64,000 nucleotides of DNA. It comes from Micromonospora sp. M71_S20. GTDB lineage: Bacteria > Actinomycetota > Actinomycetes > Mycobacteriales > Micromonosporaceae. The stretch lies in contig NZ_RCCV01000002.1 of NCBI RefSeq assembly GCF_003664255.1, positions 498,501-562,500 of the forward strand, read 5' to 3'. Position numbers and translations under genes: made by a program. The notes below the pieces were generated by a model. That model did no database searches. It was not told the DNA's origin and saw only the letters and a program-made list of their open reading frames with translations. Positions within the stretch are counted from its first letter, which is position 1. Each line of letters opens with the position of its first letter. Shown here in pieces: positions 1 to 64,000 of this stretch.

Positions 1-1790
1 GCAGCCGCGCCGAGGACACCGACCCCGAGGCGGTGGCCCGGCTCCGCGCCCGCAGCCGGGTGCTGCTGCGCGACCTGCTGCGCCCGCACCGGCGCCGCCT
101 CGGGCTGGCCGTCGCGCTGCTGCTCGGCCAGAACGCCGCCGCGATGGCCGGGCCGTACCTGGTGATGCTCGGCATCGACCGGGCGATCGCGCCGCTGCGG
201 GCCGACGATCCCGGCCCGCTGGTGGTCGTCGCCGCCGGGTTCGCCGCCGCCACCGCCGTCGAGTACACCGCCCGCCGGGGCTTCCTCACCCTCTCCGCGC
301 GGATCGGCCAGGCCGTCCTGCTCGACCTCCGCCAGCGGGTGTACGCGCACTTCCTGCGCCTGTCGGTGGCGTTCCACGAGCGGTACACCTCGGGCCGAAT
401 GGTCTCCCGGCTCACCAGCGACCTGGACTCGATCGGCGAACTGGTCGGCGGCGGCATCGACGGCCTGGTGCTGGCCGTGCTGTCGATCCTGTCGGTGGCC
501 GGCATCCTGCTCTGGCTGGACGTGCCGCTGGCCGCGGTGACGCTGCTCGCGTTCCCGTTCCTGTTCTGGCTGAGCCGCTGGTTCGCGCGGGCCTCGGCGG
601 ACGCGTGGCGGCGCACCCGGGAGACGGTGGCGCTGGTCATCGTCCACTTCGTCGAGTCCATGCGCGGCATCCGGGCGGTGCAGGCGTTCCGCCGGGAGCC
701 GCGCAACCAGCAGATCTTCGGGGCGGTCAGCGACGACTACCGGCGGGCCAGCCGGGACGCGTTCCGGCTGATCGCGACGTACTCGCCCGGGATCAAGGTG
801 ATCGGCAACGTGACCGTGGCGGTGGTGCTCTGCTACGGCGGCTGGCGGGTGCTGGGCGGGGCGACCGGGATCGGGGTGCTGGCGGCGTTCCTGCTCTACC
901 TGCGGCGGTTCTTCGAGCCGATGCAGGAACTGAGCCAGTTCTACAACTCGCTCCAGTCGGCCACGGCCGCGCTGGAGAAGCTCGCCGGGGTGCTCGACGA
1001 ACGACCGTCGGTGGCCGAACCGGCGCGGCCCGTGCCGCTGCCCGCCGGGCCGGGGCGCGGGGCGGTCGTCTTCCGGGCGGTCACCTTCGGCTACCGGCCG
1101 GACGCGCCGATCGTCGCCGGGCTGGACCTCGCCGTCCCGGCCGGCCAGACCGTGGCGCTGGTCGGCGCGACCGGCGCCGGCAAGTCGACCGTCGCCAAGC
1201 TGCTCGCCCGGTTCCACGACCCGTTCTCGGGCGCGGTCACCCTCGACGGGGTCGACCTGCGCGAGGTCGCCGACGCGGAGCTGCGGCGCGCCGTGGTGCT
1301 GGTGACCCAGGAGACCCACCTGTTCGGCGGCACGGTCGCGGAGAACATCCGGTTCGGCCGTCCCGGCGCGGACGACGCCGCCGTGGAGGCCGCCGCGCGG
1401 GAGATCGGCGCGCACGACTTCATCGCCGCCCTCCCCGACGGGTACGCCACCGAGGTGCAGCGGCGCGGCGGCCGGCTCTCCGCCGGGCAGCGGCAACTGG
1501 TCGCCTTCGCCCGGGCGTTCCTGGCCGACCCGACGGTGCTGATCCTGGACGAGGCCACCTCGTCGCTGGACGTGCCCACCGAGCGGCTGGTGCAGCACGC
1601 CCTCGGCACCATCCTGGCCGACCGCACCGCGCTGGTGATCGCGCACCGGCTCTCCACCGTGGAGACGGCCGACCGGGTGCTGGTGCTCGACGCCGGCCGG
1701 ATCGTCGAGGACGGCCCGCCCGCCCGGCTCGCCGTCGCCGGTGGCCGGTACGCCGCCCTGCACCGGCAGTGGCGCGACTCCCTGGTGTGA
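1..1790 (+). CDS. ABC exporter half-transporter, fused permease and ATPase (5' end outside window)
   Basis: This is the main part of a type I ABC exporter subunit acting in the cytoplasmic membrane. The frame is open to the left edge, so translation probably begins upstream; the first start inside the window is GTG at 33, giving 585 residues. Counted from 33, residues 20-300 carry about six hydrophobic segments. The ATPase domain follows with Walker A GATGAGKST near 376, signature LSAGQRQ near 481, Walker B VLILDEATS near 503 and the switch His in IAHRLST near 536, all intact. Such exporters commonly work as heterodimers encoded side by side, so a partner gene may lie just upstream. The substrate cannot be told from the sequence. 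Confidence 0.93.
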   Translation, partial: SRAEDTDPEAVARLRARSRVLLRDLLRPHRRRLGLAVALLLGQNAAAMAGPYLVMLGIDRAIAPLRADDPGPLVVVAAGFAAATAVEYTARRGFLTLSARIGQAVLLDLRQRVYAHFLRLSVAFHERYTSGRMVSRLTSDLDSIGELVGGGIDGLVLAVLSILSVAGILLWLDVPLAAVTLLAFPFLFWLSRWFARASADAWRRTRETVALVIVHFVESMRGIRAVQAFRREPRNQQIFGAVSDDYRRASRDAFRLIATYSPGIKVIGNVTVAVVLCYGGWRVLGGATGIGVLAAFLLYLRRFFEPMQELSQFYNSLQSATAALEKLAGVLDERPSVAEPARPVPLPAGPGRGAVVFRAVTFGYRPDAPIVAGLDLAVPAGQTVALVGATGAGKSTVAKLLARFHDPFSGAVTLDGVDLREVADAELRRAVVLVTQETHLFGGTVAENIRFGRPGADDAAVEAAAREIGAHDFIAALPDGYATEVQRRGGRLSAGQRQLVAFARAFLADPTVLILDEATSSLDVPTERLVQHALGTILADRTALVIAHRLSTVETADRVLVLDAGRIVEDGPPARLAVAGGRYAALHRQWRDSLV

Positions 1791-1919
1791 GCCCCGGTCG
1801 GTCGCGCCCGCCGGTCGAGGCCCCCCCCGATGATCGTCGATGCCACTAGACTCACCGGGCCGAGCGGAGCGGTCCACCGGGTGGTCGTCCCGACGGCGGC
1901 GACGAGGGGGGGTTGCGAC

Positions 1920-3506
1920 GTGCGGTTCGGACGACGGGTGATGGTGGCCGGGGTGGTCACCGCCTGCGCGCTGGGTGCGGCGGCGGTCGGCGGAATGCCG
2001 TTCGGCGACGCCGGCCGGACACCGGCCACGCTCACCGCCGGGGAGACCCCGGTGTCGCCGGGTGACGACGCCACCCCGACGGGCGCGCCGGTCCGCGCCG
2101 ACAGCGGGCTCGGCAGCCGCCCCCGAGGCGGCGCCACGCCCGGCGCGGCGGTGACCCTCCGGGCCCGGCCGGCCGCCGAGGTCGCCGCCGACAGCCCCGC
2201 CTCGGTCTCCTACCTGCGCGACCGCTACCGGGTCGACGCCGACGAGGCGGCCCGGCGGCTCGCCCTCCAGGAGCTGTCCGCGCCACTGGCCGCACGGCTC
2301 GCCACGGAGTTCCCCGCCGCGTACGGCGGGATGTGGCTGGACCAGGCCGCCGGCGGCGTGCTGACCGTCGCCGCCACCGGCGTCGAGCCGGTCCGGGCGG
2401 CGCTGGCCGGCATGCCGGACGCGGCGCACGTCCGGGTGGTGCCGGTGCGCCGCCCGCTGCGGCAGCTCACCGAGGCGGCGACCCGGCTGGCCACCACGCT
2501 CGACGCCACGGCCGGCGCCGACGTCCTGGTCGACGAGCGGGCCAACGAGGTCGTCGTGCTGACCGGCGACCGGATCGCCGCCGACGACCCCCGGTTGGCC
2601 GGGGCGCTGCGCGCCGCCGGGGTGCCGGCCCGCGCGCAGGCCCGGATCGCCGAGACCGTGGTGCAGAAGGCCTGCGACCCGCGCTACTGCGCGCAGGCGC
2701 CGATGCGCGGCGGCATCCGGCTGGACGTGCCGCGTGACGACGACACCGTGGGCGGCTGCACGACGGGCTTCAACGTGGTCGCCGGGCTGCGCGACGCGTA
2801 CGTGCTGACGGCGGGGCACTGTGTCGTCGGGGGGCGGCACCAGCTGGTGGACCGCACCTGGCACCAGTTCCTCGGCCCGAAGGTGCCGGTGACCGTCGAG
2901 TCGTCGAGGCCGGGGCTGGCCGAGAACGCCTACCCGTACGACTACGCGATCATGCCGTACCAGGCCGGCGCGACCGGGCTGTGGGCGTACCCGGCGGGGG
3001 CCACGCAGGTGCCCAGCCTGGTCAACTACTGGTGTGTGCCGGACAGCACCGGTTGCGCCACCCGGGGCAGCCGCGACGTGGCGATCACCGGGCACGTGCC
3101 GTGGAGCGCCATCCAGCCCGGCTGGGTGGTCTGCGCCACCGGAGCGGCGTACACCCCGAAGGCCGGCGAGCAGTACGTCGACTCGGGCGCCGGCGCCGGC
3201 TACGTGCCCGGCACCCGCTGCGGGGAGATCATCGGCAAGAGCAGCGGCGGCATCGACGTGCGCATCTGTGCCCGCCCGGGCGACAGCGGCGGCCCGCTCT
3301 TCACCGAGGCCGACGGCAAGGCGCTGGGCATCCTGTCGCACGGCGACCCGGGACAGGGCCCCTGCACCAACCCGAACGAGCGCAACTCCTACGCCCCGGT
3401 CTCCACGATCCTCGAGCGGGCGAACGCCCGCACCCACGGGGGCTTGCGGCTCCGGCTGGCCACCCAGGGCCCGGTCCCCCCGCTGACCCGGCCGGCCATC
3501 CGCTGA
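1920..3506 (+). CDS. Secreted S1-family serine protease with prodomain
   Basis: A secreted trypsin-fold protease of 528 residues. GTG at 1920 is chosen because a G-rich ribosome site (gagggggg) lies just upstream and it opens directly onto a signal peptide (basic RFGRR, then a hydrophobic run rich in Val and Ala). An in-frame ATG at 1830 would place about 30 unlikely residues before that peptide. Residues 60-270 resemble the long prodomain of alpha-lytic/streptogrisin proteases. The catalytic triad is visible: His300 in LTAGHC, Asp341 in YDYAIM and Ser456 in GDSGGP. Several Cys residues suggest disulfides. A possible -10 box TAGACT lies at 1847-1852. The natural substrate is unknown. Confidence 0.9.
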
Positions 3507-3594
3507 CCCGTCGACCGGGCGCGTCGGAGGGCATCCGTCGCGGCACGCGGGTTATCCCGTGGTCCGGCCTCCGGCCGCTGCCTACCATCGACGG

Positions 3595-6210
3595 ATGACC
3601 GACACGGAGAGGGCGGCGCGCGCCGGCGTCCCCGAACGTCCGAGCCTGGACGGCATCGAGGAGACCTGGGCGCGCCGCTGGCAGGAGGACGGCACGTACG
3701 CGTTCGACCGCGCGAAGACGACCGTTCGGGGGCGCAGCGCGGCGTCAGACGCGCCGAGCCCGAACGGTCGCAGCGCCGACGTGTACGCGATCGACACCCC
3801 GCCGCCGACCGTATCGGGCGAGCTGCACATGGGGCACGTCTTCTCGTACACGCACACCGACGTGGTGGCCCGGTTCCAGCGGATGCGCGGGCGAACGGTC
3901 TTCTACCCGATGGGCTGGGACGACAACGGCCTGCCCACCGAGCGCCGGGTGCAGAACGTGTACGGCGTGCGCTGCGATCCGGCGCTGCCGTACGACCCGG
4001 ACTGGCAGGCCCCCGAGGCGCCGGTGGGCGAGGCCGCCCGCAAGGACCCGACCCCGGTCTCCCGGCGGAACTTCATCGAGCTGTGCGAGCGGCTGACCGT
4101 CGCCGACGAGCAGGTCTTCGAGGCGCTCTGGCGGCGGCTCGGGCTGTCCGTGGACTGGTCGTTGACGTACACGACGATCGGCGCGGCGGCCCGGGCGGCC
4201 TCGCAGCGGGCGTTCCTGCGGAACCTGGCCCGGGGCGAGGCGTACCAGGCGGAGGCGCCGACGCTCTGGGACGTCGGCTTCGCCACCGCCGTCGCCCAGG
4301 CGGAGCTGGAGGACCGGGAGCGGCCCGGGGCGTACCACCGGCTGCGGTTCGCCGGGCCGGGCGGGCGGGAGGTGCTGATCGACACCACCCGCCCGGAGCT
4401 GCTGCCGGCCTGCGTGGCGCTGGTCTGCCACCCCGACGACGAGCGGTACGCCGACCTGGTGGGCGGCACCGCGCGTACGCCGGTCTTCGGGGTGGACGTG
4501 CCGGTGCGGGCGCACCCGCTGGCGGACCCGGCCAAGGGCACGGGCATCGCGATGGTCTGCACCTTCGGCGACCTGACCGACGTGACCTGGTGGCGGGAGC
4601 TGCGGCTGGACACGCGCGTGGTGATCGGCCGGGACGGCCGGCTGCTGCCCGAGCCGCCGCCCGGCGTGCCGGGGCAGCCGTACGCGGCGCTGGCCGGGCA
4701 GACCGTCAACGGCGCCCGGCGGACGCTGGTGGAGCTGCTGGCCGACGCCGGCGACCTGGTCGGCGAGCCGCGACCCGTCACCCACCCGGTGAAGTTCTAC
4801 GAGCGCGGCGACCGGCCGCTGGAGATCGTCTCGACCCGGCAGTGGTACCTGCGCAACGGCGGACGCGACGCGGGCCTGCGCGAGGAACTGCTGGCCCGGG
4901 GCGGTGAGCTGCGCTGGGTGCCGGAGCACATGCGGCACCGCTACGCGCACTGGGTGGGCGGCCTGACCGGCGACTGGCTGGTCAGCCGGCAACGCTTCTT
5001 CGGCGTGCCGGTGCCGGTGTGGTACCGGCTCGACGACGCTGGCGAGCCGGACTGGTCCCAGCCTCTCACGCCGGCGGAGTCCGCGCTGCCGATCGATCCG
5101 TCCACCGACGCCCCGCCGGGGTTCGAGGAGTCGCAGCGGGGCCGCCCGGGGGGCTTCGTCGGCGATCCCGACGTGCTCGACACCTGGGCCACCTCGTCGC
5201 TGACCCCGCAGATCGTCGGCGGGTGGGAGACCGACCCGGACCTGTTCGCCCGGGTCTTCCCGATGGACCTGCGCCCGCAGGGGCAGGAGATCATCCGCAC
5301 CTGGCTGTTCTCCACCGTGGTCCGCTCGCACCTGGAGCACGGGGTGCTGCCCTGGCGGGACACGGTGCTCTCCGGTTGGATCCTCGACCCCGACCGGAAG
5401 AAGATGTCCAAGTCCAAGGGGAACGTGGTCACCCCGATGGCGCTGCTGGAGCAGCACGGCTCCGACGCGGTGCGGTACTGGGCTGCCAACGGCAAGCCGG
5501 GCATGGATCTCGCCTTCGACCCGGCCCAGATCAAGGTCGGCCGGCGGCTGGCGACCAAGCTGCTGAACGCGTCGAAGTTCGCCCTCGGGCTGGGCGCCGC
5601 CGACGCGCTGCGGGCACCGGCCACCGAGCCGCTGGACCGCGCCATGCTCGCCGAACTCTCCGGCGTGGTCGCCGCCGCGACGTCGGCGCTCGAGGCGTAC
5701 GACCACACGGCGGCGTTGCAGGTCGCCGAGGCCTTCTTCTGGCGGTTCTGCGACGACTACATCGAGCTGGTGAAGGAGCGCGCCTACGGCTCCGGGCCGG
5801 GGGCGGACTCCGCCCGGGCGGCGCTGGCCACCGCGCTCTCGGTGCAGCTGCGGCTGTTCGCCCCGGTGCTGCCGTACGCGACCGAGGAGGTGTGGTCGTG
5901 GTGGCGGTACGGCTCGGTGCACCGCGCGACCTGGCCCACCACGTACGAGGTGGACCGGGCGATCCAGGGCGCCGGCGAACCGGAGCTGCTGCGGCTGGCC
6001 GCCGACGCGCTCAGCCAGGTGCGCCGGGCCAAGTCGGAGCGGAAACTGTCGATGAAGGCGGAGGTGCCGCTGGCCGAGGCGCTCGGCCCGGCGGCCCTGC
6101 TGGAACAGCTGACCGTGGTCGCCGACGACGTCCGGGCCGCCGGCCGGATCACGAAGCTGGACCTGCTGCCCGACCGCACCCCGGAACTCGTGATCGCCTG
6201 CGCGTTCTGA
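3595..6210 (+). CDS. valS: Valyl-tRNA synthetase
   Basis: Charges tRNA-Val in the cytoplasm. The 871-residue protein is a class I synthetase with the HIGH signature as HMGH at residues 78-81, a large editing insertion after the [12 protein letters not shown] segment, and the KMSKS loop intact at 603-607, followed by the helical anticodon-binding region. ATG at 3595 is preferred over an upstream in-frame GTG because TACCAT, a good -10 box, ends six bases before it, which suggests a leaderless transcript. Oddity: residues about 42-62, just before the first catalytic motif, look like an insertion relative to the family as I know it and are encoded by a palindromic sequence (see 3719-3770). Confidence 0.96.
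3719..3770. repeat. Palindromic insert inside valS
   Basis: A perfect 12-bp inverted repeat (cgaccgttcggg at 3719-3730 and cccgaacggtcg at 3759-3770) encloses a 28-base GC-rich loop containing cgcagcg. It keeps the valS frame open and encodes a Ser/Arg/Ala-rich stretch without family resemblance. It may be a small mobile palindrome fixed in a surface loop of the enzyme. Confidence 0.6.
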
Positions 6211-6217
6211 CCATGGC

Positions 6218-6248
6218 GCCCCGCCGCGCCCCTACGGCGCGGCGGGGC
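6218..6248. terminator. Bidirectional terminator hairpin valS / 6249 gene
   Basis: A perfect 13-bp stem (6218-6230 with 6236-6248) and a 5-base loop sits exactly between the convergent stop codons of valS and the next gene. There is no T-run on either side, as is common for high-GC terminators. Confidence 0.65.
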
Positions 6249-6899
6249 TCACCAGCCGCGCAGCAGCCGCAGGCCGAGCAGGAAGGCCACGACGGCGGGA
6301 CCGACCAGCAGGGTGATCGCCTGGAGGCGGTACGGCATCCGGTGCCGGGTCAGCTCCACGGCGTTGCCCAACACGATCACCCCGGCCAGCATCAGGAACG
6401 CGCCCCACATGGGGGCCGCCCCGACGTCGACCAGGTCGACGCGGGTCAGTTGCAGCGTCCCGCCGAGCAGCAGGGCGCCGGCCAGCGCCAGCAGGGAGAC
6501 CGTCCGGTGCAGCCCCCGGGCCAGTGGGTGGACCAGCCACCAGCGGTAGGTACCGGCGACCGCCAGGCAGGGCAGGACGACCATCAGGGGCCAGCCCCGC
6601 CCGAACACGCCGAACATCAGCAGCGCCCCGACGGCGAACACCAGCGCGCCGAGGCAGGCGACCACGTAGCCGACGAAGGCCCGCCCGCCGCCCCTGGCCA
6701 GCAGCGGCCCTCCGGTGGCGGCGATCAGCGCGCCGGGGATCAGCACGAACCCCGCCCACCAGTGGAAGTGGCCGGTGGACTGCGCGGCCGTGGTGGTCGC
6801 CGCCGCCGCCAGCCCGGCCACCGCCAAGCTGACCATCCAGTGCCGGCCGGCACCCGGATAGGACTCCCGCGACATCATCAGCCCCGTCTCCGCGCTCAC
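6249..6899 (-). CDS. Multi-pass membrane protein, function unknown
   Basis: I do not recognise a named family. The product of about 216 residues has roughly six to seven hydrophobic segments spread evenly along it (for example WMVSLAVAGLAAAATT near the start and a long run ending FLLGLRLLRGW at the C-terminus), with short charged loops and no cofactor motif. GTG at 6899 is chosen because a GAGG-like site lies upstream; an ATG at 6935 would add 12 residues but sits directly against a hairpin. It lies downstream of the ABC operon on the same strand but is separated from it by that hairpin, so co-transcription is uncertain. Confidence 0.72.
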   Translation of the reverse strand: MSAETGLMMSRESYPGAGRHWMVSLAVAGLAAAATTTAAQSTGHFHWWAGFVLIPGALIAATGGPLLARGGGRAFVGYVVACLGALVFAVGALLMFGVFGRGWPLMVVLPCLAVAGTYRWWLVHPLARGLHRTVSLLALAGALLLGGTLQLTRVDLVDVGAAPMWGAFLMLAGVIVLGNAVELTRHRMPYRLQAITLLVGPAVVAFLLGLRLLRGW

Positions 6900-6935
6900 G
6901 CCGACAGCCTCGCCCAGCCGCCCGGCCCGGTCCAT

Positions 6936-6972
6936 CCGGGCAGCCCTACCATCGCGAGGTCGGGCTGCCCGG
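6936..6972 (-). terminator. Hairpin between ABC operon and membrane protein gene
   Basis: A perfect 11-bp stem (ccgggcagccc at 6936-6946 with gggctgcccgg at 6962-6972) lies 20 bases after the stop of the last ABC gene on the minus strand. It could end or attenuate transcription of that operon before the gene ending at 6249. Confidence 0.5.
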
Positions 6973-6992
6973 AGGGGCCGTCAGGTCAGGGC

Positions 6993-7703
6993 TCAGCTCG
7001 TCTCGCCGGCCACGCTGAAGGAGCGGAGCCGGTCGATGGCCAGCAGCGTGAAGCCCGCGCTGATCAACGCGGCCATCACCGCCGCCACCGGCACCGAGAC
7101 GCCGGCCTCCAGCAGCCCGGTGGGGGCCATCCGGTCGGCGAGGGCGATCACGTACTGCTGGATGGAGAGCACCTTGGTGCCGCTGACGACGTTGCCGAGC
7201 AGCCCCTCCCAGATCAGCACGTAGACCAGCCCGAGCAGCACCGGCCGCCGGGTGAGCAGGCTGAGCGCCACGAACAGCGCCGAGTACGCCAGCGCACCGA
7301 CCGCCGACGCGGCGGCGAGCGCCAGTCCGAGTCGTACGGAGTCGGCCAGCACGCCCGCCACGTAGATCGGCACGGCGACGGTGACCGCGGTGACGCCGGC
7401 GGCCACCGCCAGCTTGGGCAGCACGATCTGCCAGCGCGGCAACGGCTTGGTCAGGATGTGCACGACGGTGCCGTCGTCGATCTCGGCGCCCAGCACGCCG
7501 GTGCCGACGATCAGGGCGACCACCGGGAGCACCACGGCCAGGCCGAGGCCGACCAGCACCGGCGGGCCCCACTCGCCCGGGTCCACCCCGAGCGCGCGGG
7601 AGAGCACGGCGAGCAGCACCAGCACCACGGGCAGCGGCAGCAGCAGGAGGAACCGGCGACGCCCGAACAGCCCCCGCACGGTGATCCAGGAAACGGTAGA
7701 CAT
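6993..7703 (-). CDS. ABC-2 type transporter permease
   Basis: Membrane subunit of an ABC transporter, 236 residues. About six hydrophobic segments are visible, starting with FLLLLPLPVVLVLLAVLS; the loop DDGTVVHILTKPLPRWQIVLPKL is typical of ABC-2 permeases that pack against an ATPase. It is the last gene of a four-gene minus-strand operon and follows its cognate ATPase after only four bases. With the upstream pair (8664-10452) it gives two ATPase/permease couples, so the complex may be a heteromeric exporter or two related pumps. Substrate unknown; bacteriocin-like or drug export are the usual roles of this class. Confidence 0.85.
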   Translation of the reverse strand: MSTVSWITVRGLFGRRRFLLLLPLPVVLVLLAVLSRALGVDPGEWGPPVLVGLGLAVVLPVVALIVGTGVLGAEIDDGTVVHILTKPLPRWQIVLPKLAVAAGVTAVTVAVPIYVAGVLADSVRLGLALAAASAVGALAYSALFVALSLLTRRPVLLGLVYVLIWEGLLGNVVSGTKVLSIQQYVIALADRMAPTGLLEAGVSVPVAAVMAALISAGFTLLAIDRLRSFSVAGETS

Positions 7704-7707
7704 GGGT

Positions 7708-8667
7708 TCAGGCCTCCACGAGGTAGGAGAAGACGCTCTCCAGGGATTCGTCCTCGGGCACCAACTGCCGCACCCGGATGCCCTCCGCCAGGGCGATCTT
7801 CGGCAGGACGCGGGTGAACGCGCCGTAGTCGCCGGCCCGCACGGTCAACCCGGCGCGGCCCAGCTCGACCCCCGTCACCGACGCCTCGGCCATCAGCGCG
7901 ACGGCGAGCGCCCGGTCGTCGGTGGAGTGCACGGCGAAGACGTGCGGCCGGTTGGTCATCAGCCGGCGGATCGTGCGGAAGTCGCCGGATGCGGCCAGCC
8001 GGCCGGCGACCATCACCTGGACGGTGCCGGAGACCTGCTCGACCTCCTCCAGGATGTGCGAGCTGAACAGGATGGTGCGGCCGGCGTCGCCGAGGCGGTG
8101 CAGCAGCTCCATCATGTGCAGCCGCTGCCGCGGGTCCATCCCGTTGAACGGCTCGTCGAGCAGCAGCACCTGCGGCTCGTGCACCAGCGCCGCGGCCACC
8201 CGGGCGCGCTGCCGCATGCCCTTGGAGTACGTGCCGATCCGGCGGTCCTGCGCGCCCTCCATCTCCACCAGGGCGATCGCCCGGCGGGCCGCCTCCGCCG
8301 GGTCCGGCAGCCGGTGCAGCTTCGCGCTGGCCAGCACGAACTCGTACGCGGTGAGGAAGGTGTGCACCGCCTCGCGCTCGCTCACCAGGCCGAGCCGGCG
8401 GTAGACCTCGGGGTTGCGCCAGGTGGGCCGGCCGTCCAGGCTGACCGCCCCGCGCGACGGGGCCAGGAAGCCCGCCATCATGTGCAGCAGAGTGGTCTTG
8501 CCCGCGCCGTTCGGGCCGAGCAGCCCGGTGACGCCGGGGCCGAGGCTCATGCTGACGTCGTTGACGGCCACCACGTTGCCGTACCAGCGGGAGACGCCCG
8601 CGAGGTCGAGGGTGCTGGCGGCGGCGGTCGGCGTCCCCGCCGCCTGGTCGACGCTGATCGTGGTCAT
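7708..8667 (-). CDS. ABC transporter ATP-binding protein
   Basis: A 319-residue cytoplasmic ATPase subunit. Walker A is GPNGAGKTT near residue 54, the signature appears as YSKGMRQR, Walker B as VLLLDEPFNGMD, and the switch His in FSSHIL. The C-terminal third, after the canonical domain, is a regulatory extension seen in ABC-2 exporters. ATG at 8667 overlaps the stop of the upstream permease by four bases, indicating translational coupling. The adjacent permease at 6993 is the likely partner. Confidence 0.9.
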   Translation of the reverse strand: MTTISVDQAAGTPTAAASTLDLAGVSRWYGNVVAVNDVSMSLGPGVTGLLGPNGAGKTTLLHMMAGFLAPSRGAVSLDGRPTWRNPEVYRRLGLVSEREAVHTFLTAYEFVLASAKLHRLPDPAEAARRAIALVEMEGAQDRRIGTYSKGMRQRARVAAALVHEPQVLLLDEPFNGMDPRQRLHMMELLHRLGDAGRTILFSSHILEEVEQVSGTVQVMVAGRLAASGDFRTIRRLMTNRPHVFAVHSTDDRALAVALMAEASVTGVELGRAGLTVRAGDYGAFTRVLPKIALAEGIRVRQLVPEDESLESVFSYLVEA

Positions 8668-9545
8668 CGGGCGGCCACCTTCCGGTATCGCAGCATCAGC
8701 AGGGCGACGCAGCCGGCCACGAGCAGCACGGCGGCGACCCCGTAGACCGGGCCGAAGTCGCCGATCGGCACTCCGCCCTCCCCCTCGAACAGCAGCAGGT
8801 CGCCGAGCGCCCAGGTGCCCACTCCGCCCACCAGCGTCGAGGGCGAGGCGAGGAAGGCCAGTTCGTTGACAGTCTGGGAGGGCATGATCGACAGGGTGCC
8901 GACGATCGGGGTGGTCATCAGGAACACGGCCACGATCCCGCCGGCCGCGAACGCCCGCTTGCCGGTGGACGAGGCGACCAGCAGCCCGACCGAGGCGAAG
9001 ACCGCCGCCCAGAGCCCGGCGTAGAGCAGGCTGGGCAGCAGGTCGAGCAGCTCGTTCCAGACCCCGCGCATGCCGTCGCCGGTGGTGAACGCGGCGCCCA
9101 GGAACATCACCAGCTGCGGCCCGCCGAGCAGCAGCCAGAGCGCGGTGGCCAGCGCCAGCAGCTTGGCCAGCGGGTAGTCCGACCTCGGCAGCGGCCGGGA
9201 GAAGTAGAGCGGCAGCACCCCGCTGCGCAGGTCCCGCGAGACCAGCTCGGGGGCGACCGCCGCGACGAAGAAGATGACCAGCCAGCTCATGTTGTCGGCG
9301 AACTGGGCGTACGTCATCACCACCTCGCCGACCTGGCTGCGCACCGCAGCGAGCCCGGCCGCCACCACGGTGACGATCGCGACCACCAGCCAGGGGAAGA
9401 TCTTGGCCTTCGCGCTGCGGCCCAGCCCGAACGCCGTCCGCAGACCGTGCAGGTAGAGCGCGCCGAAGACGGCCCGGCGGCCCAGCCGGGGGCCGGTGTA
9501 GCGCTGGTAGCCGATGTCGTGGATGACGCCGGTCGGCTCAGGCAT
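8664..9545 (-). CDS. ABC transporter permease
   Basis: A 293-residue membrane subunit with about six hydrophobic segments. The N-terminal IGYQRYTGPRLGRR segment followed by a first membrane helix, and the ELVSRDLRSGVLPLYFSRPL loop, are characteristic of ABC-2 permeases encoded beside a single-domain ATPase. It overlaps the upstream ATPase by eight bases and the downstream ATPase by four, so all four genes are probably translated as one coupled unit. Substrate unknown. Confidence 0.86.
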   Translation of the reverse strand: MPEPTGVIHDIGYQRYTGPRLGRRAVFGALYLHGLRTAFGLGRSAKAKIFPWLVVAIVTVVAAGLAAVRSQVGEVVMTYAQFADNMSWLVIFFVAAVAPELVSRDLRSGVLPLYFSRPLPRSDYPLAKLLALATALWLLLGGPQLVMFLGAAFTTGDGMRGVWNELLDLLPSLLYAGLWAAVFASVGLLVASSTGKRAFAAGGIVAVFLMTTPIVGTLSIMPSQTVNELAFLASPSTLVGGVGTWALGDLLLFEGEGGVPIGDFGPVYGVAAVLLVAGCVALLMLRYRKVAAR

Positions 9546-10452
9546 GGCTGGGCTCCCTCGTGGCGAAGAGTTCGGCCACCCGGTGCCGGCGCTGGTCCAG
9601 CCGGTGCAGCGGCAGGTCCAGCTCGGCGACCGCGCCGAGGATCAGGTCGTAGGTGGCGTCGTCGGCGAGCTCGACGAGCAGCAGCCGGCCGTCCCGGCGT
9701 ACCGGCAGGTCGAGCGCGGCCAGCCGGGCGGCCAGTTCGTCGGTGCCCTCGCTGACCTCGACGGCGAGCACGTCGGTGGCCGAGGTCATTGCGGAGATGT
9801 GGTCGGCGCGCAGCAGCCGCCCGCCGTCGATGGCGACCAGGGTGTCGCAGATCCGCTCGACCTCTCCCAGCAGGTGCGAGCAGACCAGCACGGAGATGCC
9901 GAACTCGGTGCCGATGCGGTGCACCAGCGCCAGCATGGCGTCGCGGCCGGCCGGGTCGAGTCCGTTGGTCGGCTCGTCGAGCAGCAGCAGGTCGGGGTCG
10001 TGCACCAGCGCCTGGGCGAGCTTGACCCGCTGCTTCATGCCGGTGGAGTAGCCGCCGACCGGGCGGTAGCGCTCCTCGTAGAGCCCGACGTGCCGCAGCG
10101 CCTCGGAGGCCCGTTCCCGGGCGACCGTACGCGGCAGGCCACTGACCCGGCCGAGGTGGGTGACCAGCTCGGCGGCGGAGAGGTCCGGGGGCAGGGCGTC
10201 GTGCTCGGGCATGTAGCCGACCCGGGCGCGGACCTGGGCGGAGTCGGTGGTCGGGTCGAGGCCGAGCACCCGGACCCGGCCGCTGGTCGGGGCGAGGAGG
10301 CCGAGCAGGATCTTGATCAGGGTGGACTTGCCGGCGCCGTTCGCACCGACCAACCCGATGATCCCCGGCTCGACCGCGACGGTCAGGTCGGCCAGCGCGG
10401 TGACCCCACCCCCGTACGTCTTGGTCAGCGACTCGGTCGCGATGAGTGTCAC
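9538..10452 (-). CDS. ABC transporter ATP-binding protein
   Basis: First gene of the four-gene operon; 304 residues. Walker A GANGAGKST near residue 37, signature YSTGMKQR, Walker B LLLLDEPTNGLD and switch His in CSHLL are intact. The C-terminal 90 residues form an accessory domain with no catalytic motif. Its partner is most likely the permease overlapping its 3' end. The start region is divergent from the DM13 gene at 10657, so the 204-base gap must hold both promoters. Confidence 0.9.
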   Translation of the reverse strand: MTLIATESLTKTYGGGVTALADLTVAVEPGIIGLVGANGAGKSTLIKILLGLLAPTSGRVRVLGLDPTTDSAQVRARVGYMPEHDALPPDLSAAELVTHLGRVSGLPRTVARERASEALRHVGLYEERYRPVGGYSTGMKQRVKLAQALVHDPDLLLLDEPTNGLDPAGRDAMLALVHRIGTEFGISVLVCSHLLGEVERICDTLVAIDGGRLLRADHISAMTSATDVLAVEVSEGTDELAARLAALDLPVRRDGRLLLVELADDATYDLILGAVAELDLPLHRLDQRRHRVAELFATREPSHA

Positions 10453-10656
10453 GTCGTACAGCGTAGGAGGCGACGACCGCCCTGGGCAGCGGCTCGCCCC
10501 GGGCGCTTCCCTGATCCTGGCGGTCCGCGTCCCCTAGGGTCCCGGCGACGGCAGGCTGCCTCGGGGCCCGTCGCGGCGCTCGCGGACGAATTCGGCGCCG
10601 GCGCGTCCGCCACGCCGGGGCAGACAGGACGGCGACCGGCCCGGCACACTGTGCCC

Positions 10657-11211
10657 ATGCGTAGCCGACTGTTCCGCGCGCCGCTGACGTGGGTGGTGGT
10701 CGCCGTCCTCGCCGCCGGGTCGGCGTTCGGCCTCTACTGGTTCCAGCCCTGGAAACTGGTGACCGACGCCGAGGTCGACGAGGCGCTTTCCAGCGTGGCG
10801 GCCACGCCGGCGCCGACGGGTTCCGCCACGGGCGCGGCGCCCGCCCCCGCCGGGCCGGTCCTCGTCGGGCAGGGCGACTTCGTGACCCACGAGCACGACA
10901 CGTCGGGCAGTGCGCGGATCGTCCGCGCCCCCGACGGGCGGCACCGGCTCGAACTGGTCGGTCTGGCCACCTCCAACGGCCCGGACCTGCGGGTCTGGCT
11001 CACCGACCAGCCGGTGCGCAACGGCACCGCCGGCTGGCGGGTCTTCGACGACGGCCGGTGGGTCGAGCTGGGCCGGCTCAAGGGCAACCGGGGTGACCAG
11101 GGCTACGACATCCCGGCCGACGTCGACCTGACCGGCCTGACCAGCGTCTCCATCTGGTGCAAGCGGTTCGCCGTCTCCTTCGGGGCCGCACCCCTGGCCG
11201 CGCCCCGCTGA
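10657..11211 (+). CDS. Membrane-anchored DM13-domain protein
   Basis: A 184-residue protein with one N-terminal hydrophobic helix (residues 9-30, WVVVAVLAAGSAFGLYWF) and no lipobox, so it is probably anchored by an uncleaved signal. An Ala/Pro/Thr-rich linker (45-68) leads to a C-terminal DM13 domain (about 68-180) with the typical Asp-rich strands and the segment LRVWLTD; a Cys lies near the end (SIWCKRF). DM13 domains are proposed to be redox or electron-transfer modules on the outer face; the exact role here is unknown. CACACT ends six bases before the ATG, suggesting a leaderless message. Confidence 0.8.
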   Translation: MRSRLFRAPLTWVVVAVLAAGSAFGLYWFQPWKLVTDAEVDEALSSVAATPAPTGSATGAAPAPAGPVLVGQGDFVTHEHDTSGSARIVRAPDGRHRLELVGLATSNGPDLRVWLTDQPVRNGTAGWRVFDDGRWVELGRLKGNRGDQGYDIPADVDLTGLTSVSIWCKRFAVSFGAAPLAAPR

Positions 11212-11314
11212 CCCACCGGCCCCCCTACCGGCGCGCGTGGGGTGGAGTGGCGCTCTCGACCGATCGCCGGCCGGCTGAGAAACTGTGTGCCGGTCAGTGT
11301 CGTTTGGGGGATGG

Positions 11315-12844
11315 ATGAGCAACAGCTGGGTGCTGCCCGACGAGGTGCTCCGGGACGCGCCGGCGTACACGCCGCGCCCCGGCGAGCTGGCTGACCTGGA
11401 GCTGCTGCTGATCGGGGCGTACGCCCCGCTGGCCGGCTTCATGACCCGCGCCGACCTGGTCTCGGTGAGTCGGCGGGGCCGGCTAGCCGACGGCTCACCG
11501 TGGCCGGTGCCGGTGACCCTCCAGGTGCCGACGGCGCTCGCCCAGGGTCTCGACCCGCGCGACGAGGCGCGCCGCACCCTGGTGCTCACCGACGGGGAGG
11601 GCGCGCCGGTCGCGGCGCTGGAGGTCGCCGACGCGTGGCAGGTCCGCGACGGGGTGGCGGGCGTCGGGGGCACGGTCCGCCGGCTCGGCGACGGCGGCCA
11701 CGGCCCGTTCCAGCGGCTGCGCCGCACCCCGGAGGAGGTACGCCCGCTGCTGCCGTCCGGTCGGGTGCTCGGGGTGATCGCCGACCGCCCGCTGCACCGG
11801 CCGCAGCTCGCCCAGATCGCCCACGCGGTCCGCACGCTCGGCGCCCACCTGCTGGTGATGATCCCGGTCGGCGAGGACGGCCTCGGCGGGTTGCCGCCGG
11901 AGGCGCTCGTGCGCAGCGTCTTCGCCGCCCGCGACCGGATGCCGCCGGCCACGCTGGTCGCCGTGCCGCTGTCCCGCCGGCGCGACGAGATCAGCGACGC
12001 GCTGCTGCGGGCCCGGGTGTCGGCGGCGTACGGCGTCACGCACCTGCTCTCCACCGGCGAGATGCTCTCCGGCGCCGGCCTGCGGGTGCTGGTGCCGCGC
12101 GAGCTGGCCTACGACAACCGCGACGGGCAGTGGCGCTGGCGGGAGGACATCCCGCCGCGCAACCGGCGCCTGGCGCTGACCCAGCCGGAGATCGACGACC
12201 TGCTGGACCGGGGCTTCCCGCTGCCCGAGTGGCACACCCCGCCGGCGGTGGCGAAGGAGCTGGCCCGGGCCCGGCCGCCGCGGCGGCACCGGGGCCTGGT
12301 GGTCTTCCTGACCGGGCTCTCGGGCTCCGGCAAGTCGACGATCGCCCGGGGCCTGGCCGACGTGCTGCGCGAGCAGGGCGACCGGAGCATCACGCTGCTC
12401 GACGGCGACGTGGTGCGCCGCGAGCTCTCCGCCGGGCTGGGCTTCAGCAAGGCCGACCGGGACCTCAACGTGCGGCGGATCGGCTGGGTGGCGGCGGAGA
12501 TCGCCCGGCACCACGGCGTGGGCATCTGCTGCCCGATCGCCCCGTACGCCCAGGCCCGGGCGACCGCCCGGGAGATGGCGCTGGCCGCCGGTGCGGGCTT
12601 CGTGCTGGTGCACGTGGCGACCCCGCTGGAGGTCTGCGAGCAGCGCGACCGCAAGGGCCTCTACGCCCGGGCGCGGGCCGGGCTGCTCACCGGGATGACC
12701 GGCATCGACGATCCCTACGAGGTGCCGACCGACGCGGACCTGGTGGTCGACACCAGCGAACTGACGATCGACGAGGCGGTCGAGGCCGTCCTGCACCACC
12801 TGAACGAGACGGGCTGGGTGGAACCCCGGCTCCAGTCGATCTGA
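11315..12844 (+). CDS. cysC: APS kinase with a degenerate ATP-sulfurylase-like N-terminal half
   Basis: A 509-residue two-part protein. Residues about 325-505 are a complete adenylylsulfate kinase, which phosphorylates APS to PAPS: P-loop GLSGSGKST, the DGD segment, and the ISPY-like IAPYAQAR region. The N-terminal half has the PUA-like entry domain of ATP sulfurylases (IGAYAPLAGFMTRAD), but the catalytic motifs are lost: the usual QTRNPLHRAH reads as ADRPLHRPQ and the GRDHAG loop is missing. It is therefore unlikely to make APS; it may bind a nucleotide as a regulator. ATG at 11315 follows a G-rich site. No sulfate reduction genes are adjacent. Confidence 0.85.
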   Translation: MSNSWVLPDEVLRDAPAYTPRPGELADLELLLIGAYAPLAGFMTRADLVSVSRRGRLADGSPWPVPVTLQVPTALAQGLDPRDEARRTLVLTDGEGAPVAALEVADAWQVRDGVAGVGGTVRRLGDGGHGPFQRLRRTPEEVRPLLPSGRVLGVIADRPLHRPQLAQIAHAVRTLGAHLLVMIPVGEDGLGGLPPEALVRSVFAARDRMPPATLVAVPLSRRRDEISDALLRARVSAAYGVTHLLSTGEMLSGAGLRVLVPRELAYDNRDGQWRWREDIPPRNRRLALTQPEIDDLLDRGFPLPEWHTPPAVAKELARARPPRRHRGLVVFLTGLSGSGKSTIARGLADVLREQGDRSITLLDGDVVRRELSAGLGFSKADRDLNVRRIGWVAAEIARHHGVGICCPIAPYAQARATAREMALAAGAGFVLVHVATPLEVCEQRDRKGLYARARAGLLTGMTGIDDPYEVPTDADLVVDTSELTIDEAVEAVLHHLNETGWVEPRLQSI

Positions 12845-12883
12845 TCGGCCCTCCGCCTACCGGTGGTCCCCTCCTTCGCGCTA

Positions 12884-12911
12884 GTGTTCATCTTTGTTCG
12901 AACACGTTCGA
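12884..12911. promoter_or_regulatory. Candidate operator of the DeoR-family regulator
   Basis: Upstream of the regulator gene, gtgttc (12884-12889) and gaacac (12900-12905) form an inverted repeat, and within it tgttcgaaca (12895-12904) is a perfect 10-bp palindrome followed by a further gttcga. This resembles the TGTTCG/CGAACA half-sites used by several GlpR/DeoR-type repressors and sits 45-65 bases before the ATG, so autoregulation is plausible. Confidence 0.5.
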
Positions 12912-12949
12912 CCGCGTGATGGTACGCGGCTGGCACGGAGGTACCGCGG

Positions 12950-13770
12950 ATGCTCGCTCAGCAACGGCAGGCGGCCATCCTCGACCGGGTCCGCGCCACC
13001 GGGGGCGTGCGGGTCACCGAGCTGGCCGCCGAGTACGGCGTCTCGGACATGACCATCCGCCGCGACCTGGAGGCGCTGCACGAACGCGGCCTGCTGGCCA
13101 AGGTGCACGGCGGCGCCACGGCGGCCGGCCCCGGCTCGACCGACGAACCGGGCTTCCGGGCCAAGTCGGTGCGGCAACTGGCGGAGAAGGCGGCCATCGC
13201 CGGCCGCGCCGCCGAGCTGGTCCGGCCCGGGGCGGCGGTCGCCCTCTCCGCCGGCACCACCACCGCCGAGCTGGCCCGTCGACTGGTCGACGTGCCGGGC
13301 CTGACCGTGGTCACCAACTCGCTGCCGGTGGCCGAGATCCTGCACGCCGGCGGCCGGTCCGACCAGACCGTGGTGCTCACCGGCGGAGTGCGTACGCCGT
13401 CGGACGCGCTGGTCGGGCCGCTGGCGGTCGCCGCCATCCGGTCGCTGCACCTGGACCTGCTCTTCCTCGGCGTGCACGGGATCACCGAGCGGGCGGGGTT
13501 CACCACCCCGAACCTGATGGAGGCGGAGACCGACCGTGCCCTGGTGGCCGCCGCCGACCGGCTGGTCGTGCTCGCCGACCACACCAAGTGGGGCACCGTC
13601 GGCATCTCCTCGATCGTTGAGCTTTCCGCCGCCCACGTGCTGGTCACCGACGACCGGCTGTCCCCCGACGCGCGGCGGACGCTCGACGACCGGGTGGGCG
13701 AACTGGTGGTCGTGCCCCCCGCCACGGGCGCGGGACGGACGGCCACGACGACAGATGAGGGGATGGCGAG

Positions 13771-13774
<4 letters not shown>
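12950..13774 (+). CDS. DeoR/GlpR-family transcriptional regulator
   Basis: A 274-residue DNA-binding regulator. Residues 1-57 form the DeoR winged helix-turn-helix (RVTELAAEYGVSDMTIRRDLEAL), followed by the DeoR C-terminal sensor domain with the phosphosugar-binding motif SAGTTTAELAR and the LLFLGVHGI segment. These proteins normally sense a sugar phosphate. The stop overlaps the galT start by four bases (GTGA), so it most likely controls galT and itself through the palindromes at 12884-12911. The effector is unknown; a galactose-pathway sugar phosphate is an inference from the neighbour. Confidence 0.92.
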
Positions 13775-14847
<1,073 letters not shown>

Positions 14848-14860
14848 GCCCCTGCACAGG

Positions 14861-14933
14861 TCGATCATGCAGTTCCGGTGGGAGTCGTGTCCTGAATCGA
14901 GTTTGGTGCGGGGCGCCACAACTGCATGATCGG
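14861..14933. repeat. Intergenic palindromic repeat, copy A
   Basis: cgatcatgcagtt (14862-14874) and its exact reverse complement (14920-14932) form a 13-bp terminal inverted repeat that extends imperfectly further inward, with a middle of about 45 bases. The same ends are found at 25856-25932 and, in variant form, at 58262-58324. It follows galT and may act as an RNA hairpin at its 3' end. Confidence 0.65.
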
Positions 14934-14999
14934 CGCCGGCTGCGGGCGCGGCCGGTCGGGCGATGGTGATCGGGCGATGGTGCAGGGTGGAGACAGGGC

Positions 15000-15027
15000 G
15001 CGGGGGGCCCGGGACAGGGCCCCCCGC
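15000..15027 (+). other. Very strong hairpin in the galT-icd gap
   Basis: A perfect 11-bp stem (gcggggggccc at 15000-15010 with its complement at 15017-15027) and a 6-base loop. A second smaller hairpin follows (ggctgt/acagcc near 15040-15057). No known structured RNA family was recognised. Together with the terminator at 15262 this suggests a short transcript of unknown nature between 14.94 and 15.28 kb. Confidence 0.4.
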
Positions 15028-15046
15028 AGGGAAGGGACGGCTGGCT

Positions 15047-15169
15047 GTGCGCGACAGCCGGGAAGGCTGGCTGATCGGCACGCTTGCCGCGAGGCGACCG
15101 CGGTCAACCTTCCTGGACGCGACTGGCATCTCGTCCACCCAGGTCAACGAGGCGCGCCGAGGCAGGTGA
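15047..15169 (+). CDS. Possible 40-residue helix-turn-helix-like small protein
   Basis: A tentative small ORF with GTG start and an AAGGGA site nine bases upstream. Its C-terminal half (FLDATGISSTQVNEARRG) has the spacing of a recognition-helix region of Cro/XRE-like proteins (T-G-I-S, then V, then R-x-G). A longer in-frame version from ATG 14963 exists but would translate the strong hairpin. It may be a remnant of a larger regulator. I cannot show that it is expressed. Confidence 0.25.
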   Translation: MRDSREGWLIGTLAARRPRSTFLDATGISSTQVNEARRGR

Positions 15170-15261
15170 CGCGACCCGCGTGTCCCCCGCCGACACGCCG
15201 CCAAGCACGTGCGCCACGGGCGTCGCCGACTCCGGGCGAGGCGAGCAGATCCTGGTAGGAG

Positions 15262-15285
15262 ACGGCCCCTGGAGGGGCCGTTTCT
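15262..15285 (+). terminator. Rho-independent terminator with short T-run
   Basis: acggcccc (15262-15269) pairs with ggggccgt (15274-15281) around a TGGA loop and is followed by ttctc. Its direction requires a plus-strand transcript from upstream: galT read-through or a short transcript in the gap. Confidence 0.6.
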
Positions 15286-15378
15286 CACCAAGATCCCAGG
15301 CGCTCGGCGAGCGGCCGCCAGAGCCCACGCTCCCGCCACTCGACGGGACGGCAGGATGGCACGAGCGAGTGGAACGGC

Positions 15379-15410
15379 AGGAGCCCGCCGGCGGGTGCCG
15401 GCGGGCTCCT
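15379..15410 (-). terminator. Terminator hairpin of icd
   Basis: A perfect 14-bp stem (15379-15392 with 15397-15410) and a 4-base loop lies 44 bases downstream of the icd stop on the minus strand. No T-run is present. Confidence 0.65.
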
Positions 15411-15453
15411 GAGCGACGCGGCGGCGCTGCGTGCCGCCCCGGATGGACGAGGA

Positions 15454-16671
15454 TCAGGCGGAGAGCTTGCGCGCCAGGTTCTCGTCGAGCGCGTTCATGA
15501 ACTCGTCGGTGGTCAGCCACGGGGCGTCCCGCGAGATGAGCAGCGAGAGGTCCTTGGTCATCTGGCCGCCCTCGACGGTGTCGACGATGACCTGCTCCAG
15601 GGTGTTGGCGAACTCGGTGACCGCCGGGGTGCCGTCCAGCTTGCCCCGGTGGGCCAGGCCCCGGGTCCAGGCGTAGATCGACGCGATCGGGTTGGTCGAC
15701 GTCTTCTCGCCCTTCTGCCACTGCCGGTAGTGCCGGGTGACCGTGCCGTGCGCGGCCTCGGCCTCGACCGTACGGCCGTCCGGGGAGAGCAGCACCGAGG
15801 TCATCAGGCCCAGCGAGCCGAAGCCCTGCGCGACGGTGTCGGACTGCACGTCACCGTCGTAGTTCTTGCAGGCCCAGACGTAGCCGCCCTCCCACTTGAG
15901 CGCGGCGGCGACCATGTCGTCGATGAGCCGGTGCTCGTAGGTGATGCCGGCGGCGTCGAACTCGGCCTTGAACTCGTTCTCGAACACCTCGGCGAAGATG
16001 TCCTTGAACCGGCCGTCGTACGCCTTGAGGATGGTGTTCTTGGTGGACAGGTAGACCGGGTAGTTGCGGTCCAGGCCGTAGCGGAACGAGGCGCGGGCGA
16101 AGTCCCGGATCGACTCGTCGTAGTTGTACATGCCCATGGCGATGCCGCCGCCGGAGAAGTTGGCGACCTCCATCTCCATCGGGGCGCCGCCGTCGGCCGG
16201 GGTGTAGGTGACGGTCACCTTGCCCGGGCCGGGGACGACGAAGTCGGTGGCCTTGTACTGGTCACCGTGGGCGTGCCGGCCGATGATGATCGGCTTGGTC
16301 CAGCCGGGGACCAGCCGCGGCACGTTGGACATGATGATCGGCTCGCGGAAGACGACGCCGCCGAGGATGTTGCGGATCGTGCCGTTCGGCGACCGCCACA
16401 TCTTCTTCAGGCCGAACTCCTCCACCCGGGCCTCGTCCGGGGTGATGGTCGCGCACTTGACGCCGACGCCGTGCTCCTTGATGGCGTTGGCGGCATCGAC
16501 GGTGACCTGGTCGTCGGTCTCGTCGCGGTGCTGGATCGAAAGGTCGTAGTAGTGCAGGTCGACGTCGAGGTAGGGCAGGATCAGCTGCTCCCGGATCTGC
16601 TTCCAGATGATCCGGGTCATCTCGTCGCCGTCGAGCTCAACGACCGGGTTGTTTACCTTGATCTTCGCCAT
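15454..16671 (-). CDS. icd: NADP-dependent isocitrate dehydrogenase
   Basis: TCA-cycle enzyme converting isocitrate to 2-oxoglutarate with NADP reduction. At 405 residues, with the start [19 protein letters not shown] and the substrate loop SPNGTIRN, it belongs to the homodimeric eukaryote-like class rather than the monomeric 80-kDa form found in many actinobacteria. The metal-binding Asp residues in [10 protein letters not shown] and the C-terminal [11 protein letters not shown] segment are intact. It stands alone between two intergenic regions and has its own terminator; mdh lies 1 kb further on the same strand but is separated by an opposite-strand gene. Confidence 0.96.
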
Positions 16672-16809
16672 CGGCCGGCGCTCCTCTCGGGGGACTCGTG
16701 CTCAAGCAGTACGAGCGTACTGGAAACTGGTCGGCAGTCCCCAGCCGGCCTCGGTCGGGCCGGAACAAACGACGTGCACGGCGTACGGGGCCGCTGGCAT
16801 GATCGCCGG

Positions 16810-17616
16810 ATGCCGTCGAGCCGCATCCTCGGGTCTATCACGGTCACCGCGCTCACCGACGGCGAGGGGCCGTTCTTCCAGCCCCGCGCGGAGGCGTTCC
16901 CGGACGCCGGGCCGGAGCACTGGCGCGCGGCCGACCGGCGGGACCCGGGCACGGTGACCGCCGACGGGCGGTGGTGGCTGCCGTTCCGCAGCTTCGCCAT
17001 CCGCGCCGGGGACGGGCCGGTGACCCTGGTCGACGCCGGGATCGGCCCGGCCGGCTCCCCCGCCGCGAGCTGGGCGCCGGTGCCCGGCCGGCTGCCGGCC
17101 GAGCTCGCCGCCGCCGGCATCGAGCCGGCCGACGTACGCACGGTGGTGCTCACCCACCTGCACACCGACCACGTCGGCTGGGCGGTCACCGGCTCGCCGG
17201 GCACGCCGTACTTCCCCAACGCCGACTACGTGCTCCAGCGGGCCGAGCTGGCCGCCGTGGGGCACCTCAACCCGGGGCTGTCGGCCGGCCTGGTCGCGCC
17301 GTTGCGCGCCGCCGGCCAGCTCCGGGTGGCCGACGGCGCGCAGAGGCTCGATCCGACCGTACGGCTGCTGCCGACGCCGGGACACACGCCCGGGCACCAG
17401 TCGGTGCTGCTGGAGGTCGACGACGAGCGGCTGCTGCTCACCGGCGACCTGCTGGTGCACGCCGTGCAACTGGTCGACCCCGAGCTGGCGTACGCCCACG
17501 AGGAGGACGCCGCCGCGGCGCGTGCCTCGCGGGTGGGGCTGCTGCGCGACCTGGCCGCGCGCGGTTCCACGGTGCTCGCCACCCCGCACCTGGGCGAGGC
17601 GTTCGTCGCGCTGTAG
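16810..17616 (+). CDS. Metallo-beta-lactamase-fold hydrolase
   Basis: A 268-residue cytoplasmic hydrolase with the zinc motif HxHxDH at residues 116-121 (HLHTDH), a further His in TPGHTPGH near 196, the metal-bridging Asp in LTGDLL, and a last His in ATPHLGE. The layout resembles quorum-quenching lactonases and related MBL esterases, but substrate cannot be assigned. CATGAT ends six bases before the ATG, suggesting a leaderless transcript divergent from icd. A hairpin shared with mdh ends it. Confidence 0.88.
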   Translation: MPSSRILGSITVTALTDGEGPFFQPRAEAFPDAGPEHWRAADRRDPGTVTADGRWWLPFRSFAIRAGDGPVTLVDAGIGPAGSPAASWAPVPGRLPAELAAAGIEPADVRTVVLTHLHTDHVGWAVTGSPGTPYFPNADYVLQRAELAAVGHLNPGLSAGLVAPLRAAGQLRVADGAQRLDPTVRLLPTPGHTPGHQSVLLEVDDERLLLTGDLLVHAVQLVDPELAYAHEEDAAAARASRVGLLRDLAARGSTVLATPHLGEAFVAL

Positions 17617-17628
17617 CCGGACACGACG

Positions 17629-17663
17629 CGAGGGGGCCCGCCGGCGACCGGCGTGCCCCCTCG
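17629..17663. terminator. Bidirectional terminator between MBL gene and mdh
   Basis: A 16-bp stem with one mismatch (17629-17644 with 17648-17663) and a 3-base loop lies between two convergent stop codons. Confidence 0.65.
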
Positions 17664-17672
17664 ACGGGTGGA

Positions 17673-18623
17673 TCACATGCTGGCGACGTCGCCCTGCTTG
17701 GCGCGGACGGCCTCGGCGGCCTCCTTCAGGCTGGCCAGCTCGTCGGCGTCCAGGTCGGTCTCGACGACCCGCTTGACGCCCTCGGCGCCGATCGCGGCCT
17801 CGACGCCCAGGTAGACGCCGGAGATGCCGTACTCGCCGTCGACCCAGGCGCAGACCGGCATGACCTCGCCGGAGTCCTCCGCGACGGCCTTGGCCATCCG
17901 GGCGGCGGCGGCCGACGGCGCGTAGTACGCCGAACCGGTCTTGAGCAGCGCGACCACCTCGGCGCCGCCGTTGCGGGTCTTGACGACCAGCTCCTCGATC
18001 TGCTCCGCCGGCATGGCCTCACGCAGCGGCTTGCCGTCGACGGTGCTCTGCGACGGCACCGGCACCATCGTGTCGCCGTGCGAGCCGAGGGTCAGCGTCT
18101 TGACCGACTTCACCGGTACGCCCAGCGCCTCGGCCACGAAGTTGGTGAACCGGGCGGTGTCCAGCATGCCGGCCTGGCCGAGCACCCGGTTCTTCGGGAA
18201 CTGGGTGGCGAGCTGGGCCAGCGCGGTCATCTCGTCGAGCGGGTTGGACACGACGATGACGACGGCGTTCGGGGCGTACTTGGCGACGTTCTCGGAGACC
18301 TGGCGGACGATCTTGGCGTTCGTCTCCAGCAGGTCCATCCGGCTCATGCCCGGCTTGCGCGGCAGGCCGGCGGTGATCACCACGACGTCCGAGCCCTCGA
18401 TCGCCTCGTAGCCCTCGCCGTTCGGGCCGGTGGTCGCGCCGACCACCTTGGTCTCGAAGCCCTCGATGGCGCGCGACTGGTTGAGGTCCAGGGCGAGACC
18501 CGCGGGCTTGCCCTCCACGATGTCGGTGATCACGACGGTGTCGAAGACGTCGTACTCGGCCAGGCGCTGTGCGGTGGTGGAGCCGTAGAAGCCGGCCCCG
18601 ACGACAGTGACCTTCTTACCCAT
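17673..18623 (-). CDS. mdh: Malate dehydrogenase (lactate-dehydrogenase-like type)
   Basis: Oxidises malate to oxaloacetate with NAD. The 316-residue protein has the Rossmann start KVTVVGAGFYGSTTA, the NAD-selecting Asp at the end of strand 2 (VVITDIV), the substrate Arg in GLPRKPGMSR and the catalytic His in GSHGDTMVP. The Arg in that substrate loop and the overall length fit the LDH-like MDH group rather than classical MDH. AGGGAG lies about ten bases before the ATG. Confidence 0.95.
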   Translation of the reverse strand: MGKKVTVVGAGFYGSTTAQRLAEYDVFDTVVITDIVEGKPAGLALDLNQSRAIEGFETKVVGATTGPNGEGYEAIEGSDVVVITAGLPRKPGMSRMDLLETNAKIVRQVSENVAKYAPNAVVIVVSNPLDEMTALAQLATQFPKNRVLGQAGMLDTARFTNFVAEALGVPVKSVKTLTLGSHGDTMVPVPSQSTVDGKPLREAMPAEQIEELVVKTRNGGAEVVALLKTGSAYYAPSAAAARMAKAVAEDSGEVMPVCAWVDGEYGISGVYLGVEAAIGAEGVKRVVETDLDADELASLKEAAEAVRAKQGDVASM

Positions 18624-18763
18624 GGTCGTCCCACTCCCTGCTACCAGTCGGTTTTCCGGACCGTATCAGTCATCCTGGCACCGAACAGGCCAGGGGCGGC
18701 GGCCATCGCCGGGATGGGGCGAACGTCACCGCCGTCCGGCTCCGGGCGGGGCCCGGCGGGCGC

Positions 18764-19624
18764 TCAGTCGCGCTCGGCCCGCTCCACGACGTTGGTCAGC
18801 AGCATCGCGCGGGTCATCGGGCCGACGCCGCCCGGCATGGGCACCAGCTTGCCGGCCACCTCCGCCGCGTCACCGGCGACGTCGCCGGTGTAGCGGCCCT
18901 TGCCGTCCGGGCCGATGACGCGGGTGATGCCGACGTCGACCACGACCGCGCCCGGCGTGAGCATGTCGGCGGTGAGCAGGCCCGGCACGCCGGCGGCCAC
19001 GATGACGATGTCGGCGGCCCGGGTGTGCGAGGCCAGGTCGAGGGTGCCGGTGTGGCAGAGGGTCACGGTGGCGTTCTCGCTGCGCCGGGTGAGCAGCAGA
19101 CCGAGCGGACGGCCGACGGTGTTGCCGCGACCGACCACGGCGACCTTGGCGCCGCGCAGCGGCACGTCGTGCCGGCGGAGCAGCTCGACGATGCCGCGCG
19201 GGGTGCAGGGCAGCGGGGCGTCGTAGCCCAGGACGAGCCGGCCGAGGTTTACCGGGTGCAGGCCGTCGGCGTCCTTGTCGGGGTCGATCAGCTCCAGCAC
19301 CCGCTGAGTGTCGAGGTGGCCCGGCAGCGGCAACTGGACGATGTAGCCGTGGCACGCCGGGTCGGCGTTCAGCTCGGCGAGCACGCCGTCGACCTGCTCC
19401 TGGGTCGCGTCGGCCGGCAGTTCCCGGCGGATCGAGGCGATCCCCACCTCGGCGCAGTCGCGGTGCTTGCCGTTGACGTACGCCTGGGAGCCGGGGTCTG
19501 CACCCACCAGGACGGTGCCGAGCCCGGGGGTGATGCCGCGTTCCGCCAGTGCCTTGACCCGTGTCCGCAGCTCGTCCTTGATCTCGGCCGCGGTCGCCTT
19601 GCCGTCCAGAAGCGTCGCCGTCAC
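18764..19624 (-). CDS. folD: Methylenetetrahydrofolate dehydrogenase / cyclohydrolase
   Basis: Bifunctional enzyme interconverting methylene-, methenyl- and formyl-tetrahydrofolate in the cytoplasm. The 286-residue protein shows the [14 protein letters not shown] active-site segment with the catalytic Lys, the QLPLPGHLD loop and the NADP-binding GRGNTVGRP loop. It supplies formyl-folate for PurN and PurH, encoded further along on the same strand. Its start is divergent from the oppA gene. Confidence 0.96.
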
Positions 19625-19693
19625 GCCCAGATCGTCTCACGGTCGACGGCCGGCGATCCGACGACCTGCGCCAAGCCCGCAATGTGACCACTA

Positions 19694-19726
19694 AGAGTGA
19701 CGTGCCCTTAATCACTCTGAGTGACG
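19694..19726. promoter_or_regulatory. Operator-like repeats upstream of folD
   Basis: agagtga (19694-19700) and tcactct (19712-19718) form an inverted repeat, and gagtgacg recurs at 19695-19702 and 19719-19726 with 24-base spacing. The cluster lies 70-100 bases before folD on the minus strand. No regulator can be named. Confidence 0.4.
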
Positions 19727-19957
19727 CAGGGGCCGCCGGATCTCCGCCCGGATCCGGACGTCGGGGCGATCCGCGGGGCGGGGCGGCACGGCCGGGCCGG
19801 GACGGCGCAGCGGGGCGGAGCGGTCGCGACGGGCGCCGGTCGCGTCGAGAGTTACCGCAGCTCCACGCCACATTAGCGGGCTGTACGGCATTAGCAGACC
19901 AGGCCCGGCACGACAAGGCCCCGACGGTGGCTCCGTTATCGGTTCGCAACCCGCCCG

Positions 19958-19986
19958 TTGTCGATCGCCAGCCGGCGACCTACCGT
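19958..19986 (+). promoter_or_regulatory. Candidate oppA promoter
   Basis: TTGTCG (19958-19963), a 17-base spacer and TACCGT (19981-19986) fit a housekeeping sigma promoter. The predicted start gives a leader of about 65 bases ending in a strong GAGGAGATGAGGAGG ribosome site. Confidence 0.5.
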
Positions 19987-20056
19987 TGCCCAACGTTGCG
20001 CAGCGTAAACCCAGCGCCGGGTCTGACTGCGCAGCGTGAGGAGATGAGGAGGCTAC

Positions 20057-21661
20057 ATGCGTGTTCGTAGGCTCGCTGCCTGGACCGCCCTCCCGCTCGC
20101 GGTGACCCTGGGCCTGGTGGCCTGCGGCTCGGGCGGCGACGGTGGATCCGGCGAGAGCAACCCCGACGCGGCCGTGCGGATCGAGATCGCCGAGCCGCAG
20201 CACCTGGTGCCGACCAACACCAACGAGACGAGCGGCTCGCAGGTGCTCGCCGCCCTGTTCAGCCCGCTGGTCGACTACGACGAGGCCAACAAGCCCTACG
20301 AGATGGCGGCCGAGTCGGTGACGTCCGAGGACAACACGACCTGGACGGTCAAGCTGAAGGACGGCTACACCTTCCACAACGGCGAGAAGGTCACCGCCGA
20401 CAACTACGTCGACGCCTGGAACTACGGCGCCTACGCCCCGAACGGCCAGAACTCCAGCTACTTCTTCGAGAAGATCGCCGGCTACGAGGACGTGCAGGGC
20501 GAGACCCCGAAGGCCAAGACGCTCAGCGGGCTGAAGAAGGTCGACGACCTGACCTTCACCGTCACGCTGTCCCAGCCGTACAGCGAGTTCAAGACCATGC
20601 TCGGCTACACCGCCTTCTACCCGATGCCGAAGGCCGCGTTCTCCGCGCCCGGCGTGCTGGCCGAGGGGTACGAGCAGGCGCCGGTGGGTCAGGGCCCGTT
20701 CAAGATGAAGGGCACCTGGCAGCACGACGCCAAGGTCGAGGTCGAGAAGTACGACGCCTTCCCCGGCGAGAAGCCGAAGGTGGCCGGCGTCGAGTTCCGG
20801 ATCTACCAGCAGCCGACCGCCGCGTACGCGGACGTGCTCTCGGACAACCTGGACGTCATCAAGACCGTCCCGACCGAGAACCTCTCGACGGCCGGCACCG
20901 ACCTCGGTGACCGGTTCAAGCAGAGCTCCGCCTCGTCGCTCCAGGTGCTGGCCTTCCCGACGTTCCAGAAGGAGTTCAGCAACCCGGACGTGCGCAAGGC
21001 CATCTCGATGGCGATCGACCGGGACGAGATCACCAAGTCGATCTTCAAGGACTCGCAGCAGCCGGCCCGCTCGTTCGTCTCGCCGGTCGTCGCGGGCTAC
21101 CGCGACAACACCATCGGCGAGGCCGGCGAGTTCGATCCGGCCAAGGCCAAGAGCCTGTACCAGGCCGCGGGCGGCCCGGCGAGGATCGAGCTGTCCTACA
21201 ACGGCGACGGCGGCCACAAGGACTGGATCGACGCGACCTGCAACCAGCTCAAGACCAACCTGGGCGTGGACTGCGTGGGCACCGCCGAGCCGAAGTTCGC
21301 GGACCTGCTGACCAAGGTGAAGGCCAAGCAGCCGGTCGGCCTGTTCCGGATGGGCTGGGTCATGGACTACCCGTCCATGGAGAACTACCTGGGCCCGCTG
21401 TACAGCAGCAACGGCTCGTCGAACTACTACGGCTACAGCAACCCGGAGTTCGACAAGCTGGTCGCCGAGGGCACCAGCGCCGCGAGCGAGGAAGAGGCGG
21501 TCAAGAAGTACCAGGCGGCCGAGGACCTGCTCGCGGAGGACCTGCCGGTGATCCCGCTGCGGTACGGCCAGAACAACTTCGGCCACTCCACCAAGGTGAC
21601 GAACGTGGAGATGGATCTCTTCGACCGGATCGACCTGTTGAAGATCGAGGCCGTCAAGTAA
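20057..21661 (+). CDS. Oligopeptide-type ABC importer, substrate-binding lipoprotein (cluster 1)
   Basis: A 534-residue lipoprotein of the SBP family 5 (OppA/DppA). The signal peptide ends in the lipobox LVAC with Cys23 as the lipid site, followed by a Gly/Ser linker. The mature part shows the family landmarks: YDEANKPYEMAAESV, KDGYTFHNGEKVTADNYVDAWNY and the late PEFDKLVAEG region. Cys residues in CNQLKTNLGVDC may form a disulfide. It heads a five-gene importer operon and is separated from the permease by a hairpin (21676-21710), which would keep its expression higher than the membrane genes. It is clearly related to the gene at 45765-47408. Peptide specificity is unknown. Confidence 0.92.
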   Translation: MRVRRLAAWTALPLAVTLGLVACGSGGDGGSGESNPDAAVRIEIAEPQHLVPTNTNETSGSQVLAALFSPLVDYDEANKPYEMAAESVTSEDNTTWTVKLKDGYTFHNGEKVTADNYVDAWNYGAYAPNGQNSSYFFEKIAGYEDVQGETPKAKTLSGLKKVDDLTFTVTLSQPYSEFKTMLGYTAFYPMPKAAFSAPGVLAEGYEQAPVGQGPFKMKGTWQHDAKVEVEKYDAFPGEKPKVAGVEFRIYQQPTAAYADVLSDNLDVIKTVPTENLSTAGTDLGDRFKQSSASSLQVLAFPTFQKEFSNPDVRKAISMAIDRDEITKSIFKDSQQPARSFVSPVVAGYRDNTIGEAGEFDPAKAKSLYQAAGGPARIELSYNGDGGHKDWIDATCNQLKTNLGVDCVGTAEPKFADLLTKVKAKQPVGLFRMGWVMDYPSMENYLGPLYSSNGSSNYYGYSNPEFDKLVAEGTSAASEEEAVKKYQAAEDLLAEDLPVIPLRYGQNNFGHSTKVTNVEMDLFDRIDLLKIEAVK

Positions 21662-21675
21662 CACACGCGGCATGA

Positions 21676-21710
21676 CGGGTCGGGCCATCGGCGGACGGTG
21701 GCCCGACCCG
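21676..21710 (+). terminator. Hairpin between binding protein and permease genes, cluster 1
   Basis: A perfect 12-bp stem (cgggtcgggcca at 21676-21687 with its complement at 21699-21710), followed some bases later by a T-run at 21726-21730. It may partly terminate transcription or protect the oppA message; a similar hairpin lies at the same place in cluster 2. Confidence 0.6.
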
Positions 21711-21747
21711 GCATCCTCTTCGCCCTTTTTCAGAGAGACTGCCAAGT

Positions 21748-22686
21748 ATGTTCCGCTTCGTTCTGCGGCGTCTGCTCCAGATGGTCCTCGCGTTCTTCGG
21801 GACCACGCTGATCGTCTACGCGCTGATGTTCGCCGGCCAGGGCGATCCCATCCAGGCGCTGGCCGGCGAACGACCGGTCACGGCCGCGCAGCGGGCATAC
21901 CTGACGGAGAAGTTCCACCTCGACCGGACCGGGGTCGGCGGCTTCTTCTACCGGTACTTCGACTACCTCAAGAACCTGCTCCAGGGTGACCTCGGGCAGT
22001 CCCTCACCGGACGCTCGATCGGCGACATCCTGGCCGCCGCCTGGCCGGTCACGGTCAAGCTGGCGCTGATCGCCATGGCGGTCACCATTCTCTTCGGCGT
22101 CACCGCGGGCGTGCTCGCCGGCATCCGGCGGGCCAGCATCTTCGACAACTCGACCCTGCTGCTGACCCTGCTGGTGCTCGGCATCCCGACGATCGTGCTC
22201 GCGCCGCTGGCGCAGTACCTCCTCGGCGTCAAGTGGCAGCTCTTCCCGGCCACCGCCGGCGCCGACCCGGACCTGTACGCGCTCCTGCTGCCGGGCATCG
22301 TGCTCGGCTCGCTCTCGCTGGCCACCGCCCTGCGGCTGACCCGGACGTCCGTGGCCGAGAACCTGCGCGCCGACTACGTCCGCACCGCCCGGTCGAAGGG
22401 ACTGGTGAAGCGGCGGATCGTCAGCGTCCACGTGCTGCGCAACTCGCTCATCCCGGTGGTCACCTTCCTGGGCGTCGAGCTGGGCAACCTGATGAGCGGC
22501 GCGATCATCACCGAGGGCGTGTTCAACATCCCCGGCGTCGGCTTCAACCTCTTCCGCGGCATCCGCACCGAGGACGGCCCTCTGGTGGTGGGCATCGTCA
22601 GCGTGCTCGTCGTGGTCTACCTCGTCTCCAACCTGGTGGTGGACGTCCTGTACGCCGTACTCGACCCGAGGATCCGCTATGAGTGA
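21748..22686 (+). CDS. Oligopeptide-type ABC importer permease, DppB-like (cluster 1)
   Basis: A 312-residue membrane permease with six hydrophobic segments. The N-terminal RFVLRRLLQMVLAFFGTTLIVY and the EAA-like cytoplasmic loop (RADYVRTARSKGL, then a helix with VHVLRNSLIPVVTFLG) are diagnostic. The final residues DPRIRYE are identical to those of the paralogue in cluster 2. Its stop codon lies within ATGAGTGA, the sequence that starts the next gene in cluster 2; here a 104-bp insert separates the two. Confidence 0.93.
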   Translation: MFRFVLRRLLQMVLAFFGTTLIVYALMFAGQGDPIQALAGERPVTAAQRAYLTEKFHLDRTGVGGFFYRYFDYLKNLLQGDLGQSLTGRSIGDILAAAWPVTVKLALIAMAVTILFGVTAGVLAGIRRASIFDNSTLLLTLLVLGIPTIVLAPLAQYLLGVKWQLFPATAGADPDLYALLLPGIVLGSLSLATALRLTRTSVAENLRADYVRTARSKGLVKRRIVSVHVLRNSLIPVVTFLGVELGNLMSGAIITEGVFNIPGVGFNLFRGIRTEDGPLVVGIVSVLVVVYLVSNLVVDVLYAVLDPRIRYE

Positions 22687-22790
22687 GCGCAGCGAACGAA
22701 TCGGCAGCGCAGTGTTTCGCGGCTCGGCGCGCCCCGGAGCGCAGCGAGGGGAAGCGCCGACAGCGCGCAGCGAGGTGCGGGCATGAGTGA
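22679..22790. repeat. 104-bp element at the permease junction, flanked by ATGAGTGA copies
   Basis: ATGAGTGA occurs at 22679-22686, where it contains the stop of the first permease gene, and again at 22783-22790, where it starts the second. Between them is a GC-rich sequence with repeated gcgcagcga cores (near 22687, 22739 and 22767). In the paralogous cluster 2 the same two genes overlap through one ATGAGTGA with no insert (44690-44697). This is the pattern of a small element that duplicated its 8-bp target, or of a local expansion. Confidence 0.7.
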
Positions 22791-23739
22791 CTTCGAGACC
22801 GTCGCCGCGAGCGAGAACCAGGCCGCGCGGCGGGGGCCGTCGGGTGAGCCCGGTGCCCCGAACCAGGTCGGCGTACCGCAGAAGCCCCGCAGCCTGGCCG
22901 GCGACGCCTGGCGCGACCTGCGCCGCAAGCCGATCTTCTGGGTCAGCCTCGCCCTGGTGGTGCTGGTCGCCGCCATGGCCGCCGTGCCCGGGCTGTTCAC
23001 CGCGAACGACCCGCGCGACTGCGTGCTGGCCCGCCAGCACGCCGGCCCGTCCGGCGGGGCGATCTTCGGGTACGACTTCCAGGGCTGCGACACGTACGCC
23101 CGGGCGGTGTACGGAGCCCGCGCGTCGCTGCTGGTCGGCGCGCTCTCCGCGCTGCTCACCGGCCTGATCGCGCTCGCCGTGGGGATGCTGGCCGGCTACT
23201 TCGGCCGCTGGGTCGACGCGGTGCTCTCCCGGGTGATCGACATCGTCCTCGGCATCCCGCTCCTGCTCGCCGCGATCGTGCTGCTCAAGCGGGTCAACAG
23301 CGACAGCTCGGCGGTCCGGATCGGCGCGGTCATCTTCGTGCTGGCGATCCTCGGCTGGACCACCGCCGCCCGCGTCGTCCGCTCCTCGGTGATCACCGCC
23401 AAGGAGCAGGACTACGTCGCGGCGGCCCGGATGCTGGGCGCGGGCGACGGCCGGATCATGCTGCGGCACATCCTGCCCAACGCGCTCGCCCCGGCGATCG
23501 TGGTGCTGACCATCGCCCTCGGCTCGTTCATCGCCGCCGAGGCGACGCTGAGCTTCCTCGGCATCGGGCTCAAGGCGCCGACCATCTCCTGGGGCATCGA
23601 CATCGACGCCGGCCGGGTGCACATGCGGGAGTCGGCAACCCCCCTGCTGGTCCCCTCGGTCTTCCTCGCGCTGACCGTGCTGGCGTTCATCATGCTCGGC
23701 GACGCGATCCGCGACGCCTTCGATCCGAAGCTGCGCTGA
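22783..23739 (+). CDS. Oligopeptide-type ABC importer permease, DppC-like (cluster 1)
   Basis: A 318-residue permease. An N-terminal tail (1-45) contains LAGDAWRDLRRKPIFW, the usual entry to the first helix of DppC-type subunits; a periplasmic segment FGYDFQGCDTYARAVYGAR follows and the EAA loop is YVAAARMLGAGDGRIMLRHILPN. Six hydrophobic segments are visible. ATG at 22783 is supported by the matching MSD start of the cluster-2 paralogue. It pairs with the permease upstream. Confidence 0.93.
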   Translation: MSDFETVAASENQAARRGPSGEPGAPNQVGVPQKPRSLAGDAWRDLRRKPIFWVSLALVVLVAAMAAVPGLFTANDPRDCVLARQHAGPSGGAIFGYDFQGCDTYARAVYGARASLLVGALSALLTGLIALAVGMLAGYFGRWVDAVLSRVIDIVLGIPLLLAAIVLLKRVNSDSSAVRIGAVIFVLAILGWTTAARVVRSSVITAKEQDYVAAARMLGAGDGRIMLRHILPNALAPAIVVLTIALGSFIAAEATLSFLGIGLKAPTISWGIDIDAGRVHMRESATPLLVPSVFLALTVLAFIMLGDAIRDAFDPKLR

Positions 23740-23773
23740 CCCCACCCACCCGTCACGAGCGAAAGGCAGGACC

Positions 23774-24811
23774 GTGAGCCAGTCCGCCGTCCGACCCACG
23801 CCGGCCTCCCCGACGCCCGAGGGCGGGCACCTGCTGGACGTACGGGACCTGCACGTCGAGTTCCGCACCGGCGAGGGCGTGGCCAGGGTGATCAACGGGG
23901 TCTCGTACCACCTGGATCCCGGCGAGACGCTCGCCGTGCTCGGCGAGTCGGGCTCCGGCAAGTCGGTCACCGCCCAGGCGATCATGGGCATCCTCGACAC
24001 ACCCCCGGCCGTGATCCGCTCCGGCGAGGTCCGCTACCAGGGGCGGGACCTGCTGAAGCTGCCGGAGGAGCAGCGCCGGCAGGTGCGCGGCAAGGAGATC
24101 GCGATGATCTTCCAGGACGCCCTCTCCGCGCTGAACCCGGTCTTCCCGGTGGGCTGGCAGATCGGCGAGACGCTGCGCCAGCGCGAGGGCATGTCGAAGG
24201 CGGACGCCCGCGCCCGGGTCGTCGAGCTGATGGACCTGGTGCGGATTCCCGGCGCCGCCGGCCGCATCGGCGACTACCCGCACCAGTTCTCCGGCGGCAT
24301 GCGGCAGCGCGTCATGATCGCGATGGCGCTGGCCATGAACCCGAAGGTGCTGATCGCCGACGAGCCGACCACGGCCCTGGACGTCACCGTGCAGGCCCAG
24401 ATCATGGACCTGCTGGCCGACCTGCGCCGCGACCTCGACATGGCGATGATCCTGATCACGCACGACCTCGGCGTGGTCGCCGACGTCGCGGACCGGATCG
24501 CCGTCATGTACGCCGGCCGGATCTTCGAACACGCCGACGTCCGCTCGCTGTACCGGGCGCCGGCCCACCCGTACACGAAGGGGTTGCTGGAGTCGATCCC
24601 GCGGCTGGACGTACGGGGTCAGGAGCTCTCCACGATCAAGGGGCTGCCGCCCAACCTGATGCGGATCCCGTCCGGCTGCCCCTTCCACCCCCGGTGCCCG
24701 TACGTGCAGCAGGTCTGCGTCGACGTGGTGCCGCACGACCTGGTCCTGGGCGACGGCCGGACCAGCGCGTGCCACTTCGCCCAGGAGGTCCGTGATGACA
24801 GCGCCCGCTAG
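23774..24811 (+). CDS. Oligopeptide-type ABC importer ATPase, DppD-like (cluster 1)
   Basis: A 345-residue ATPase subunit with Walker [10 protein letters not shown], signature FSGGMRQR, Walker [12 protein letters not shown] and switch His in ITHDLG. The C-terminal oligopeptide-transporter signature includes the Cys cluster [15 protein letters not shown], which in related proteins holds an iron-sulfur cluster. GTG at 23774 follows a GAAAGGCAGGA site. It ends within the first bases of the partner ATPase gene. Confidence 0.93.
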
Positions 24812-25823
24812 CCCAACGAAGGTGCGCGGCGAGACGATCCTCGCCGTCGACAACGTGGTCAAGCACTTCCCGATCCGCCGGGGCGTGCTCTTCCAGAAGC
24901 AGGTCGGCGCCGTCAAGGCCGTCGACGGGGTCAGCTTCGAGCTGCGCCGCGGCGAGACCCTCGGGGTGGTCGGCGAGTCGGGCTGCGGCAAGTCGACGCT
25001 GGCCCGGCTGCTGATGCGGCTGGAGACGCCGACCGCGGGCCGGGCCACCCTGGAGGGCAGGGACCTGTTCTCCGCCTCCGGTGCGGAGCTGCGCCGGCTG
25101 CGGCGCAACATGCAGATGGTGATGCAGGACCCGTACACCTCGCTGAACCCGCGGATGACGGTGGGCGACATCATCGGCGAGCCGTTCGAGATCCACCCGG
25201 ACGCCGCGCCGAAGGGCAGCCGGCAGACCCGGGTACGGGAACTGCTCGACGTGGTCGGCCTGAACCCGGAGCACATCAACCGGTACCCGCACCAGTTCTC
25301 CGGCGGCCAGCGGCAGCGCATCGGCATCGCCCGCGCGCTCGCCCTGCGGCCCGAGATCATCGTCTGCGACGAGCCGGTCAGCGCCCTGGACGTGTCGATC
25401 CAGGCCCAGGTGATCAACCTGCTGGAGAAGCTCCAGGACGAGTTCGGCCTGTCGTACATCTTCATCGCGCACGACCTGTCGGTGGTCCGGCACATCTCCG
25501 ACCGGGTCGCGGTCATGTACCTCGGCAAGATCGTGGAGATCGGTACCGAGGACGAGATCTACGAGCGCGCCACCCATCCGTACACCCAGGCGCTGCTCTC
25601 GGCCGTGCCGGTGCCGGACCCGGAGGCCCGCGACCGGCGCACCATGATCCGGCTCACCGGCGACGTGCCGAGCCCTGCCGACCCGCCGAGCGGCTGCCAC
25701 TTCCGCACCCGCTGCTGGAAGGCCCAGGAGGTCTGCGCCATCGAGGAACCCCACACGGTCCTCCGCGCGGCGGACCCGCACCCCTCGGCCTGCCACTTCG
25801 CCGAACTCCGCCCCACCCCCTGA
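24795..25823 (+). CDS. Oligopeptide-type ABC importer ATPase, DppF-like (cluster 1)
   Basis: A 342-residue ATPase subunit, partner of the preceding one. Walker [10 protein letters not shown], signature FSGGQRQR, Walker [12 protein letters not shown], switch His in IAHDLSV, and a C-terminal Cys cluster ([15 protein letters not shown]). ATG at 24795 is preferred over GTG at 24792 because AGGAGGTC ends five bases before it. It overlaps the upstream gene by 17 bases. Last gene of the importer operon; a palindromic repeat at 25856 follows the stop. Confidence 0.93.
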
Positions 25824-25855
25824 CCCCCACCCTTTCCGCCCTCGCCGCCCAGGGC

Positions 25856-25932
25856 CGTCGATCATGCAGTTGTGGTGGACGGAACGCCCGCCTTCGCCCC
25901 TTTCACGGGGCACCACGACTGCATGATCGACG
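25856..25932. repeat. Intergenic palindromic repeat, copy B
   Basis: A 22-bp inverted repeat with one mismatch (25856-25877 with 25911-25932), ends cgtcgatcatgcagt, around a 33-base loop. It lies between the convergent stops of the importer operon and purH and would form a strong terminator-like hairpin in either direction. Related copies are at 14861-14933 and 58262-58324. Confidence 0.72.
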
Positions 25933-25971
25933 CGAGCGGGGGCGGGGCGGGGGCAGCAGGAGAGGGCTGGG

Positions 25972-27543
25972 TCAGTGGAAGAAGTGGCGGGTGGCCGTCA
26001 GGTACATGGTGATGCCGGCCTCCTTGCAGGCCGCGATCACTTCCTCGTCCCGGATCGAGCCGCCCGGCTGCACGATGGCCCGGACGCCGGCGTCGATGAG
26101 GATCTTCGGGCCGTCGGCGAACGGGAAGAACGCGTCCGAGGCGCAGACCGAACCACGTGCCCGGTCCGCCCCGGCGCGGGCGACCGCGAGCTGTGCCGAG
26201 TCGACCCGGTTGACCTGGCCCATCCCGACGCCGACGGTCGCGCCGTCCCTGGCCAGCAGGATCGCGTTGCTCTTCACCGCGCGCACCGCCCGCCAGGCGA
26301 AGGCCAGGTCACGCAGGGTCGCCTCGTCGGCGGCCGCACCGGTGGCGAGCCGCCAGTTGGCCGGGTCGTCGCCCTCGGCGTCGATCCGGTCGGCCTTCTG
26401 GACCAGTACGCCGCCGGTGACCTGCCGCCACTCCGCCGGCAGCGGGTCGGCGGCCGGCGCGTGCAGCAGCCGGATGTTCTTCTTGCCCTGGAGGATCTCC
26501 ACCGCGCCCTCGTCGAACCCGGGTGCCACCAGCACCTCGGTGAAGATCTCCGAGACCTGCCGGGCCAGCTCGACCGAGACCGGCCGGTTGACCGCGATCA
26601 CCCCGCCGTACGCGGACACCGGGTCGCAGGCGTGCGCCTTGCGGTGCGCCTCGGCCACGTCGGCGCCGACCGCGATGCCGCACGGGTTGGCGTGCTTGAT
26701 GATCGCCACCGCCGGCTGCCCGGCGAAGTCGTTGGCCGCCCGCCACGCCGCGTCGGCGTCGACGTAGTTGTTGTAGGACATCTCCTTGCCGTGCAGCTGC
26801 TCGGCCTGGGCGAGCCCGGCCGGGCTGGACGGGTCGACGTAGAGCGCCGCCGGCTGGTGCGGGTTCTCGCCGTAGCGCAGCACCGCCGAGCGACGCAGCG
26901 ACAGCCCGGCGAAGCCCGGCCAGCCGTCCTCCTCGGGCGCGAGCGTGGCGGCGCACCACTCGGCCACCGCCACGTCGTACTCGGCGATGACGGCGAAGGC
27001 GCGGGCGGCCAGCACACGCCGCTGGGCCAGCGTGAAGCCGCCCTCGCCGAGCGCGGCGAGCAGCGCCGGGTACGCGGCCGGGTCGGTCACCACGGCGACC
27101 GAGGCGTGGTTCTTGGCAGCCGCCCGGACCATCGCCGGACCGCCGATGTCGATCTGCTCCACGCACTCCTCGACGCCGGCGCCGGAGGCGACCGTGGCCT
27201 GGAACGGGTAGAGATTGGACACCAGCAGGTCGATCCCCGCGATGCCGTGCTCGTCGAGCTGGGCGACGTGGGAGTCCTTGCGCAGGTCGGCGAGGAGCCC
27301 GCCGTGCACCTTCGGGTGCAGCGTCTTGACCCGCCCGTCGAGGATCTCCGGGAAGCCGGTCACCGTCTCCACCGGGGTCACCGGCACCCCCGCGCCGGCG
27401 ATGGCCGAGGCCGTGCTGCCGGTCGAGACGATCTCCACCCCGGCCGTGTGCAGCGCCCGGGCCAGCTCGACCAGGCCGGTCTTGTCGTAGACGCTGACCA
27501 GCGCCCGCCTGATCGGGCGGCGTTCGTCCTGAGTGGAACTCAC
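25972..27543 (-). CDS. purH: Bifunctional AICAR formyltransferase / IMP cyclohydrolase
   Basis: Catalyses the last two steps of IMP synthesis. Of 523 residues, 1-200 form the cyclohydrolase (MGS-like) domain with the STGSTA and [10 protein letters not shown] motifs, and the rest the formyltransferase domain with [10 protein letters not shown], the SDAFFPF segment and the C-terminal RHFFH. GTG at 27543 is chosen because it overlaps the purN stop as GTGA; an upstream in-frame ATG would lengthen the protein by 11 residues into purN. It uses formyl-folate made through folD. Confidence 0.96.
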
Positions 27544-28160
27544 GGGACCGTGACCTTTCTTCCGGTGATCGTCCAACCTTCACGGACCAGGCGGCCCACC
27601 TGCTCGACGAGCTGGCGCCGCTCGGCTTCCTTGATGCGCTCGGTGAGCGTCTCGACGTCGTCGTCGTCGTGCACCGGCACGGCGACCTGCGCGACGATCG
27701 GGCCGGTGTCCATACCGGCGTCGACGAAGAAGAGCGTGGCCCCGGTGACCTTCACGCCGTAGGCGAGGGCGTCGCGCGGGCCGTGGATGCCGGGGAACGC
27801 CGGCAGCAGCGTGTTGTGCGTGTTCAGGTAGCGGTCGCCGAAGGCGGCCAGGAAGTGCGGGCCGACCAGCTTGAGGAAACCGGCGGAGACGACCAGGTCG
27901 GGCCGGTGCTCGGCGACGCGGGCGGTCAGCGCGGCGTCCCAGTCCTCGCGGGTGGGGTGGTCGGCGACCCGCTCGACGAAGGTCGGCACGCCGGCCGCGG
28001 CGGCCCGGTCCAGACCCGCGATGCCGTCCCGGTCGGCGCCGACGGCCACCACCCGGGCCCCGTACGCCGGATCGGCGCTCGCATCGAGCAGTGCCTGGAG
28101 GTTGCTCCCGGAGCCGGAGACGAGGACGACGATGCGGGCGACGGACGCGGGCTCGGTCAC
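27540..28160 (-). CDS. purN: Phosphoribosylglycinamide formyltransferase
   Basis: Third step of purine synthesis, adding a formyl group to GAR in the cytoplasm. The 206-residue protein has the [15 protein letters not shown] start, the active-site Asn/His region in [17 protein letters not shown] and the conserved Asp in [14 protein letters not shown] at 28160 starts the gene. It forms a two-gene operon with purH. Confidence 0.95.
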
Positions 28161-28210
28161 CGGGCCACCCTATCGGGCGTGCCGGCGGGTCCATCCGCTG
28201 GGCATTGCGA

Positions 28211-28231
28211 CATTCACCGACGACGTGAATG
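28211..28231. promoter_or_regulatory. Operator-like palindrome upstream of purN and the CD225 gene
   Basis: cattcac (28211-28217) and gtgaatg (28225-28231) form a perfect 7-bp inverted repeat with a 7-base spacer, in the gap between divergent genes. A -10-like TACGCT follows near 28253 on the plus strand. No regulator can be named. Confidence 0.4.
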
Positions 28232-28342
28232 GTCCGGACCAGGTACGCTGCCGGTCGCTCGGGCCCGGCGCGCGTCCGGCCCGCACCCGTCAGTGATCCG
28301 ACGCCCCGCGGGGGTGTCGAGTGGAATGAGGAGTACGCCGAG

Positions 28343-28642
28343 ATGCAGCCCGGATACCAGCCGCAGCAGCCGCAGGTCAACAACAACATGACGATGTCGA
28401 TCGTCGCCATCTTCCTCTTCTGGCCGCTGGCCATCCCGGCGATCATCAACGCCTCCAAGGTGAACCCGCTGCTCCAGCAGGGTGACTACGCCGGGGCCCA
28501 GGCCGCCGCCGCCGAGTCGAAGAAGTGGTCCAAGTGGGCGCTCATCGTCGGCATCAGCTGGTACGTGATCGTGCTGGTGTGCTGCCTGCTCGGTGGGCTC
28601 GCCGGCGTGATGGGCGAGAACGCCTCCACCAGCAGCTACTGA
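28343..28642 (+). CDS. Small CD225/dispanin-family membrane protein
   Basis: A 99-residue protein with a short Pro/Gln-rich N-terminus, a hydrophobic segment (MSIVAIFLFWPLAIPAII, about residues 17-34), a central acidic/basic loop with the ASKVNPLLQQGDYAGAQAAAAESKKW pattern of CD225 proteins in part, and a second membrane segment near 67-92 with Cys-Cys. ATG at 28343 follows a GAGGAG site; longer starts would include unlikely sequence. Bacterial members have no known function. Confidence 0.82.
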   Translation: MQPGYQPQQPQVNNNMTMSIVAIFLFWPLAIPAIINASKVNPLLQQGDYAGAQAAAAESKKWSKWALIVGISWYVIVLVCCLLGGLAGVMGENASTSSY

Positions 28643-28662
28643 CAGATCGGACGAGGAGTCGC

Positions 28663-29304
28663 ATGCAGCCCGGTTACCCCGGACAGGATCCGTACGGCCA
28701 GCAGCCGCACCAGGATCCGACCGCGCCGCACCACGACCCGTACGCCCCGCCGCCGGCGGCGCCGTACGGTCAGCAGCCCGTCTCCGGGCAGCCGCAGGAT
28801 CCGTACGCCGCGCCGCAGGACCCGTACGGCCAGCAGAACCCGTACGGCCAGCAGGACCCCTACGGCCAGCCGCCGACCTCGGGCCAGCCCTACGGGCAGC
28901 CGCCCACCTCCGGCCAGCCCTACGGGCAGCCGGCGCCGGGGCAGCCGTACGGGCAGCAGCCGTACCAGGACCCGTACGGGCAGCAGGCGTACCCGCAGCC
29001 GCCCATGTACCCCAACGCGGGGTTCGCCGGGAAGGGGCCGGGGCAGCAGCAGAACACCCTCGGTCTGGTGTCCATGATCCTCGGCATCGCCTCGATCCCG
29101 CTGGTCTGCTGCTACCTCGGCATCCCGCTGGGCATCGGTGCGCTGGTGACCGGGTGGATGGGCAAGCAGAAGGCCGCCCAGGGGCTGGCCGACAACAACG
29201 GTCAGGCCCTCGCCGGTCTGATCTGCGGCGCCATCGGCGTCGTGCTCGGCCTGCTCCAGGTCATCCTGCTGGGCTTCAGCTTCACGCTGCCCAACCAGCC
29301 CTGA
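28663..29304 (+). CDS. DUF4190-like membrane protein with PYGQ-rich N-terminus
   Basis: A 213-residue protein. Residues 1-125 are low-complexity, with many PYGQ units and a duplicated PPTSGQPYGQ, likely a disordered cytoplasmic tail. Residues 130-213 hold two hydrophobic segments (LVSMILGIASIPLVCCYLGIPLGIG and ALAGLICGAIGVVLGLLQVILLG) of the DUF4190 type. It lies 20 bases after the CD225 gene and shares its MQPGY start, so both probably belong to one transcript. Function unknown. Confidence 0.85.
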   Translation: MQPGYPGQDPYGQQPHQDPTAPHHDPYAPPPAAPYGQQPVSGQPQDPYAAPQDPYGQQNPYGQQDPYGQPPTSGQPYGQPPTSGQPYGQPAPGQPYGQQPYQDPYGQQAYPQPPMYPNAGFAGKGPGQQQNTLGLVSMILGIASIPLVCCYLGIPLGIGALVTGWMGKQKAAQGLADNNGQALAGLICGAIGVVLGLLQVILLGFSFTLPNQP

Positions 29305-29316
29305 CCGCCATGCGAC

Positions 29317-29347
29317 AGGGGCGTCCCGGCTCGTCCGGGGCGCCCCT
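29317..29347 (+). terminator. Terminator hairpin after the DUF4190-like gene
   Basis: A 13-bp stem with one G-U pair (29317-29329 with 29335-29347) and a 5-base loop lies between this gene and the convergent DUF6350 gene. Confidence 0.6.
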
Positions 29348-29364
29348 TCGGCGTCTGACGGCCC

Positions 29365-30639
29365 TCAGCGGGGCGTGCGGGACAGCACCCGGGTCGCGGC
29401 GGCGCCGATCAGCGCCCCGACCGTGACGACCGCGGTCGCCACCGCCGCCACCTGCCAGGCGACGGGCCCCACCTGGGCCAGCCGGCCGCCGCCCAGCGAT
29501 CCCGCGGAGGCGGCCGCGGCGGCGCCCAGCAGCAGACCGGCCACCGGACCGGCGAGCGCCGCCGCCCCGAGCAGCGGCCCCCAGCGCAGCGGCGCCCGGT
29601 CGTCGGCGGCGAGCCGGAGCAGCCGGCGGGCCAGCAGCCAACCCGCGGCCATCCCGGCGAGGACCGGCACCGCGAGCAGCCCGGCGCCGAGCCCGTCGAC
29701 CGGCCCGCGCGGCAGCCCGGCCAGCAGCGGTACGGCCGGCAGCGCCCCCACGGAGACCTCGCTGGTGCGTACCGCCGTGTCGGTGCCGACGGCGAAACCC
29801 GGGCCGAGCAGGTAGCTGACCGACCAGATCGTGGCGTTGGGCGCGTAGGCGAGACTGACCAGCGTGATCCCGGCCTGGCCGGCGACCCCGGTGCGGTAGG
29901 CCCCGATCAGGTCGGCGGCGTCCCCGCCCCCGGTGGCCACGGCGAGCCCCGCCGCACCGGCCCCCGCGCCGAACAGCAGCAGCCCGGCGACGAGCCCGGT
30001 GCGGATTCCGTCGCGCAGCGACTCCGGGGACCGCGCGGCGAGCAGCGCGGCCACGCGCGTGGTCCGGACCGAGCCCACCAGGGCCGCGAGCGTGCCGAGC
30101 ACCACGAGGGTGAGGCCGGCGCGGACCGGTGACGCGCCGACCAGCACCGCGCCGAGCACCCCGAGCAGCGCGTACGCGACGCCGACCGCGCCGGCGGCGA
30201 GGAGTGCCTGCCGGGGTGAGCGGCCGCCCCGCGCGCCGATGGCCCGGCTGGCGTGCACGCCCGCCCGGGTCAGCCGCCAGACCACCAGCGCGGTCAGCGC
30301 CAGCGGGGCCAGCCCGAGCGGGCCAACGGCGGTGTCCAGCGGCACGCCGTGCCCGAGCAGCCAGCCGGCCAGCCCGGCGCGCAGCGCGCCCGGCACGGAG
30401 GCGGCACCCTCGCTGAGCTGGAACAGCCAGAGCACGACCACGACCGGCAGCCAGGAGGTGAGCGCCGCCCACCCGGCGGCGACCCCGGCGGCGACGACGA
30501 GCGGGGCGCGGCTGCGGCGCGGCTCGCCGGCGCGCGGCGCGGGCACCCGCCGGCTCCGCCCGACGGGCGCGGCCGGCCGGGCGCCGGGGCCGACGTCGGC
30601 GCCGGGACGGCTGGGCTGATCAGGGGTGACGGAGGACAT
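29365..30639 (-). CDS. DUF6350-type polytopic membrane protein (PerM-like)
   Basis: A 424-residue membrane protein with a basic, Pro/Arg-rich cytoplasmic tail (1-47) and about nine to ten hydrophobic segments rich in Ala, Leu and Gly. The TM1 region WLPVVVVLWLFQLSEGAASVPGA and its setting between purN and sucD match the actinobacterial DUF6350 family, sometimes labelled cell division protein PerM; the function is not established. Extreme Ala content but no frameshift signs. Confidence 0.78.
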   Translation of the reverse strand: MSSVTPDQPSRPGADVGPGARPAAPVGRSRRVPAPRAGEPRRSRAPLVVAAGVAAGWAALTSWLPVVVVLWLFQLSEGAASVPGALRAGLAGWLLGHGVPLDTAVGPLGLAPLALTALVVWRLTRAGVHASRAIGARGGRSPRQALLAAGAVGVAYALLGVLGAVLVGASPVRAGLTLVVLGTLAALVGSVRTTRVAALLAARSPESLRDGIRTGLVAGLLLFGAGAGAAGLAVATGGGDAADLIGAYRTGVAGQAGITLVSLAYAPNATIWSVSYLLGPGFAVGTDTAVRTSEVSVGALPAVPLLAGLPRGPVDGLGAGLLAVPVLAGMAAGWLLARRLLRLAADDRAPLRWGPLLGAAALAGPVAGLLLGAAAAASAGSLGGGRLAQVGPVAWQVAAVATAVVTVGALIGAAATRVLSRTPR

Positions 30640-30798
30640 CGCGTCTACTCTGGCATGCCGGGCCGGCGGTGGCAGTCCGATACCGCCCCGCAGCGGCGAC
30701 GAGTTCCGTGATCCACCATCTCCGGCCCCCGATTCGGTCTAGCCTCGGGCGCAGGGACGCGACCGTAGGGTCGCGGCACCGACGTCCGGAGGAGAGCC

Positions 30799-31065
30799 GT
30801 GAACACTCCGTATCCGCCGCCCCCGCCAGCACCGTCCGCGGCCGGTAGCGACCGCACGGTCCTCTGGGGCGTGCTCGGCATCATCCTCGGCCTGCTCTGC
30901 TGCGGCATCCTGGGGATCGTCTTCGGTTACCTGTCGATCCGGGACGCCAAGCGCTTCGGCCAGTCGCCCGTGCTCGGCTACCTGGCGATCGCGTTCGGCG
31001 TGCTCAACATCATCGGCAGCGGCATCCTCTGGGCCGGCGGCAACTATCCGCTCTACAACGACTGA
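30799..31065 (+). CDS. Small DUF4190-like membrane protein
   Basis: An 88-residue protein: a Pro-rich start, a membrane segment with a Cys-Cys pair (GVLGIILGLLCCGILGIVFGYLSI), a short charged loop RDAKRFG, and a second segment (YLAIAFGVLNIIGSGILW). GTG at 30799 follows GGAGGAGAG. It resembles the C-terminal half of the gene at 28663, so the two may be diverged paralogues. Function unknown. Confidence 0.78.
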   Translation: MNTPYPPPPPAPSAAGSDRTVLWGVLGIILGLLCCGILGIVFGYLSIRDAKRFGQSPVLGYLAIAFGVLNIIGSGILWAGGNYPLYND

Positions 31066-31085
31066 GGCCGCCCGCGCCACGACGA

Positions 31086-31117
31086 CGGAGGGCCGACCGC
31101 GAACGGTCGGCCCTCCG
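31086..31117. terminator. Bidirectional terminator 30799 gene / sucD
   Basis: A perfect 13-bp stem (31086-31098 with 31105-31117) and a 6-base loop between two convergent genes. Confidence 0.7.
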
Positions 31118-31135
31118 GTCGTACGTCGGTCGGGC

Positions 31136-32023
31136 TCAGCCCGCGGACATGATCTCCCGCATGAGCTTGGCGGTCTCGGTCGGGGTCTTGCCGACCTTGA
31201 CGCCGACCGCCTCAAGCGCGTTCTTCTTGGCGTCGGCGGTGCCCGCCGAGCCGGAGATGATCGCACCGGCGTGACCCATGGTCTTACCGGGCGGCGCGGT
31301 GAAGCCGGCGATGTAGCCGACCACCGGCTTGGTCACGTTCGCCTTGATGAACTCGGCGGCCCGCTCCTCGGCGTCGCCGCCGATCTCACCGATCATGACG
31401 ATCGCGTCGGTGTCCGGGTCCGCCTCGAACGCGGCGAGCGCGTCGATGTGGGTGGTGCCGATGATCGGGTCACCGCCGATGCCGACGCAGGTCGAGAAGC
31501 CGATGTCGCGCAGCTCGTACATCATCTGGTAGGTCAGCGTGCCGCTCTTGCTGACCAGGCCGATGCGGCCGGTGCCGGTGATGTCGGCCGGGATGATGCC
31601 GGCGTTGGAGGCGCCCGGCGAGGCGATGCCCGGGCAGTTCGGACCGATGATCCGGGTCCGCTCCCCCTTGGCGACGTTGTACGCCCAGAACGCGGCGGTG
31701 TCGTGCACCGGCACGCCCTCGGTGATCACCACGGCCAGGTCGATGCCGGCGTCGATCGCCTCGACGACCGCGCCCTTGGTGAACTGCGGCGGCACGAAGA
31801 TCACGGTCACGTCCGCACCGGTCTGCGCCATCGCGTCCGCGACGCTGGCGAAGACCGGCAGCTCGGTGCCGTCGAAGTCGACCGTCTGGCCCGCCTTGCG
31901 CGGGTTGACGCCGCCGACGACGTTGGTGCCCGCGGCGAGCATCCGCCGGGTGTGCTTGGAACCCTCGGAACCGGTCATCCCCTGGACGATGACCTTCGAG
32001 TCCTTGGTCAGCCAGATAGCCAT
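31136..32023 (-). CDS. sucD: Succinate-CoA ligase, alpha subunit
   Basis: Makes ATP or GTP from succinyl-CoA with SucC in the TCA cycle. The 295-residue protein has the CoA-binding N-terminus ([16 protein letters not shown]), the Pro-Gly-rich [11 protein letters not shown] segment and the phosphohistidine loop with His251 in MGHAGAII. The start [10 protein letters not shown] sits two bases after the sucC stop; a much longer open frame upstream runs through sucC out of frame and is not real. It ends in a shared terminator. Confidence 0.96.
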
Positions 32024-32025
32024 TG

Positions 32026-33204
32026 TCAGACCCCCGCAGCCGCCAGCTCGGCGGCCCGCTCGGCCGCGCCATCCATCGTGTCGACCCGCTGGACCAGCGG
32101 GTTGTTCGCGCCGTCGAGGATCGCCCGGCCGGCCTCGGCGTTGTTGCCGTCGAGGCGGACGACCAGCGGCTTGGTGACCTGCTCGCCGCGCTGCTCGAGC
32201 AGGGCCAGCGCCTGCACGATGCCGTTGGCGACCTCGTCGCAGGCGGTGATGCCGCCGAAGACGTTGACGAAGACGCTCTTCACCGACGGGTCGGAGAGGA
32301 CGATCTCCAGTCCGTTCGCCATCACGGCGGCGCTCGCGCCACCGCCGATGTCGAGGAAGTTGGCCGGCTTGACGCCGCCGTGCCGCTCCCCGGCGTACGC
32401 GACCACGTCGAGGGTCGACATGACCAGGCCGGCGCCGTTGCCGATGATCCCGACCTCGCCGTCGAGCTTGACGTAGTTGAGGTCCTTCTCCTTGGCGGCC
32501 TGCTCCAGCGGGTCCACCGCGGCCTGGTCGACCAGCGCCTCGTGGTCCGGGTGCCGGAACGCGGCGTTCTCGTCGAGGGTGACCTTGGCGTCGAGCAGCA
32601 GCAGCTTGCCCTCGCCGGTCTTGGCCAGCGGGTTCACCTCGACCAGCGTGGCGTCCTCGGCGACGAAGGCCTTCCACAGCCCCACGGCGGCCTCGACGAC
32701 CTGGTCGGCGACCTCGGCCGGGAAGTTGGCGGCGGCGACGATCTCGCGCGCCTTCGCCTCGTCGACGCCGGTGTTGGCGTCGATCGGGGCCTTGACGACC
32801 TTCTCCGGGGTCTCGGCGGCGACCTGCTCGATGTCCATGCCGCCGGCGACGCTGGCGATGCAGAGGAAGGTGCGGTTCGCCCGGTCGAGCAGGTAGGAGA
32901 AGTAGTACTCCTCGGCCACGTCCGCGGTCACCGTGATCATGACTTTGTGGACGGTGTGGCCCTTGATGTCCATGCCGAGGATGTCGGTGGCGCGGGCCAC
33001 CGTCTCCTCGGCGCCCTCGGCCAGCTTCACGCCGCCGGCCTTGCCTCGGCCACCGACCTTCACCTGCGCCTTGACGACCACCCGACCGCCGAGGCGTTCG
33101 GCGATCGCGCGGGCCTCCTCCGGGGTCGTGGCGACGCCGCCGGCGAGCACGGGCAAGCCGTGCCGCTCGAACAGGTCCCGCCCCTGGTACTCGTACAGGT
33201 CCAC
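32026..33204 (-). CDS. sucC: Succinate-CoA ligase, beta subunit
   Basis: Nucleotide- and succinate-binding partner of SucD. The 392-residue protein starts [19 protein letters not shown] from GTG 33204, shows the ATP-grasp fold with [18 protein letters not shown], and ends with the CoA-ligase domain including [18 protein letters not shown]. An upstream in-frame ATG at 33369 would add 55 residues unlike the family. Promoter at 33309-33336. Confidence 0.96.
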
Positions 33205-33308
33205 GTTTGCGCGTCCCGTCCCGTCTCCGCGGCGCGCCGTCGCGCCGCCACCAGCGTTATGGAAAACAGTTTGACGCCTGTCATCACTCGAAACAGGCCA
33301 TTGGGCGC

Positions 33309-33336
33309 AGCCTAGCGAGGTGGACACCGCCGGCAA
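33309..33336 (-). promoter_or_regulatory. Candidate sucCD promoter
   Basis: Read on the minus strand, TTGCCG (33336-33331), a 16-base spacer and TAGGCT (33314-33309) resemble a vegetative promoter. The leader to the sucC GTG would be about 98 bases. Confidence 0.5.
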
Positions 33337-33555
33337 CCGAGCGGGTGCACGTTGTGTGGTAATGCACAATCGGCGGCTTCGCGCGGCCTTTCCGCGACTT
33401 CGGGCCGATGTCAGCCGTCCGGGCGATGTTGCCGGGGGCGCGTAACCCCTCCGTGGGGGCGTCGTTGAGTCAGGTGTCGGAGCGCTGATACAGCGCGGCG
33501 ACGGGAGCGGCCGATGCCCTGTCGGTCGAGGGGTGGCGGCGGGGCATCGTGCATA

Positions 33556-33592
33556 GAGGGGCCGGACGTGTGAGGGGTGCGTCCGGCCCCTC
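33556..33592 (-). terminator. Terminator of the B12-binding protein gene
   Basis: A perfect 13-bp stem (gaggggccggacg at 33556-33568 with its complement at 33580-33592), 80 bases past the stop of the gene at 33672 on the minus strand. Confidence 0.65.
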
Positions 33593-33629
33593 CCCCTGCC
33601 TGGATCCGGCCACCGACCGGCCCCGATGC

Positions 33630-33678
33630 CGCGACCGCCGTCAGGCGGCTAACCCGGATCCGCGACCGCCGTCAGGCG
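33630..33678. repeat. 18-bp direct repeat overlapping the B12-binding gene stop
   Basis: cgcgaccgccgtcaggcg occurs at 33630-33647 and again at 33661-33678. The second copy includes the TGA of the B12-binding gene, so the first looks like a duplicated gene end. Confidence 0.55.
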
Positions 33679-34076
33679 ATCGGCTGGGCGACGTTCTGCC
33701 GGACCCACTCGACGATCGACTGGGTCGTCGCGCCCGGCGTGAAGATCTTGGCGACCCCGATCCGCTGAAGCTCCGGAATGTCGGCGTCGGGAATGATGCC
33801 GCCGCCGAACACGACGATGTCGCGGGCGTCGCGCTCACCGAGCAGCTCCACCACCCGCCGGAACAGCGTCATGTGCGCCCCGGAGAGGACGGAGAGCCCG
33901 ACCGCGTCGGCGTCCTCCTGGATCGCGGTCTCCACGATCTGTTCCGGGGTCTGGTGCAGGCCGGTGTAGATGACCTCCATGCCGGCATCCCGCAGGGCAC
34001 GCGCGACGACCTTTGCGCCACGGTCGTGGCCGTCCAGGCCCGGCTTGGCGACGACGACCCGAACACGAGAGCTCAT
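33672..34076 (-). CDS. Stand-alone cobalamin (B12)-binding domain protein
   Basis: A 134-residue single-domain protein of the B12-binding type. The DxHxxG cofactor motif is intact (D15-G16-H17-D18-R19-G20, His17 as the lower cobalt ligand), followed by the GLSVLSGAH and GGGIIPD segments that line the nucleotide tail. It matches the small, separately encoded B12 subunit or C-terminal domain of methylmalonyl-CoA/isobutyryl-CoA mutases. No mutase catalytic subunit is in the window, so the partner must be elsewhere. The nearby sucCD genes act on succinyl-CoA, the product of methylmalonyl-CoA mutase, which may or may not be meaningful. Confidence 0.9.
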
Positions 34077-34507
34077 CAGCGCATCCCTTCCACCGGCTCC
34101 GCGGCTTCACTGAACGAACGGTAACCCGCCCGGCCCTGCCCGGGAAATCCGGGCGGCGAACCTCACGGCACGCGAGCCGGACCGGGTTCCCGTCGGCACC
34201 CGTACGGCGGACCGCGGCGGCCCCCGGCGTCAAGCCGGACGACTCCGCCGTTCGGTCACCCTGCGCGACGAACGGGCAGTTAGGGGGGCACCGTTCGAGG
34301 GGTACGAGCCATGACAATCATGGACGCAAAGGGACAGAACGCGGCAGCAATTCGGCGCTTCGGCTTGTGACGGGACTGGTGGTTGGCTAACGTGTCCACG
34401 GTTGTCATCAGGTCCACGGACGGGTGACGACGCGGCCAGCCGACGTTCACCCGAGCTTCACGGGCGTCGAGGAAGCCGCTTCGGATCCCCGACAACGGAG
34501 GGTGTGC
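34077..34507. other. Intergenic region upstream of the first M23 peptidase
   Basis: A 431-base gap between divergent genes. It contains a promoter (34365-34393) and a leader of about 110 bases that can fold: cgggtgacg and cgttcacccg pair around 34420-34455. No known riboswitch consensus was recognised. The part from 34080 to 34350 shows no supported feature. Confidence 0.5.
34365..34393 (+). promoter_or_regulatory. Candidate promoter of the M23 peptidase gene
   Basis: TTGTGA (34365-34370), a 17-base spacer and TAACGT (34388-34393). The following structured leader ends in GGAGGG six bases before the GTG start. Confidence 0.55.
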
Positions 34508-35224
34508 GTGCGCCAGCGCCTGTCGTCTGAGCCCGATCGATATCGCGGTCGCCGCCGCGTACCCACTCCCCCGCGTAGCCGCTACGCAGCGGTCGTCACC
34601 ACCGCGTTCGTCGGCGCCGGCATCGTCGCGATCGGCGCGGGCGCCCTGCCGGACGCCAAGAGCGTCAGCCCGTCGGTCCTCGACGAGCTCAAGGCCGCCT
34701 CGACCGTCAACCAGGACGTCGCGGCCCGTGGCGACAACGCCGACCGCGCCAGCCGCGACAGCGACCGCGCCGGAGGCGACCAGTCCGCCGAGCCCGAGGT
34801 CTGGCTGCTCCCCCTTCAGGGCTACGAGTTCAACTCGCCCTACGGCATGCGCTGGGGCAAGCTGCACACCGGCGTCGACCTGGTCGCCCCCGAGGGCACG
34901 CCCTACGTCGCCATCCACGGCGGCACCGTCACCAAGGCCGGCTGGTTCGGCGGCTACGGCCACACCGTGATCGTCCAGCACCCCGACGGCAGCGAGGCGA
35001 TCTACGGCCACTCCTCGGCGCTGAGTGTCAAGGAGGGGCAGCAGGTGAAGGCGGGCGACCAGCTCGGCCTCGTGGGCAACACCGGCCACTCCTACGGCTC
35101 CCACCTGCACCTCGAGGTGCATGTCAAGGGCGAGCCGCTCGACCCGGTGCCGTGGCTCAAGGAGCGCGGAGTGGACATCCAGCTACAAGTCGAGGCGTAC
35201 TACAGCGAGGTAGCCGACTCCTGA
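34508..35224 (+). CDS. Exported M23-family peptidoglycan endopeptidase
   Basis: A 238-residue cell-wall hydrolase. A basic N-terminus and hydrophobic segment (YAAVVTTAFVGAGIVAIGAGAL) serve as signal or anchor, then a charged Ala/Asp/Arg linker (70-105) and the M23 (LytM) domain at about 110-230. Zinc ligands are seen as H and D in LHTGVD, and HLH in SHLHLEVH. GTG at 34508 has GGAGGG at the right distance. It is followed by a textbook terminator, so it is monocistronic despite the second M23 gene downstream. Confidence 0.88.
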   Translation: MRQRLSSEPDRYRGRRRVPTPPRSRYAAVVTTAFVGAGIVAIGAGALPDAKSVSPSVLDELKAASTVNQDVAARGDNADRASRDSDRAGGDQSAEPEVWLLPLQGYEFNSPYGMRWGKLHTGVDLVAPEGTPYVAIHGGTVTKAGWFGGYGHTVIVQHPDGSEAIYGHSSALSVKEGQQVKAGDQLGLVGNTGHSYGSHLHLEVHVKGEPLDPVPWLKERGVDIQLQVEAYYSEVADS

Positions 35225-35244
35225 CGCTGCGCATCGCCCGTCGA

Positions 35245-35275
35245 CCGCCCGGATCTGTCGATCCGGGCGGTTTTT
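35245..35275 (+). terminator. Rho-independent terminator after the first M23 gene
   Basis: A perfect 10-bp stem (35245-35254 with 35261-35270) with a 6-base loop and a run of five T, the clearest intrinsic terminator in the window. Confidence 0.85.
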
Positions 35276-35497
35276 CGTGTGCCGCAGCCGGCCAAAGTGA
35301 GCCGGGTCACAGGAGCGACTGTGACCGGCACCATCGCCCTGCATGATCACTTTTGCGATCGAAAACCCCGAACGGGGACGCACCGGGCGGCGTCGACCGT
35401 CGCCGGTCCGTCGAGGCTCCGTCCCACTACCCGTCACGCCGCGTGTCGACACCAGTATTTCGAGGTCAAGTGCCCCCTCGATCAGTGAAGGTCCGCC

Positions 35498-36256
35498 GTG
35501 CAGGAAGACATTCGGAACGAGAACACCCCCGACGCCCCCGTCCGGCACCGGAGGCGCATCGGCGGCCGCACCCGCGTGATCATCGCCGCGGCGGCCCTGG
35601 CCGGCCTCGGCCTCGGCGGAGCGGCGTTCGCGGCCAGCGGGAACGACGAACCCGCCGTACCGGCCGCCGCCGTCGACACGCCGGCCCGCGCGGAGGCCGC
35701 CGACCGCGCCGACCGCTCCACCCGGTCCACGACCGCCCCGGCCACCCCCTCGGCGACCCCGACGCCCAGCCCGACGAAGGCCAGCCCGTCGGCGAAGCCC
35801 AGCCCGAAGGCGACCACCGCCAAGCCGAAGCCGAAGAAGACCAGCAAGCCGAAGCCCAGTTGGGTCATCCCGATGAAGGGAGCGGCGATCACCTCCTGCT
35901 ACGGCCCGCGCTGGGGCACCCAGCACGCCGGCATCGACTTCGCGCTGCCCGCCGGCACCCCGGTCCGCGCGGCCTTCGGCGGCACCGTCACCAAGGCCGG
36001 CGACGTCGGCGACGGGTACGGCATCTCCGTCTTCGTCGACCACGGCAACGGCTACCTGACCCACTACGCCCACCTGAGCACCACCAAGGTGGGCGTGGGC
36101 GAGAAGGTCGCCGCCGGGCAGACCATCGGCCTGGAGGGGTCCACCGGCGACTCCACCGGCCCGCACCTGCACTTCGAGGTGCACCAGGGTCAGATGTGGA
36201 ACCAGATCGACCCCGCGCCGTTCCTGCGCGCCCGGGGCATCGACGTGGCCTGCTGA
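35498..36256 (+). CDS. Exported M23-family peptidase with Pro/Lys-rich linker
   Basis: A 252-residue relative of the preceding protein. Signal segment VIIAAAALAGLGLGGAAFAAS, then a long linker (45-125) of Thr/Pro/Ser and a Lys-Pro-rich part that could bind cell-wall polymers, then the M23 domain (about 128-245) with ligands in QHAGIDFALP and HLHF in GPHLHFEVH. Cys residues near ITSCYG and the C-terminal Cys could pair. GTG at 35498 follows GTGAAGG. The tandem arrangement suggests gene duplication followed by divergence of the linker. Confidence 0.88.
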   Translation: MQEDIRNENTPDAPVRHRRRIGGRTRVIIAAAALAGLGLGGAAFAASGNDEPAVPAAAVDTPARAEAADRADRSTRSTTAPATPSATPTPSPTKASPSAKPSPKATTAKPKPKKTSKPKPSWVIPMKGAAITSCYGPRWGTQHAGIDFALPAGTPVRAAFGGTVTKAGDVGDGYGISVFVDHGNGYLTHYAHLSTTKVGVGEKVAAGQTIGLEGSTGDSTGPHLHFEVHQGQMWNQIDPAPFLRARGIDVAC

Positions 36257-36273
36257 CCCGCAGCCACCGGAAA

Positions 36274-36301
36274 CGGCCCGGTCCGGCGCGCCGCCGGGCC
36301 G
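36274..36301. terminator. Hairpin between M23 gene and pcrA
   Basis: An 8-bp stem cggcccgg/ccgggccg (36274-36281 with 36294-36301) between convergent genes. Confidence 0.5.
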
Positions 36302-36314
36302 GGCCGAGCCGGTC

Positions 36315-38720
36315 TCAGAGCTTGTCGATCGGGGCGTGCCGGAGCACCAGCCACATCGTCTGGTCGCCGAAGTCGATCTGCGCCCGCGCTCCCGGGCCGT
36401 GCCCCTCGACGGCGAGCACCCGGCCCAGGCCGTAGCGCTGGTGGTTGACCCGGTCGCCGGCGGACACCTTCGGCCCCTGCGGCAGCTCGCTCGCCGTGGT
36501 CAGCCGGCTGGCGTCGACCCCCAGCCGCTTCGCCAGCTGCGCCGCCTTGGGTGTGCCGCCGTTGAAGGTCCCACGCCCGCCGGACACCCGGTCCGCGCGG
36601 CCACCCACGCCGCCGCCCCCGCCGGCCCACGAGGTGTACGACCCCTCGGTGCGCTCCCAGCGGACCAGCTCCGGCGGCAGCTCCTCCAGGAACCGCGACG
36701 GCGGGTTGTAGGCCGGCTGCCCCCACGCCGAGCGGGTGACCGCCCGGGAGAGGTAGAGACGCTGGCGGGCCCGGGTGATGCCGACGTACGCCAGCCGGCG
36801 CTCCTCCTCCAGCTCCCGGCTGTCGCCCAGCGAGCGCAGGTGCGGGAAGACGCCGTCCTCCAGGCCGGTCAGGAAGACCACCGGGAACTCCAGGCCCTTC
36901 GCGGTGTGCAGCGTCATCAGGGTGACCACGCCCTGGTGGTCCGGGTCGTCCGTGGGGACCTGGTCGGCGTCGGCGACCAGCGCGACCTGCTCCAGGAAGC
37001 CGGCGAGGGTCGCCCGCTCCCCCTCCTCGCCGATCGCCTCGATCCGCTCGGTGTACTCCCGGGCGACGCTGACCAGCTCCTGGAGGTTGTCGACGCGCCC
37101 CGCGTCCTGCGGGTCGAGGCTCTCCTCCAGCTCGGTGAGGTAGCCCGAGCGGGTCAGCAGCGCCTCCAGCACCTCCTCCGGGGTGCCCGTCTCGGCCAGC
37201 TCGCGGGCGCCGTCGAGCAGGGCGACGAAGTCGGCGATGCCATTGGCCGCCCGGCTGGAGATGCCCGGGGCGTCCTTCGCCCGGCGCAGCGCCGCCCCGA
37301 AGGAGACCCGGTCCCGGCTGGACAGCGCCTCCACGCACGCCTCGGCCCGGTCGCCGATGCCCCGGCGCGGGGTGTTGAGGATCCGGCGCAGGCTGACCGT
37401 GTCGTCGTCGTTGACCACCGCGCGCAGGTAGGCCAGCGCGTCACGGACCTCCTTGCGCTCGTAGAAGCGCACCCCGCCGACCACCTTGTAGGGCAGGCCG
37501 ACCCGGATGAACACCTCCTCGAAGACCCGGGACTGGGCGTTGGTGCGGTAGAAGACGGCCACGTCGCCCGGGCGGGTCTCGTCGGCGTCGACCAGCCGGT
37601 CGATCTCGCGGGCCACCCAGTCGGCCTCGGCGTGCTCGGTGTCGGCCACGTAGCCGACGATCGGCTCACCGGCGCCCGCCTCGCTCCACAACCGCTTCGG
37701 CTTGCGCGAGGTGTTCCGGTCGATCACCGCGTTGGCGGCGTTGAGGATGGTCTGGGTGGAGCGGTAGTTCTGCTCCAGCAGGATCGTCCGGGCGTCGCTG
37801 AAGTCGCGCTCGAACTCCAGGATGTTGCGGATCGTGGCGCCCCGGAACGCGTAGATCGACTGATCGGCGTCACCGACCACGCAGAGCTCCGCCGGCTCGA
37901 TCCCCTCCGTGCCGGAGACCAGCTCCTTGATCAGCGTGTACTGGGCGTGGTTGGTGTCCTGGTATTCGTCGACCAGCACGTGCCGGAACCGCCGACGGTA
38001 GCTCTCCGCGACGTGCGGGTGGGACTGGAGCAGGTGCACCGTCGTCATGATCAGGTCGTCGAAGTCCAGCGCGTGCGCCTCGCGCAGCCGCCGCTGGTAG
38101 AGCGTGTAGGCCTCCGCCAGCGCCCGCTCGTTGGGGCCCTTGGCGCGGCCCGCGAACTCCTCGGGGTCGACCAGCTCGTTCTTCAGGTTGGAGACCTGGG
38201 CGGCCAGCCCGCGCGCCGGGTAGCGCTTCGGGTCGAGGTCCAGCTCCCTGGCGACCATCTGCATCAGCCGGCGGGAGTCGTCCGCGTCGTAGATCGAGAA
38301 GGTCGACTTCAGCCCGGCGTGCTCGTGCTCGGCGCGCAGGATGCGCACGCAGGCGGAGTGGAACGTCGACACCCACATCAGGCGGGCGCGGGGACCCACC
38401 AGGTGGGCGACCCGCTCCTTCATCTCGCCGGCGGCCTTGTTGGTGAAGGTGATCGCGATGATCTCGCCGGGGTGCACGTCCCGGGCGGCCAGCAGGTAGG
38501 CGATCCGGTGGGTGAGCACCCGGGTCTTGCCCGAGCCGGCACCGGCCACGATCAGCAGCGGCGAGCCGGCATGGGTGACGGCGTCGCGCTGCGGCCCGTT
38601 GAGGCCCTCGACCAGGGCCTGCGGATCGAGGTGGACGGCCGCCGACCTGGGCCGGTGCGGCGAGGTCGGGGCGGGCGCCGGCGCGGGCGGGGACGCGGGG
38701 ATGTCGAAGAGAGGATGCAT
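36315..38720 (-). CDS. pcrA: ATP-dependent DNA helicase PcrA/UvrD
   Basis: An 801-residue superfamily 1A 3'-5' helicase for repair and removal of proteins from DNA. Motifs in order: Q-motif LNGPQRDAV, Walker A AGAGSGKT near 60, Walker B VDEYQDTN, motif III GDADQSIYAFRGA, motif IV QNYRST, motif V TLHTAKGLEF and motif VI YVGITRARQRL. The C-terminal tail (from about 715) contains a Gly-rich linker and the Tudor-like GDRVNHQRYGLGRV region that in PcrA binds RNA polymerase. The first 40 residues are Pro/Ala-rich and variable. Confidence 0.96.
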   Translation of the reverse strand: MHPLFDIPASPPAPAPAPTSPHRPRSAAVHLDPQALVEGLNGPQRDAVTHAGSPLLIVAGAGSGKTRVLTHRIAYLLAARDVHPGEIIAITFTNKAAGEMKERVAHLVGPRARLMWVSTFHSACVRILRAEHEHAGLKSTFSIYDADDSRRLMQMVARELDLDPKRYPARGLAAQVSNLKNELVDPEEFAGRAKGPNERALAEAYTLYQRRLREAHALDFDDLIMTTVHLLQSHPHVAESYRRRFRHVLVDEYQDTNHAQYTLIKELVSGTEGIEPAELCVVGDADQSIYAFRGATIRNILEFERDFSDARTILLEQNYRSTQTILNAANAVIDRNTSRKPKRLWSEAGAGEPIVGYVADTEHAEADWVAREIDRLVDADETRPGDVAVFYRTNAQSRVFEEVFIRVGLPYKVVGGVRFYERKEVRDALAYLRAVVNDDDTVSLRRILNTPRRGIGDRAEACVEALSSRDRVSFGAALRRAKDAPGISSRAANGIADFVALLDGARELAETGTPEEVLEALLTRSGYLTELEESLDPQDAGRVDNLQELVSVAREYTERIEAIGEEGERATLAGFLEQVALVADADQVPTDDPDHQGVVTLMTLHTAKGLEFPVVFLTGLEDGVFPHLRSLGDSRELEEERRLAYVGITRARQRLYLSRAVTRSAWGQPAYNPPSRFLEELPPELVRWERTEGSYTSWAGGGGGVGGRADRVSGGRGTFNGGTPKAAQLAKRLGVDASRLTTASELPQGPKVSAGDRVNHQRYGLGRVLAVEGHGPGARAQIDFGDQTMWLVLRHAPIDKL

Positions 38721-38940
38721 CGCACGGCGAGTCTATGCCGCCGGGCGGACACTTCCCCCGCCGCGCACCGCCGGCTCGCCCCAGCCGGCCCCGCGTCCCC
38801 CCGGGATGCGCGGAAAGGTCCCTCCGCACCTCCGTCGAGACGAAGATGTCACCCTGTCGCGTCTGGTGCCGCCGTCCCCCATGCAGAACGATGACGGTGA
38901 AAATCCGGCTCCTCCCCCGTACACGACTGGGAGAACGACC

Positions 38941-40791
38941 ATGACTCAGCCGCGTTCGCGCGGTCGGGCGGTGCTGCGCCACCTCGCCGCGCCCACCCTC
39001 GCGTTGGCCGTCGTCGCCACGCTGTCCCCCGCTTCCCGGCCCGCGCCGGACCCCGCCGCCGACCGTGGGGCCGGCCTCACCCCCGTCGCGGTCTCCTACG
39101 CCGCCCCGACCGGCGGCGAGGTCAAGGGCAACTTCCTGAGCTACAACGACTTCCACGGCGCCATCGACCCGCCCGGCGGCAGCGGCGCGGCGGTGAACGG
39201 CACCCCCGCCGGCGGCGTGGAGTACCTCGCCACCTGGCTGAAGAAGCTGCGCGCCGAGGCCAGGGCCGAGGGGCGGACCACGACCACCGTCGGGGCCGGC
39301 GACCTGATCGGCGCCACCCCGCTCGTCAGCGCCGCCTTCCACGACGAGCCGACCATCGAGCTGATGGACGAGATCGGCCTGGACGTCAGCTCCGTCGGCA
39401 ACCACGAGTTCGACGAGGGCGTCGACGAGCTCATCCGGATCAACAAGGGCGGCTGTCACCCGGTCGACGGCTGCCAGGACGGGGACGGCTTCGCCGGCGC
39501 GAAGTTCACGTACCTGGCCGCCAACACCGTCAGCAGGAAGACCGGCCTGCCGATCCTGCCCCCGGTCGACGTGCGGTTCGTCGGCGGCGTGCCGGTCGGC
39601 TTCGTCGGCGTGACCCTGGAGGGCACCCCGGGCATCGTCAACCCGGCCGGCATCGCCTCCGTGCGGTTCACCGACGAGGTGGCCACCGCCAACAAGTGGG
39701 CCGGCGTGCTCAAGCTCTTCGGCGTCAAGGCGATGGTGCTGCTGGTGCACGAGGGCGGCGCCCAGTCGGCGCCGCCGGCCACGCCCGGCGTCTCCGACTG
39801 CGCCAACTTCTCCGGCCCGATCGTGGACATCGTCCGCGGCCTGCGGCCGGAGTTCGGGCTGGTCGTCTCCGGCCACACCCACCGCTTCTACTCCTGCTCC
39901 CTGCCGAACTCCTCGGGCGCACGCAGCGTGGTCACCAGCGCCGGCAACAACGGCCAGCTGATCACGGACGTGGACTACTCGCTGGACCGGCGCACCGGCC
40001 GGTTCACCGGGATCACCGCCCGCAACGTCGTCGTCGAGAACGGCGTCCGCAACCCGGACGGCACCTGGCAGCAGAGCGCGCCGGGCACGTACGTGCGCAA
40101 CCCCGACCTGGTCGACCCGGGCGCCAAGGCCCTCGCCGACAAGTACCGCGCGGCCGTCGCGCCCATCGCCAACCGGGTGGTGGGCCGGATCTCGGCCGAC
40201 ATCGTGCGCGACGCCCTCCCCAGCGGGGAGAGCCCGCTGGGTGACGTCATCGCCGACGCGCAGCTCGCGTACACCCGGTCGAACGGGGCGCAGATCGCGC
40301 TGATGAACCCGGGCGGCATCCGGGCGTCCCTGCCGTACGCGGCCTCGGCCGGGGGCGAGGCGCCGGGCGAGGTCACCTACGGCGAGGCGTTCACCGTCCA
40401 GCCGTTCAACAACCTGGTGGTCACCCAGACCCTCACCGGGGCGCAGCTGCGCAACGTGCTGGAGCAGCAGTTCGTGGGCTTCAACGGCCAGACCACCCAG
40501 CGCATCCTCCAGGTCTCGGCCGGGCTGACCTACTCCTACGACAGCACCGCCCCGGTGGGCTCGCGGGTGAGCGCCCTGGCGTTCGACGGCGCGCCGGTCG
40601 ACCCGGCCGCGAGCTACCGGGTCACCACGAACGACTTCCTGGCCAACGGCGGGGACGGCTTCACCGAGTTGCGGGCCGGCACGGACCGGGCCACCGCCCC
40701 CGGCTTCGACGTCGACGCGCTCATCGCCCACCTGGGCGCCGGCGCTCCGGTCGCCCCCGGACCCGCCGACCGGATCACCCGCCTCGGCTGA
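38941..40791 (+). CDS. Secreted bifunctional metallophosphatase / 5'-nucleotidase
   Basis: A 616-residue exported enzyme releasing phosphate from nucleotides. Signal peptide residues 1-33 (LAAPTLALAVVATLSPA). The metallophosphoesterase domain shows D70 and H72 in NDFHG, GDLIGATP, GNHEFD and the late GHTHRFY; the C-terminal 5'-nucleotidase domain (from about 400) shows MNPGGIRA, FNNLVVTQTLTGAQL and the substrate-stacking NDFLANGGDGF. A C-terminal anchor is absent, so it is probably released. ATG at 38941 opens directly onto the signal peptide; an open frame extends further upstream without meaning. Confidence 0.94.
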   Translation: MTQPRSRGRAVLRHLAAPTLALAVVATLSPASRPAPDPAADRGAGLTPVAVSYAAPTGGEVKGNFLSYNDFHGAIDPPGGSGAAVNGTPAGGVEYLATWLKKLRAEARAEGRTTTTVGAGDLIGATPLVSAAFHDEPTIELMDEIGLDVSSVGNHEFDEGVDELIRINKGGCHPVDGCQDGDGFAGAKFTYLAANTVSRKTGLPILPPVDVRFVGGVPVGFVGVTLEGTPGIVNPAGIASVRFTDEVATANKWAGVLKLFGVKAMVLLVHEGGAQSAPPATPGVSDCANFSGPIVDIVRGLRPEFGLVVSGHTHRFYSCSLPNSSGARSVVTSAGNNGQLITDVDYSLDRRTGRFTGITARNVVVENGVRNPDGTWQQSAPGTYVRNPDLVDPGAKALADKYRAAVAPIANRVVGRISADIVRDALPSGESPLGDVIADAQLAYTRSNGAQIALMNPGGIRASLPYAASAGGEAPGEVTYGEAFTVQPFNNLVVTQTLTGAQLRNVLEQQFVGFNGQTTQRILQVSAGLTYSYDSTAPVGSRVSALAFDGAPVDPAASYRVTTNDFLANGGDGFTELRAGTDRATAPGFDVDALIAHLGAGAPVAPGPADRITRLG

Positions 40792-40859
40792 GGCGCGGGC
40801 GGTCCCGGCGTCACGACGGCACCGGGACCGCCCGTCCGGGCACGGGTTGCGCCGAATCC

Positions 40860-40889
40860 TTGCGCGGGCCGGTCGGAGGTCGGCATACT
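40860..40889 (+). promoter_or_regulatory. Promoter of the chorismate mutase leader
   Basis: TTGCGC (40860-40865), 18-base spacer, CATACT (40884-40889). The -10 box ends seven bases before the ATG of the leader peptide, so the message is probably leaderless and translation begins at its first base. Confidence 0.6.
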
Positions 40890-40896
40890 CGACGAC

Positions 40897-40962
40897 ATGT
40901 TCGGTCAGCGCTTCTACTTTTACTACGGCACCGGGAGTCCGGCAGCCGTAGGTCGCGCCTGA
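40897..40962 (+). CDS. Leader peptide rich in Phe and Tyr (attenuator of chorismate mutase)
   Basis: A 21-residue peptide beginning MFGQRFYFYYGTG. Positions 2, 6 and 8 are Phe and 7, 9 and 10 are Tyr, so five aromatic codons (TTC TAC TTT TAC TAC) are consecutive. It ends at TGA 40960-40962. The run of regulatory codons, the following terminator and a chorismate mutase gene 48 bases beyond that terminator are the signature of ribosome-mediated transcription attenuation by charged tRNA-Phe and tRNA-Tyr. The peptide itself need have no other function. Confidence 0.75.
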   Translation: MFGQRFYFYYGTGSPAAVGRA

Positions 40963-41011
40963 TCAATCAGACCTACGAGAAAGCCCCGGGCTCCTGGAGT
41001 CCGGGGCTTTC
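40931..41011 (+). promoter_or_regulatory. Transcription attenuator (antiterminator and terminator) for chorismate mutase
   Basis: The terminator is an 11-bp stem (40979-40989 with 41001-41011) with an 11-base loop, followed by a pyrimidine-rich end. The segment 40931-40942 (ccgggagtccgg), just after the aromatic codons, can pair with 40986-40997 (ccgggctcctgg) over all 12 bases, with two G-U pairs, which would destroy the terminator. Another hairpin (cgtaggt near 40947 with acctacg near 40971) lies between them. This gives the mutually exclusive structures needed for attenuation. Which state follows ribosome stalling is inferred, not shown. Confidence 0.65.
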
Positions 41012-41059
41012 TCCGTCCCGGGATCCGGGCACCGGGCACCTGACGGCGAGGGGTACCCG

Positions 41060-41452
41060 ATGATGACAGACGTGGTGGAGTCCAACGGCAGCCTGACGCG
41101 ACCCGAGGCGGGCCGGCCCGGCCCCGGTGCCTCCGGGTCCCCGGTCGACGCGCCGGGAGGCGCCGGCGACGCCAAGCCGGAGGCGCGCACCGGCACCCCG
41201 GAGCCGACCGCGGCCGCCCGGATCGTCGAGATCCGGGAGCGGATCGACGAGATCGACCGGGCGCTGATCGAGTTGTGGCAGGAACGGGCCCGGCTCTCCC
41301 AGGAGGTCGGGGTGACCCGGATGGCCTCCGGCGGCACCCGGCTGGTGCTGTCCCGGGAGCGGGAGATCCTGGAGCGCTTCCGGGTCGCCCTCGGCGCCGA
41401 CGGCACGCAGCTCGCGCTGCTGCTGCTCCGCGCCGGCCGCGGCCCCCTGTGA
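41060..41452 (+). CDS. Chorismate mutase, AroQ type
   Basis: Converts chorismate to prephenate, the entry step to Phe and Tyr. The 130-residue protein has a disordered Pro/Gly/Ala-rich N-terminus (1-52) and an all-helical AroQ domain: IVEIRERIDEIDRALIELWQERARLSQEVGVTRM with the Arg and Lys/Arg-type substrate residues, then TRLVLSREREILERFRVAL. GAGGGG ends six bases before ATG 41060 (a second ATG follows at once). It is monofunctional with no dehydratase domain. Expression is probably controlled by the attenuator upstream. Confidence 0.88.
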   Translation: MMTDVVESNGSLTRPEAGRPGPGASGSPVDAPGGAGDAKPEARTGTPEPTAAARIVEIRERIDEIDRALIELWQERARLSQEVGVTRMASGGTRLVLSREREILERFRVALGADGTQLALLLLRAGRGPL

Positions 41453-41472
41453 GGCGTACGCCTTCGACGGTC

Positions 41473-41573
41473 CCCTGCGCGCTGGACGCCGGCAACGGGC
41501 GGCCCTGCGCGACGTACGCCGGCGAACGACGCCCTGCGCGGACGGGGGGGACCGGCCAACGGCGCCCTGCGCG
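41473..41573. repeat. Imperfect minisatellite downstream of chorismate mutase
   Basis: ccctgcgcg recurs four times (starting 41473, 41503, 41532 and 41565), with accompanying ggcaacgg or ggcgaacg segments, so the period is 29-33 bases. It lies in non-coding DNA between convergent operons. Confidence 0.5.
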
Positions 41574-41576
41574 GAC

Positions 41577-41604
41577 GGGGGCCGGGACGGGCCGTCCCGG
41601 CCCC
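41577..41604 (+). terminator. Terminator hairpin for chorismate mutase
   Basis: An 11-bp stem ggggccgggac (41577-41587) with its complement (41594-41604) and a 6-base loop, directly after the minisatellite. Confidence 0.55.
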
Positions 41605-41612
41605 CGGAAACG

Positions 41613-41659
41613 ACGGAACCGCCTGCCGTCGTCGCGATGACGTCGGCAGGCGGTTCCGT
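41613..41659 (-). terminator. Terminator hairpin of importer cluster 2
   Basis: A perfect 16-bp stem (41613-41628 with 41644-41659) lies immediately downstream of the last gene of the minus-strand importer operon; its inner part can pair further. Confidence 0.75.
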
Positions 41660-41664
41660 GGGTG

Positions 41665-42678
41665 TCACGCCTCGTGCGTCTGCACGATCTCGCGCTTCTC
41701 CGCGAAGTGGCAGGCGCTCGGGTGGTCCGAGCCCTTGCGGATCTCCAGCAGCGGGACCTGCTCGGCGCAGACGTCCTGCGCCTTCCAGCAGCGGGTGCGG
41801 AACCGGCAGCCCGACGGCGGGCTGACCGGCGACGGCACGTCACCGGTGAGGCGGATGATCGCCTTGTTGTCCCGCACGGTCGGGTCCGGCACCGGCACGG
41901 CCGAGAGCAGCGCCTGGGTGTACGGGTGGGTCGGCCGCTCGTAGATCTCGTCCTCGCTGCCGATCTCGGCGATCTTGCCGAGGTACATCACCGCGACCCG
42001 GTCCGACAGGTGCCGGACCACCGACAGGTCGTGCGCGATGAAGATGTACGACAGGCTGAGCTCGTTCTGGAGCTTCTCCAGCAGGTTCATCACCTGCGCC
42101 TGGATCGACACGTCCAGGGCGCTGACCGGCTCGTCGCAGACGATGATCTCGGGCCGCAGGGCGAGCGCGCGGGCGATGCCGATGCGCTGCCGCTGGCCAC
42201 CGGAGAACTGGTGCGGGTAACGGTGGATGTGCTCCGGGTTGAGGCCGACCAGGTCGAGCAGTTCCTTGACCTTGTCCCGGCGGCTGCCCTTCGGCGCCAC
42301 CTCCGGGTGGATCTCGAACGGCTCGCCGATCAGGTCGCCGACCGTCATCCGCGGGTTCAGCGAGGTGTACGGGTCCTGCATGACCAGCTGGATCTGCCGA
42401 CGCAGCCGACGCAGCGCCGGGCCGGACAGCTTGGAGATGTCCTGGCCCTTGTAGTGGACGCTGCCGCCGGTCGGCTTCTCCAGGTTCATCAGGACCCGGG
42501 CCAGCGTCGACTTGCCGCAACCCGACTCGCCGACCACACCCAGGGTCTCGCCGGCCTTGAGGTCGAAGGAGACCCCGTCGACCGCCTTGACGTGACCGAT
42601 GGTCTTCTTGAACACCACGCCCCGGGTCACGGGATAGTGCTTGACCAGGTCACGGACCTCGAGGATGTTCTCAGTCAC
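41665..42678 (-). CDS. Oligopeptide-type ABC importer ATPase, DppF-like (cluster 2)
   Basis: A 337-residue ATPase closely similar to the one at 24795-25823. Walker [10 protein letters not shown], signature FSGGQRQR, Walker [12 protein letters not shown], switch His in IAHDLSV and the C-terminal Cys cluster [15 protein letters not shown] are all present. It overlaps the upstream ATPase gene by eight bases and is the last gene of the operon. Confidence 0.93.
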
Positions 42679-43708
42679 GGTTCACCAGCTCCTCGGCGAA
42701 GTGGCAGGCGCTGGCCCGGCCGGCGCCGACCTGCAGCAGCGGCGGGACCTTCTCCCGGCAGACCGGCTGCGCCATGGGGCAGCGCGGGTTGAACGGGCAG
42801 CCCGGCGGGATGTTCATGAGGTTCGGCGGGAGGCCCTTGATCGTCCGGAGCTGCTGCCCCTTCTCGTCGAGCCGCGGGATCGAGTTGATCAGCCCGATCG
42901 TGTACGGGTGCGCCGGCTTGGCGTACAGGTCGTAGACGTTGGCTTCCTCGACGATCCGGCCCGCGTACATCACCGCGATCCGGTCCGCGACGTCGGCGAC
43001 CACGCCGAGGTCGTGGGTGATCAGGATCAAGCCCATCTGCCGCTCGCGCTGGAGTTCGGCGAGCAGGTCCATGATCTGCGCCTGCACCGTCACGTCGAGC
43101 GCGGTGGTCGGCTCGTCCGCGATCAGCACCTCCGGGTCCAGGGCGAGCGACATCGCGATCATCGCGCGCTGCCGCATGCCGCCCGAGAACTGGTGCGGGT
43201 AGCTGCTGAACCGGCCCTTGGCGTTCGGGATCTTGACCTGGTCGAGCATCTCGATCGCGCGCTTCTTGGCGTCGGAGCGGCTCATCCCGCGCCGCACCCG
43301 GAACTGCTCGGCGATCTGGAACCCGACGGTGAAGACCGGGTTCAGCGCCGAGAGCGCGTCCTGGAAGATCATCGCGATGCCCTCGCCGCGGATGCGGCGC
43401 CGCTCCTCGAAGGACATGCTCAGCATGTCCTTGCCCTGGAAGCGGACCTGACCGCCGGTGACGAAGCCGGGCGGCGTGTCGAGGATGCCCATGATGGTCT
43501 GCGCGGTGACGCTCTTACCGGAGCCGGACTCGCCGAGCACGGCGAGGGTCTCCCCCGCGTCGACGTGGTACGTGACCCCGTTGATGACCTTGGCGACGCC
43601 GTCCCGGGTGCGGAACTCCACCCGGAGGTCGTCCACCTCGAGCAACCTGCCCGAGGGGCGGCCGGACGCGCCGGCCGCGGACTGCTCGGACACCAGAATG
43701 TCGGACAA
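42671..43708 (-). CDS. Oligopeptide-type ABC importer ATPase, DppD-like (cluster 2)
   Basis: A 345-residue ATPase, the same length as its paralogue at 23774. Walker [10 protein letters not shown], signature FSGGMRQR, Walker [12 protein letters not shown], switch His in ITHDLG and the Cys cluster GCPFNPRCPMAQPVC. It follows the permease gene after 11 bases. Confidence 0.93.
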   Translation of the reverse strand: MSDILVSEQSAAGASGRPSGRLLEVDDLRVEFRTRDGVAKVINGVTYHVDAGETLAVLGESGSGKSVTAQTIMGILDTPPGFVTGGQVRFQGKDMLSMSFEERRRIRGEGIAMIFQDALSALNPVFTVGFQIAEQFRVRRGMSRSDAKKRAIEMLDQVKIPNAKGRFSSYPHQFSGGMRQRAMIAMSLALDPEVLIADEPTTALDVTVQAQIMDLLAELQRERQMGLILITHDLGVVADVADRIAVMYAGRIVEEANVYDLYAKPAHPYTIGLINSIPRLDEKGQQLRTIKGLPPNLMNIPPGCPFNPRCPMAQPVCREKVPPLLQVGAGRASACHFAEELVNRD

Positions 43709-43719
43709 CTGAATCTCCC

Positions 43720-44697
43720 CTAGCGGAGTTTCGGATCGAGGGCCTCGCGGACCGCCTCACCGAGCATCACGAAGCTCAGTACGGCGGCGACGAGGAACGC
43801 GGCGGGGAAGAAGAGCAGGTAGGGCGCGACGCGGAGGAGGTTCTGCGCCTCGTTGATCATGATGCCCCAGGAGACCACCGGGCTCTTCAGGCCGACGCCC
43901 AGGAAGGACAGCGTCGCCTCTGCGCCGATGTACGAGCCGACCAGGATCGTCCCGTAGACCAGCAGCGGCGCGAGGCAGTTCGGCAGCAGGTGCTTGAGGA
44001 TGATCCGGCCGGTGCCGGCGCCCAGCGCGCGGGCGGCGACGATGTAGTCCGCCTCCTTGGTGGCCAGCACCGAGGAGCGCATCAGCCGCATCACGACCGG
44101 CCAGCCCAGCACGATCAGCGAGATGCTCACCAGGGCCATGATCTCGGCCTTGCTGTTGCTCGTGCCCGACCCGTTGAAGGTCGTCAGGATGACGATGGCA
44201 CCCAGCACGAACGGCAGCCCGAAGAAGACGTCGGCGATGCGGGAGAGCAGTGCGTCCACCCAGCCGCCCCGGTAGCCCGCCACGATCCCCATCGCGCCAC
44301 CGAAGAGCAGCACGCCGAGTACGGAGAGGAGGGAGACCACGATCGACGCGCGGGCACCGTAGATCACCCGGGCGAAGACGTCGCGGCCCTGGAAGTCGTA
44401 GCCGAACCAGGCCTCCGACGACGGGCCGACGAGGCTGTTCTGCAGGTTGCCGTTCTCCGGGTCGCCGGAGGTGAACAGCGAGGGGAACGCGGTCATCAGC
44501 ATGAACAGGACGATGAACCCCGCGGAGATCCAGAACAGCGGCTTGCGGCGCAGGTCGCGCCAGGCGTCGCCGAGCAGACCGCGCGGCTTCTCCTTGCGGG
44601 CGTTCTCCGGCAGGCCCGCGTTGGTCGGCGCGCCGATCTCGTCGGGGGCCTGCGCGGGCGGCGTGCTGACGATCGAGGCGGCACTCGGGTCACTCAT
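43720..44697 (-). CDS. Oligopeptide-type ABC importer permease, DppC-like (cluster 2)
   Basis: A 325-residue permease with six hydrophobic segments, a 50-residue N-terminal tail ending in LLGDAWRDLRRKPLFW, the periplasmic FGYDFQGRDVFARVIYGAR segment and the EAA loop YIVAARALGAGTGRIILKHLLPN. Its ATG lies inside ATGAGTGA, which also holds the stop of the upstream permease (8-base overlap); in cluster 1 this junction is interrupted by a 104-bp element. Confidence 0.93.
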   Translation of the reverse strand: MSDPSAASIVSTPPAQAPDEIGAPTNAGLPENARKEKPRGLLGDAWRDLRRKPLFWISAGFIVLFMLMTAFPSLFTSGDPENGNLQNSLVGPSSEAWFGYDFQGRDVFARVIYGARASIVVSLLSVLGVLLFGGAMGIVAGYRGGWVDALLSRIADVFFGLPFVLGAIVILTTFNGSGTSNSKAEIMALVSISLIVLGWPVVMRLMRSSVLATKEADYIVAARALGAGTGRIILKHLLPNCLAPLLVYGTILVGSYIGAEATLSFLGVGLKSPVVSWGIMINEAQNLLRVAPYLLFFPAAFLVAAVLSFVMLGEAVREALDPKLR

Positions 44698-45616
44698 AGC
44701 GGATCCTCGGGTCCAGGGCGGCGTAGAGCAGGTCGACCAGCAGGTTCATCAGCAGGTAGACGAGCACCAGGACCACCACGATGGAGACAACGGTAGCGCT
44801 CTCCTTGGTGATGATCGCGCGGTAGACCTGTCGGCCGATTCCGTTGACCTGGAAGATGCCCTCGGTGACGATCGCGCCGCCCATCAGGGCGCCGAGGTCG
44901 GTCCCGAGCAGCGTCACCACCGGGATGAGCGAGTTACGCAGCAGGTGGATCCCGACCACCCGGCGCATCGGCAGACCCTTGGCGATCGCGGTGCGCACGT
45001 AGTCGGCCCGCCGGTTCTCCGCGATGCTCGTGCGGGCCAGCCGGGCGATGTACGCCATCGACGCGCTGCCCAGGACGAAGCCGGGCACGATCAGCTCGGA
45101 GAGCCGCATCTCGCTGGAGACCGTCGGCTTGACGATGCCCCACTGCACGCCGAGCAGCCACTGGGCCACGAAGCCGATGACGAAGATCGGCAGGGCGATC
45201 AGGAAGAGGCTGGAGACCAGGACCAGGTTGTCCAGGAAGCCGTTGCGGCGCAGGCCCGTCAGCACGCCCGCGGTGAGTCCGATGACCGCCTCGATGGCCA
45301 GCGCCACCAGGGCCAGCTTCAGGGTGTTCGGGTACGCCGTGGCGATGATGTCACCGATCTCCCGGCCGCCGAACGTCTGCCCGAAGTCGCCCTGGAAGAG
45401 GTTCTTCATGTAGTTGCCGTACTGCACCACGAGCGGCTCGTCGAGCTTGAACTTGTCGGTCATCATGTTGACGAAGCTGTCGGGGCAGGGACGCTCGCCA
45501 CACTTGCCCGCGAACGGGTCACCGGGCACCGACCACACGAGCCAGTAGATCAGGAACGTCGTCCCGATGAAGACCGGGATGAGTTGGAGCAGCCGTCTCA
45601 ACAGATAACGGCCCAT
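44690..45616 (-). CDS. Oligopeptide-type ABC importer permease, DppB-like (cluster 2)
   Basis: A 308-residue permease. MGRYLLRRLLQLIPVFIGTTFLIYW forms the first helix; a periplasmic loop contains two Cys (GKCGERPCPD) not present in the cluster-1 copy, and the EAA loop is RADYVRTAIAKGLPMRRVVGIHLLRNSLIPVVTLLG. It ends with DPRIRYE like its paralogue. It lies 148 bases after the binding-protein gene, beyond a hairpin. Confidence 0.93.
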   Translation of the reverse strand: MGRYLLRRLLQLIPVFIGTTFLIYWLVWSVPGDPFAGKCGERPCPDSFVNMMTDKFKLDEPLVVQYGNYMKNLFQGDFGQTFGGREIGDIIATAYPNTLKLALVALAIEAVIGLTAGVLTGLRRNGFLDNLVLVSSLFLIALPIFVIGFVAQWLLGVQWGIVKPTVSSEMRLSELIVPGFVLGSASMAYIARLARTSIAENRRADYVRTAIAKGLPMRRVVGIHLLRNSLIPVVTLLGTDLGALMGGAIVTEGIFQVNGIGRQVYRAIITKESATVVSIVVVLVLVYLLMNLLVDLLYAALDPRIRYE

Positions 45617-45711
45617 GGGGTGGTCCTCCAGACAGGGGGCGCGCGTCGGACGGCCGACACGGGGATGACAGACGTGGCGAGGCGGTGTGGTGACACCACC
45701 TCACGGAACGG

Positions 45712-45749
45712 CCCGGGTCGGGCCCACCGGTAGGTGAGCCCGACCCGGG
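45712..45749 (-). terminator. Hairpin between binding protein and permease genes, cluster 2
   Basis: A perfect 12-bp stem (cccgggtcgggc at 45712-45723 with its complement at 45738-45749). It matches in position, and in its CGGGTCGGGC core, the hairpin at 21676-21710 of cluster 1, suggesting a conserved role in lowering downstream expression or protecting the binding-protein message. Confidence 0.65.
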
Positions 45750-45764
45750 GTCAGACCGTTCGGA

Positions 45765-47408
45765 TCAGAGCTCGACCGAGGTGAGGTCGAGTTCGCCGAC
45801 GTTGGACAGCTCGATCTTCTTGATCTTCTCCGAGTGGCCGGACTGCTGACCACCGAAGTAGACCGGGATCGAGGGGACGTCCTGGTCGATGAGGGCGACC
45901 GCCTCGGCGTACTTGGCGTGCGACGCCTCCAGGCTCGGCGCGGAGGCGGCTTCCTTGGCCAGCGCGTCGACCTGCGGGTTGCTGTACTTGCCGTCGTTCG
46001 AGGAACCGCCGGTCACGTAGAGCGGGCCGACCCAGTTCTCCACGTCCGGGTAGTCCTGCTGCCAGCCGGCGCGGTACATGCCGGTCATCTTGCCGGCGTT
46101 GATGTTCTGGCGGAACACCGCGAAGGTCGGCACACCCTCGGCGCGGGCGTTGATGCCGAGGTTCGTCTTCACCTGCTGCGCGACGGCCTCCATCCACTCC
46201 TTGTGGCTGGCGTCGGCGTTGTAGAACATGACCAGCTCGCCGGTGAAGCCACCGGCCTCGGCGAGGAGCTTCTTGGCCTCGTCGACGTTGAACTGGCAGG
46301 CGGTGCAGTTACCGGCCTTGGCGCCCGGGGTCAGCGGGTTGGCCCAGCTGTCGGCCGGCTTGCGCGAACCGAAGAAGATCTTGTCGCTGATCTCCTGGCG
46401 GTTGATCGACAACGAGATCGCGCGACGCAGCTTCGGGTTCTGGAAGCGCTTGTCGTAGATCGGGAAGGCGATGATGCCGGTCGACGGGGTGGTCGAGGAG
46501 ATGGCCCGCTCGCCCAGGTCGTTCTTCCACTTGTCGCCCGCGATGGCGGAGACCGGAACCTGCTGCTGGAAGTCCAGGTTGCCGGCGAGCAGGTCGTTGT
46601 ACGCCGCCGTGTCGTCCTGGTAGAGCTTGATGTTTACGTCCTTGATCTTCATCTTGTCGTTCAAGGAGTAGTCATCGAAGCGCGTCAGCTTGATCTGGAC
46701 GTCGTCTTCCCACGACACGAACTTGATCGGGCCGTTGCCGATCGGCTTCTTGCCGAACGCCTCGGCGCCCTGGGTGAAGAACGCGTCCGGCAGCGGCATG
46801 AAGGTGCTGTAGCCGAGCTTGGTCGGGAACACCGCGGTCGGCGCGGCCAGGGTGACCTCGAAGGTCCAGTCGTCGACGACCTTCAGGCCGGACATCTCCT
46901 TGGCGGCGGGCTCGGGGGCCTTCTTCGGGCCCTCGGCGCCGTCCGGGTCCTCGGTGTGGACCTGGTCGAAGCCCTGGATGTCGGCGAAGAAGCTGCCGTT
47001 CTGCGCGCCGTTGGGCGAGTAGGCGCCCCAGTTCCAGGCGTCCACGAAGTTCTTGGCCTTGACGACGGTGCCGTCGTGGAACTTCGTGTCCTTCTTGATC
47101 TTGATCGTGTAGACCTTGGAGTCGGTCGTCTCGATCGACTCGGCGACCGCGTTGCGCGGGGCGCTGCCGTCGTTCGGGTACTCGACCAGACCGGTCCAGA
47201 TCCAGTCGATGATCGCCCCACCACCGGTCTCGGTGGTGTTCGACGGGACCAGGCCGACCTCCGGCTGAGTGCCGTCGATGGTGATCGCGCCGTCGCTGCT
47301 GGCGCCGGCGTCGCCACCGTCGCTGTCGCTGCTCGAGCAGCCGGACGCGACGAGCGCGAACGCCGCGCCCAGCGCGACCGCGCTGCTTGCCCGCTTCGAG
47401 ACTCTCAT
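45765..47408 (-). CDS. Oligopeptide-type ABC importer, substrate-binding lipoprotein (cluster 2)
   Basis: A 547-residue SBP family 5 lipoprotein. The signal peptide ends in the lipobox VASGC with Cys24 lipidated, followed by a Ser/Asp/Gly linker. Landmarks include IKKDTKFHDGTVVKAKNFVDAWNWGAYSPNG, close to the cluster-1 protein, and a GNCTACQF segment with two Cys. ATG at 47408 is chosen because GAGGAGG lies upstream; an in-frame start at 47459 would precede the signal peptide with 17 charged residues. First gene of the second importer operon. Confidence 0.92.
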   Translation of the reverse strand: MRVSKRASSAVALGAAFALVASGCSSSDSDGGDAGASSDGAITIDGTQPEVGLVPSNTTETGGGAIIDWIWTGLVEYPNDGSAPRNAVAESIETTDSKVYTIKIKKDTKFHDGTVVKAKNFVDAWNWGAYSPNGAQNGSFFADIQGFDQVHTEDPDGAEGPKKAPEPAAKEMSGLKVVDDWTFEVTLAAPTAVFPTKLGYSTFMPLPDAFFTQGAEAFGKKPIGNGPIKFVSWEDDVQIKLTRFDDYSLNDKMKIKDVNIKLYQDDTAAYNDLLAGNLDFQQQVPVSAIAGDKWKNDLGERAISSTTPSTGIIAFPIYDKRFQNPKLRRAISLSINRQEISDKIFFGSRKPADSWANPLTPGAKAGNCTACQFNVDEAKKLLAEAGGFTGELVMFYNADASHKEWMEAVAQQVKTNLGINARAEGVPTFAVFRQNINAGKMTGMYRAGWQQDYPDVENWVGPLYVTGGSSNDGKYSNPQVDALAKEAASAPSLEASHAKYAEAVALIDQDVPSIPVYFGGQQSGHSEKIKKIELSNVGELDLTSVEL

Positions 47409-47838
47409 TCCGAGGGGCCTCCTCTTTCTGAACCTGGATCCGTCGTGGGTTTCACGCACGTATGGGGGGTGACACGTCCGGCAACCGCAGTGCGGGAGCC
47501 GGTTTCACCGCAGTGAATTCGGGACAAGAATGATGTACCGATCCGCCGGGCCACCTCGCCCGCCGCGCTCGGCACCGCGCACACGAGACCACCACGGAGC
47601 ACCGTCAACAGGCGGGGCCCGTGGTCGTCAGGCCGTACGGAGTGCCTCACATGAGGGGTGAGGTGCTGCCACTGTGACACCCACCGGCCCGTTCCGTGAA
47701 GGTGCCGTTATCAAGCCGTTAGTTGGTCGCCACGTTGCCGATACCCGAAAAAAGATCATGATCTACGCCGGTCGTACCGCTCTGAGCAGGAAAGATACGG
47801 TTCAAAGGAGGTCCGACCCCGGCGTAGACTGAGCGGCT
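47409..47838. other. Divergent intergenic region oppA2 / LmbE-type gene
   Basis: A 430-base gap without a credible gene. The right end holds the promoter at 47801-47830. A gatcatgatc palindrome lies near 47756 in an AT-richer patch. I could not place the promoter of the importer operon with confidence. Confidence 0.5.
47801..47830 (+). promoter_or_regulatory. Promoter of the LmbE-type deacetylase gene
   Basis: TTCAAA (47801-47806), 18-base spacer, TAGACT (47825-47830), eight bases before the GTG start, so the transcript is probably leaderless. An AGGAGG lies inside the spacer and cannot act as a ribosome site. Confidence 0.55.
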
Positions 47839-48573
47839 GTGAGCTTCCCCGCGTCCGCTCCGGCGCTGTCCGACGTCGTCCGCGCGTTGGCCGTTTTTGC
47901 CCATCCGGACGATGTCGACTTCGGCTGTGCGGGCACCATCGCCACCTGGGTGGACGAGGGTGTCGACGTCTCGTACCTGCTCGTCACCCGGGGCGACTCC
48001 GGAGAGTGCGACGACACCCCGCGCGCCGAGGTGGGCCGGCCGCGGGAGGAGGAGCAACGGGCGGCGGCCGCCGCGGTCGGCGTACGGCAGGTCGAGTTCC
48101 TCGACGGGTACCCCGACGGCGCCCTCACCCCGACGCTCGACCTGCGCCGGGACGTCACCGCGGCGATCCGCCGGTTCCGGCCCGACCGGGTGCTGACCAG
48201 CTCGCCGCTGCGCCGGTGGGAGCAGCTCGTCGGGCCGGGCCACCCGGACCACCTCGCCGTGGGCGAGGCCACCACCTGCGCGGTCTACCCGGACGCGCGC
48301 AACCGGTTCACCCATCCCGGCCTGCTGGCCGCGGGGCTGGAGCCGTGGGTGGTCCGGGAGGTCTGGTACGCCGGCGGCCCCGCGCCGGACCACGTCGTCG
48401 ACGTCACCGACCGGTACGCGCGCAAGGTCGCCGCCATGGCGGCGCACCGCTCGCAGACCGGGCGGATGGACGTGGCGGCCTGGGTGCGGGACCAGCTCAC
48501 CGCGACGGCCGACGCGGCCGGGCTGCCGGCCGGCCGGATGGCCGAGGCGTTCACCGTGCTGCGCACGGGCTGA
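47839..48573 (+). CDS. PIG-L/LmbE-family zinc deacetylase
   Basis: A 244-residue cytoplasmic amidohydrolase of the family that includes MshB and Mca of mycothiol metabolism. The zinc motif is AHPDDVDFGCAG (His, Asp, Asp near 21-24) and the third ligand is in PGHPDHLAVGEA near 136-139. The family removes acetyl groups from GlcNAc-type substrates; whether this one acts on mycothiol intermediates is not decided by the sequence. GTG start with a leaderless promoter. Confidence 0.88.
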   Translation: MSFPASAPALSDVVRALAVFAHPDDVDFGCAGTIATWVDEGVDVSYLLVTRGDSGECDDTPRAEVGRPREEEQRAAAAAVGVRQVEFLDGYPDGALTPTLDLRRDVTAAIRRFRPDRVLTSSPLRRWEQLVGPGHPDHLAVGEATTCAVYPDARNRFTHPGLLAAGLEPWVVREVWYAGGPAPDHVVDVTDRYARKVAAMAAHRSQTGRMDVAAWVRDQLTATADAAGLPAGRMAEAFTVLRTG

Positions 48574-48585
48574 GCCCGGGGGCGA

Positions 48586-48634
48586 ACGGCTCCGGCCCCG
48601 GCACCGCGCGGGGCGGTACCGGGGCCGGAGCCGT
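48586..48634. terminator. Bidirectional terminator between deacetylase and surface-protein genes
   Basis: A perfect 16-bp stem (48586-48601 with 48619-48634) around a 17-base loop that can pair further, between convergent stops. Confidence 0.7.
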
Positions 48635-48648
48635 GGAGCGGGCGTCGA

Positions 48649-49809
48649 TCAGGCCGTGAAGCGCAGCTTGCGACGGCGGAACAGCAGCACGGCGACCGCG
48701 CCGGCGGCCAGCAGCGCCACGCCGGCGGCGATCGAGGCGGCGATCGGGGAGCCGGTCAGCGGAAGGTCACCGCCGCTGCTCGCGGGCGAGGTCGACGGGG
48801 CCGGGCTCTCGACCGGGGCGCTCGGCGACGGCGACTCCGCCGGGGCGCTCGGCGAGGGCGACTCCGCCGGAGCGCTCGGCGACGGGGACTCCGCCGGGGC
48901 GGCGGCGAACGCGGCCTCGGCCTTGGCGGTCACGGTCGAGCCGGTGCTGCCACCGAGGATCAGCTTCTGGGCGGCACGCTGGCCGGTGAAGAGGAACACC
49001 CGGCCGAAGGAGACCGAATCCTGGGCGGAAACGGTCACCTTCACCTCGCCGGCGCCGTCCGCGGTCAGCCAGAACTGGCCGCCGTTGGTGGTCGTGGTCA
49101 CCGGCTTGCCCTCGGCGTCGACCGCCGAGCCGCCGTCGACCGCGACGGTGATCTCGCCCGCCGGGCCCTTGACGGTGAAGGGGCCGGCCTTCTCGCCGAC
49201 GGTGGCCTTGGCGCTCGCCGGGTCCACGCTCAGCTCGGCCTTCGGCTCGGGCTGGTCGGTGGCGTTGGCGACCAGGTAGTCGTGGACCTTCTTGACCACG
49301 TCGTACTGCTTCTTGCCGAGCAGCTTCTGGTTGTCGACCCAGTCACCCAGCTTGACGCCGTCGCTGAAGTTCCAGATGGCGGTCTGGGTGCCGAAGTAGA
49401 GCAGGTTGTCGACCTCGGCCTTCGCCGGGGCGGTGGCGCCGGCGGCGGCCAGCAGCTTGGCGGAGTCGGCGTTCGGGTAGCCGTGGGTCAGCACCCACTG
49501 CACCTTGCCGAGGTTCTTCACCTGGGACTCGTCCCAGGTGCCCTCCTTGTACTTGCCGTCGATCGCCACGTTGGTGTGGTAGTCGATGCAGAAGGCGGGG
49601 ACGAGCTTTCCGTCGATCTTGAGTGCCAGCGCACCGGTGCTCTTCGGCTGCCCGTTGAGCATGAGCGTGACGTTGCTGCCCTTGACCGACTTGGCGACGC
49701 CGGTCTTGTCGGCGGCGGCGGCCGGCGCGACCGCGCCGACTGCCAGCGCGCCACCGGCGACGGTCGCCAGCGCGATCCGCGCCCAGCGCCGTCCTCGTTG
49801 TCCGAACAT
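48649..49809 (-). CDS. Sortase-anchored thioester (TQXA) surface protein
   Basis: A 386-residue exported protein. Signal peptide 1-33 (ARIALATVAGGALAVGAVAPAAAA), then a thioester domain in which Cys74 (AFCIDYH) and Gln142 (GTQTAIW) are placed to form an internal thioester able to bind host or environmental surfaces covalently. A beta-rich domain (about 210-310) follows, then three near-identical PAESPSPSA repeats, the sorting motif LPLTG, a hydrophobic helix and the basic tail RRRKLR. ATG at 49809 opens onto the signal peptide; longer starts do not. In other actinobacteria such proteins are stalk tips or adhesins. Confidence 0.88.
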   Translation of the reverse strand: MFGQRGRRWARIALATVAGGALAVGAVAPAAAADKTGVAKSVKGSNVTLMLNGQPKSTGALALKIDGKLVPAFCIDYHTNVAIDGKYKEGTWDESQVKNLGKVQWVLTHGYPNADSAKLLAAAGATAPAKAEVDNLLYFGTQTAIWNFSDGVKLGDWVDNQKLLGKKQYDVVKKVHDYLVANATDQPEPKAELSVDPASAKATVGEKAGPFTVKGPAGEITVAVDGGSAVDAEGKPVTTTTNGGQFWLTADGAGEVKVTVSAQDSVSFGRVFLFTGQRAAQKLILGGSTGSTVTAKAEAAFAAAPAESPSPSAPAESPSPSAPAESPSPSAPVESPAPSTSPASSGGDLPLTGSPIAASIAAGVALLAAGAVAVLLFRRRKLRFTA

Positions 49810-49999
49810 CAGATTCGTGCACCTCTCCCCAGGGGTGACCCGCGCACGGCGGGTTGCATGAAGCCGCCGTTCCCGCGGGATGTGCACCACCCGCACGCGA
49901 GAACGCGACGGGGCATTATGTGACGGGAGTTGATCGTTTGTCAGCCCCTGTGGGCCCCATTCGTCGGTTCCGTCCTATATGACGGGGAAAAGAAATGGA

Positions 50000-50686
50000 T
50001 CACACGAGCCGACGGTCGGCCGCCCAGCGGGACAACTCGTACCTGTTGGACATCTGGAGCTTGCGAAGCACGTTGGACACGTGCGTCTCCACCGTCTTGA
50101 TGGAGATGTAGAGCTCCTTGGCGATCTCCTTGTAGGCGTACCCCCGGGCGAGCAGCCGCAGCACCTCGCGCTCGCGGTTGGTGAGCTGGTCCAGCTCCGG
50201 GTCGGCCACCGGGGCGTCGGGACGGGCCGCGAACGCGTCCAGCACGAACCCCGCCAACCGGGGGCTGAACACGGCGTCGCCGTCGGCCACCCGGCGGACC
50301 GCGGCGGCGAGCTCCTCCGGGGAGATGGTCTTCGTGACGTAGCCCCGCGCGCCGGCCCGGATCAGCCCGATCACGTCCTCCGCCGCGTCCGAGACGCTCA
50401 GCGCCAGGAACTTGACCTGCGGATGCGTACGCCGCATCGCCTCCAGCACCGCCCGGCCGCCGCCGTCGGGCATGTGCACGTCGAGCAGCACCACGTCGGG
50501 CAGCGTGGCGGCGATCCGGGTGACCGCCTCGCCGACGCTGCTCGCCTCGCCCACCACCTCGACGTGCGCGCCCAACTCGGCGCGGACCCCCGCGCGGAAC
50601 ATGGCGTGGTCGTCGACGAGGAAGACCCGCAGCCGCTCGGCGCGGGCTGCCGCCCCCTCGACCGGTTCCATCGACTGCTCGGTCAT
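50000..50686 (-). CDS. LuxR-type response regulator (LiaR-like)
   Basis: A 228-residue NarL/LiaR-type regulator. Receiver domain 19-140 with acidic pair D25/D26, phospho-acceptor D69 (VVLLDVHMP) and K119 (GYVTK); LuxR helix-turn-helix 166-228 (LTNREREVLRLLARGYAYKEIAKE and the TVETHVSNVLRKL recognition helix). Its ATG shares one base with the kinase stop (TGATG), so the two are translationally coupled and form a two-component pair. A longer open frame into the kinase gene is not used. Confidence 0.94.
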   Translation of the reverse strand: MTEQSMEPVEGAAARAERLRVFLVDDHAMFRAGVRAELGAHVEVVGEASSVGEAVTRIAATLPDVVLLDVHMPDGGGRAVLEAMRRTHPQVKFLALSVSDAAEDVIGLIRAGARGYVTKTISPEELAAAVRRVADGDAVFSPRLAGFVLDAFAARPDAPVADPELDQLTNREREVLRLLARGYAYKEIAKELYISIKTVETHVSNVLRKLQMSNRYELSRWAADRRLV

Positions 50687-51924
50687 CACTTGTCCCTTTC
50701 CGCCGTTGCCGGGTCCCGGGTGATCGGCAGGATCAACCGGACCTCGGTCCCTTCCCCCGGCCCGGAGCGGATCTCCGCCCGGCCGCCGTGCCGCTTCATC
50801 CGCCCGATGATCGAGCCCCGGACCCCGTGCCGGTGATCCTCCACCGTATCCGGGTCGAAGCCCTTCCCCCGGTCCCGGACGAAGACGCTGACCTGATCCG
50901 GCTCGACCTCGGCGTAGAGCGAGACGGTCTGCACCCCGGCGTGCCGGGCCGCGTTCACCAGCGCCTCGCGGGCGGCCGCCACCAGCGCGCCGACCCGCTC
51001 GTCGGTCTCCCGGTCGCCGACCACCACCGCCTCCACCGTGATCGCGAACGTGTCCTCGACCTCGGCGGCGGCCTGCTCCAGGGCGGCGGCGAACCGCTCG
51101 GTGGGCGAACCGGTGGGCTTGTAGAGCCAGTTGCGCAGCGAGCGTTCCTGCCCCCGGGCGAGCCGCTGGACGGTCTTCACGTCGCTCGCGTTGCGCTGGA
51201 TCAGGGCCAGGGTGTGCAGCACCTGATCGTGCACCATGGCGGCCAGTTCGGCCCGTTCCTGCTCCCGGATGCGCCCCTCGCGCTCCGACCGGAGCTGGTT
51301 GTACGTCCGCCACAGCACCGGCGCGGCGACCACGCCGACCCCGGCGAGCCCGACCAGGGCGAAGATCACGCCGTTGAGCACTGCGTCGAAGTTCTGCGCC
51401 GGGGAGTACACCGCCGCGACGCCGATAATGCCGACCGCGACCAGCACCCCGCCGCCGATGAACCGGAGCACGAACGCCCGCCGGTCGCTCTCCTCCACCA
51501 CCGCGCCCAGCCAGGGCACCGGCATGGAGTCGCCCCACTGCTGCCGCCGCTCCGGCGCCGACTGGTGCCAGATCACCCCGGCGCCGACCGCGATGATCGC
51601 GACCAGCCAGCCGGCGGTGCCGGCCGCGCCGACCGAGTCGAAGACCATCACCTGCACCAGCAGCACGCCGAGACCGATCGCCACGAACGGCAGCAGCTGG
51701 GCGACGTCCCTGCGGGCCGGCACGGCGGTGTCGCCCGGGCGCAGCGGCACGACCGCCCAGAAGGCCGCGTAGAGCAGCAGGCCGAGCCCGCTCAGCCCCA
51801 GCAGCACCATGAAGGCGACCCGTACCCGCAGCACCGAGATGCCGAGGTGGTCGGCGATACCGGCGGCCACCCCCGCGGCCATCCGGTGCTCGGGGGCGCG
51901 GTGGAGGCGGGGTGGCTGGGTCAC
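50686..51924 (-). CDS. Sensor histidine kinase with N-terminal PspC domain (LiaS-like)
   Basis: A membrane kinase of about 412 residues. The N-terminus (PPRLHRAPEHRMAAGVAAGIADHLG) is a PspC domain fused to the sensor, followed by about five to six hydrophobic segments to residue 190, a HisKA_3 dimerisation helix with the phospho-acceptor His in MVHDQVLHTL, and an ATPase domain with the N-box EALVNAARHAG and the RDRGKGFD loop. GTG at 51924 is the best guess; GTG at 51951 is possible. Divergent from the PspC-toastrack gene at 52124, with which it likely forms an envelope-stress system. Confidence 0.92.
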   Translation of the reverse strand: MTQPPRLHRAPEHRMAAGVAAGIADHLGISVLRVRVAFMVLLGLSGLGLLLYAAFWAVVPLRPGDTAVPARRDVAQLLPFVAIGLGVLLVQVMVFDSVGAAGTAGWLVAIIAVGAGVIWHQSAPERRQQWGDSMPVPWLGAVVEESDRRAFVLRFIGGGVLVAVGIIGVAAVYSPAQNFDAVLNGVIFALVGLAGVGVVAAPVLWRTYNQLRSEREGRIREQERAELAAMVHDQVLHTLALIQRNASDVKTVQRLARGQERSLRNWLYKPTGSPTERFAAALEQAAAEVEDTFAITVEAVVVGDRETDERVGALVAAAREALVNAARHAGVQTVSLYAEVEPDQVSVFVRDRGKGFDPDTVEDHRHGVRGSIIGRMKRHGGRAEIRSGPGEGTEVRLILPITRDPATAERDK

Positions 51925-52123
51925 GGCGCTGATCGGATACTCCCTGGTCACGGCGGGTACGAAAGCGGGCGACGGCCCGTTGCCGGCGTCGGGTCGATCG
52001 TCACACGGCACACCGCCGCCCGACCACGGGGACGCCCCCGACATTCGGGCCGCCGGGATCTCAGGGTGGGGTCAGGGTCGGGTCCTGAGGCCGTCCGGCG
52101 GGTCGGGGCAGCAGGATCGAGGC

Positions 52124-53791
52124 ATGACCGAGGAAGCTGCCCAGTCCGCCAACCCCGGGGCGGCACAGCCGGGTGGGCCACCCCCCACCGCGACACCGCC
52201 CGGTGGGCCCACGCCAGCCGGCACCGGAACGCCGCCGCCCGTGGCAGCGCCGGCCGCCGCCGGAGACGCGGGTGGGACGCCGCCGCCCGGCGCCGGACCG
52301 GGCCCCGGAGCGCAGCCGTCGTTCGGCGGCGCCGGCTTCACCTCGCGGTACGGGCTGGTGCGCCCCCGCGACGGCCGCTACCTGGCCGGCGTCTGCGCGG
52401 CGATCGGCCGGGCCACCAACACCGACCCGGTGCTCTGGCGGGTGCTGCTGGCGGTGCTCGGCTTCTTCGGCGGCATCGGCATCCTGGTCTACGTCACCGC
52501 CTGGCTGATCATCCCGGGTGAGGGGGACAGCGCCTCCCCCGTCGAGTCCATGCTGGGCCGGGGCCGGTCCAGCATGTCCCCGGTCACCGTGATCGTGCTG
52601 AGCATCCTGGTCGCGATCAGTTTCGGCTACATCGTCACGGACGCGTTCCGGGCGGTGCTGCTCGGCGCCACGATCCTGATCGGCGGCGCGCTGCTGCTGA
52701 ACCGCGACAACAGGGCGGCCCAGGGCGCGCCGGTAGGCCCCGTCCCGCCCGTGCCGCCCACCGCCCCGCCCGGGCCGGTGCCACCGGTCGGCCATCCCGC
52801 CCCGGTCGCGTACGCGGCCCCGCCGACCGTGGCCGTGCCCCCCGGCGCGGGTCCGGTCCCGGCCCCGACCGTCGCCCAGGCCACCTGGAGCGCCCCGGTC
52901 CCCCAACCGACCGCCGGGCCGACCGCCGGGCTGCCCGCCTGGCCGCCGGCCGCCCCGGCCCCGCCTGCCCGTCCACCGGCGGGTACGCCCACCGTCGGCT
53001 GGCCGTCGGCAGCGCCCACCTCCGGTTGGCCCGCCGCGACCTCGGGCGCGCCGGGACCGGTCCATCCGCCGTCCCCGCCCCCGGGCTACCGGCCCCCGTT
53101 CGCCCCGCACGGCCCGTACGCCGGGCAGACCGTAGTGCCGCCCGCACCGCGCAAGCCACCGAAGCCGCCAAAGCGACCGCGTGAGCGCTCCCCGCTCGGC
53201 GCGGTGACGTTCTCGCTGATCTTCCTCGCCCTGGGCGTGGTCGCCGTCGTCGACCTGCTGGACGTGTTCGACGTCGGGGCGTCGGCGTACTTCGCGGCCA
53301 CGCTGGCCACCATCGGGCTCGGTCTGCTGGTCGGCACGTGGTTCGGGCGGGCCCGGTGGCTGATCGCGCTCGGCGTGGTGGCCGCCGCCGCCCTCGGGGT
53401 GGCCACCGTGGCGGAGTCCTACGACCGGATCCGGGGCGTCGACGGCAACGTCACCTGGGCGCCCACCGACCACCGCGACCTCGCCCTGCGGTACGAGAAC
53501 AGCTTCGGCGACACGGTCCTGGACCTGCGCGCGGTCGACTTCGACAAGAAGAACACCGAGATCACCGTCTCCGTCAACTTCGGCGAGTGCACGGTGGTGG
53601 TGCCGCCGAACGTCGACGTCACCACGGTGGCCGACGTCAACGCTGGCGACGCGGTCGTCTTCGGCAAGCGCTCCGGCGGGCTCGCCGGCGAGCTGCGGGA
53701 GGCGACCGACCTGGGTCCGGACGGCCCGGGCGGCGGCACGCTGCGCCTCTACATCCACGTCAACGCCGGCAACCTGGAGGTGACCCGGTGA
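52124..53791 (+). CDS. PspC-toastrack (LiaF-like) membrane protein
   Basis: A 555-residue protein. Pro/Gly/Ala-rich tail (1-72); PspC domain (about 75-140: GRYLAGVCAAIGRATNTDPVLWRVLL with GILVYVTAWLIIPGEG); two further hydrophobic segments; a second long Pro-rich stretch (200-350); a four-helix LiaI/LiaF-TM-like region (about 352-435); and a C-terminal beta-rich toastrack domain (from about 440) with VSVNFGECTVVVPPNVDV. The order PspC, LiaF-TM, toastrack and the divergent PspC kinase with a LiaR-like regulator recall LiaFSR. It probably restrains the kinase, but this is inferred. ATG at 52124 overlaps no other feature. Confidence 0.9.
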   Translation: MTEEAAQSANPGAAQPGGPPPTATPPGGPTPAGTGTPPPVAAPAAAGDAGGTPPPGAGPGPGAQPSFGGAGFTSRYGLVRPRDGRYLAGVCAAIGRATNTDPVLWRVLLAVLGFFGGIGILVYVTAWLIIPGEGDSASPVESMLGRGRSSMSPVTVIVLSILVAISFGYIVTDAFRAVLLGATILIGGALLLNRDNRAAQGAPVGPVPPVPPTAPPGPVPPVGHPAPVAYAAPPTVAVPPGAGPVPAPTVAQATWSAPVPQPTAGPTAGLPAWPPAAPAPPARPPAGTPTVGWPSAAPTSGWPAATSGAPGPVHPPSPPPGYRPPFAPHGPYAGQTVVPPAPRKPPKPPKRPRERSPLGAVTFSLIFLALGVVAVVDLLDVFDVGASAYFAATLATIGLGLLVGTWFGRARWLIALGVVAAAALGVATVAESYDRIRGVDGNVTWAPTDHRDLALRYENSFGDTVLDLRAVDFDKKNTEITVSVNFGECTVVVPPNVDVTTVADVNAGDAVVFGKRSGGLAGELREATDLGPDGPGGGTLRLYIHVNAGNLEVTR

Positions 53792-54537
53792 AGGCCCACC
53801 GCACCGACATCGTGTCCTTCGCCTTCGGGCTGATCTTCCTCGGCCTCGCCGCGTGGTGGCTGCTCGCCCAGTTGCTCGGGCTCGCCCTCCCGCCGGTCGG
53901 CTGGTTCCTGGCCGGTGCGCTGATCCTGATCGGCCTGCTGGGCCTGGTGGGCGCGCTGCGCTCCGGGCGGTCCGCCGGCGCGGCCACGGCCGGCGGGGCC
54001 GCTCCCTCCGACGCCGCCGCCTCCGACGCCGCTGCCTCCGACGCCCAGGACGCGCTCGCCCCGGACGCGGTCGAGCCCGTCTCCACCCCGCCGGGCGCGC
54101 AACCGGCGGACCGGGCGACGGACCGGCAGGCCACGGAGGTGGACCCGACCCGCTGGGACCTCGACCGGCCCGCGCCGTCCGACGAGCCGGCGGCCTGGGG
54201 CGGCCGACGGTCCGACTGGGGCGAACGCTCCGACTGGGGCGGGCGGTCCGAGTGGGACGTGGCCGCGCCGACGACCGGCGGACCGACGCCGAGCGAACCG
54301 ACGCTGAGCGGACCGACGTTGGGCGGACCGACGCCGAGCGAACCGACGCCGAGCGAACCGACGTTGGACGGACCGGCGACGACCGGATCCCGGGCCGGGG
54401 GCGAGGCCGACGAGTGGCCGACGGAGGCCGTCACCGACGTCCGGACCGAGGCGGTCGAGGACCGCGCCGCCGACGAGGACGCCCTGCCCCGGCGGACCGA
54501 CGGGCCGGCGGCCGGTGAGGAGCGCGGGCGCGGCTGA
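53788..54537 (+). CDS. Small membrane protein with long repetitive acidic tail
   Basis: A 249-residue protein translated from GTG 53788, overlapping the upstream stop as GTGA. Residues 8-55 contain two hydrophobic segments (IVSFAFGLIFLGLAAWWLLAQLLGLALPP and WFLAGALILIGLLGLVGAL). The remaining 190 residues are low-complexity and acidic, with Ala-Ser-Asp runs, three Ser-Asp-Trp-Gly units, and a pentapeptide array PT(P/L)xx at about 165-195. Unknown function; coupling to the PspC-toastrack gene implies a role in the same envelope module. Confidence 0.78.
   Translation: MKAHRTDIVSFAFGLIFLGLAAWWLLAQLLGLALPPVGWFLAGALILIGLLGLVGALRSGRSAGAATAGGAAPSDAAASDAAASDAQDALAPDAVEPVSTPPGAQPADRATDRQATEVDPTRWDLDRPAPSDEPAAWGGRRSDWGERSDWGGRSEWDVAAPTTGGPTPSEPTLSGPTLGGPTPSEPTPSEPTLDGPATTGSRAGGEADEWPTEAVTDVRTEAVEDRAADEDALPRRTDGPAAGEERGRG
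54282..54371 (+). repeat. 15-bp tandem repeat inside the 53788 gene
   Basis: Six consecutive 15-base units of the form accgacgccgagcga or close variants encode PTPSE, PTLSG and PTLGG-type pentapeptides. The unit number is likely to vary between strains and would not alter the frame. Confidence 0.7.
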
Positions 54538-54698
54538 CCACAGCGGTGCGGTCGTCGTCGGCGGCGGCCTATGCTGGCCGTGGAGAACTCGCCTCCGCCG
54601 GCCGGCCCGCACCGACCTGGCCGCCGCGCCGGCCGGACCGCGCCGCCGTGGCGGTCCCGCCGCGATTCCCGTCTCTACCCGTCAGGAGTCCGTCCGAC

Positions 54699-55952
54699 AT
54701 GACGCAGTCCCCCGCCGTGCGCACCTTCGGCCGGTCCGGTCCGGTCCGCATCGGCGAGCGAGCCGCCCGTACCCTCGTCTCCGAGCTCGCCCGGATCAAC
54801 GACCCGAAGGCCGCGCTGCTGGTCGGCGCGACGCCGGAGTCCGCGGTGCTGGCCGCGGCGATCGACGCCCTGCTGCCCGGCGACACCCTCACCCTGGTGC
54901 CCGCCGGGTCGACCTCCCCGGCGGCCCTCCGGGAGCACGTCACCGCCCAGGGCCGCTGGGTGGCCGACCGGGTCCGCGTGGTCGACACCCTCGCCGAGGC
55001 CGAGCCGGCCGCGGTGGTCGTCGCCGGGGAGCCGCTGACCGGCACGGTCGACGAGACCCGCGCCGCCGTCGAGGGCCTGACGAAGTACCTCGCCGACGGC
55101 GCGGTGCTGAGTGTGGCCACGACCGCCACGCCGGGGCGTACCGCGGGCGCCGCCGCCGAACTGGACCGGCAGGGCGCGCTGTACGGCGTCGGGGTCGACC
55201 TGGTGCTGCGCAACACGCCGCCGCTGCGGGTGTACCGGCTCCGCTACACCCCGGCCGACGCCGCGTCGGCGGCCCGGCTGGCCCCGGCGTACCGCCCATC
55301 CAGCGTCCCGCTGACCCGGGGGATGCACATCGACTCCAACGGCGTGGCCGCGGCCGGCATCGCGCTGGGCCTCGCCGCGGTGGCCCGGGCGACCCGGCCG
55401 AAGTCGAAGCTCTGGCTGCTGCCGGCCCTGGCCGCCGCCCCGGTGGCCGCCTTCTTCCGGGACCCGGAGCGCGACGTGCCGGAGGACCCGTCGGCGGTGG
55501 TCGCCTCGGCCGACGGTCGGGTGCTGTCCGTGCAGCGGCTGCACGACGAGCGCTTCGGCGAGGGCGAGTGGCTGCGGATCGCCGTCTTCCTGTCGGTGCT
55601 GGATGTGCACGTCAACCGTGCCCCGGTGGCCGGCAAGGTGGTCGACTACTTCGTCGCCGACGGTGGCTTCGCGAACGCGATGAAGCCGGCGGCGGAGCAC
55701 AACGTGGCCGCGTACACGGTGCTGGACACCGCGCGCGGCACGGTGGTCGTGGCGCAGCGCACGGGCCTGATCGCCCGGCGGATCGTGCAGCGGGCGCCGA
55801 TCGGCGCGCTGCTGGCCCGGGGCGAGCGCTTCGGCCTGATCCGGTTCGGCTCGCGCACCGACGTCTACCTGCCGGCGGACGCGGCGGAGCCGCTGGTCGG
55901 CCCCGGGGACAAGGTCGTCGGGGGCGCGACCGTCATCGCCCGCTGGCGCTGA
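54699..55952 (+). CDS. psd: Phosphatidylserine decarboxylase with extra N-terminal domain
   Basis: Forms phosphatidylethanolamine from phosphatidylserine. The catalytic domain is the C-terminal half (about 205-417): FFRDPERDVP, the metal/His region VLDVHVNRAP, and the self-cleavage site as FGSRTD, where Ser would become the pyruvoyl group. Oddity: residues 1-200 are not part of the usual short decarboxylase. They look like an alpha/beta Rossmann-like domain (ALLVGATPESAVLAAAIDALLPGDTLTLV, later LSVATTATPGRTAG), perhaps a degenerate methyltransferase. ATG at 54699 follows CAGGAG. Convergent with pssA, which makes its substrate. Confidence 0.88.
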   Translation: MTQSPAVRTFGRSGPVRIGERAARTLVSELARINDPKAALLVGATPESAVLAAAIDALLPGDTLTLVPAGSTSPAALREHVTAQGRWVADRVRVVDTLAEAEPAAVVVAGEPLTGTVDETRAAVEGLTKYLADGAVLSVATTATPGRTAGAAAELDRQGALYGVGVDLVLRNTPPLRVYRLRYTPADAASAARLAPAYRPSSVPLTRGMHIDSNGVAAAGIALGLAAVARATRPKSKLWLLPALAAAPVAAFFRDPERDVPEDPSAVVASADGRVLSVQRLHDERFGEGEWLRIAVFLSVLDVHVNRAPVAGKVVDYFVADGGFANAMKPAAEHNVAAYTVLDTARGTVVVAQRTGLIARRIVQRAPIGALLARGERFGLIRFGSRTDVYLPADAAEPLVGPGDKVVGGATVIARWR

Positions 55953-55974
55953 GGGCCCGGCCGGACGACACGAA

Positions 55975-56006
55975 GAAGGGGCGCCGCGGGATCGCGGCGC
56001 CCCTTC
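55975..56006. terminator. Bidirectional terminator psd / pssA
   Basis: A perfect 14-bp stem (55975-55988 with 55993-56006) and a 4-base loop between the two convergent stops. Confidence 0.75.
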
Positions 56007-56019
56007 TCGCGTACGTGCC

Positions 56020-57015
56020 TCAGGCGGTGCGGCGCTGACGCAGCCAGAGCACCGGGCCGCTGACCAGGTAACCGACCACGATCAGTGCGAAGGTGAGCCG
56101 GATGTCGATCAGCGCGCCGATCACCGGGGCCAGCCACAGCCACGGCGGCAGCTTCACCAGCCGCGCGAGCTTCGCGTAGGGGAAGCTGGAGACCATGGCG
56201 AAGGCGAGCAGCGCCACGCCGGCGACCTGGACGATGCCCGGCACGGGCAGCCCGATGGCGACGGTGAGGGCGAGCACGGCGGCGGCCATGGTGGTGGGCA
56301 CGCCGCAGAAGAACCTGCCGTCCTTCGGCGAGACGTTGAACCGGGCGAGCCGGATCGCCGCGCACGCCGCGACGAGGGCGCAGGCCACCGCTGCGGCCGG
56401 TGTGGAGACCGAACCGGCCAGCGAGGCGTAGACCACCACGGGGGCGGCCAGGCCGAACGAGCACATGTCGGCCAGCGAGTCCATCTGCGCGCCGAACGGG
56501 CTGGCCACGCCGAACTTGCGGGCGAGCGCGCCGTCGAGGCCGTCGAAGACGACGCAGGCGATCAGGCAGAGCGCGGCGACGCGCACCTCGCCCTGCATGG
56601 CCAGGAAGATGGCCAGCATGCCGAGCATCAGGCTGCTCAGTGTGCAGGCGTTGACCACCGCGAACTTCATCCGGCGGGCGACCGTCCGCTCGCCCGGAAG
56701 CAACGGGATCGACATCGCCGGATCGTCGTCCACCGGGGTCGTGGGGCCGAGCGCGGGGCTGACCGGGACGATCGAGGCGACGTCGGCGCGCTCGACCCTG
56801 GTGAGTCCGTAGCGGCGGCGCGGCCGGTCGGCGTAGCGGTGCTCGGGCATCGAGAGGTCGTTGGTCGCGTGCAGGTCACCGTCGCGGCGCCCCACCCGGA
56901 CCAGCAGCACCTGCCGGGCGAGCGTGCTGCTGCGGCGCAACGGGCCCGCCCAGCGACGCCCTGCGGGACGCGGACTGTCAGTCGTACGACGCCGGCGCCA
57001 TGGGGCTCTCGGCAC
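56020..57015 (-). CDS. pssA: CDP-diacylglycerol-serine O-phosphatidyltransferase with N-terminal extension
   Basis: Makes phosphatidylserine from CDP-diacylglycerol and serine in the membrane. The CDP-alcohol phosphotransferase motif DGxxARxxxxxxxxGxxxDxxxD is complete (DGLDGALARKFGVASPFGAQMDSLAD), within six to eight hydrophobic segments. GTG at 57015 is chosen because a GGAGG site lies five bases upstream, which gives 331 residues with an Arg-rich extension of about 110 residues before the enzyme proper. Shorter starts (ATG 56850, or ATG before SIPLLPGERTV) lack a ribosome site. The extension may be a cytoplasmic targeting segment. Confidence 0.85.
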   Translation of the reverse strand: MPRAPWRRRRTTDSPRPAGRRWAGPLRRSSTLARQVLLVRVGRRDGDLHATNDLSMPEHRYADRPRRRYGLTRVERADVASIVPVSPALGPTTPVDDDPAMSIPLLPGERTVARRMKFAVVNACTLSSLMLGMLAIFLAMQGEVRVAALCLIACVVFDGLDGALARKFGVASPFGAQMDSLADMCSFGLAAPVVVYASLAGSVSTPAAAVACALVAACAAIRLARFNVSPKDGRFFCGVPTTMAAAVLALTVAIGLPVPGIVQVAGVALLAFAMVSSFPYAKLARLVKLPPWLWLAPVIGALIDIRLTFALIVVGYLVSGPVLWLRQRRTA

Positions 57016-57302
57016 GTTTCCTCCATCACCGGATCGGTTTACCGCCGCGAGGGCGGGTGTCCGGCTGTCTCGTGCCGGACCTCTCTGGCCCGGCAGCCGT
57101 TTTGCGGAGTACACCATCGCATAGGGGAACGGGGGTTGGCGATAGCTGCCGGCGGTACTTATATCTGGTCTAACCGCGCGAACCGCTCTCTTATTCCCAT
57201 CTCGGGCTCCATCGCCCGTTTCCTCCACCAACCCCACCTCGAATGTACCGGACCCCGTCTCCACCGGCTCGGCGAGCGAGTGCCGGCGACACCGATGTCC
57301 GG

Positions 57303-58227
57303 TTACGGACGGTCGTCGGCGGGGGCCTTGGCCAGCGCCAGTGCGGCGATCCCGCTCAGCGGCAGCCCGGCGAGCTGCTCCGGCGTGAACCAGCCCGCGC
57401 GGGCCGTGGAGCCGCCGGCGAGCTCGGTCACCCGCGGCTCGGTGGGCGTGTCCACCGCCACCCGGTAGACCACCCGGATGCCGTGCCAGTCGAGCGGGCG
57501 CCCCTCCGGGCCCAGCGCGGCCGGGTTGTGCAGGTTGTCGACGCCGATCAGCTCGACCACCCGACCGAGCTGGCCGGACTCCTCGACCAGTTCACGCAGC
57601 AGCGCGGCGACCGGCTGCTCGCCGTGGTCGGTCCCGCCGCCCGGCAGGTGCCACCGGCCGGCGCCCGGGTAACCGTCGGCGATCATGGTGAGCAGCACCC
57701 GGCCGGCGGGGTCGGTGACCAGGCCGTACGCCCCGAAGCGCTGCCTCCGGTCGGGCGGGAGCGGGGCGACCGGCCCCTCCGTCGGAGAGCGGGGCAGATC
57801 CGGCGGCAGGGGCGACACGGGCAGGCCGAGCAGCTCGGCGGTGAACGGCATCAGCGGCACCGCCGCCGCCTCGGCGGTCGTGAACCACCCCAGCTCGTCG
57901 CTGCCGCCGGCCGGCTCCGGCCGGGGTTCGCCGCCCCGCACGACGACGTCGAAGACCACGCGGTCGGTGTGCACCGCGACGCTGGCGTCACGGAAGGTCG
58001 TCACGTCGGCGAACACCGCCCGCAGCCCGGTCACCTCGACCGTGAGGCCGGTCTCCTCGGCGAACTCGCGGACCACCGCGTGCGCCGGATGCTCGGCGTG
58101 CTCGACGCCGCCCCCGGGAATCTGCCAGACGCCCGGGACCGGACACGAACCCGAGCCGCGGACCAGCAACACCCGCCCGTCCGGGCCCCGAGACCCCGTA
58201 CGCGCCGACCCGCCGCCGTTGTTCCAC
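57303..58227 (-). pseudogene. Tandem-NUDIX hydrolase gene with an apparent 1-base frameshift
   Basis: Two NUDIX domains of about 150 residues each, paralogous to the next gene. The start expected by comparison is GTG 58227 (EQRRRVGAYGVS), but this frame breaks in a G-run at about 58186-58190; one extra base shifts it from GAYGVS to GPDGRVLLVRG, after which the rest is intact. Both NUDIX boxes are complete: GGVEHAEHPAHAVVREFAEETG and GGTDHGEQPVAALLRELVEESG. The frame of the intact part also stays open upstream to 58316, through a palindromic repeat, with no family resemblance. It may be a pseudogene, a sequencing error or, less likely, a frameshifted product. Substrates are probably nucleoside diphosphate derivatives. 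Confidence 0.7.
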
Positions 58228-58261
58228 CCGCCCGCACTCCCCCGCCCGCGCCGACCCGTTC

Positions 58262-58324
58262 CGTCGATCATGAGGTTAGTCGCAGCGGGTCCGGCGTGTC
58301 GCCCGGTCGACCTCATGATCGACG
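58262..58324. repeat. Intergenic palindromic repeat, copy C (variant)
   Basis: cgtcgatcatgaggt (58262-58276) is repeated in inverted form at 58310-58324, around a 33-base centre. It shares the outer cgtcgatcatg with copies A and B but has agg instead of cag inward, so it is a variant subfamily. It lies between the two NUDIX genes. Confidence 0.6.
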
Positions 58325-58356
58325 AACAGGGAGGGAGTTCCTCGGGGACGGGGCGG

Positions 58357-59304
58357 TCAGGCCAGGCGGGCGGCCTGGACGGCTTCCGCCGTCACCTCCG
58401 TCAGGCGGTCGGTGGGAAGGGCACCCAGCTCTTCGCGGCCGAACCAGCGGGCCTCGCAGGTGGAACCGCCGACGTCGGCGACGGTGGGCGGGGCCGGCTT
58501 GTCGACCACGACCCGGTAGAAGGCGCGGACGCCGTGCCAGTCGATCGGATAGCCCTCCGGGCCGAGGGAGGCCGCGTCCCGGTGGCTGGCCACGCCGAGC
58601 AGCTCGACGAGCCGGCCGGTCTGCCCGGTCTCCTCGACCAGCTCCCGGATCAGGGCGGCGCCGGGCTGCTCACCGTAGTCGGTGCCGCCGCCGGGCAGGT
58701 GCCAGCAGCCCGCGCCCGGGTAGCCGTCGGAGACCCGGGTGAGCAGCACCCGGTCGTCCGGGTCGGTCACCACGGCGTACGCGGCGAAGCGCTGGGCCCG
58801 GTGCAGCCCGTCGGGGCCGGGGACGGCATAGAACGAGGGGAACTCCGGCGCCTCGTCGGGAACGATGTCGGCGGACGAGGCGGGCAGGCCCAGGGCCCGC
58901 GCGGTGAACGACCGCAGCGGCAGCTCGCTGGCCTCCTCCGGGGTGAACCAGCGGGCCAGGTCGGTCGGCCGGTCGACCCGGTCGGCGAGCGTCCCGCCGC
59001 GCACCGACACCTGGTAGATCAGGCGGTCGGTGTGGATGGTGATGCCCCGCTCCGGCAGCGCCCGCATGTCGGCGAGCACGTCGTGCAGGCCCGCGACGGT
59101 GACGGAGAGGCCGGTCTCGGCGGCGGTCTCCCGGACGACGGTGTGGTGCGGGTCCTCACCGTGGTCGACCGCCCCACCGGGCAGCGACCACGTGCCGGGG
59201 GTGCCGGAGCGCTCCGATGCGCGGACCAGCAACACCCGGCCGACTGAGTCAGCACAAACTGCGTATGCCGCGATCCTGCGGAGCGGCTCCAGCATGGTGG
59301 TCAC
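58357..59304 (-). CDS. Tandem-NUDIX hydrolase
   Basis: A 315-residue protein with two NUDIX domains (about 10-135 and 165-300). The C-terminal box GGTDYGEQPGAALIRELVEETG is canonical. The N-terminal one reads GAVDHGEDPHHTVVRETAAETG, so the first Glu of the REXXEE core is Ala and that domain is probably impaired in metal binding. GTG at 59304 is chosen over a longer frame that lacks resemblance; ATG at 59295 is close. It is the intact paralogue of the neighbouring frameshifted gene. Substrate unknown. Confidence 0.87.
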   Translation of the reverse strand: MTTMLEPLRRIAAYAVCADSVGRVLLVRASERSGTPGTWSLPGGAVDHGEDPHHTVVRETAAETGLSVTVAGLHDVLADMRALPERGITIHTDRLIYQVSVRGGTLADRVDRPTDLARWFTPEEASELPLRSFTARALGLPASSADIVPDEAPEFPSFYAVPGPDGLHRAQRFAAYAVVTDPDDRVLLTRVSDGYPGAGCWHLPGGGTDYGEQPGAALIRELVEETGQTGRLVELLGVASHRDAASLGPEGYPIDWHGVRAFYRVVVDKPAPPTVADVGGSTCEARWFGREELGALPTDRLTEVTAEAVQAARLA

Positions 59305-59448
59305 GGGGCCAAATTCTCCCCGGCCCGGGTTACCTCCATCGAAAAGAGTCAGATTCCTGACTGAATGCTCGCGCCTCAGGGACGGGTCAGGGTAGGGATC
59401 CGGGCGGTCACCGAGGCCGGTCCGACGACCGGCGCGGACCGTGGAGAC

Positions 59449-59766
59449 ATGACCTACACCGCCCCTCCCCAGCCCCCGTACAAGCAGCTCCGTCGGCCCG
59501 TCACGGACCGGATGATCGCCGGTGTCGCCAGCGGCCTCGGCCGGTACTTCGCCGTCGACCCCACCCTGGTCCGGGTGGTCTTCGCCGTCGCCGGCCTGCT
59601 CACCGGCGGGCTCGCGCTGCTCGCGTACCCGATCATGTGGTTCCTGATGCCCGAGGAGCCGGCCGACGCCCCCGCCTGGCCGCACCCGGCGCAGGCCGCG
59701 CCGCCCACGGTGGCGCAGCCGACCGTGGCGCAGCCCACGCCGCCGACCTACCCGCCGGCGGCGTGA
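59449..59766 (+). CDS. Small PspC-domain membrane protein
   Basis: A 105-residue protein consisting of one PspC domain (residues 12-70: RPVTDRMIAGVASGLGRYFAVDPTLVRVVF, then GLALLAYPIMWFLMPEEP) and a Pro/Ala tail containing a repeated PTVAQ. ATG at 59449 follows GGAG. It is a second PspC protein, separate from the 50-54.5 kb module, and may be an independent envelope-stress component. Confidence 0.87.
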   Translation: MTYTAPPQPPYKQLRRPVTDRMIAGVASGLGRYFAVDPTLVRVVFAVAGLLTGGLALLAYPIMWFLMPEEPADAPAWPHPAQAAPPTVAQPTVAQPTPPTYPPAA

Positions 59767-59773
59767 GGCGGGA

Positions 59774-61327
<1,554 letters not shown>

Positions 61328-61461
61328 GGGAGCAAATCCTACCGACGGCGCCGCCGGGCCCCCCGCCGGTCCGCCCCCACGCCGCCGTCGCGGCGGAGGT
61401 GACGTCGGCCACCGTACGGACGGTCCGGCGCGCCACCGCCCTCCCGATGGGAGCCATTAGT

Positions 61462-61490
61462 CCTGTATGCGCTTTTTGACCTGTATACGG
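61462..61490 (+). promoter_or_regulatory. Direct repeats upstream of the rhodopsin gene
   Basis: cctgtat occurs at 61462-61468 and 61480-61486, each followed by n-cg, so the period is 18 bases; the second copy forms an extended -10-like TGTATAC. The spacing places both on one DNA face-pair, as expected for a regulator site. This AT-richer patch stands out from its surroundings and lies about 135 bases before the gene. Confidence 0.4.
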
Positions 61491-61621
61491 TGTCCGTACC
61501 GCCCGCCACCGGCTCACGCACGGGACTCCGACGGGTTCGGACGGTGCCCGGCCGTACGCCCGGGTCGTCAACAGCGGCAGCCGGCGGGCGCGGGGCGTCG
61601 GGAGTCGGCCGGGGGGTGGGC

Positions 61622-62320
61622 ATGACCGAGTGGTGGCTGTGGATGTACGTCGCCGCCATGGCGGGCGGGGTCGTGCTGTTCAGCCGGTGGAGCGCGGATC
61701 CGCGGGGCGTTCCCCGCAGCGAGTACCGGGTGGCGATCGCCATCCCGCTCTGGTCCGGCTTCTGGTACCTGATCCTGGCACTGGGCGCCGGCACTGCGGA
61801 GGTGGCCGGCCACACGCTCTACTGGGCGCGGTACGTCGACTGGGCGGTCTCCTCGCCCCTGTTGCTGGTGGCGCTGATGCTGACCGCGACGCACTCGCTG
61901 CCCGGACGCTGTTGGGGACTGACGGGCGCCCTCGTCGGGGCGAACCTGGTGGTCTTTCTCTGCGGGCTGGCCGCCGAACTCGCGGCGAACGACACGATCC
62001 GCTACACCCTCTTCACGATCGGGGTCCTGGCCCTCCTCGGGCTCTACGGCCTGATCTGGGGACCGCTACGCGCCCACGCGCACCGTCAGCCGGAAGGGAT
62101 CGCGGCGGTGTACACGGAGGCGGCCCTGCTGCTCAGCGTGCTCTGGGTGGGCTACCCCGTGTTCTGGATGATCGGCCCAGCCGGTGTCGGCCTCGTCAGT
62201 TCCGCCACCACCAGCCTGCTCTTCGTCCTGCTGTCCATCCTGACGAAGGTGGGCTGGAGCATCCTCGATCTCGGCCGGCTGCGCGCCCTGTCCGCCCGTG
62301 ATCAGCTCACCGTCGTCTGA
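61622..62320 (+). CDS. Microbial rhodopsin, xenorhodopsin/Anabaena sensory rhodopsin type
   Basis: A 232-residue seven-helix retinal protein. Helix C reads RYVDWAVSSPLLLVA, so the bacteriorhodopsin D85/T89/D96 positions are Asp73, Ser77 and Ala84. Helix F carries WVGYPVFWMIGP, and helix G holds the Schiff-base Lys209 in SILTKVGWSILDL. As I recall it, the Anabaena sensory rhodopsin sequence matches throughout (DPRGVP after helix A, IPLWSG in helix B, KVG-S-LDL at the end). The position of bacteriorhodopsin D212, Pro in that sensor, is Ser205 here. Relatives are sensors or inward proton pumps; no transducer gene follows. It overlaps the Blh gene by 23 bases if GTG 62298 is used. Confidence 0.92.
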   Translation: MTEWWLWMYVAAMAGGVVLFSRWSADPRGVPRSEYRVAIAIPLWSGFWYLILALGAGTAEVAGHTLYWARYVDWAVSSPLLLVALMLTATHSLPGRCWGLTGALVGANLVVFLCGLAAELAANDTIRYTLFTIGVLALLGLYGLIWGPLRAHAHRQPEGIAAVYTEAALLLSVLWVGYPVFWMIGPAGVGLVSSATTSLLFVLLSILTKVGWSILDLGRLRALSARDQLTVV

Positions 62321-63407
62321 CCCGGTGTCCGGGTCCGGCCCCCGGGTGCCGGTGTCGGACGACCGGGCGTCCGCCCGGACCCGACGACCGCCGGCGGGCG
62401 CGGCGGAGGGCCCGGGGCGGCGGGACCGGCTGCTGCGGCGCGTCGGCACGGCGACGCAGCTCGCCCTCGGCGGGCTGCTGGCGTGGTCCCCGCTGATCGA
62501 CGCCGCCGGGCCGGGCGGCTCGCCGGCCTTCCTGGTCGCGGGACTGCTCCTCGGGCTCCCGCACGGCGCGGTCGACCATCTCGTGCCCGCCCGGCTGTCG
62601 GCGCGCGCCCGGCCGCTGTCGGCGCGGGTGGCGCTGCTGGCGGCCTACGCCGCCGTGGCCGGCGCCGGGCTGACGGTCTTCCGGGCCGCGCCGGACCTGG
62701 CGCTGGTCGGGTTCCTCATCGTGTCGGTCGTGCACTTCGGCACCGCCGACGTGGCGTTCCACGCCGAGCGGGACCGCCGGCCGGCCCGGCCGGGGGTGAC
62801 GGCCGTGCTCGCGTACGGGGGACCGCCGGTGGTCGTCCCGTTGGCGCTGTGGCGGGAGCAGGTCGACCCGTTGCTGGCGGCGGTGGCCCCGCAGGCACCG
62901 GCGCTGCTCACCGACGAGGTGCGGGCGCTGGCACTGGCCACGGTCCTGTGCGCGGTCGCGGCCACCGCGATCCGGGACGTGCGAGCGGGACGCGCCCGCG
63001 ACGCCGTCCCACCGGTCCTGCTCGTCGGACTGTTCGGCACCGTGCCGCCGGCCCTGGCCGTCGGGGCGTACTTCGCGGTCTGGCACTCCTGCCGCCACGT
63101 CGCCCGGCTGCTGCGGCACGACCCGCGGAACACGGCCGACCTGGCGGCCGGACGGGTCGGACCGCCGCTGCGTCGCTTCGCCCGGCAGGCGGCGGCTCCC
63201 ACGGCGGTCGCGCTCGCCGCCCTGCTCGCCCTGGTCACCTGGCCCGGCCACCGGGCGGACCCGCTGCCCGCGACGTTCGCCGTGCTGGCCGCGCTGACCC
63301 TCCCGCACGCGGTGCTGGTCGCCTGGGCGGACCGACGCGGGCCCGGGCCCTCACGCCGGGCGGGTGACGGGCTGCTCCCCCGCCGGGGTGCCCGGCGCCG
63401 CGGTTGA
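62298..63407 (+). CDS. blh: Brp/Blh-family beta-carotene 15,15'-dioxygenase
   Basis: Cleaves beta-carotene to two retinal molecules, the chromophore of the rhodopsin encoded just upstream. The polytopic protein of up to 369 residues has the expected iron-binding His residues: His89 in GLPHGAVDH, His146 in VVHFG, and His263 and His267 in VWHSCRHVARL. The first 45 residues from GTG 62298 are Pro/Arg-rich and look non-conserved, so GTG 62325 or a later start is possible. No carotenoid genes are in the window, so beta-carotene must be made elsewhere. Confidence 0.9.
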   Translation: MISSPSSDPVSGSGPRVPVSDDRASARTRRPPAGAAEGPGRRDRLLRRVGTATQLALGGLLAWSPLIDAAGPGGSPAFLVAGLLLGLPHGAVDHLVPARLSARARPLSARVALLAAYAAVAGAGLTVFRAAPDLALVGFLIVSVVHFGTADVAFHAERDRRPARPGVTAVLAYGGPPVVVPLALWREQVDPLLAAVAPQAPALLTDEVRALALATVLCAVAATAIRDVRAGRARDAVPPVLLVGLFGTVPPALAVGAYFAVWHSCRHVARLLRHDPRNTADLAAGRVGPPLRRFARQAAAPTAVALAALLALVTWPGHRADPLPATFAVLAALTLPHAVLVAWADRRGPGPSRRAGDGLLPRRGARRRG

Positions 63408-63416
63408 CCGGGCACC
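63387..63416 (+). terminator. Hairpin at the end of the rhodopsin-blh unit
   Basis: A 9-bp stem ggtgcccgg/ccgggcacc (63387-63395 with 63408-63416) overlapping the blh stop codon and facing the convergent oxidoreductase gene. Confidence 0.45.
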
Positions 63417-63451
63417 GGGCCCTGGTCACCTCCGCCGGGCGCCCGGCCTGG

Positions 63452-64000
63452 TCACCACCGCAGGGCACCGGGGGCGTCGGCCGGGACCGCCGGGAGGCGG
63501 GGTGCCACCGGCGCCAACCGGCGGTACGGCGCACCGAGCGGCGGCCTCGGGTCCACGTCGCCCTTGTTGGGCCAGAAGGACATCGCGCGTTCCGCCTGGG
63601 CGGTGATGGTCAACGACGGGTTCACCCCGAGGTTCGCCGAGACCGCCGCGCCGTCCACCACGTGCAGCCCCGGGTGGCCGAACACCCGGTGCCACGGGTC
63701 GATCACACCGTCGGTCGGGGTGGCGCCGATCACCGCTCCGCCGAGGATGTGTGCGGTCATCGGAATGTCGAACGGCTCGGTCAGGGCGCCGCCGGGCGTA
63801 CCGCCGATCTCCTCGGCCAGCAGGCGGGCCGCCTGGTTGCCGGCCGGGATCCAGGTCGGGTTGGGCGCGCCGTGACCCGGCCCGGAGACCAGGTGGCGGC
63901 CGAACGGGCCGCGTCGCAGCCGGGTGGTCAGCGAGTTGTCCACCGACTGCATGACCAGGGCGATCACCGTCCGCTCCGACCAGCCGCGCACCGACAGCAG
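63452..64000 (-). CDS. GMC oxidoreductase, cholesterol-oxidase-like (C-terminal part; start outside window)
   Basis: The last 180 or so residues of an FAD-dependent GMC-type oxidase or dehydrogenase; the frame is open to the right edge. HILGGAVIGATPTDGVIDPWHRVFGHPGLHVVDGAA followed by NLGVNPSLTITAQAERAM is the conserved C-terminal domain of the ChoD-like cholesterol oxidase group, including the active-site His and Asn. In mycobacteria and relatives a ChoD-like gene lies near guaA and guaB; here the rhodopsin-blh pair sits on the opposite strand between it and guaA. The substrate is not necessarily a sterol. Confidence 0.88.
   Translation of the reverse strand: MLSVRGWSERTVIALVMQSVDNSLTTRLRRGPFGRHLVSGPGHGAPNPTWIPAGNQAARLLAEEIGGTPGGALTEPFDIPMTAHILGGAVIGATPTDGVIDPWHRVFGHPGLHVVDGAAVSANLGVNPSLTITAQAERAMSFWPNKGDVDPRPPLGAPYRRLAPVAPRLPAVPADAPGALRW

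Follow-up and report, generated by a model that had tools for sequence, protein, structure and literature searches.

The described systems closest to the rhodopsin studied here are Anabaena sensory rhodopsin (ASR) and two inward proton pumps, PoXeR and BcXeR, the latter represented by the structure 7zmy, which we take to be the xenorhodopsin of Bacillus coahuilensis. In the accessible passages of PMC3198991 (Ugalde 2011), ASR has a transducer gene in its operon, and a proline at the position of BR Asp212 is proposed as a useful diagnostic of xenorhodopsins. This helix-G proline has been used to explain inward proton movement. In PMC5118547, D216 is the primary proton acceptor of PoXeR, with E35 in a tuning role, and the cytoplasmic, i.e. 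inward, release is explained by there being just one negative charge close to the Schiff base. The same paper describes that PoXeR mutants at E35, D74, D108 and D216, including D108N, pump much less and that D216E pumps more.

Other work concerns the pocket around the retinal. Excerpts of PMC3267196 give Gln in ASR and Asn in ppR at the BR 115 site, both thus without Asp; two of its passages name Gln109 as the ASR counterpart of BR Asp115 and another names Asn105, and our alignment as well as PoXeR D108 match Gln109. The excerpts also describe that changing Pro206 of ASR to Asp gave no BR-like pump; we take single-residue effects in this pocket to be hard to predict. In BR, the available text of PMC3411786 gives about 10% of wild-type transport and slower M decay for T90A, and an altered photocycle with no evident structural effect for D115A. 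The residue pair at BR 90/115 is also treated in a partial passage of PMC7659345, and the accessible part of PMC7704677 is a further source.

For Micromonospora, the passages available from PMC10743670 and PMC5531490 name only the sodium-pump rhodopsin of CNB394, which was expressed (PMC5531490) and had small photocurrents. In our search of titles and abstract beginnings, with subscription papers mostly outside it, no description of a Micromonospora xenorhodopsin or of a clade with Ser in place of Pro was found. The rhodopsin described in the following therefore appears to be an undescribed variant of the known xenorhodopsin lineage.

A rhodopsin gene overlapping blh

We analysed a stretch of 64,000 nucleotides, which as a whole is called the window. 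Its rhodopsin gene (61622..62320, + strand, ATG start) encodes 232 amino acids and overlaps by 23 nt with blh (62298..63407, + strand), a gene for a Brp/Blh-family beta-carotene 15,15'-dioxygenase of 369 amino acids whose GTG start lies inside the rhodopsin gene. The initial annotation had described two adjacent genes for a seven-helix retinal protein and its retinal-forming enzyme, and this description holds. Bac_rhodopsin (PF01036) is the single Pfam family matched by the protein (145.9 bits, cut-off 24.6), and the AlphaFold2 model consists of seven long helices with a mean pLDDT of 94.3. Together with the helix-G lysine K209 (codon 62246..62248, +), the retinal Schiff-base lysine in the alignment, this places the protein in the type-1 microbial rhodopsins. 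A profile search of the 7.8 Mb genome gave this one PF01036 match in total.

The protein search was limited to scoring the 7997 candidates with most words in common; among these, 59 proteins reached E <= 0.001 and the closest were Micromonospora entries named 'bacteriorhodopsin', with a top identity of 88%. The host is on this basis evidently a Micromonospora. The solved structures closest by sequence were ASR (178 bits) and then the xenorhodopsin 7zmy (160 bits). By fold, BcXeR was closest to the model (TM 0.93, rmsd 1.1) and ASR was second.

Several functional residues could be identified by alignment, with all codons on the + strand. D73 (61838..61840) takes the counterion position of the Schiff base (BR D85). 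E34 (61721..61723) corresponds to PoXeR E35 and ASR E36 as the cytoplasmic partner of D216 (62267..62269), which is equivalent to PoXeR D216 and ASR D217 and, by analogy with PoXeR, would be the cytoplasmic proton acceptor. With R70 also present, E34, R70, D73, K209 and D216 are all retained in the Micromonospora rhodopsin, and the equivalents of D73, K209 and D216 are invariant in all 61 rows of the S-type described below.

In the case of blh, both the Pfam profile PF15461 (BCD, 174.6 bits) and the NCBIfam profile TIGR03753 (177 bits) are matched over their cut-offs, and these matches together with conserved histidines assign it to the Brp/Blh family. For rhodopsin and blh alike, chance is excluded by the profile scores. 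The enzyme call made earlier thus stands and its count of four expected His ligands does not, since six histidines are invariant: H94, H146, H263, H267 and H337 in 26 of 26 aligned sequences, and H89 in the 24 covering that position. With its profile matches and invariant histidines blh resembles the Brp/Blh dioxygenases of TIGR03753 and differs from them by its overlap with the rhodopsin gene, with otherwise nothing notable. Within the genus, blh is present in 24/24 genomes with a full-length rhodopsin as compared to 1/136 without one (G298).

A search for carotenoid genes had been proposed, and carotenoid-type genes were found elsewhere in the genome. At 2.36 Mb of contig C1, a polyprenyl synthase gene adjoins two of them. 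One is a phytoene desaturase gene of the CrtI family, which is over the cut-off of TIGR02734 with 510 bits; the other is of the phytoene/squalene synthase family (PF00494, 252 bits), and its best NCBIfam models, of the HpnD and CrtB types, stay under their cut-offs. A lycopene-cyclase-family gene at C1:4.24 Mb is over the cut-off of PF05834 (236 bits) and under that of TIGR01790 (91.5 bits, cut-off 209.5). Judging from these genes, a beta-carotene pathway is plausible.

Comparison of upstream regions pointed to a putative promoter at 61470..61493 (+), consisting of a T-run followed by TGTATACGGTGT. This element also precedes the rhodopsin gene in G294, G327 and, in a less exact form, G309, and its exact 12-mer has a single occurrence in the 64-kb window. 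A sigma-70 consensus was not found in the upstream region of the rhodopsin gene, and TGTATA/TATACA, a candidate motif linking the rhodopsin promoter to the carotenoid genes, was absent from both carotenoid loci. A foreign base composition was also considered and set aside, as GC values of 0.697 for rhodopsin, 0.800 for blh and 0.728 for the window yield no clear signal.

Placement in the xenorhodopsin lineage

To place the protein, a tree of 115 rows was calculated with the C20 mixture, position 206 being omitted. Fragments (P0060, P0061, L109, L134), loci with a split match or one below 550 nt (L131, L132, L133, L135, L136, L138, L139), Micromonospora genome duplicates (L066-L071 and the named sodium-pump copies) and rows at least 92% identical to a kept row were omitted, and four sodium-pump rows were kept; minus the outgroups this gives 106 representatives. 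Counts on the alignment of 153 rows still include duplicates. The contig scan used a single peptide pattern containing ARYxDW and 80 of 98 confirmed loci were kept, the sample being confined to xenorhodopsins that bear ARYxDW, with the NsXeR type falling outside. A class-wide search of 394 genomes at E <= 1e-15 gave, beyond the window, 10 weak partial matches of 57-59 bits, all in family f28.

In this tree the protein is nested in a lineage that comprises ASR, BcXeR, Hymenobacter, cyanobacteria and the Parvularcula oceani row L075, which on the basis of its organism we take to be PoXeR. The assignment to the ASR/xenorhodopsin clade, made before from the sequence, is borne out by phylogenetic placement and fold, which agree. 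The protein belongs to a group of its own with 49 rows of actinobacterial and unassigned metagenomic proteins (support 100/100). Inside this group, a clade of 38 rows (100/93) unites the window protein, other Micromonospora, Plantactinospora and their relatives. The whole xenorhodopsin-class branch is less firm (94/93), and the deeper order is weakly supported.

Regarding the features of the xenorhodopsin class, the protein groups with ASR and other xenorhodopsins and has Asp at BR 85 (D73) and no acidic donor at the position of BR Asp96 (A84). The diagnostic proline at the BR Asp212 position is replaced by S205 (62234..62236, +; ASR 206), and for this reason we file the protein as a derived S-type subclade and not as a canonical xenorhodopsin. 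The helix-G serine is regarded as derived because every row outside the 38-row clade has proline, except the metagenomic P0040.

Three changed positions in the chromophore pocket

The serine is accompanied by changes at two further pocket positions, S78 (61853..61855, +), which corresponds to BR T90 and ASR T80, and N108 (61943..61945, +), which corresponds to BR D115, ASR Q109 and PoXeR D108. Over the 153 aligned rows, duplicates included, BR 212 is occupied by Pro in 90, Ser in 60 and Thr in 1, with 2 gaps, and Thr is found at the S78-equivalent position in 89/89 aligned proline-type rows. Among the 106 representatives, the three positions BR 90/115/212 (ASR 80/109/206) read T-D-P in 40 and T-Q-P in 27 of the 67 proline-type rows. 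All three are altered in each of the 38 S-clade representatives, where A-N-S (21) and S-N-S (8, with the window among them) are followed by A-T-S (3) and the rarer A-S-S (2), V-G-S (2), A-S-T (1) and A-Y-S (1).

When the three pocket columns were removed, the 38 rows still formed a clade in the tree of the 106 representatives (96/81). On that tree the minimum number of changes is one for BR 90, two for BR 212, the second being P0040, and three for Asn as against other residues at BR 115. Thr90, Asp/Gln115 and Pro212 were thus lost on or near a single branch, with later variation of the new residue at 115. Such a natural, well-supported clade without the proline and two further pocket residues is a ready-made test of the determinants of direction, speed and pumping. 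P0040, outside the S clade, reads T-D-S, an independent change of Pro to Ser at BR 212 with Thr90 and Asp115 retained, and is useful as a natural single substitution at that position.

Compared to the described pumps, the window protein shares with PoXeR the lineage, 47% identity and the equivalents of E35, D74 and D216, whereas the pocket positions S78, N108 and S205 of the window are T, D and P in L075. In the case of BcXeR, 41% identity and the helix-C residues D-S-A are common to both proteins; the differences are again T, D and P in the pocket and a Glu where the window has T197. With ASR, its top sequence match in the PDB, the window protein has in common the E36, D75 and D217 equivalents and a non-acidic residue at BR 115, whereas ASR has Pro206 and Thr80.

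Variation within the S-type was also seen. Six sister S-type rhodopsins, each adjoining blh, form an unusual branch within Micromonosporaceae: L042 (G289), L043 (G150), L044 (G237), L045 (G078), L046 (G093) and L047 (G121). In this branch BR Arg82 is changed to His (Tyr in G093), Met stands just before the retinal Lys, and the E36 equivalent is lost in the copies of G078, G093 and G121. In L155 (G344) and P0023, also S-type, BR Arg82 is replaced by Gln, and this rhodopsin adjoins an intact sodium-pump gene.

An islet that has lost a sodium pump

According to profile matches, the two genes are bordered on the left by guaA (59774..61327, -) and on the right by a GMC/ChoD-like oxidoreductase gene (63452..64000, -, of which the 3' part is in the window), and they lie on the opposite strand to both, as had been pointed out. 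The surroundings of guaA comprise two adjoining genes with two NUDIX domains each, apparently a tandem duplication (57303-58316 and 58357-59685, both -), as well as a PspC-domain protein (59365-59766, +) and a CDP-alcohol phosphatidyltransferase (56020-57264, -).

The locus was compared across 160 genomes of the genus, with rhodopsins called at the Pfam PF01036 cut-off. By this threshold 24/160 genomes have a rhodopsin, partial matches of 20.7-21.8 bits in G296, G264 and G221 being below it and excluded. A xenorhodopsin-type gene is present in 23 of the 24 (19 S-type; four proline-type, in G217, G168, G321 and G341), and in 17/23 it lies between guaA and the ChoD-like gene. Out of the 136 rhodopsin-free genomes, 19 were tested at this site and one ended at a contig edge; guaA adjoins choD in all 18 assessable ones, with a gap between the matches of 70-264 bp in 17 and of 620 bp in one. 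Where rhodopsins lie elsewhere (seven genomes), guaA still adjoins choD in G150, G289, G321 and G168, no choD is in reach in G237 and G346, and G341 is at a contig edge. The suggestion of an inserted islet is thereby supported. Across the 17 genomes with the gene at this site, xenorhodopsin distance tracks guaA distance (Mantel rho 0.46, 0/2000 permutations); inheritance looks only partly vertical because nearest neighbours often differ despite this correlation.

A second rhodopsin belongs to the picture. A sodium pump with the NDQ motif is found in 17/24 rhodopsin-bearing genomes of the genus, 16 of which have both rhodopsins. In 14/16 the sodium pump and the xenorhodopsin-type gene are divergent neighbours; they lie apart in G217 and G317. 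The divergent pair also exists in the proline-type genomes G168, G321 and G341, which makes the pairing independent of the pocket change. A second arrangement, at a site that does not adjoin guaA, was seen in L032 (G217), L153 (G317) and L156 (G346), where the sodium pump is divergent from a blh that is less closely related (about 44% identity).

In the PF01036 search, the site gene has no second rhodopsin in the window's genome, G294, G309 and G327. The window retains a relic of the 3' end of the sodium-pump gene (61396..61441, -), recognised by 46 nt that match the intact gene of G342 without gaps. The aligned reading includes the segment TVADVTS, which in the intact sodium pump precedes the retinal lysine. 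The Smith-Waterman score of the match is 42, as compared to a mean of 22.7 and a maximum of 33 for shuffles, of which 0/200 reached 42; against a second intact copy, in G223, the score is 34 and 1/200 shuffles reached it. The remainder of the sodium-pump gene was not found in the window beyond the relic. Since tblastn alone gives a weak match to the sodium pump in the gap (E about 0.03), the call rests on the DNA shuffle test and on longer relics in the same place. G294 has a sodium-pump C-terminus of 52 residues between guaA and the rhodopsin gene (best E about 5e-9), G298 has 28 sodium-pump residues, both in the same place and on the same strand as in the window, and G327 has the same relic as the window, slightly longer; none was detectable at the site of G309. 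In relatives, the partner gene of the locus is of the same kind as the described Micromonospora NDQ sodium pump, which differs from the window rhodopsin in belonging to another rhodopsin clade with helix-C N/D/Q and helix-G DxxxK.

The initial annotation saw in the two genes a minimal light-responsive unit and overlooked the divergent sodium-pump rhodopsin that the islet once held, as relatives show. The two-gene unit is instead a product of loss, and from the sequence comparison it is best read as the remainder of a three-gene islet. Another stage of islet decay is G298, a genome without any rhodopsin match, where an orphan blh and the relic of the sodium pump remain at locus L180 between guaA and choD. 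The pair and its decay here offer a natural comparison for light systems in filamentous spore-formers.

Proposed function

Beyond the gene content, pocket residues, phylogeny and islet history established above, we consider the protein most likely a slow ASR-like photoreceptor or a weak inward proton mover and not a robust pump. The reading we prefer, with about an even chance, is that rhodopsin and blh provide a retinal protein and its chromophore, with a slow cycle, weak net inward H+ transport and mainly an ASR-like photoreceptor role. beta-Carotene made by the carotenoid genes elsewhere in the genome would be cleaved by Blh to retinal, which would bind K209. The protein descends from proline-type xenorhodopsins and is a member of the derived S-type subclade, whose pocket is rebuilt (S78, N108, S205 in the window). 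Light would isomerise the retinal. Because Ser at BR 212 leaves D73 as the sole acidic classical counterion, the Schiff-base proton would most likely move to the cytoplasmic side, where E34 and D216 lie, in the same way as in ASR and PoXeR. Since Asn108 makes the protein a natural equivalent of PoXeR D108N and the Thr90-Asp115 pair of BR is gone, the photocycle may be expected to be slow and net inward transport to be weak; Ser at BR 90 is a milder change than Ala. Channelrhodopsin mutants at the equivalents of BR 90/115 show slow, step-function behaviour. The protein could then act mainly as a photoreceptor, or as a light-driven pH signal, with a putative partner.

As to that partner, the statement that no transducer gene adjoins the rhodopsin is correct: an ASRT gene was looked for at the locus and none was found there, a difference from the ASR operon. 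The sole PF07100 (ASRT-family) match in the genome lies on another contig (C1:3797889), and over the 160 genus genomes ASRT showed no association with rhodopsin (9/23 compared to 45/137, p = 0.64). ASR-ASRT coupling was rejected on these two grounds. In the proline-type genomes G168, G321 and G341, the ASRT and rhodopsin genes share a contig and are about 29-48 kb apart.

A robust light-driven inward pump like PoXeR or BcXeR, in which Ser at 212 preserves the logic of a single counterion and the altered pocket tunes no more than colour, is in our estimate doubtful. It would imply that the ancestral pair with an outward sodium pump worked as a light-driven Na+/H+ exchange of which this strain kept the H+ arm, and the divergent neighbourhood in 14 of the 16 genomes with both rhodopsins fits this, as do the fold closest to BcXeR, the retained E34, D73 and D216 and the likewise neutral residue of PoXeR (L075) at the ASR D198 position. 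Pumping is conceivable since the inward pump BcXeR has the same D-S-A helix-C residues. The D108 equivalent, needed for full PoXeR pumping, is however Asn, and D108N pumps poorly in the passages available from PMC5118547; Ser at BR 90 also speaks against a robust pump, as does the fact that the strain lost its sodium pump, yet this gene stayed intact. The earlier view that pumping was as likely as sensing is therefore retained only in part: with the diagnostic proline missing and Asn at the PoXeR D108 position, it rated the chance of robust inward pumping too high.

The TM7 SxxxK of the protein is given as a heliorhodopsin motif in the accessible part of PMC9601134, which suggests a heliorhodopsin-like non-pump acting on a partner protein. 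This is very improbable, as Pfam matches Bac_rhodopsin only and tree and fold group the protein with xenorhodopsins; heliorhodopsin descent was rejected on all three counts. A PF18761 search of the own genome gave no match, in a setting where the control gave no signal either.

Selection on the islet genes

Omega values were calculated by the Nei-Gojobori method for eight genomes (28 pairs per gene, six for the sodium pump). The medians were 0.47 for rhodopsin and 0.51 for blh, as compared to 0.13 for guaA, 0.18 for choD and 0.16 for the sodium pump. Rhodopsin and blh thus diverge much faster than the neighbour genes, with functional residues unchanged. We read these values as weak purifying selection on both genes, which would count somewhat against an important role, and part of the pocket change could be relaxed constraint because the rhodopsin gene evolves fast.

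We judge it improbable that the rhodopsin gene has been weakly selected or decaying ever since the sodium pump disappeared and has little function today. The high omega values and G298, which retains just blh and the relic, would suit such a course; the intact frame with retained functional residues does not, nor does the lack of internal stops, which applies to the matches of all 23 copies in the genus. Omega is moreover below 1 in 28/28 pairs (0.26-0.74), and copies adjoining an intact sodium pump evolve equally fast (G342 to G307, 0.39).

Rather tentatively, and short of an even chance, the S-type may form a functionally distinct class of xenorhodopsins. A single coordinated switch in the helix C/D/G pocket (BR 90/115/212) would then have converted an inward proton pump, which in this genus often has a sodium pump as its partner, to a light receptor with slow or bistable behaviour. 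Here the receptor would have outlived the sodium pump, and the sister branch, with BR Arg82 exchanged for His or Tyr, would have gone one step further.
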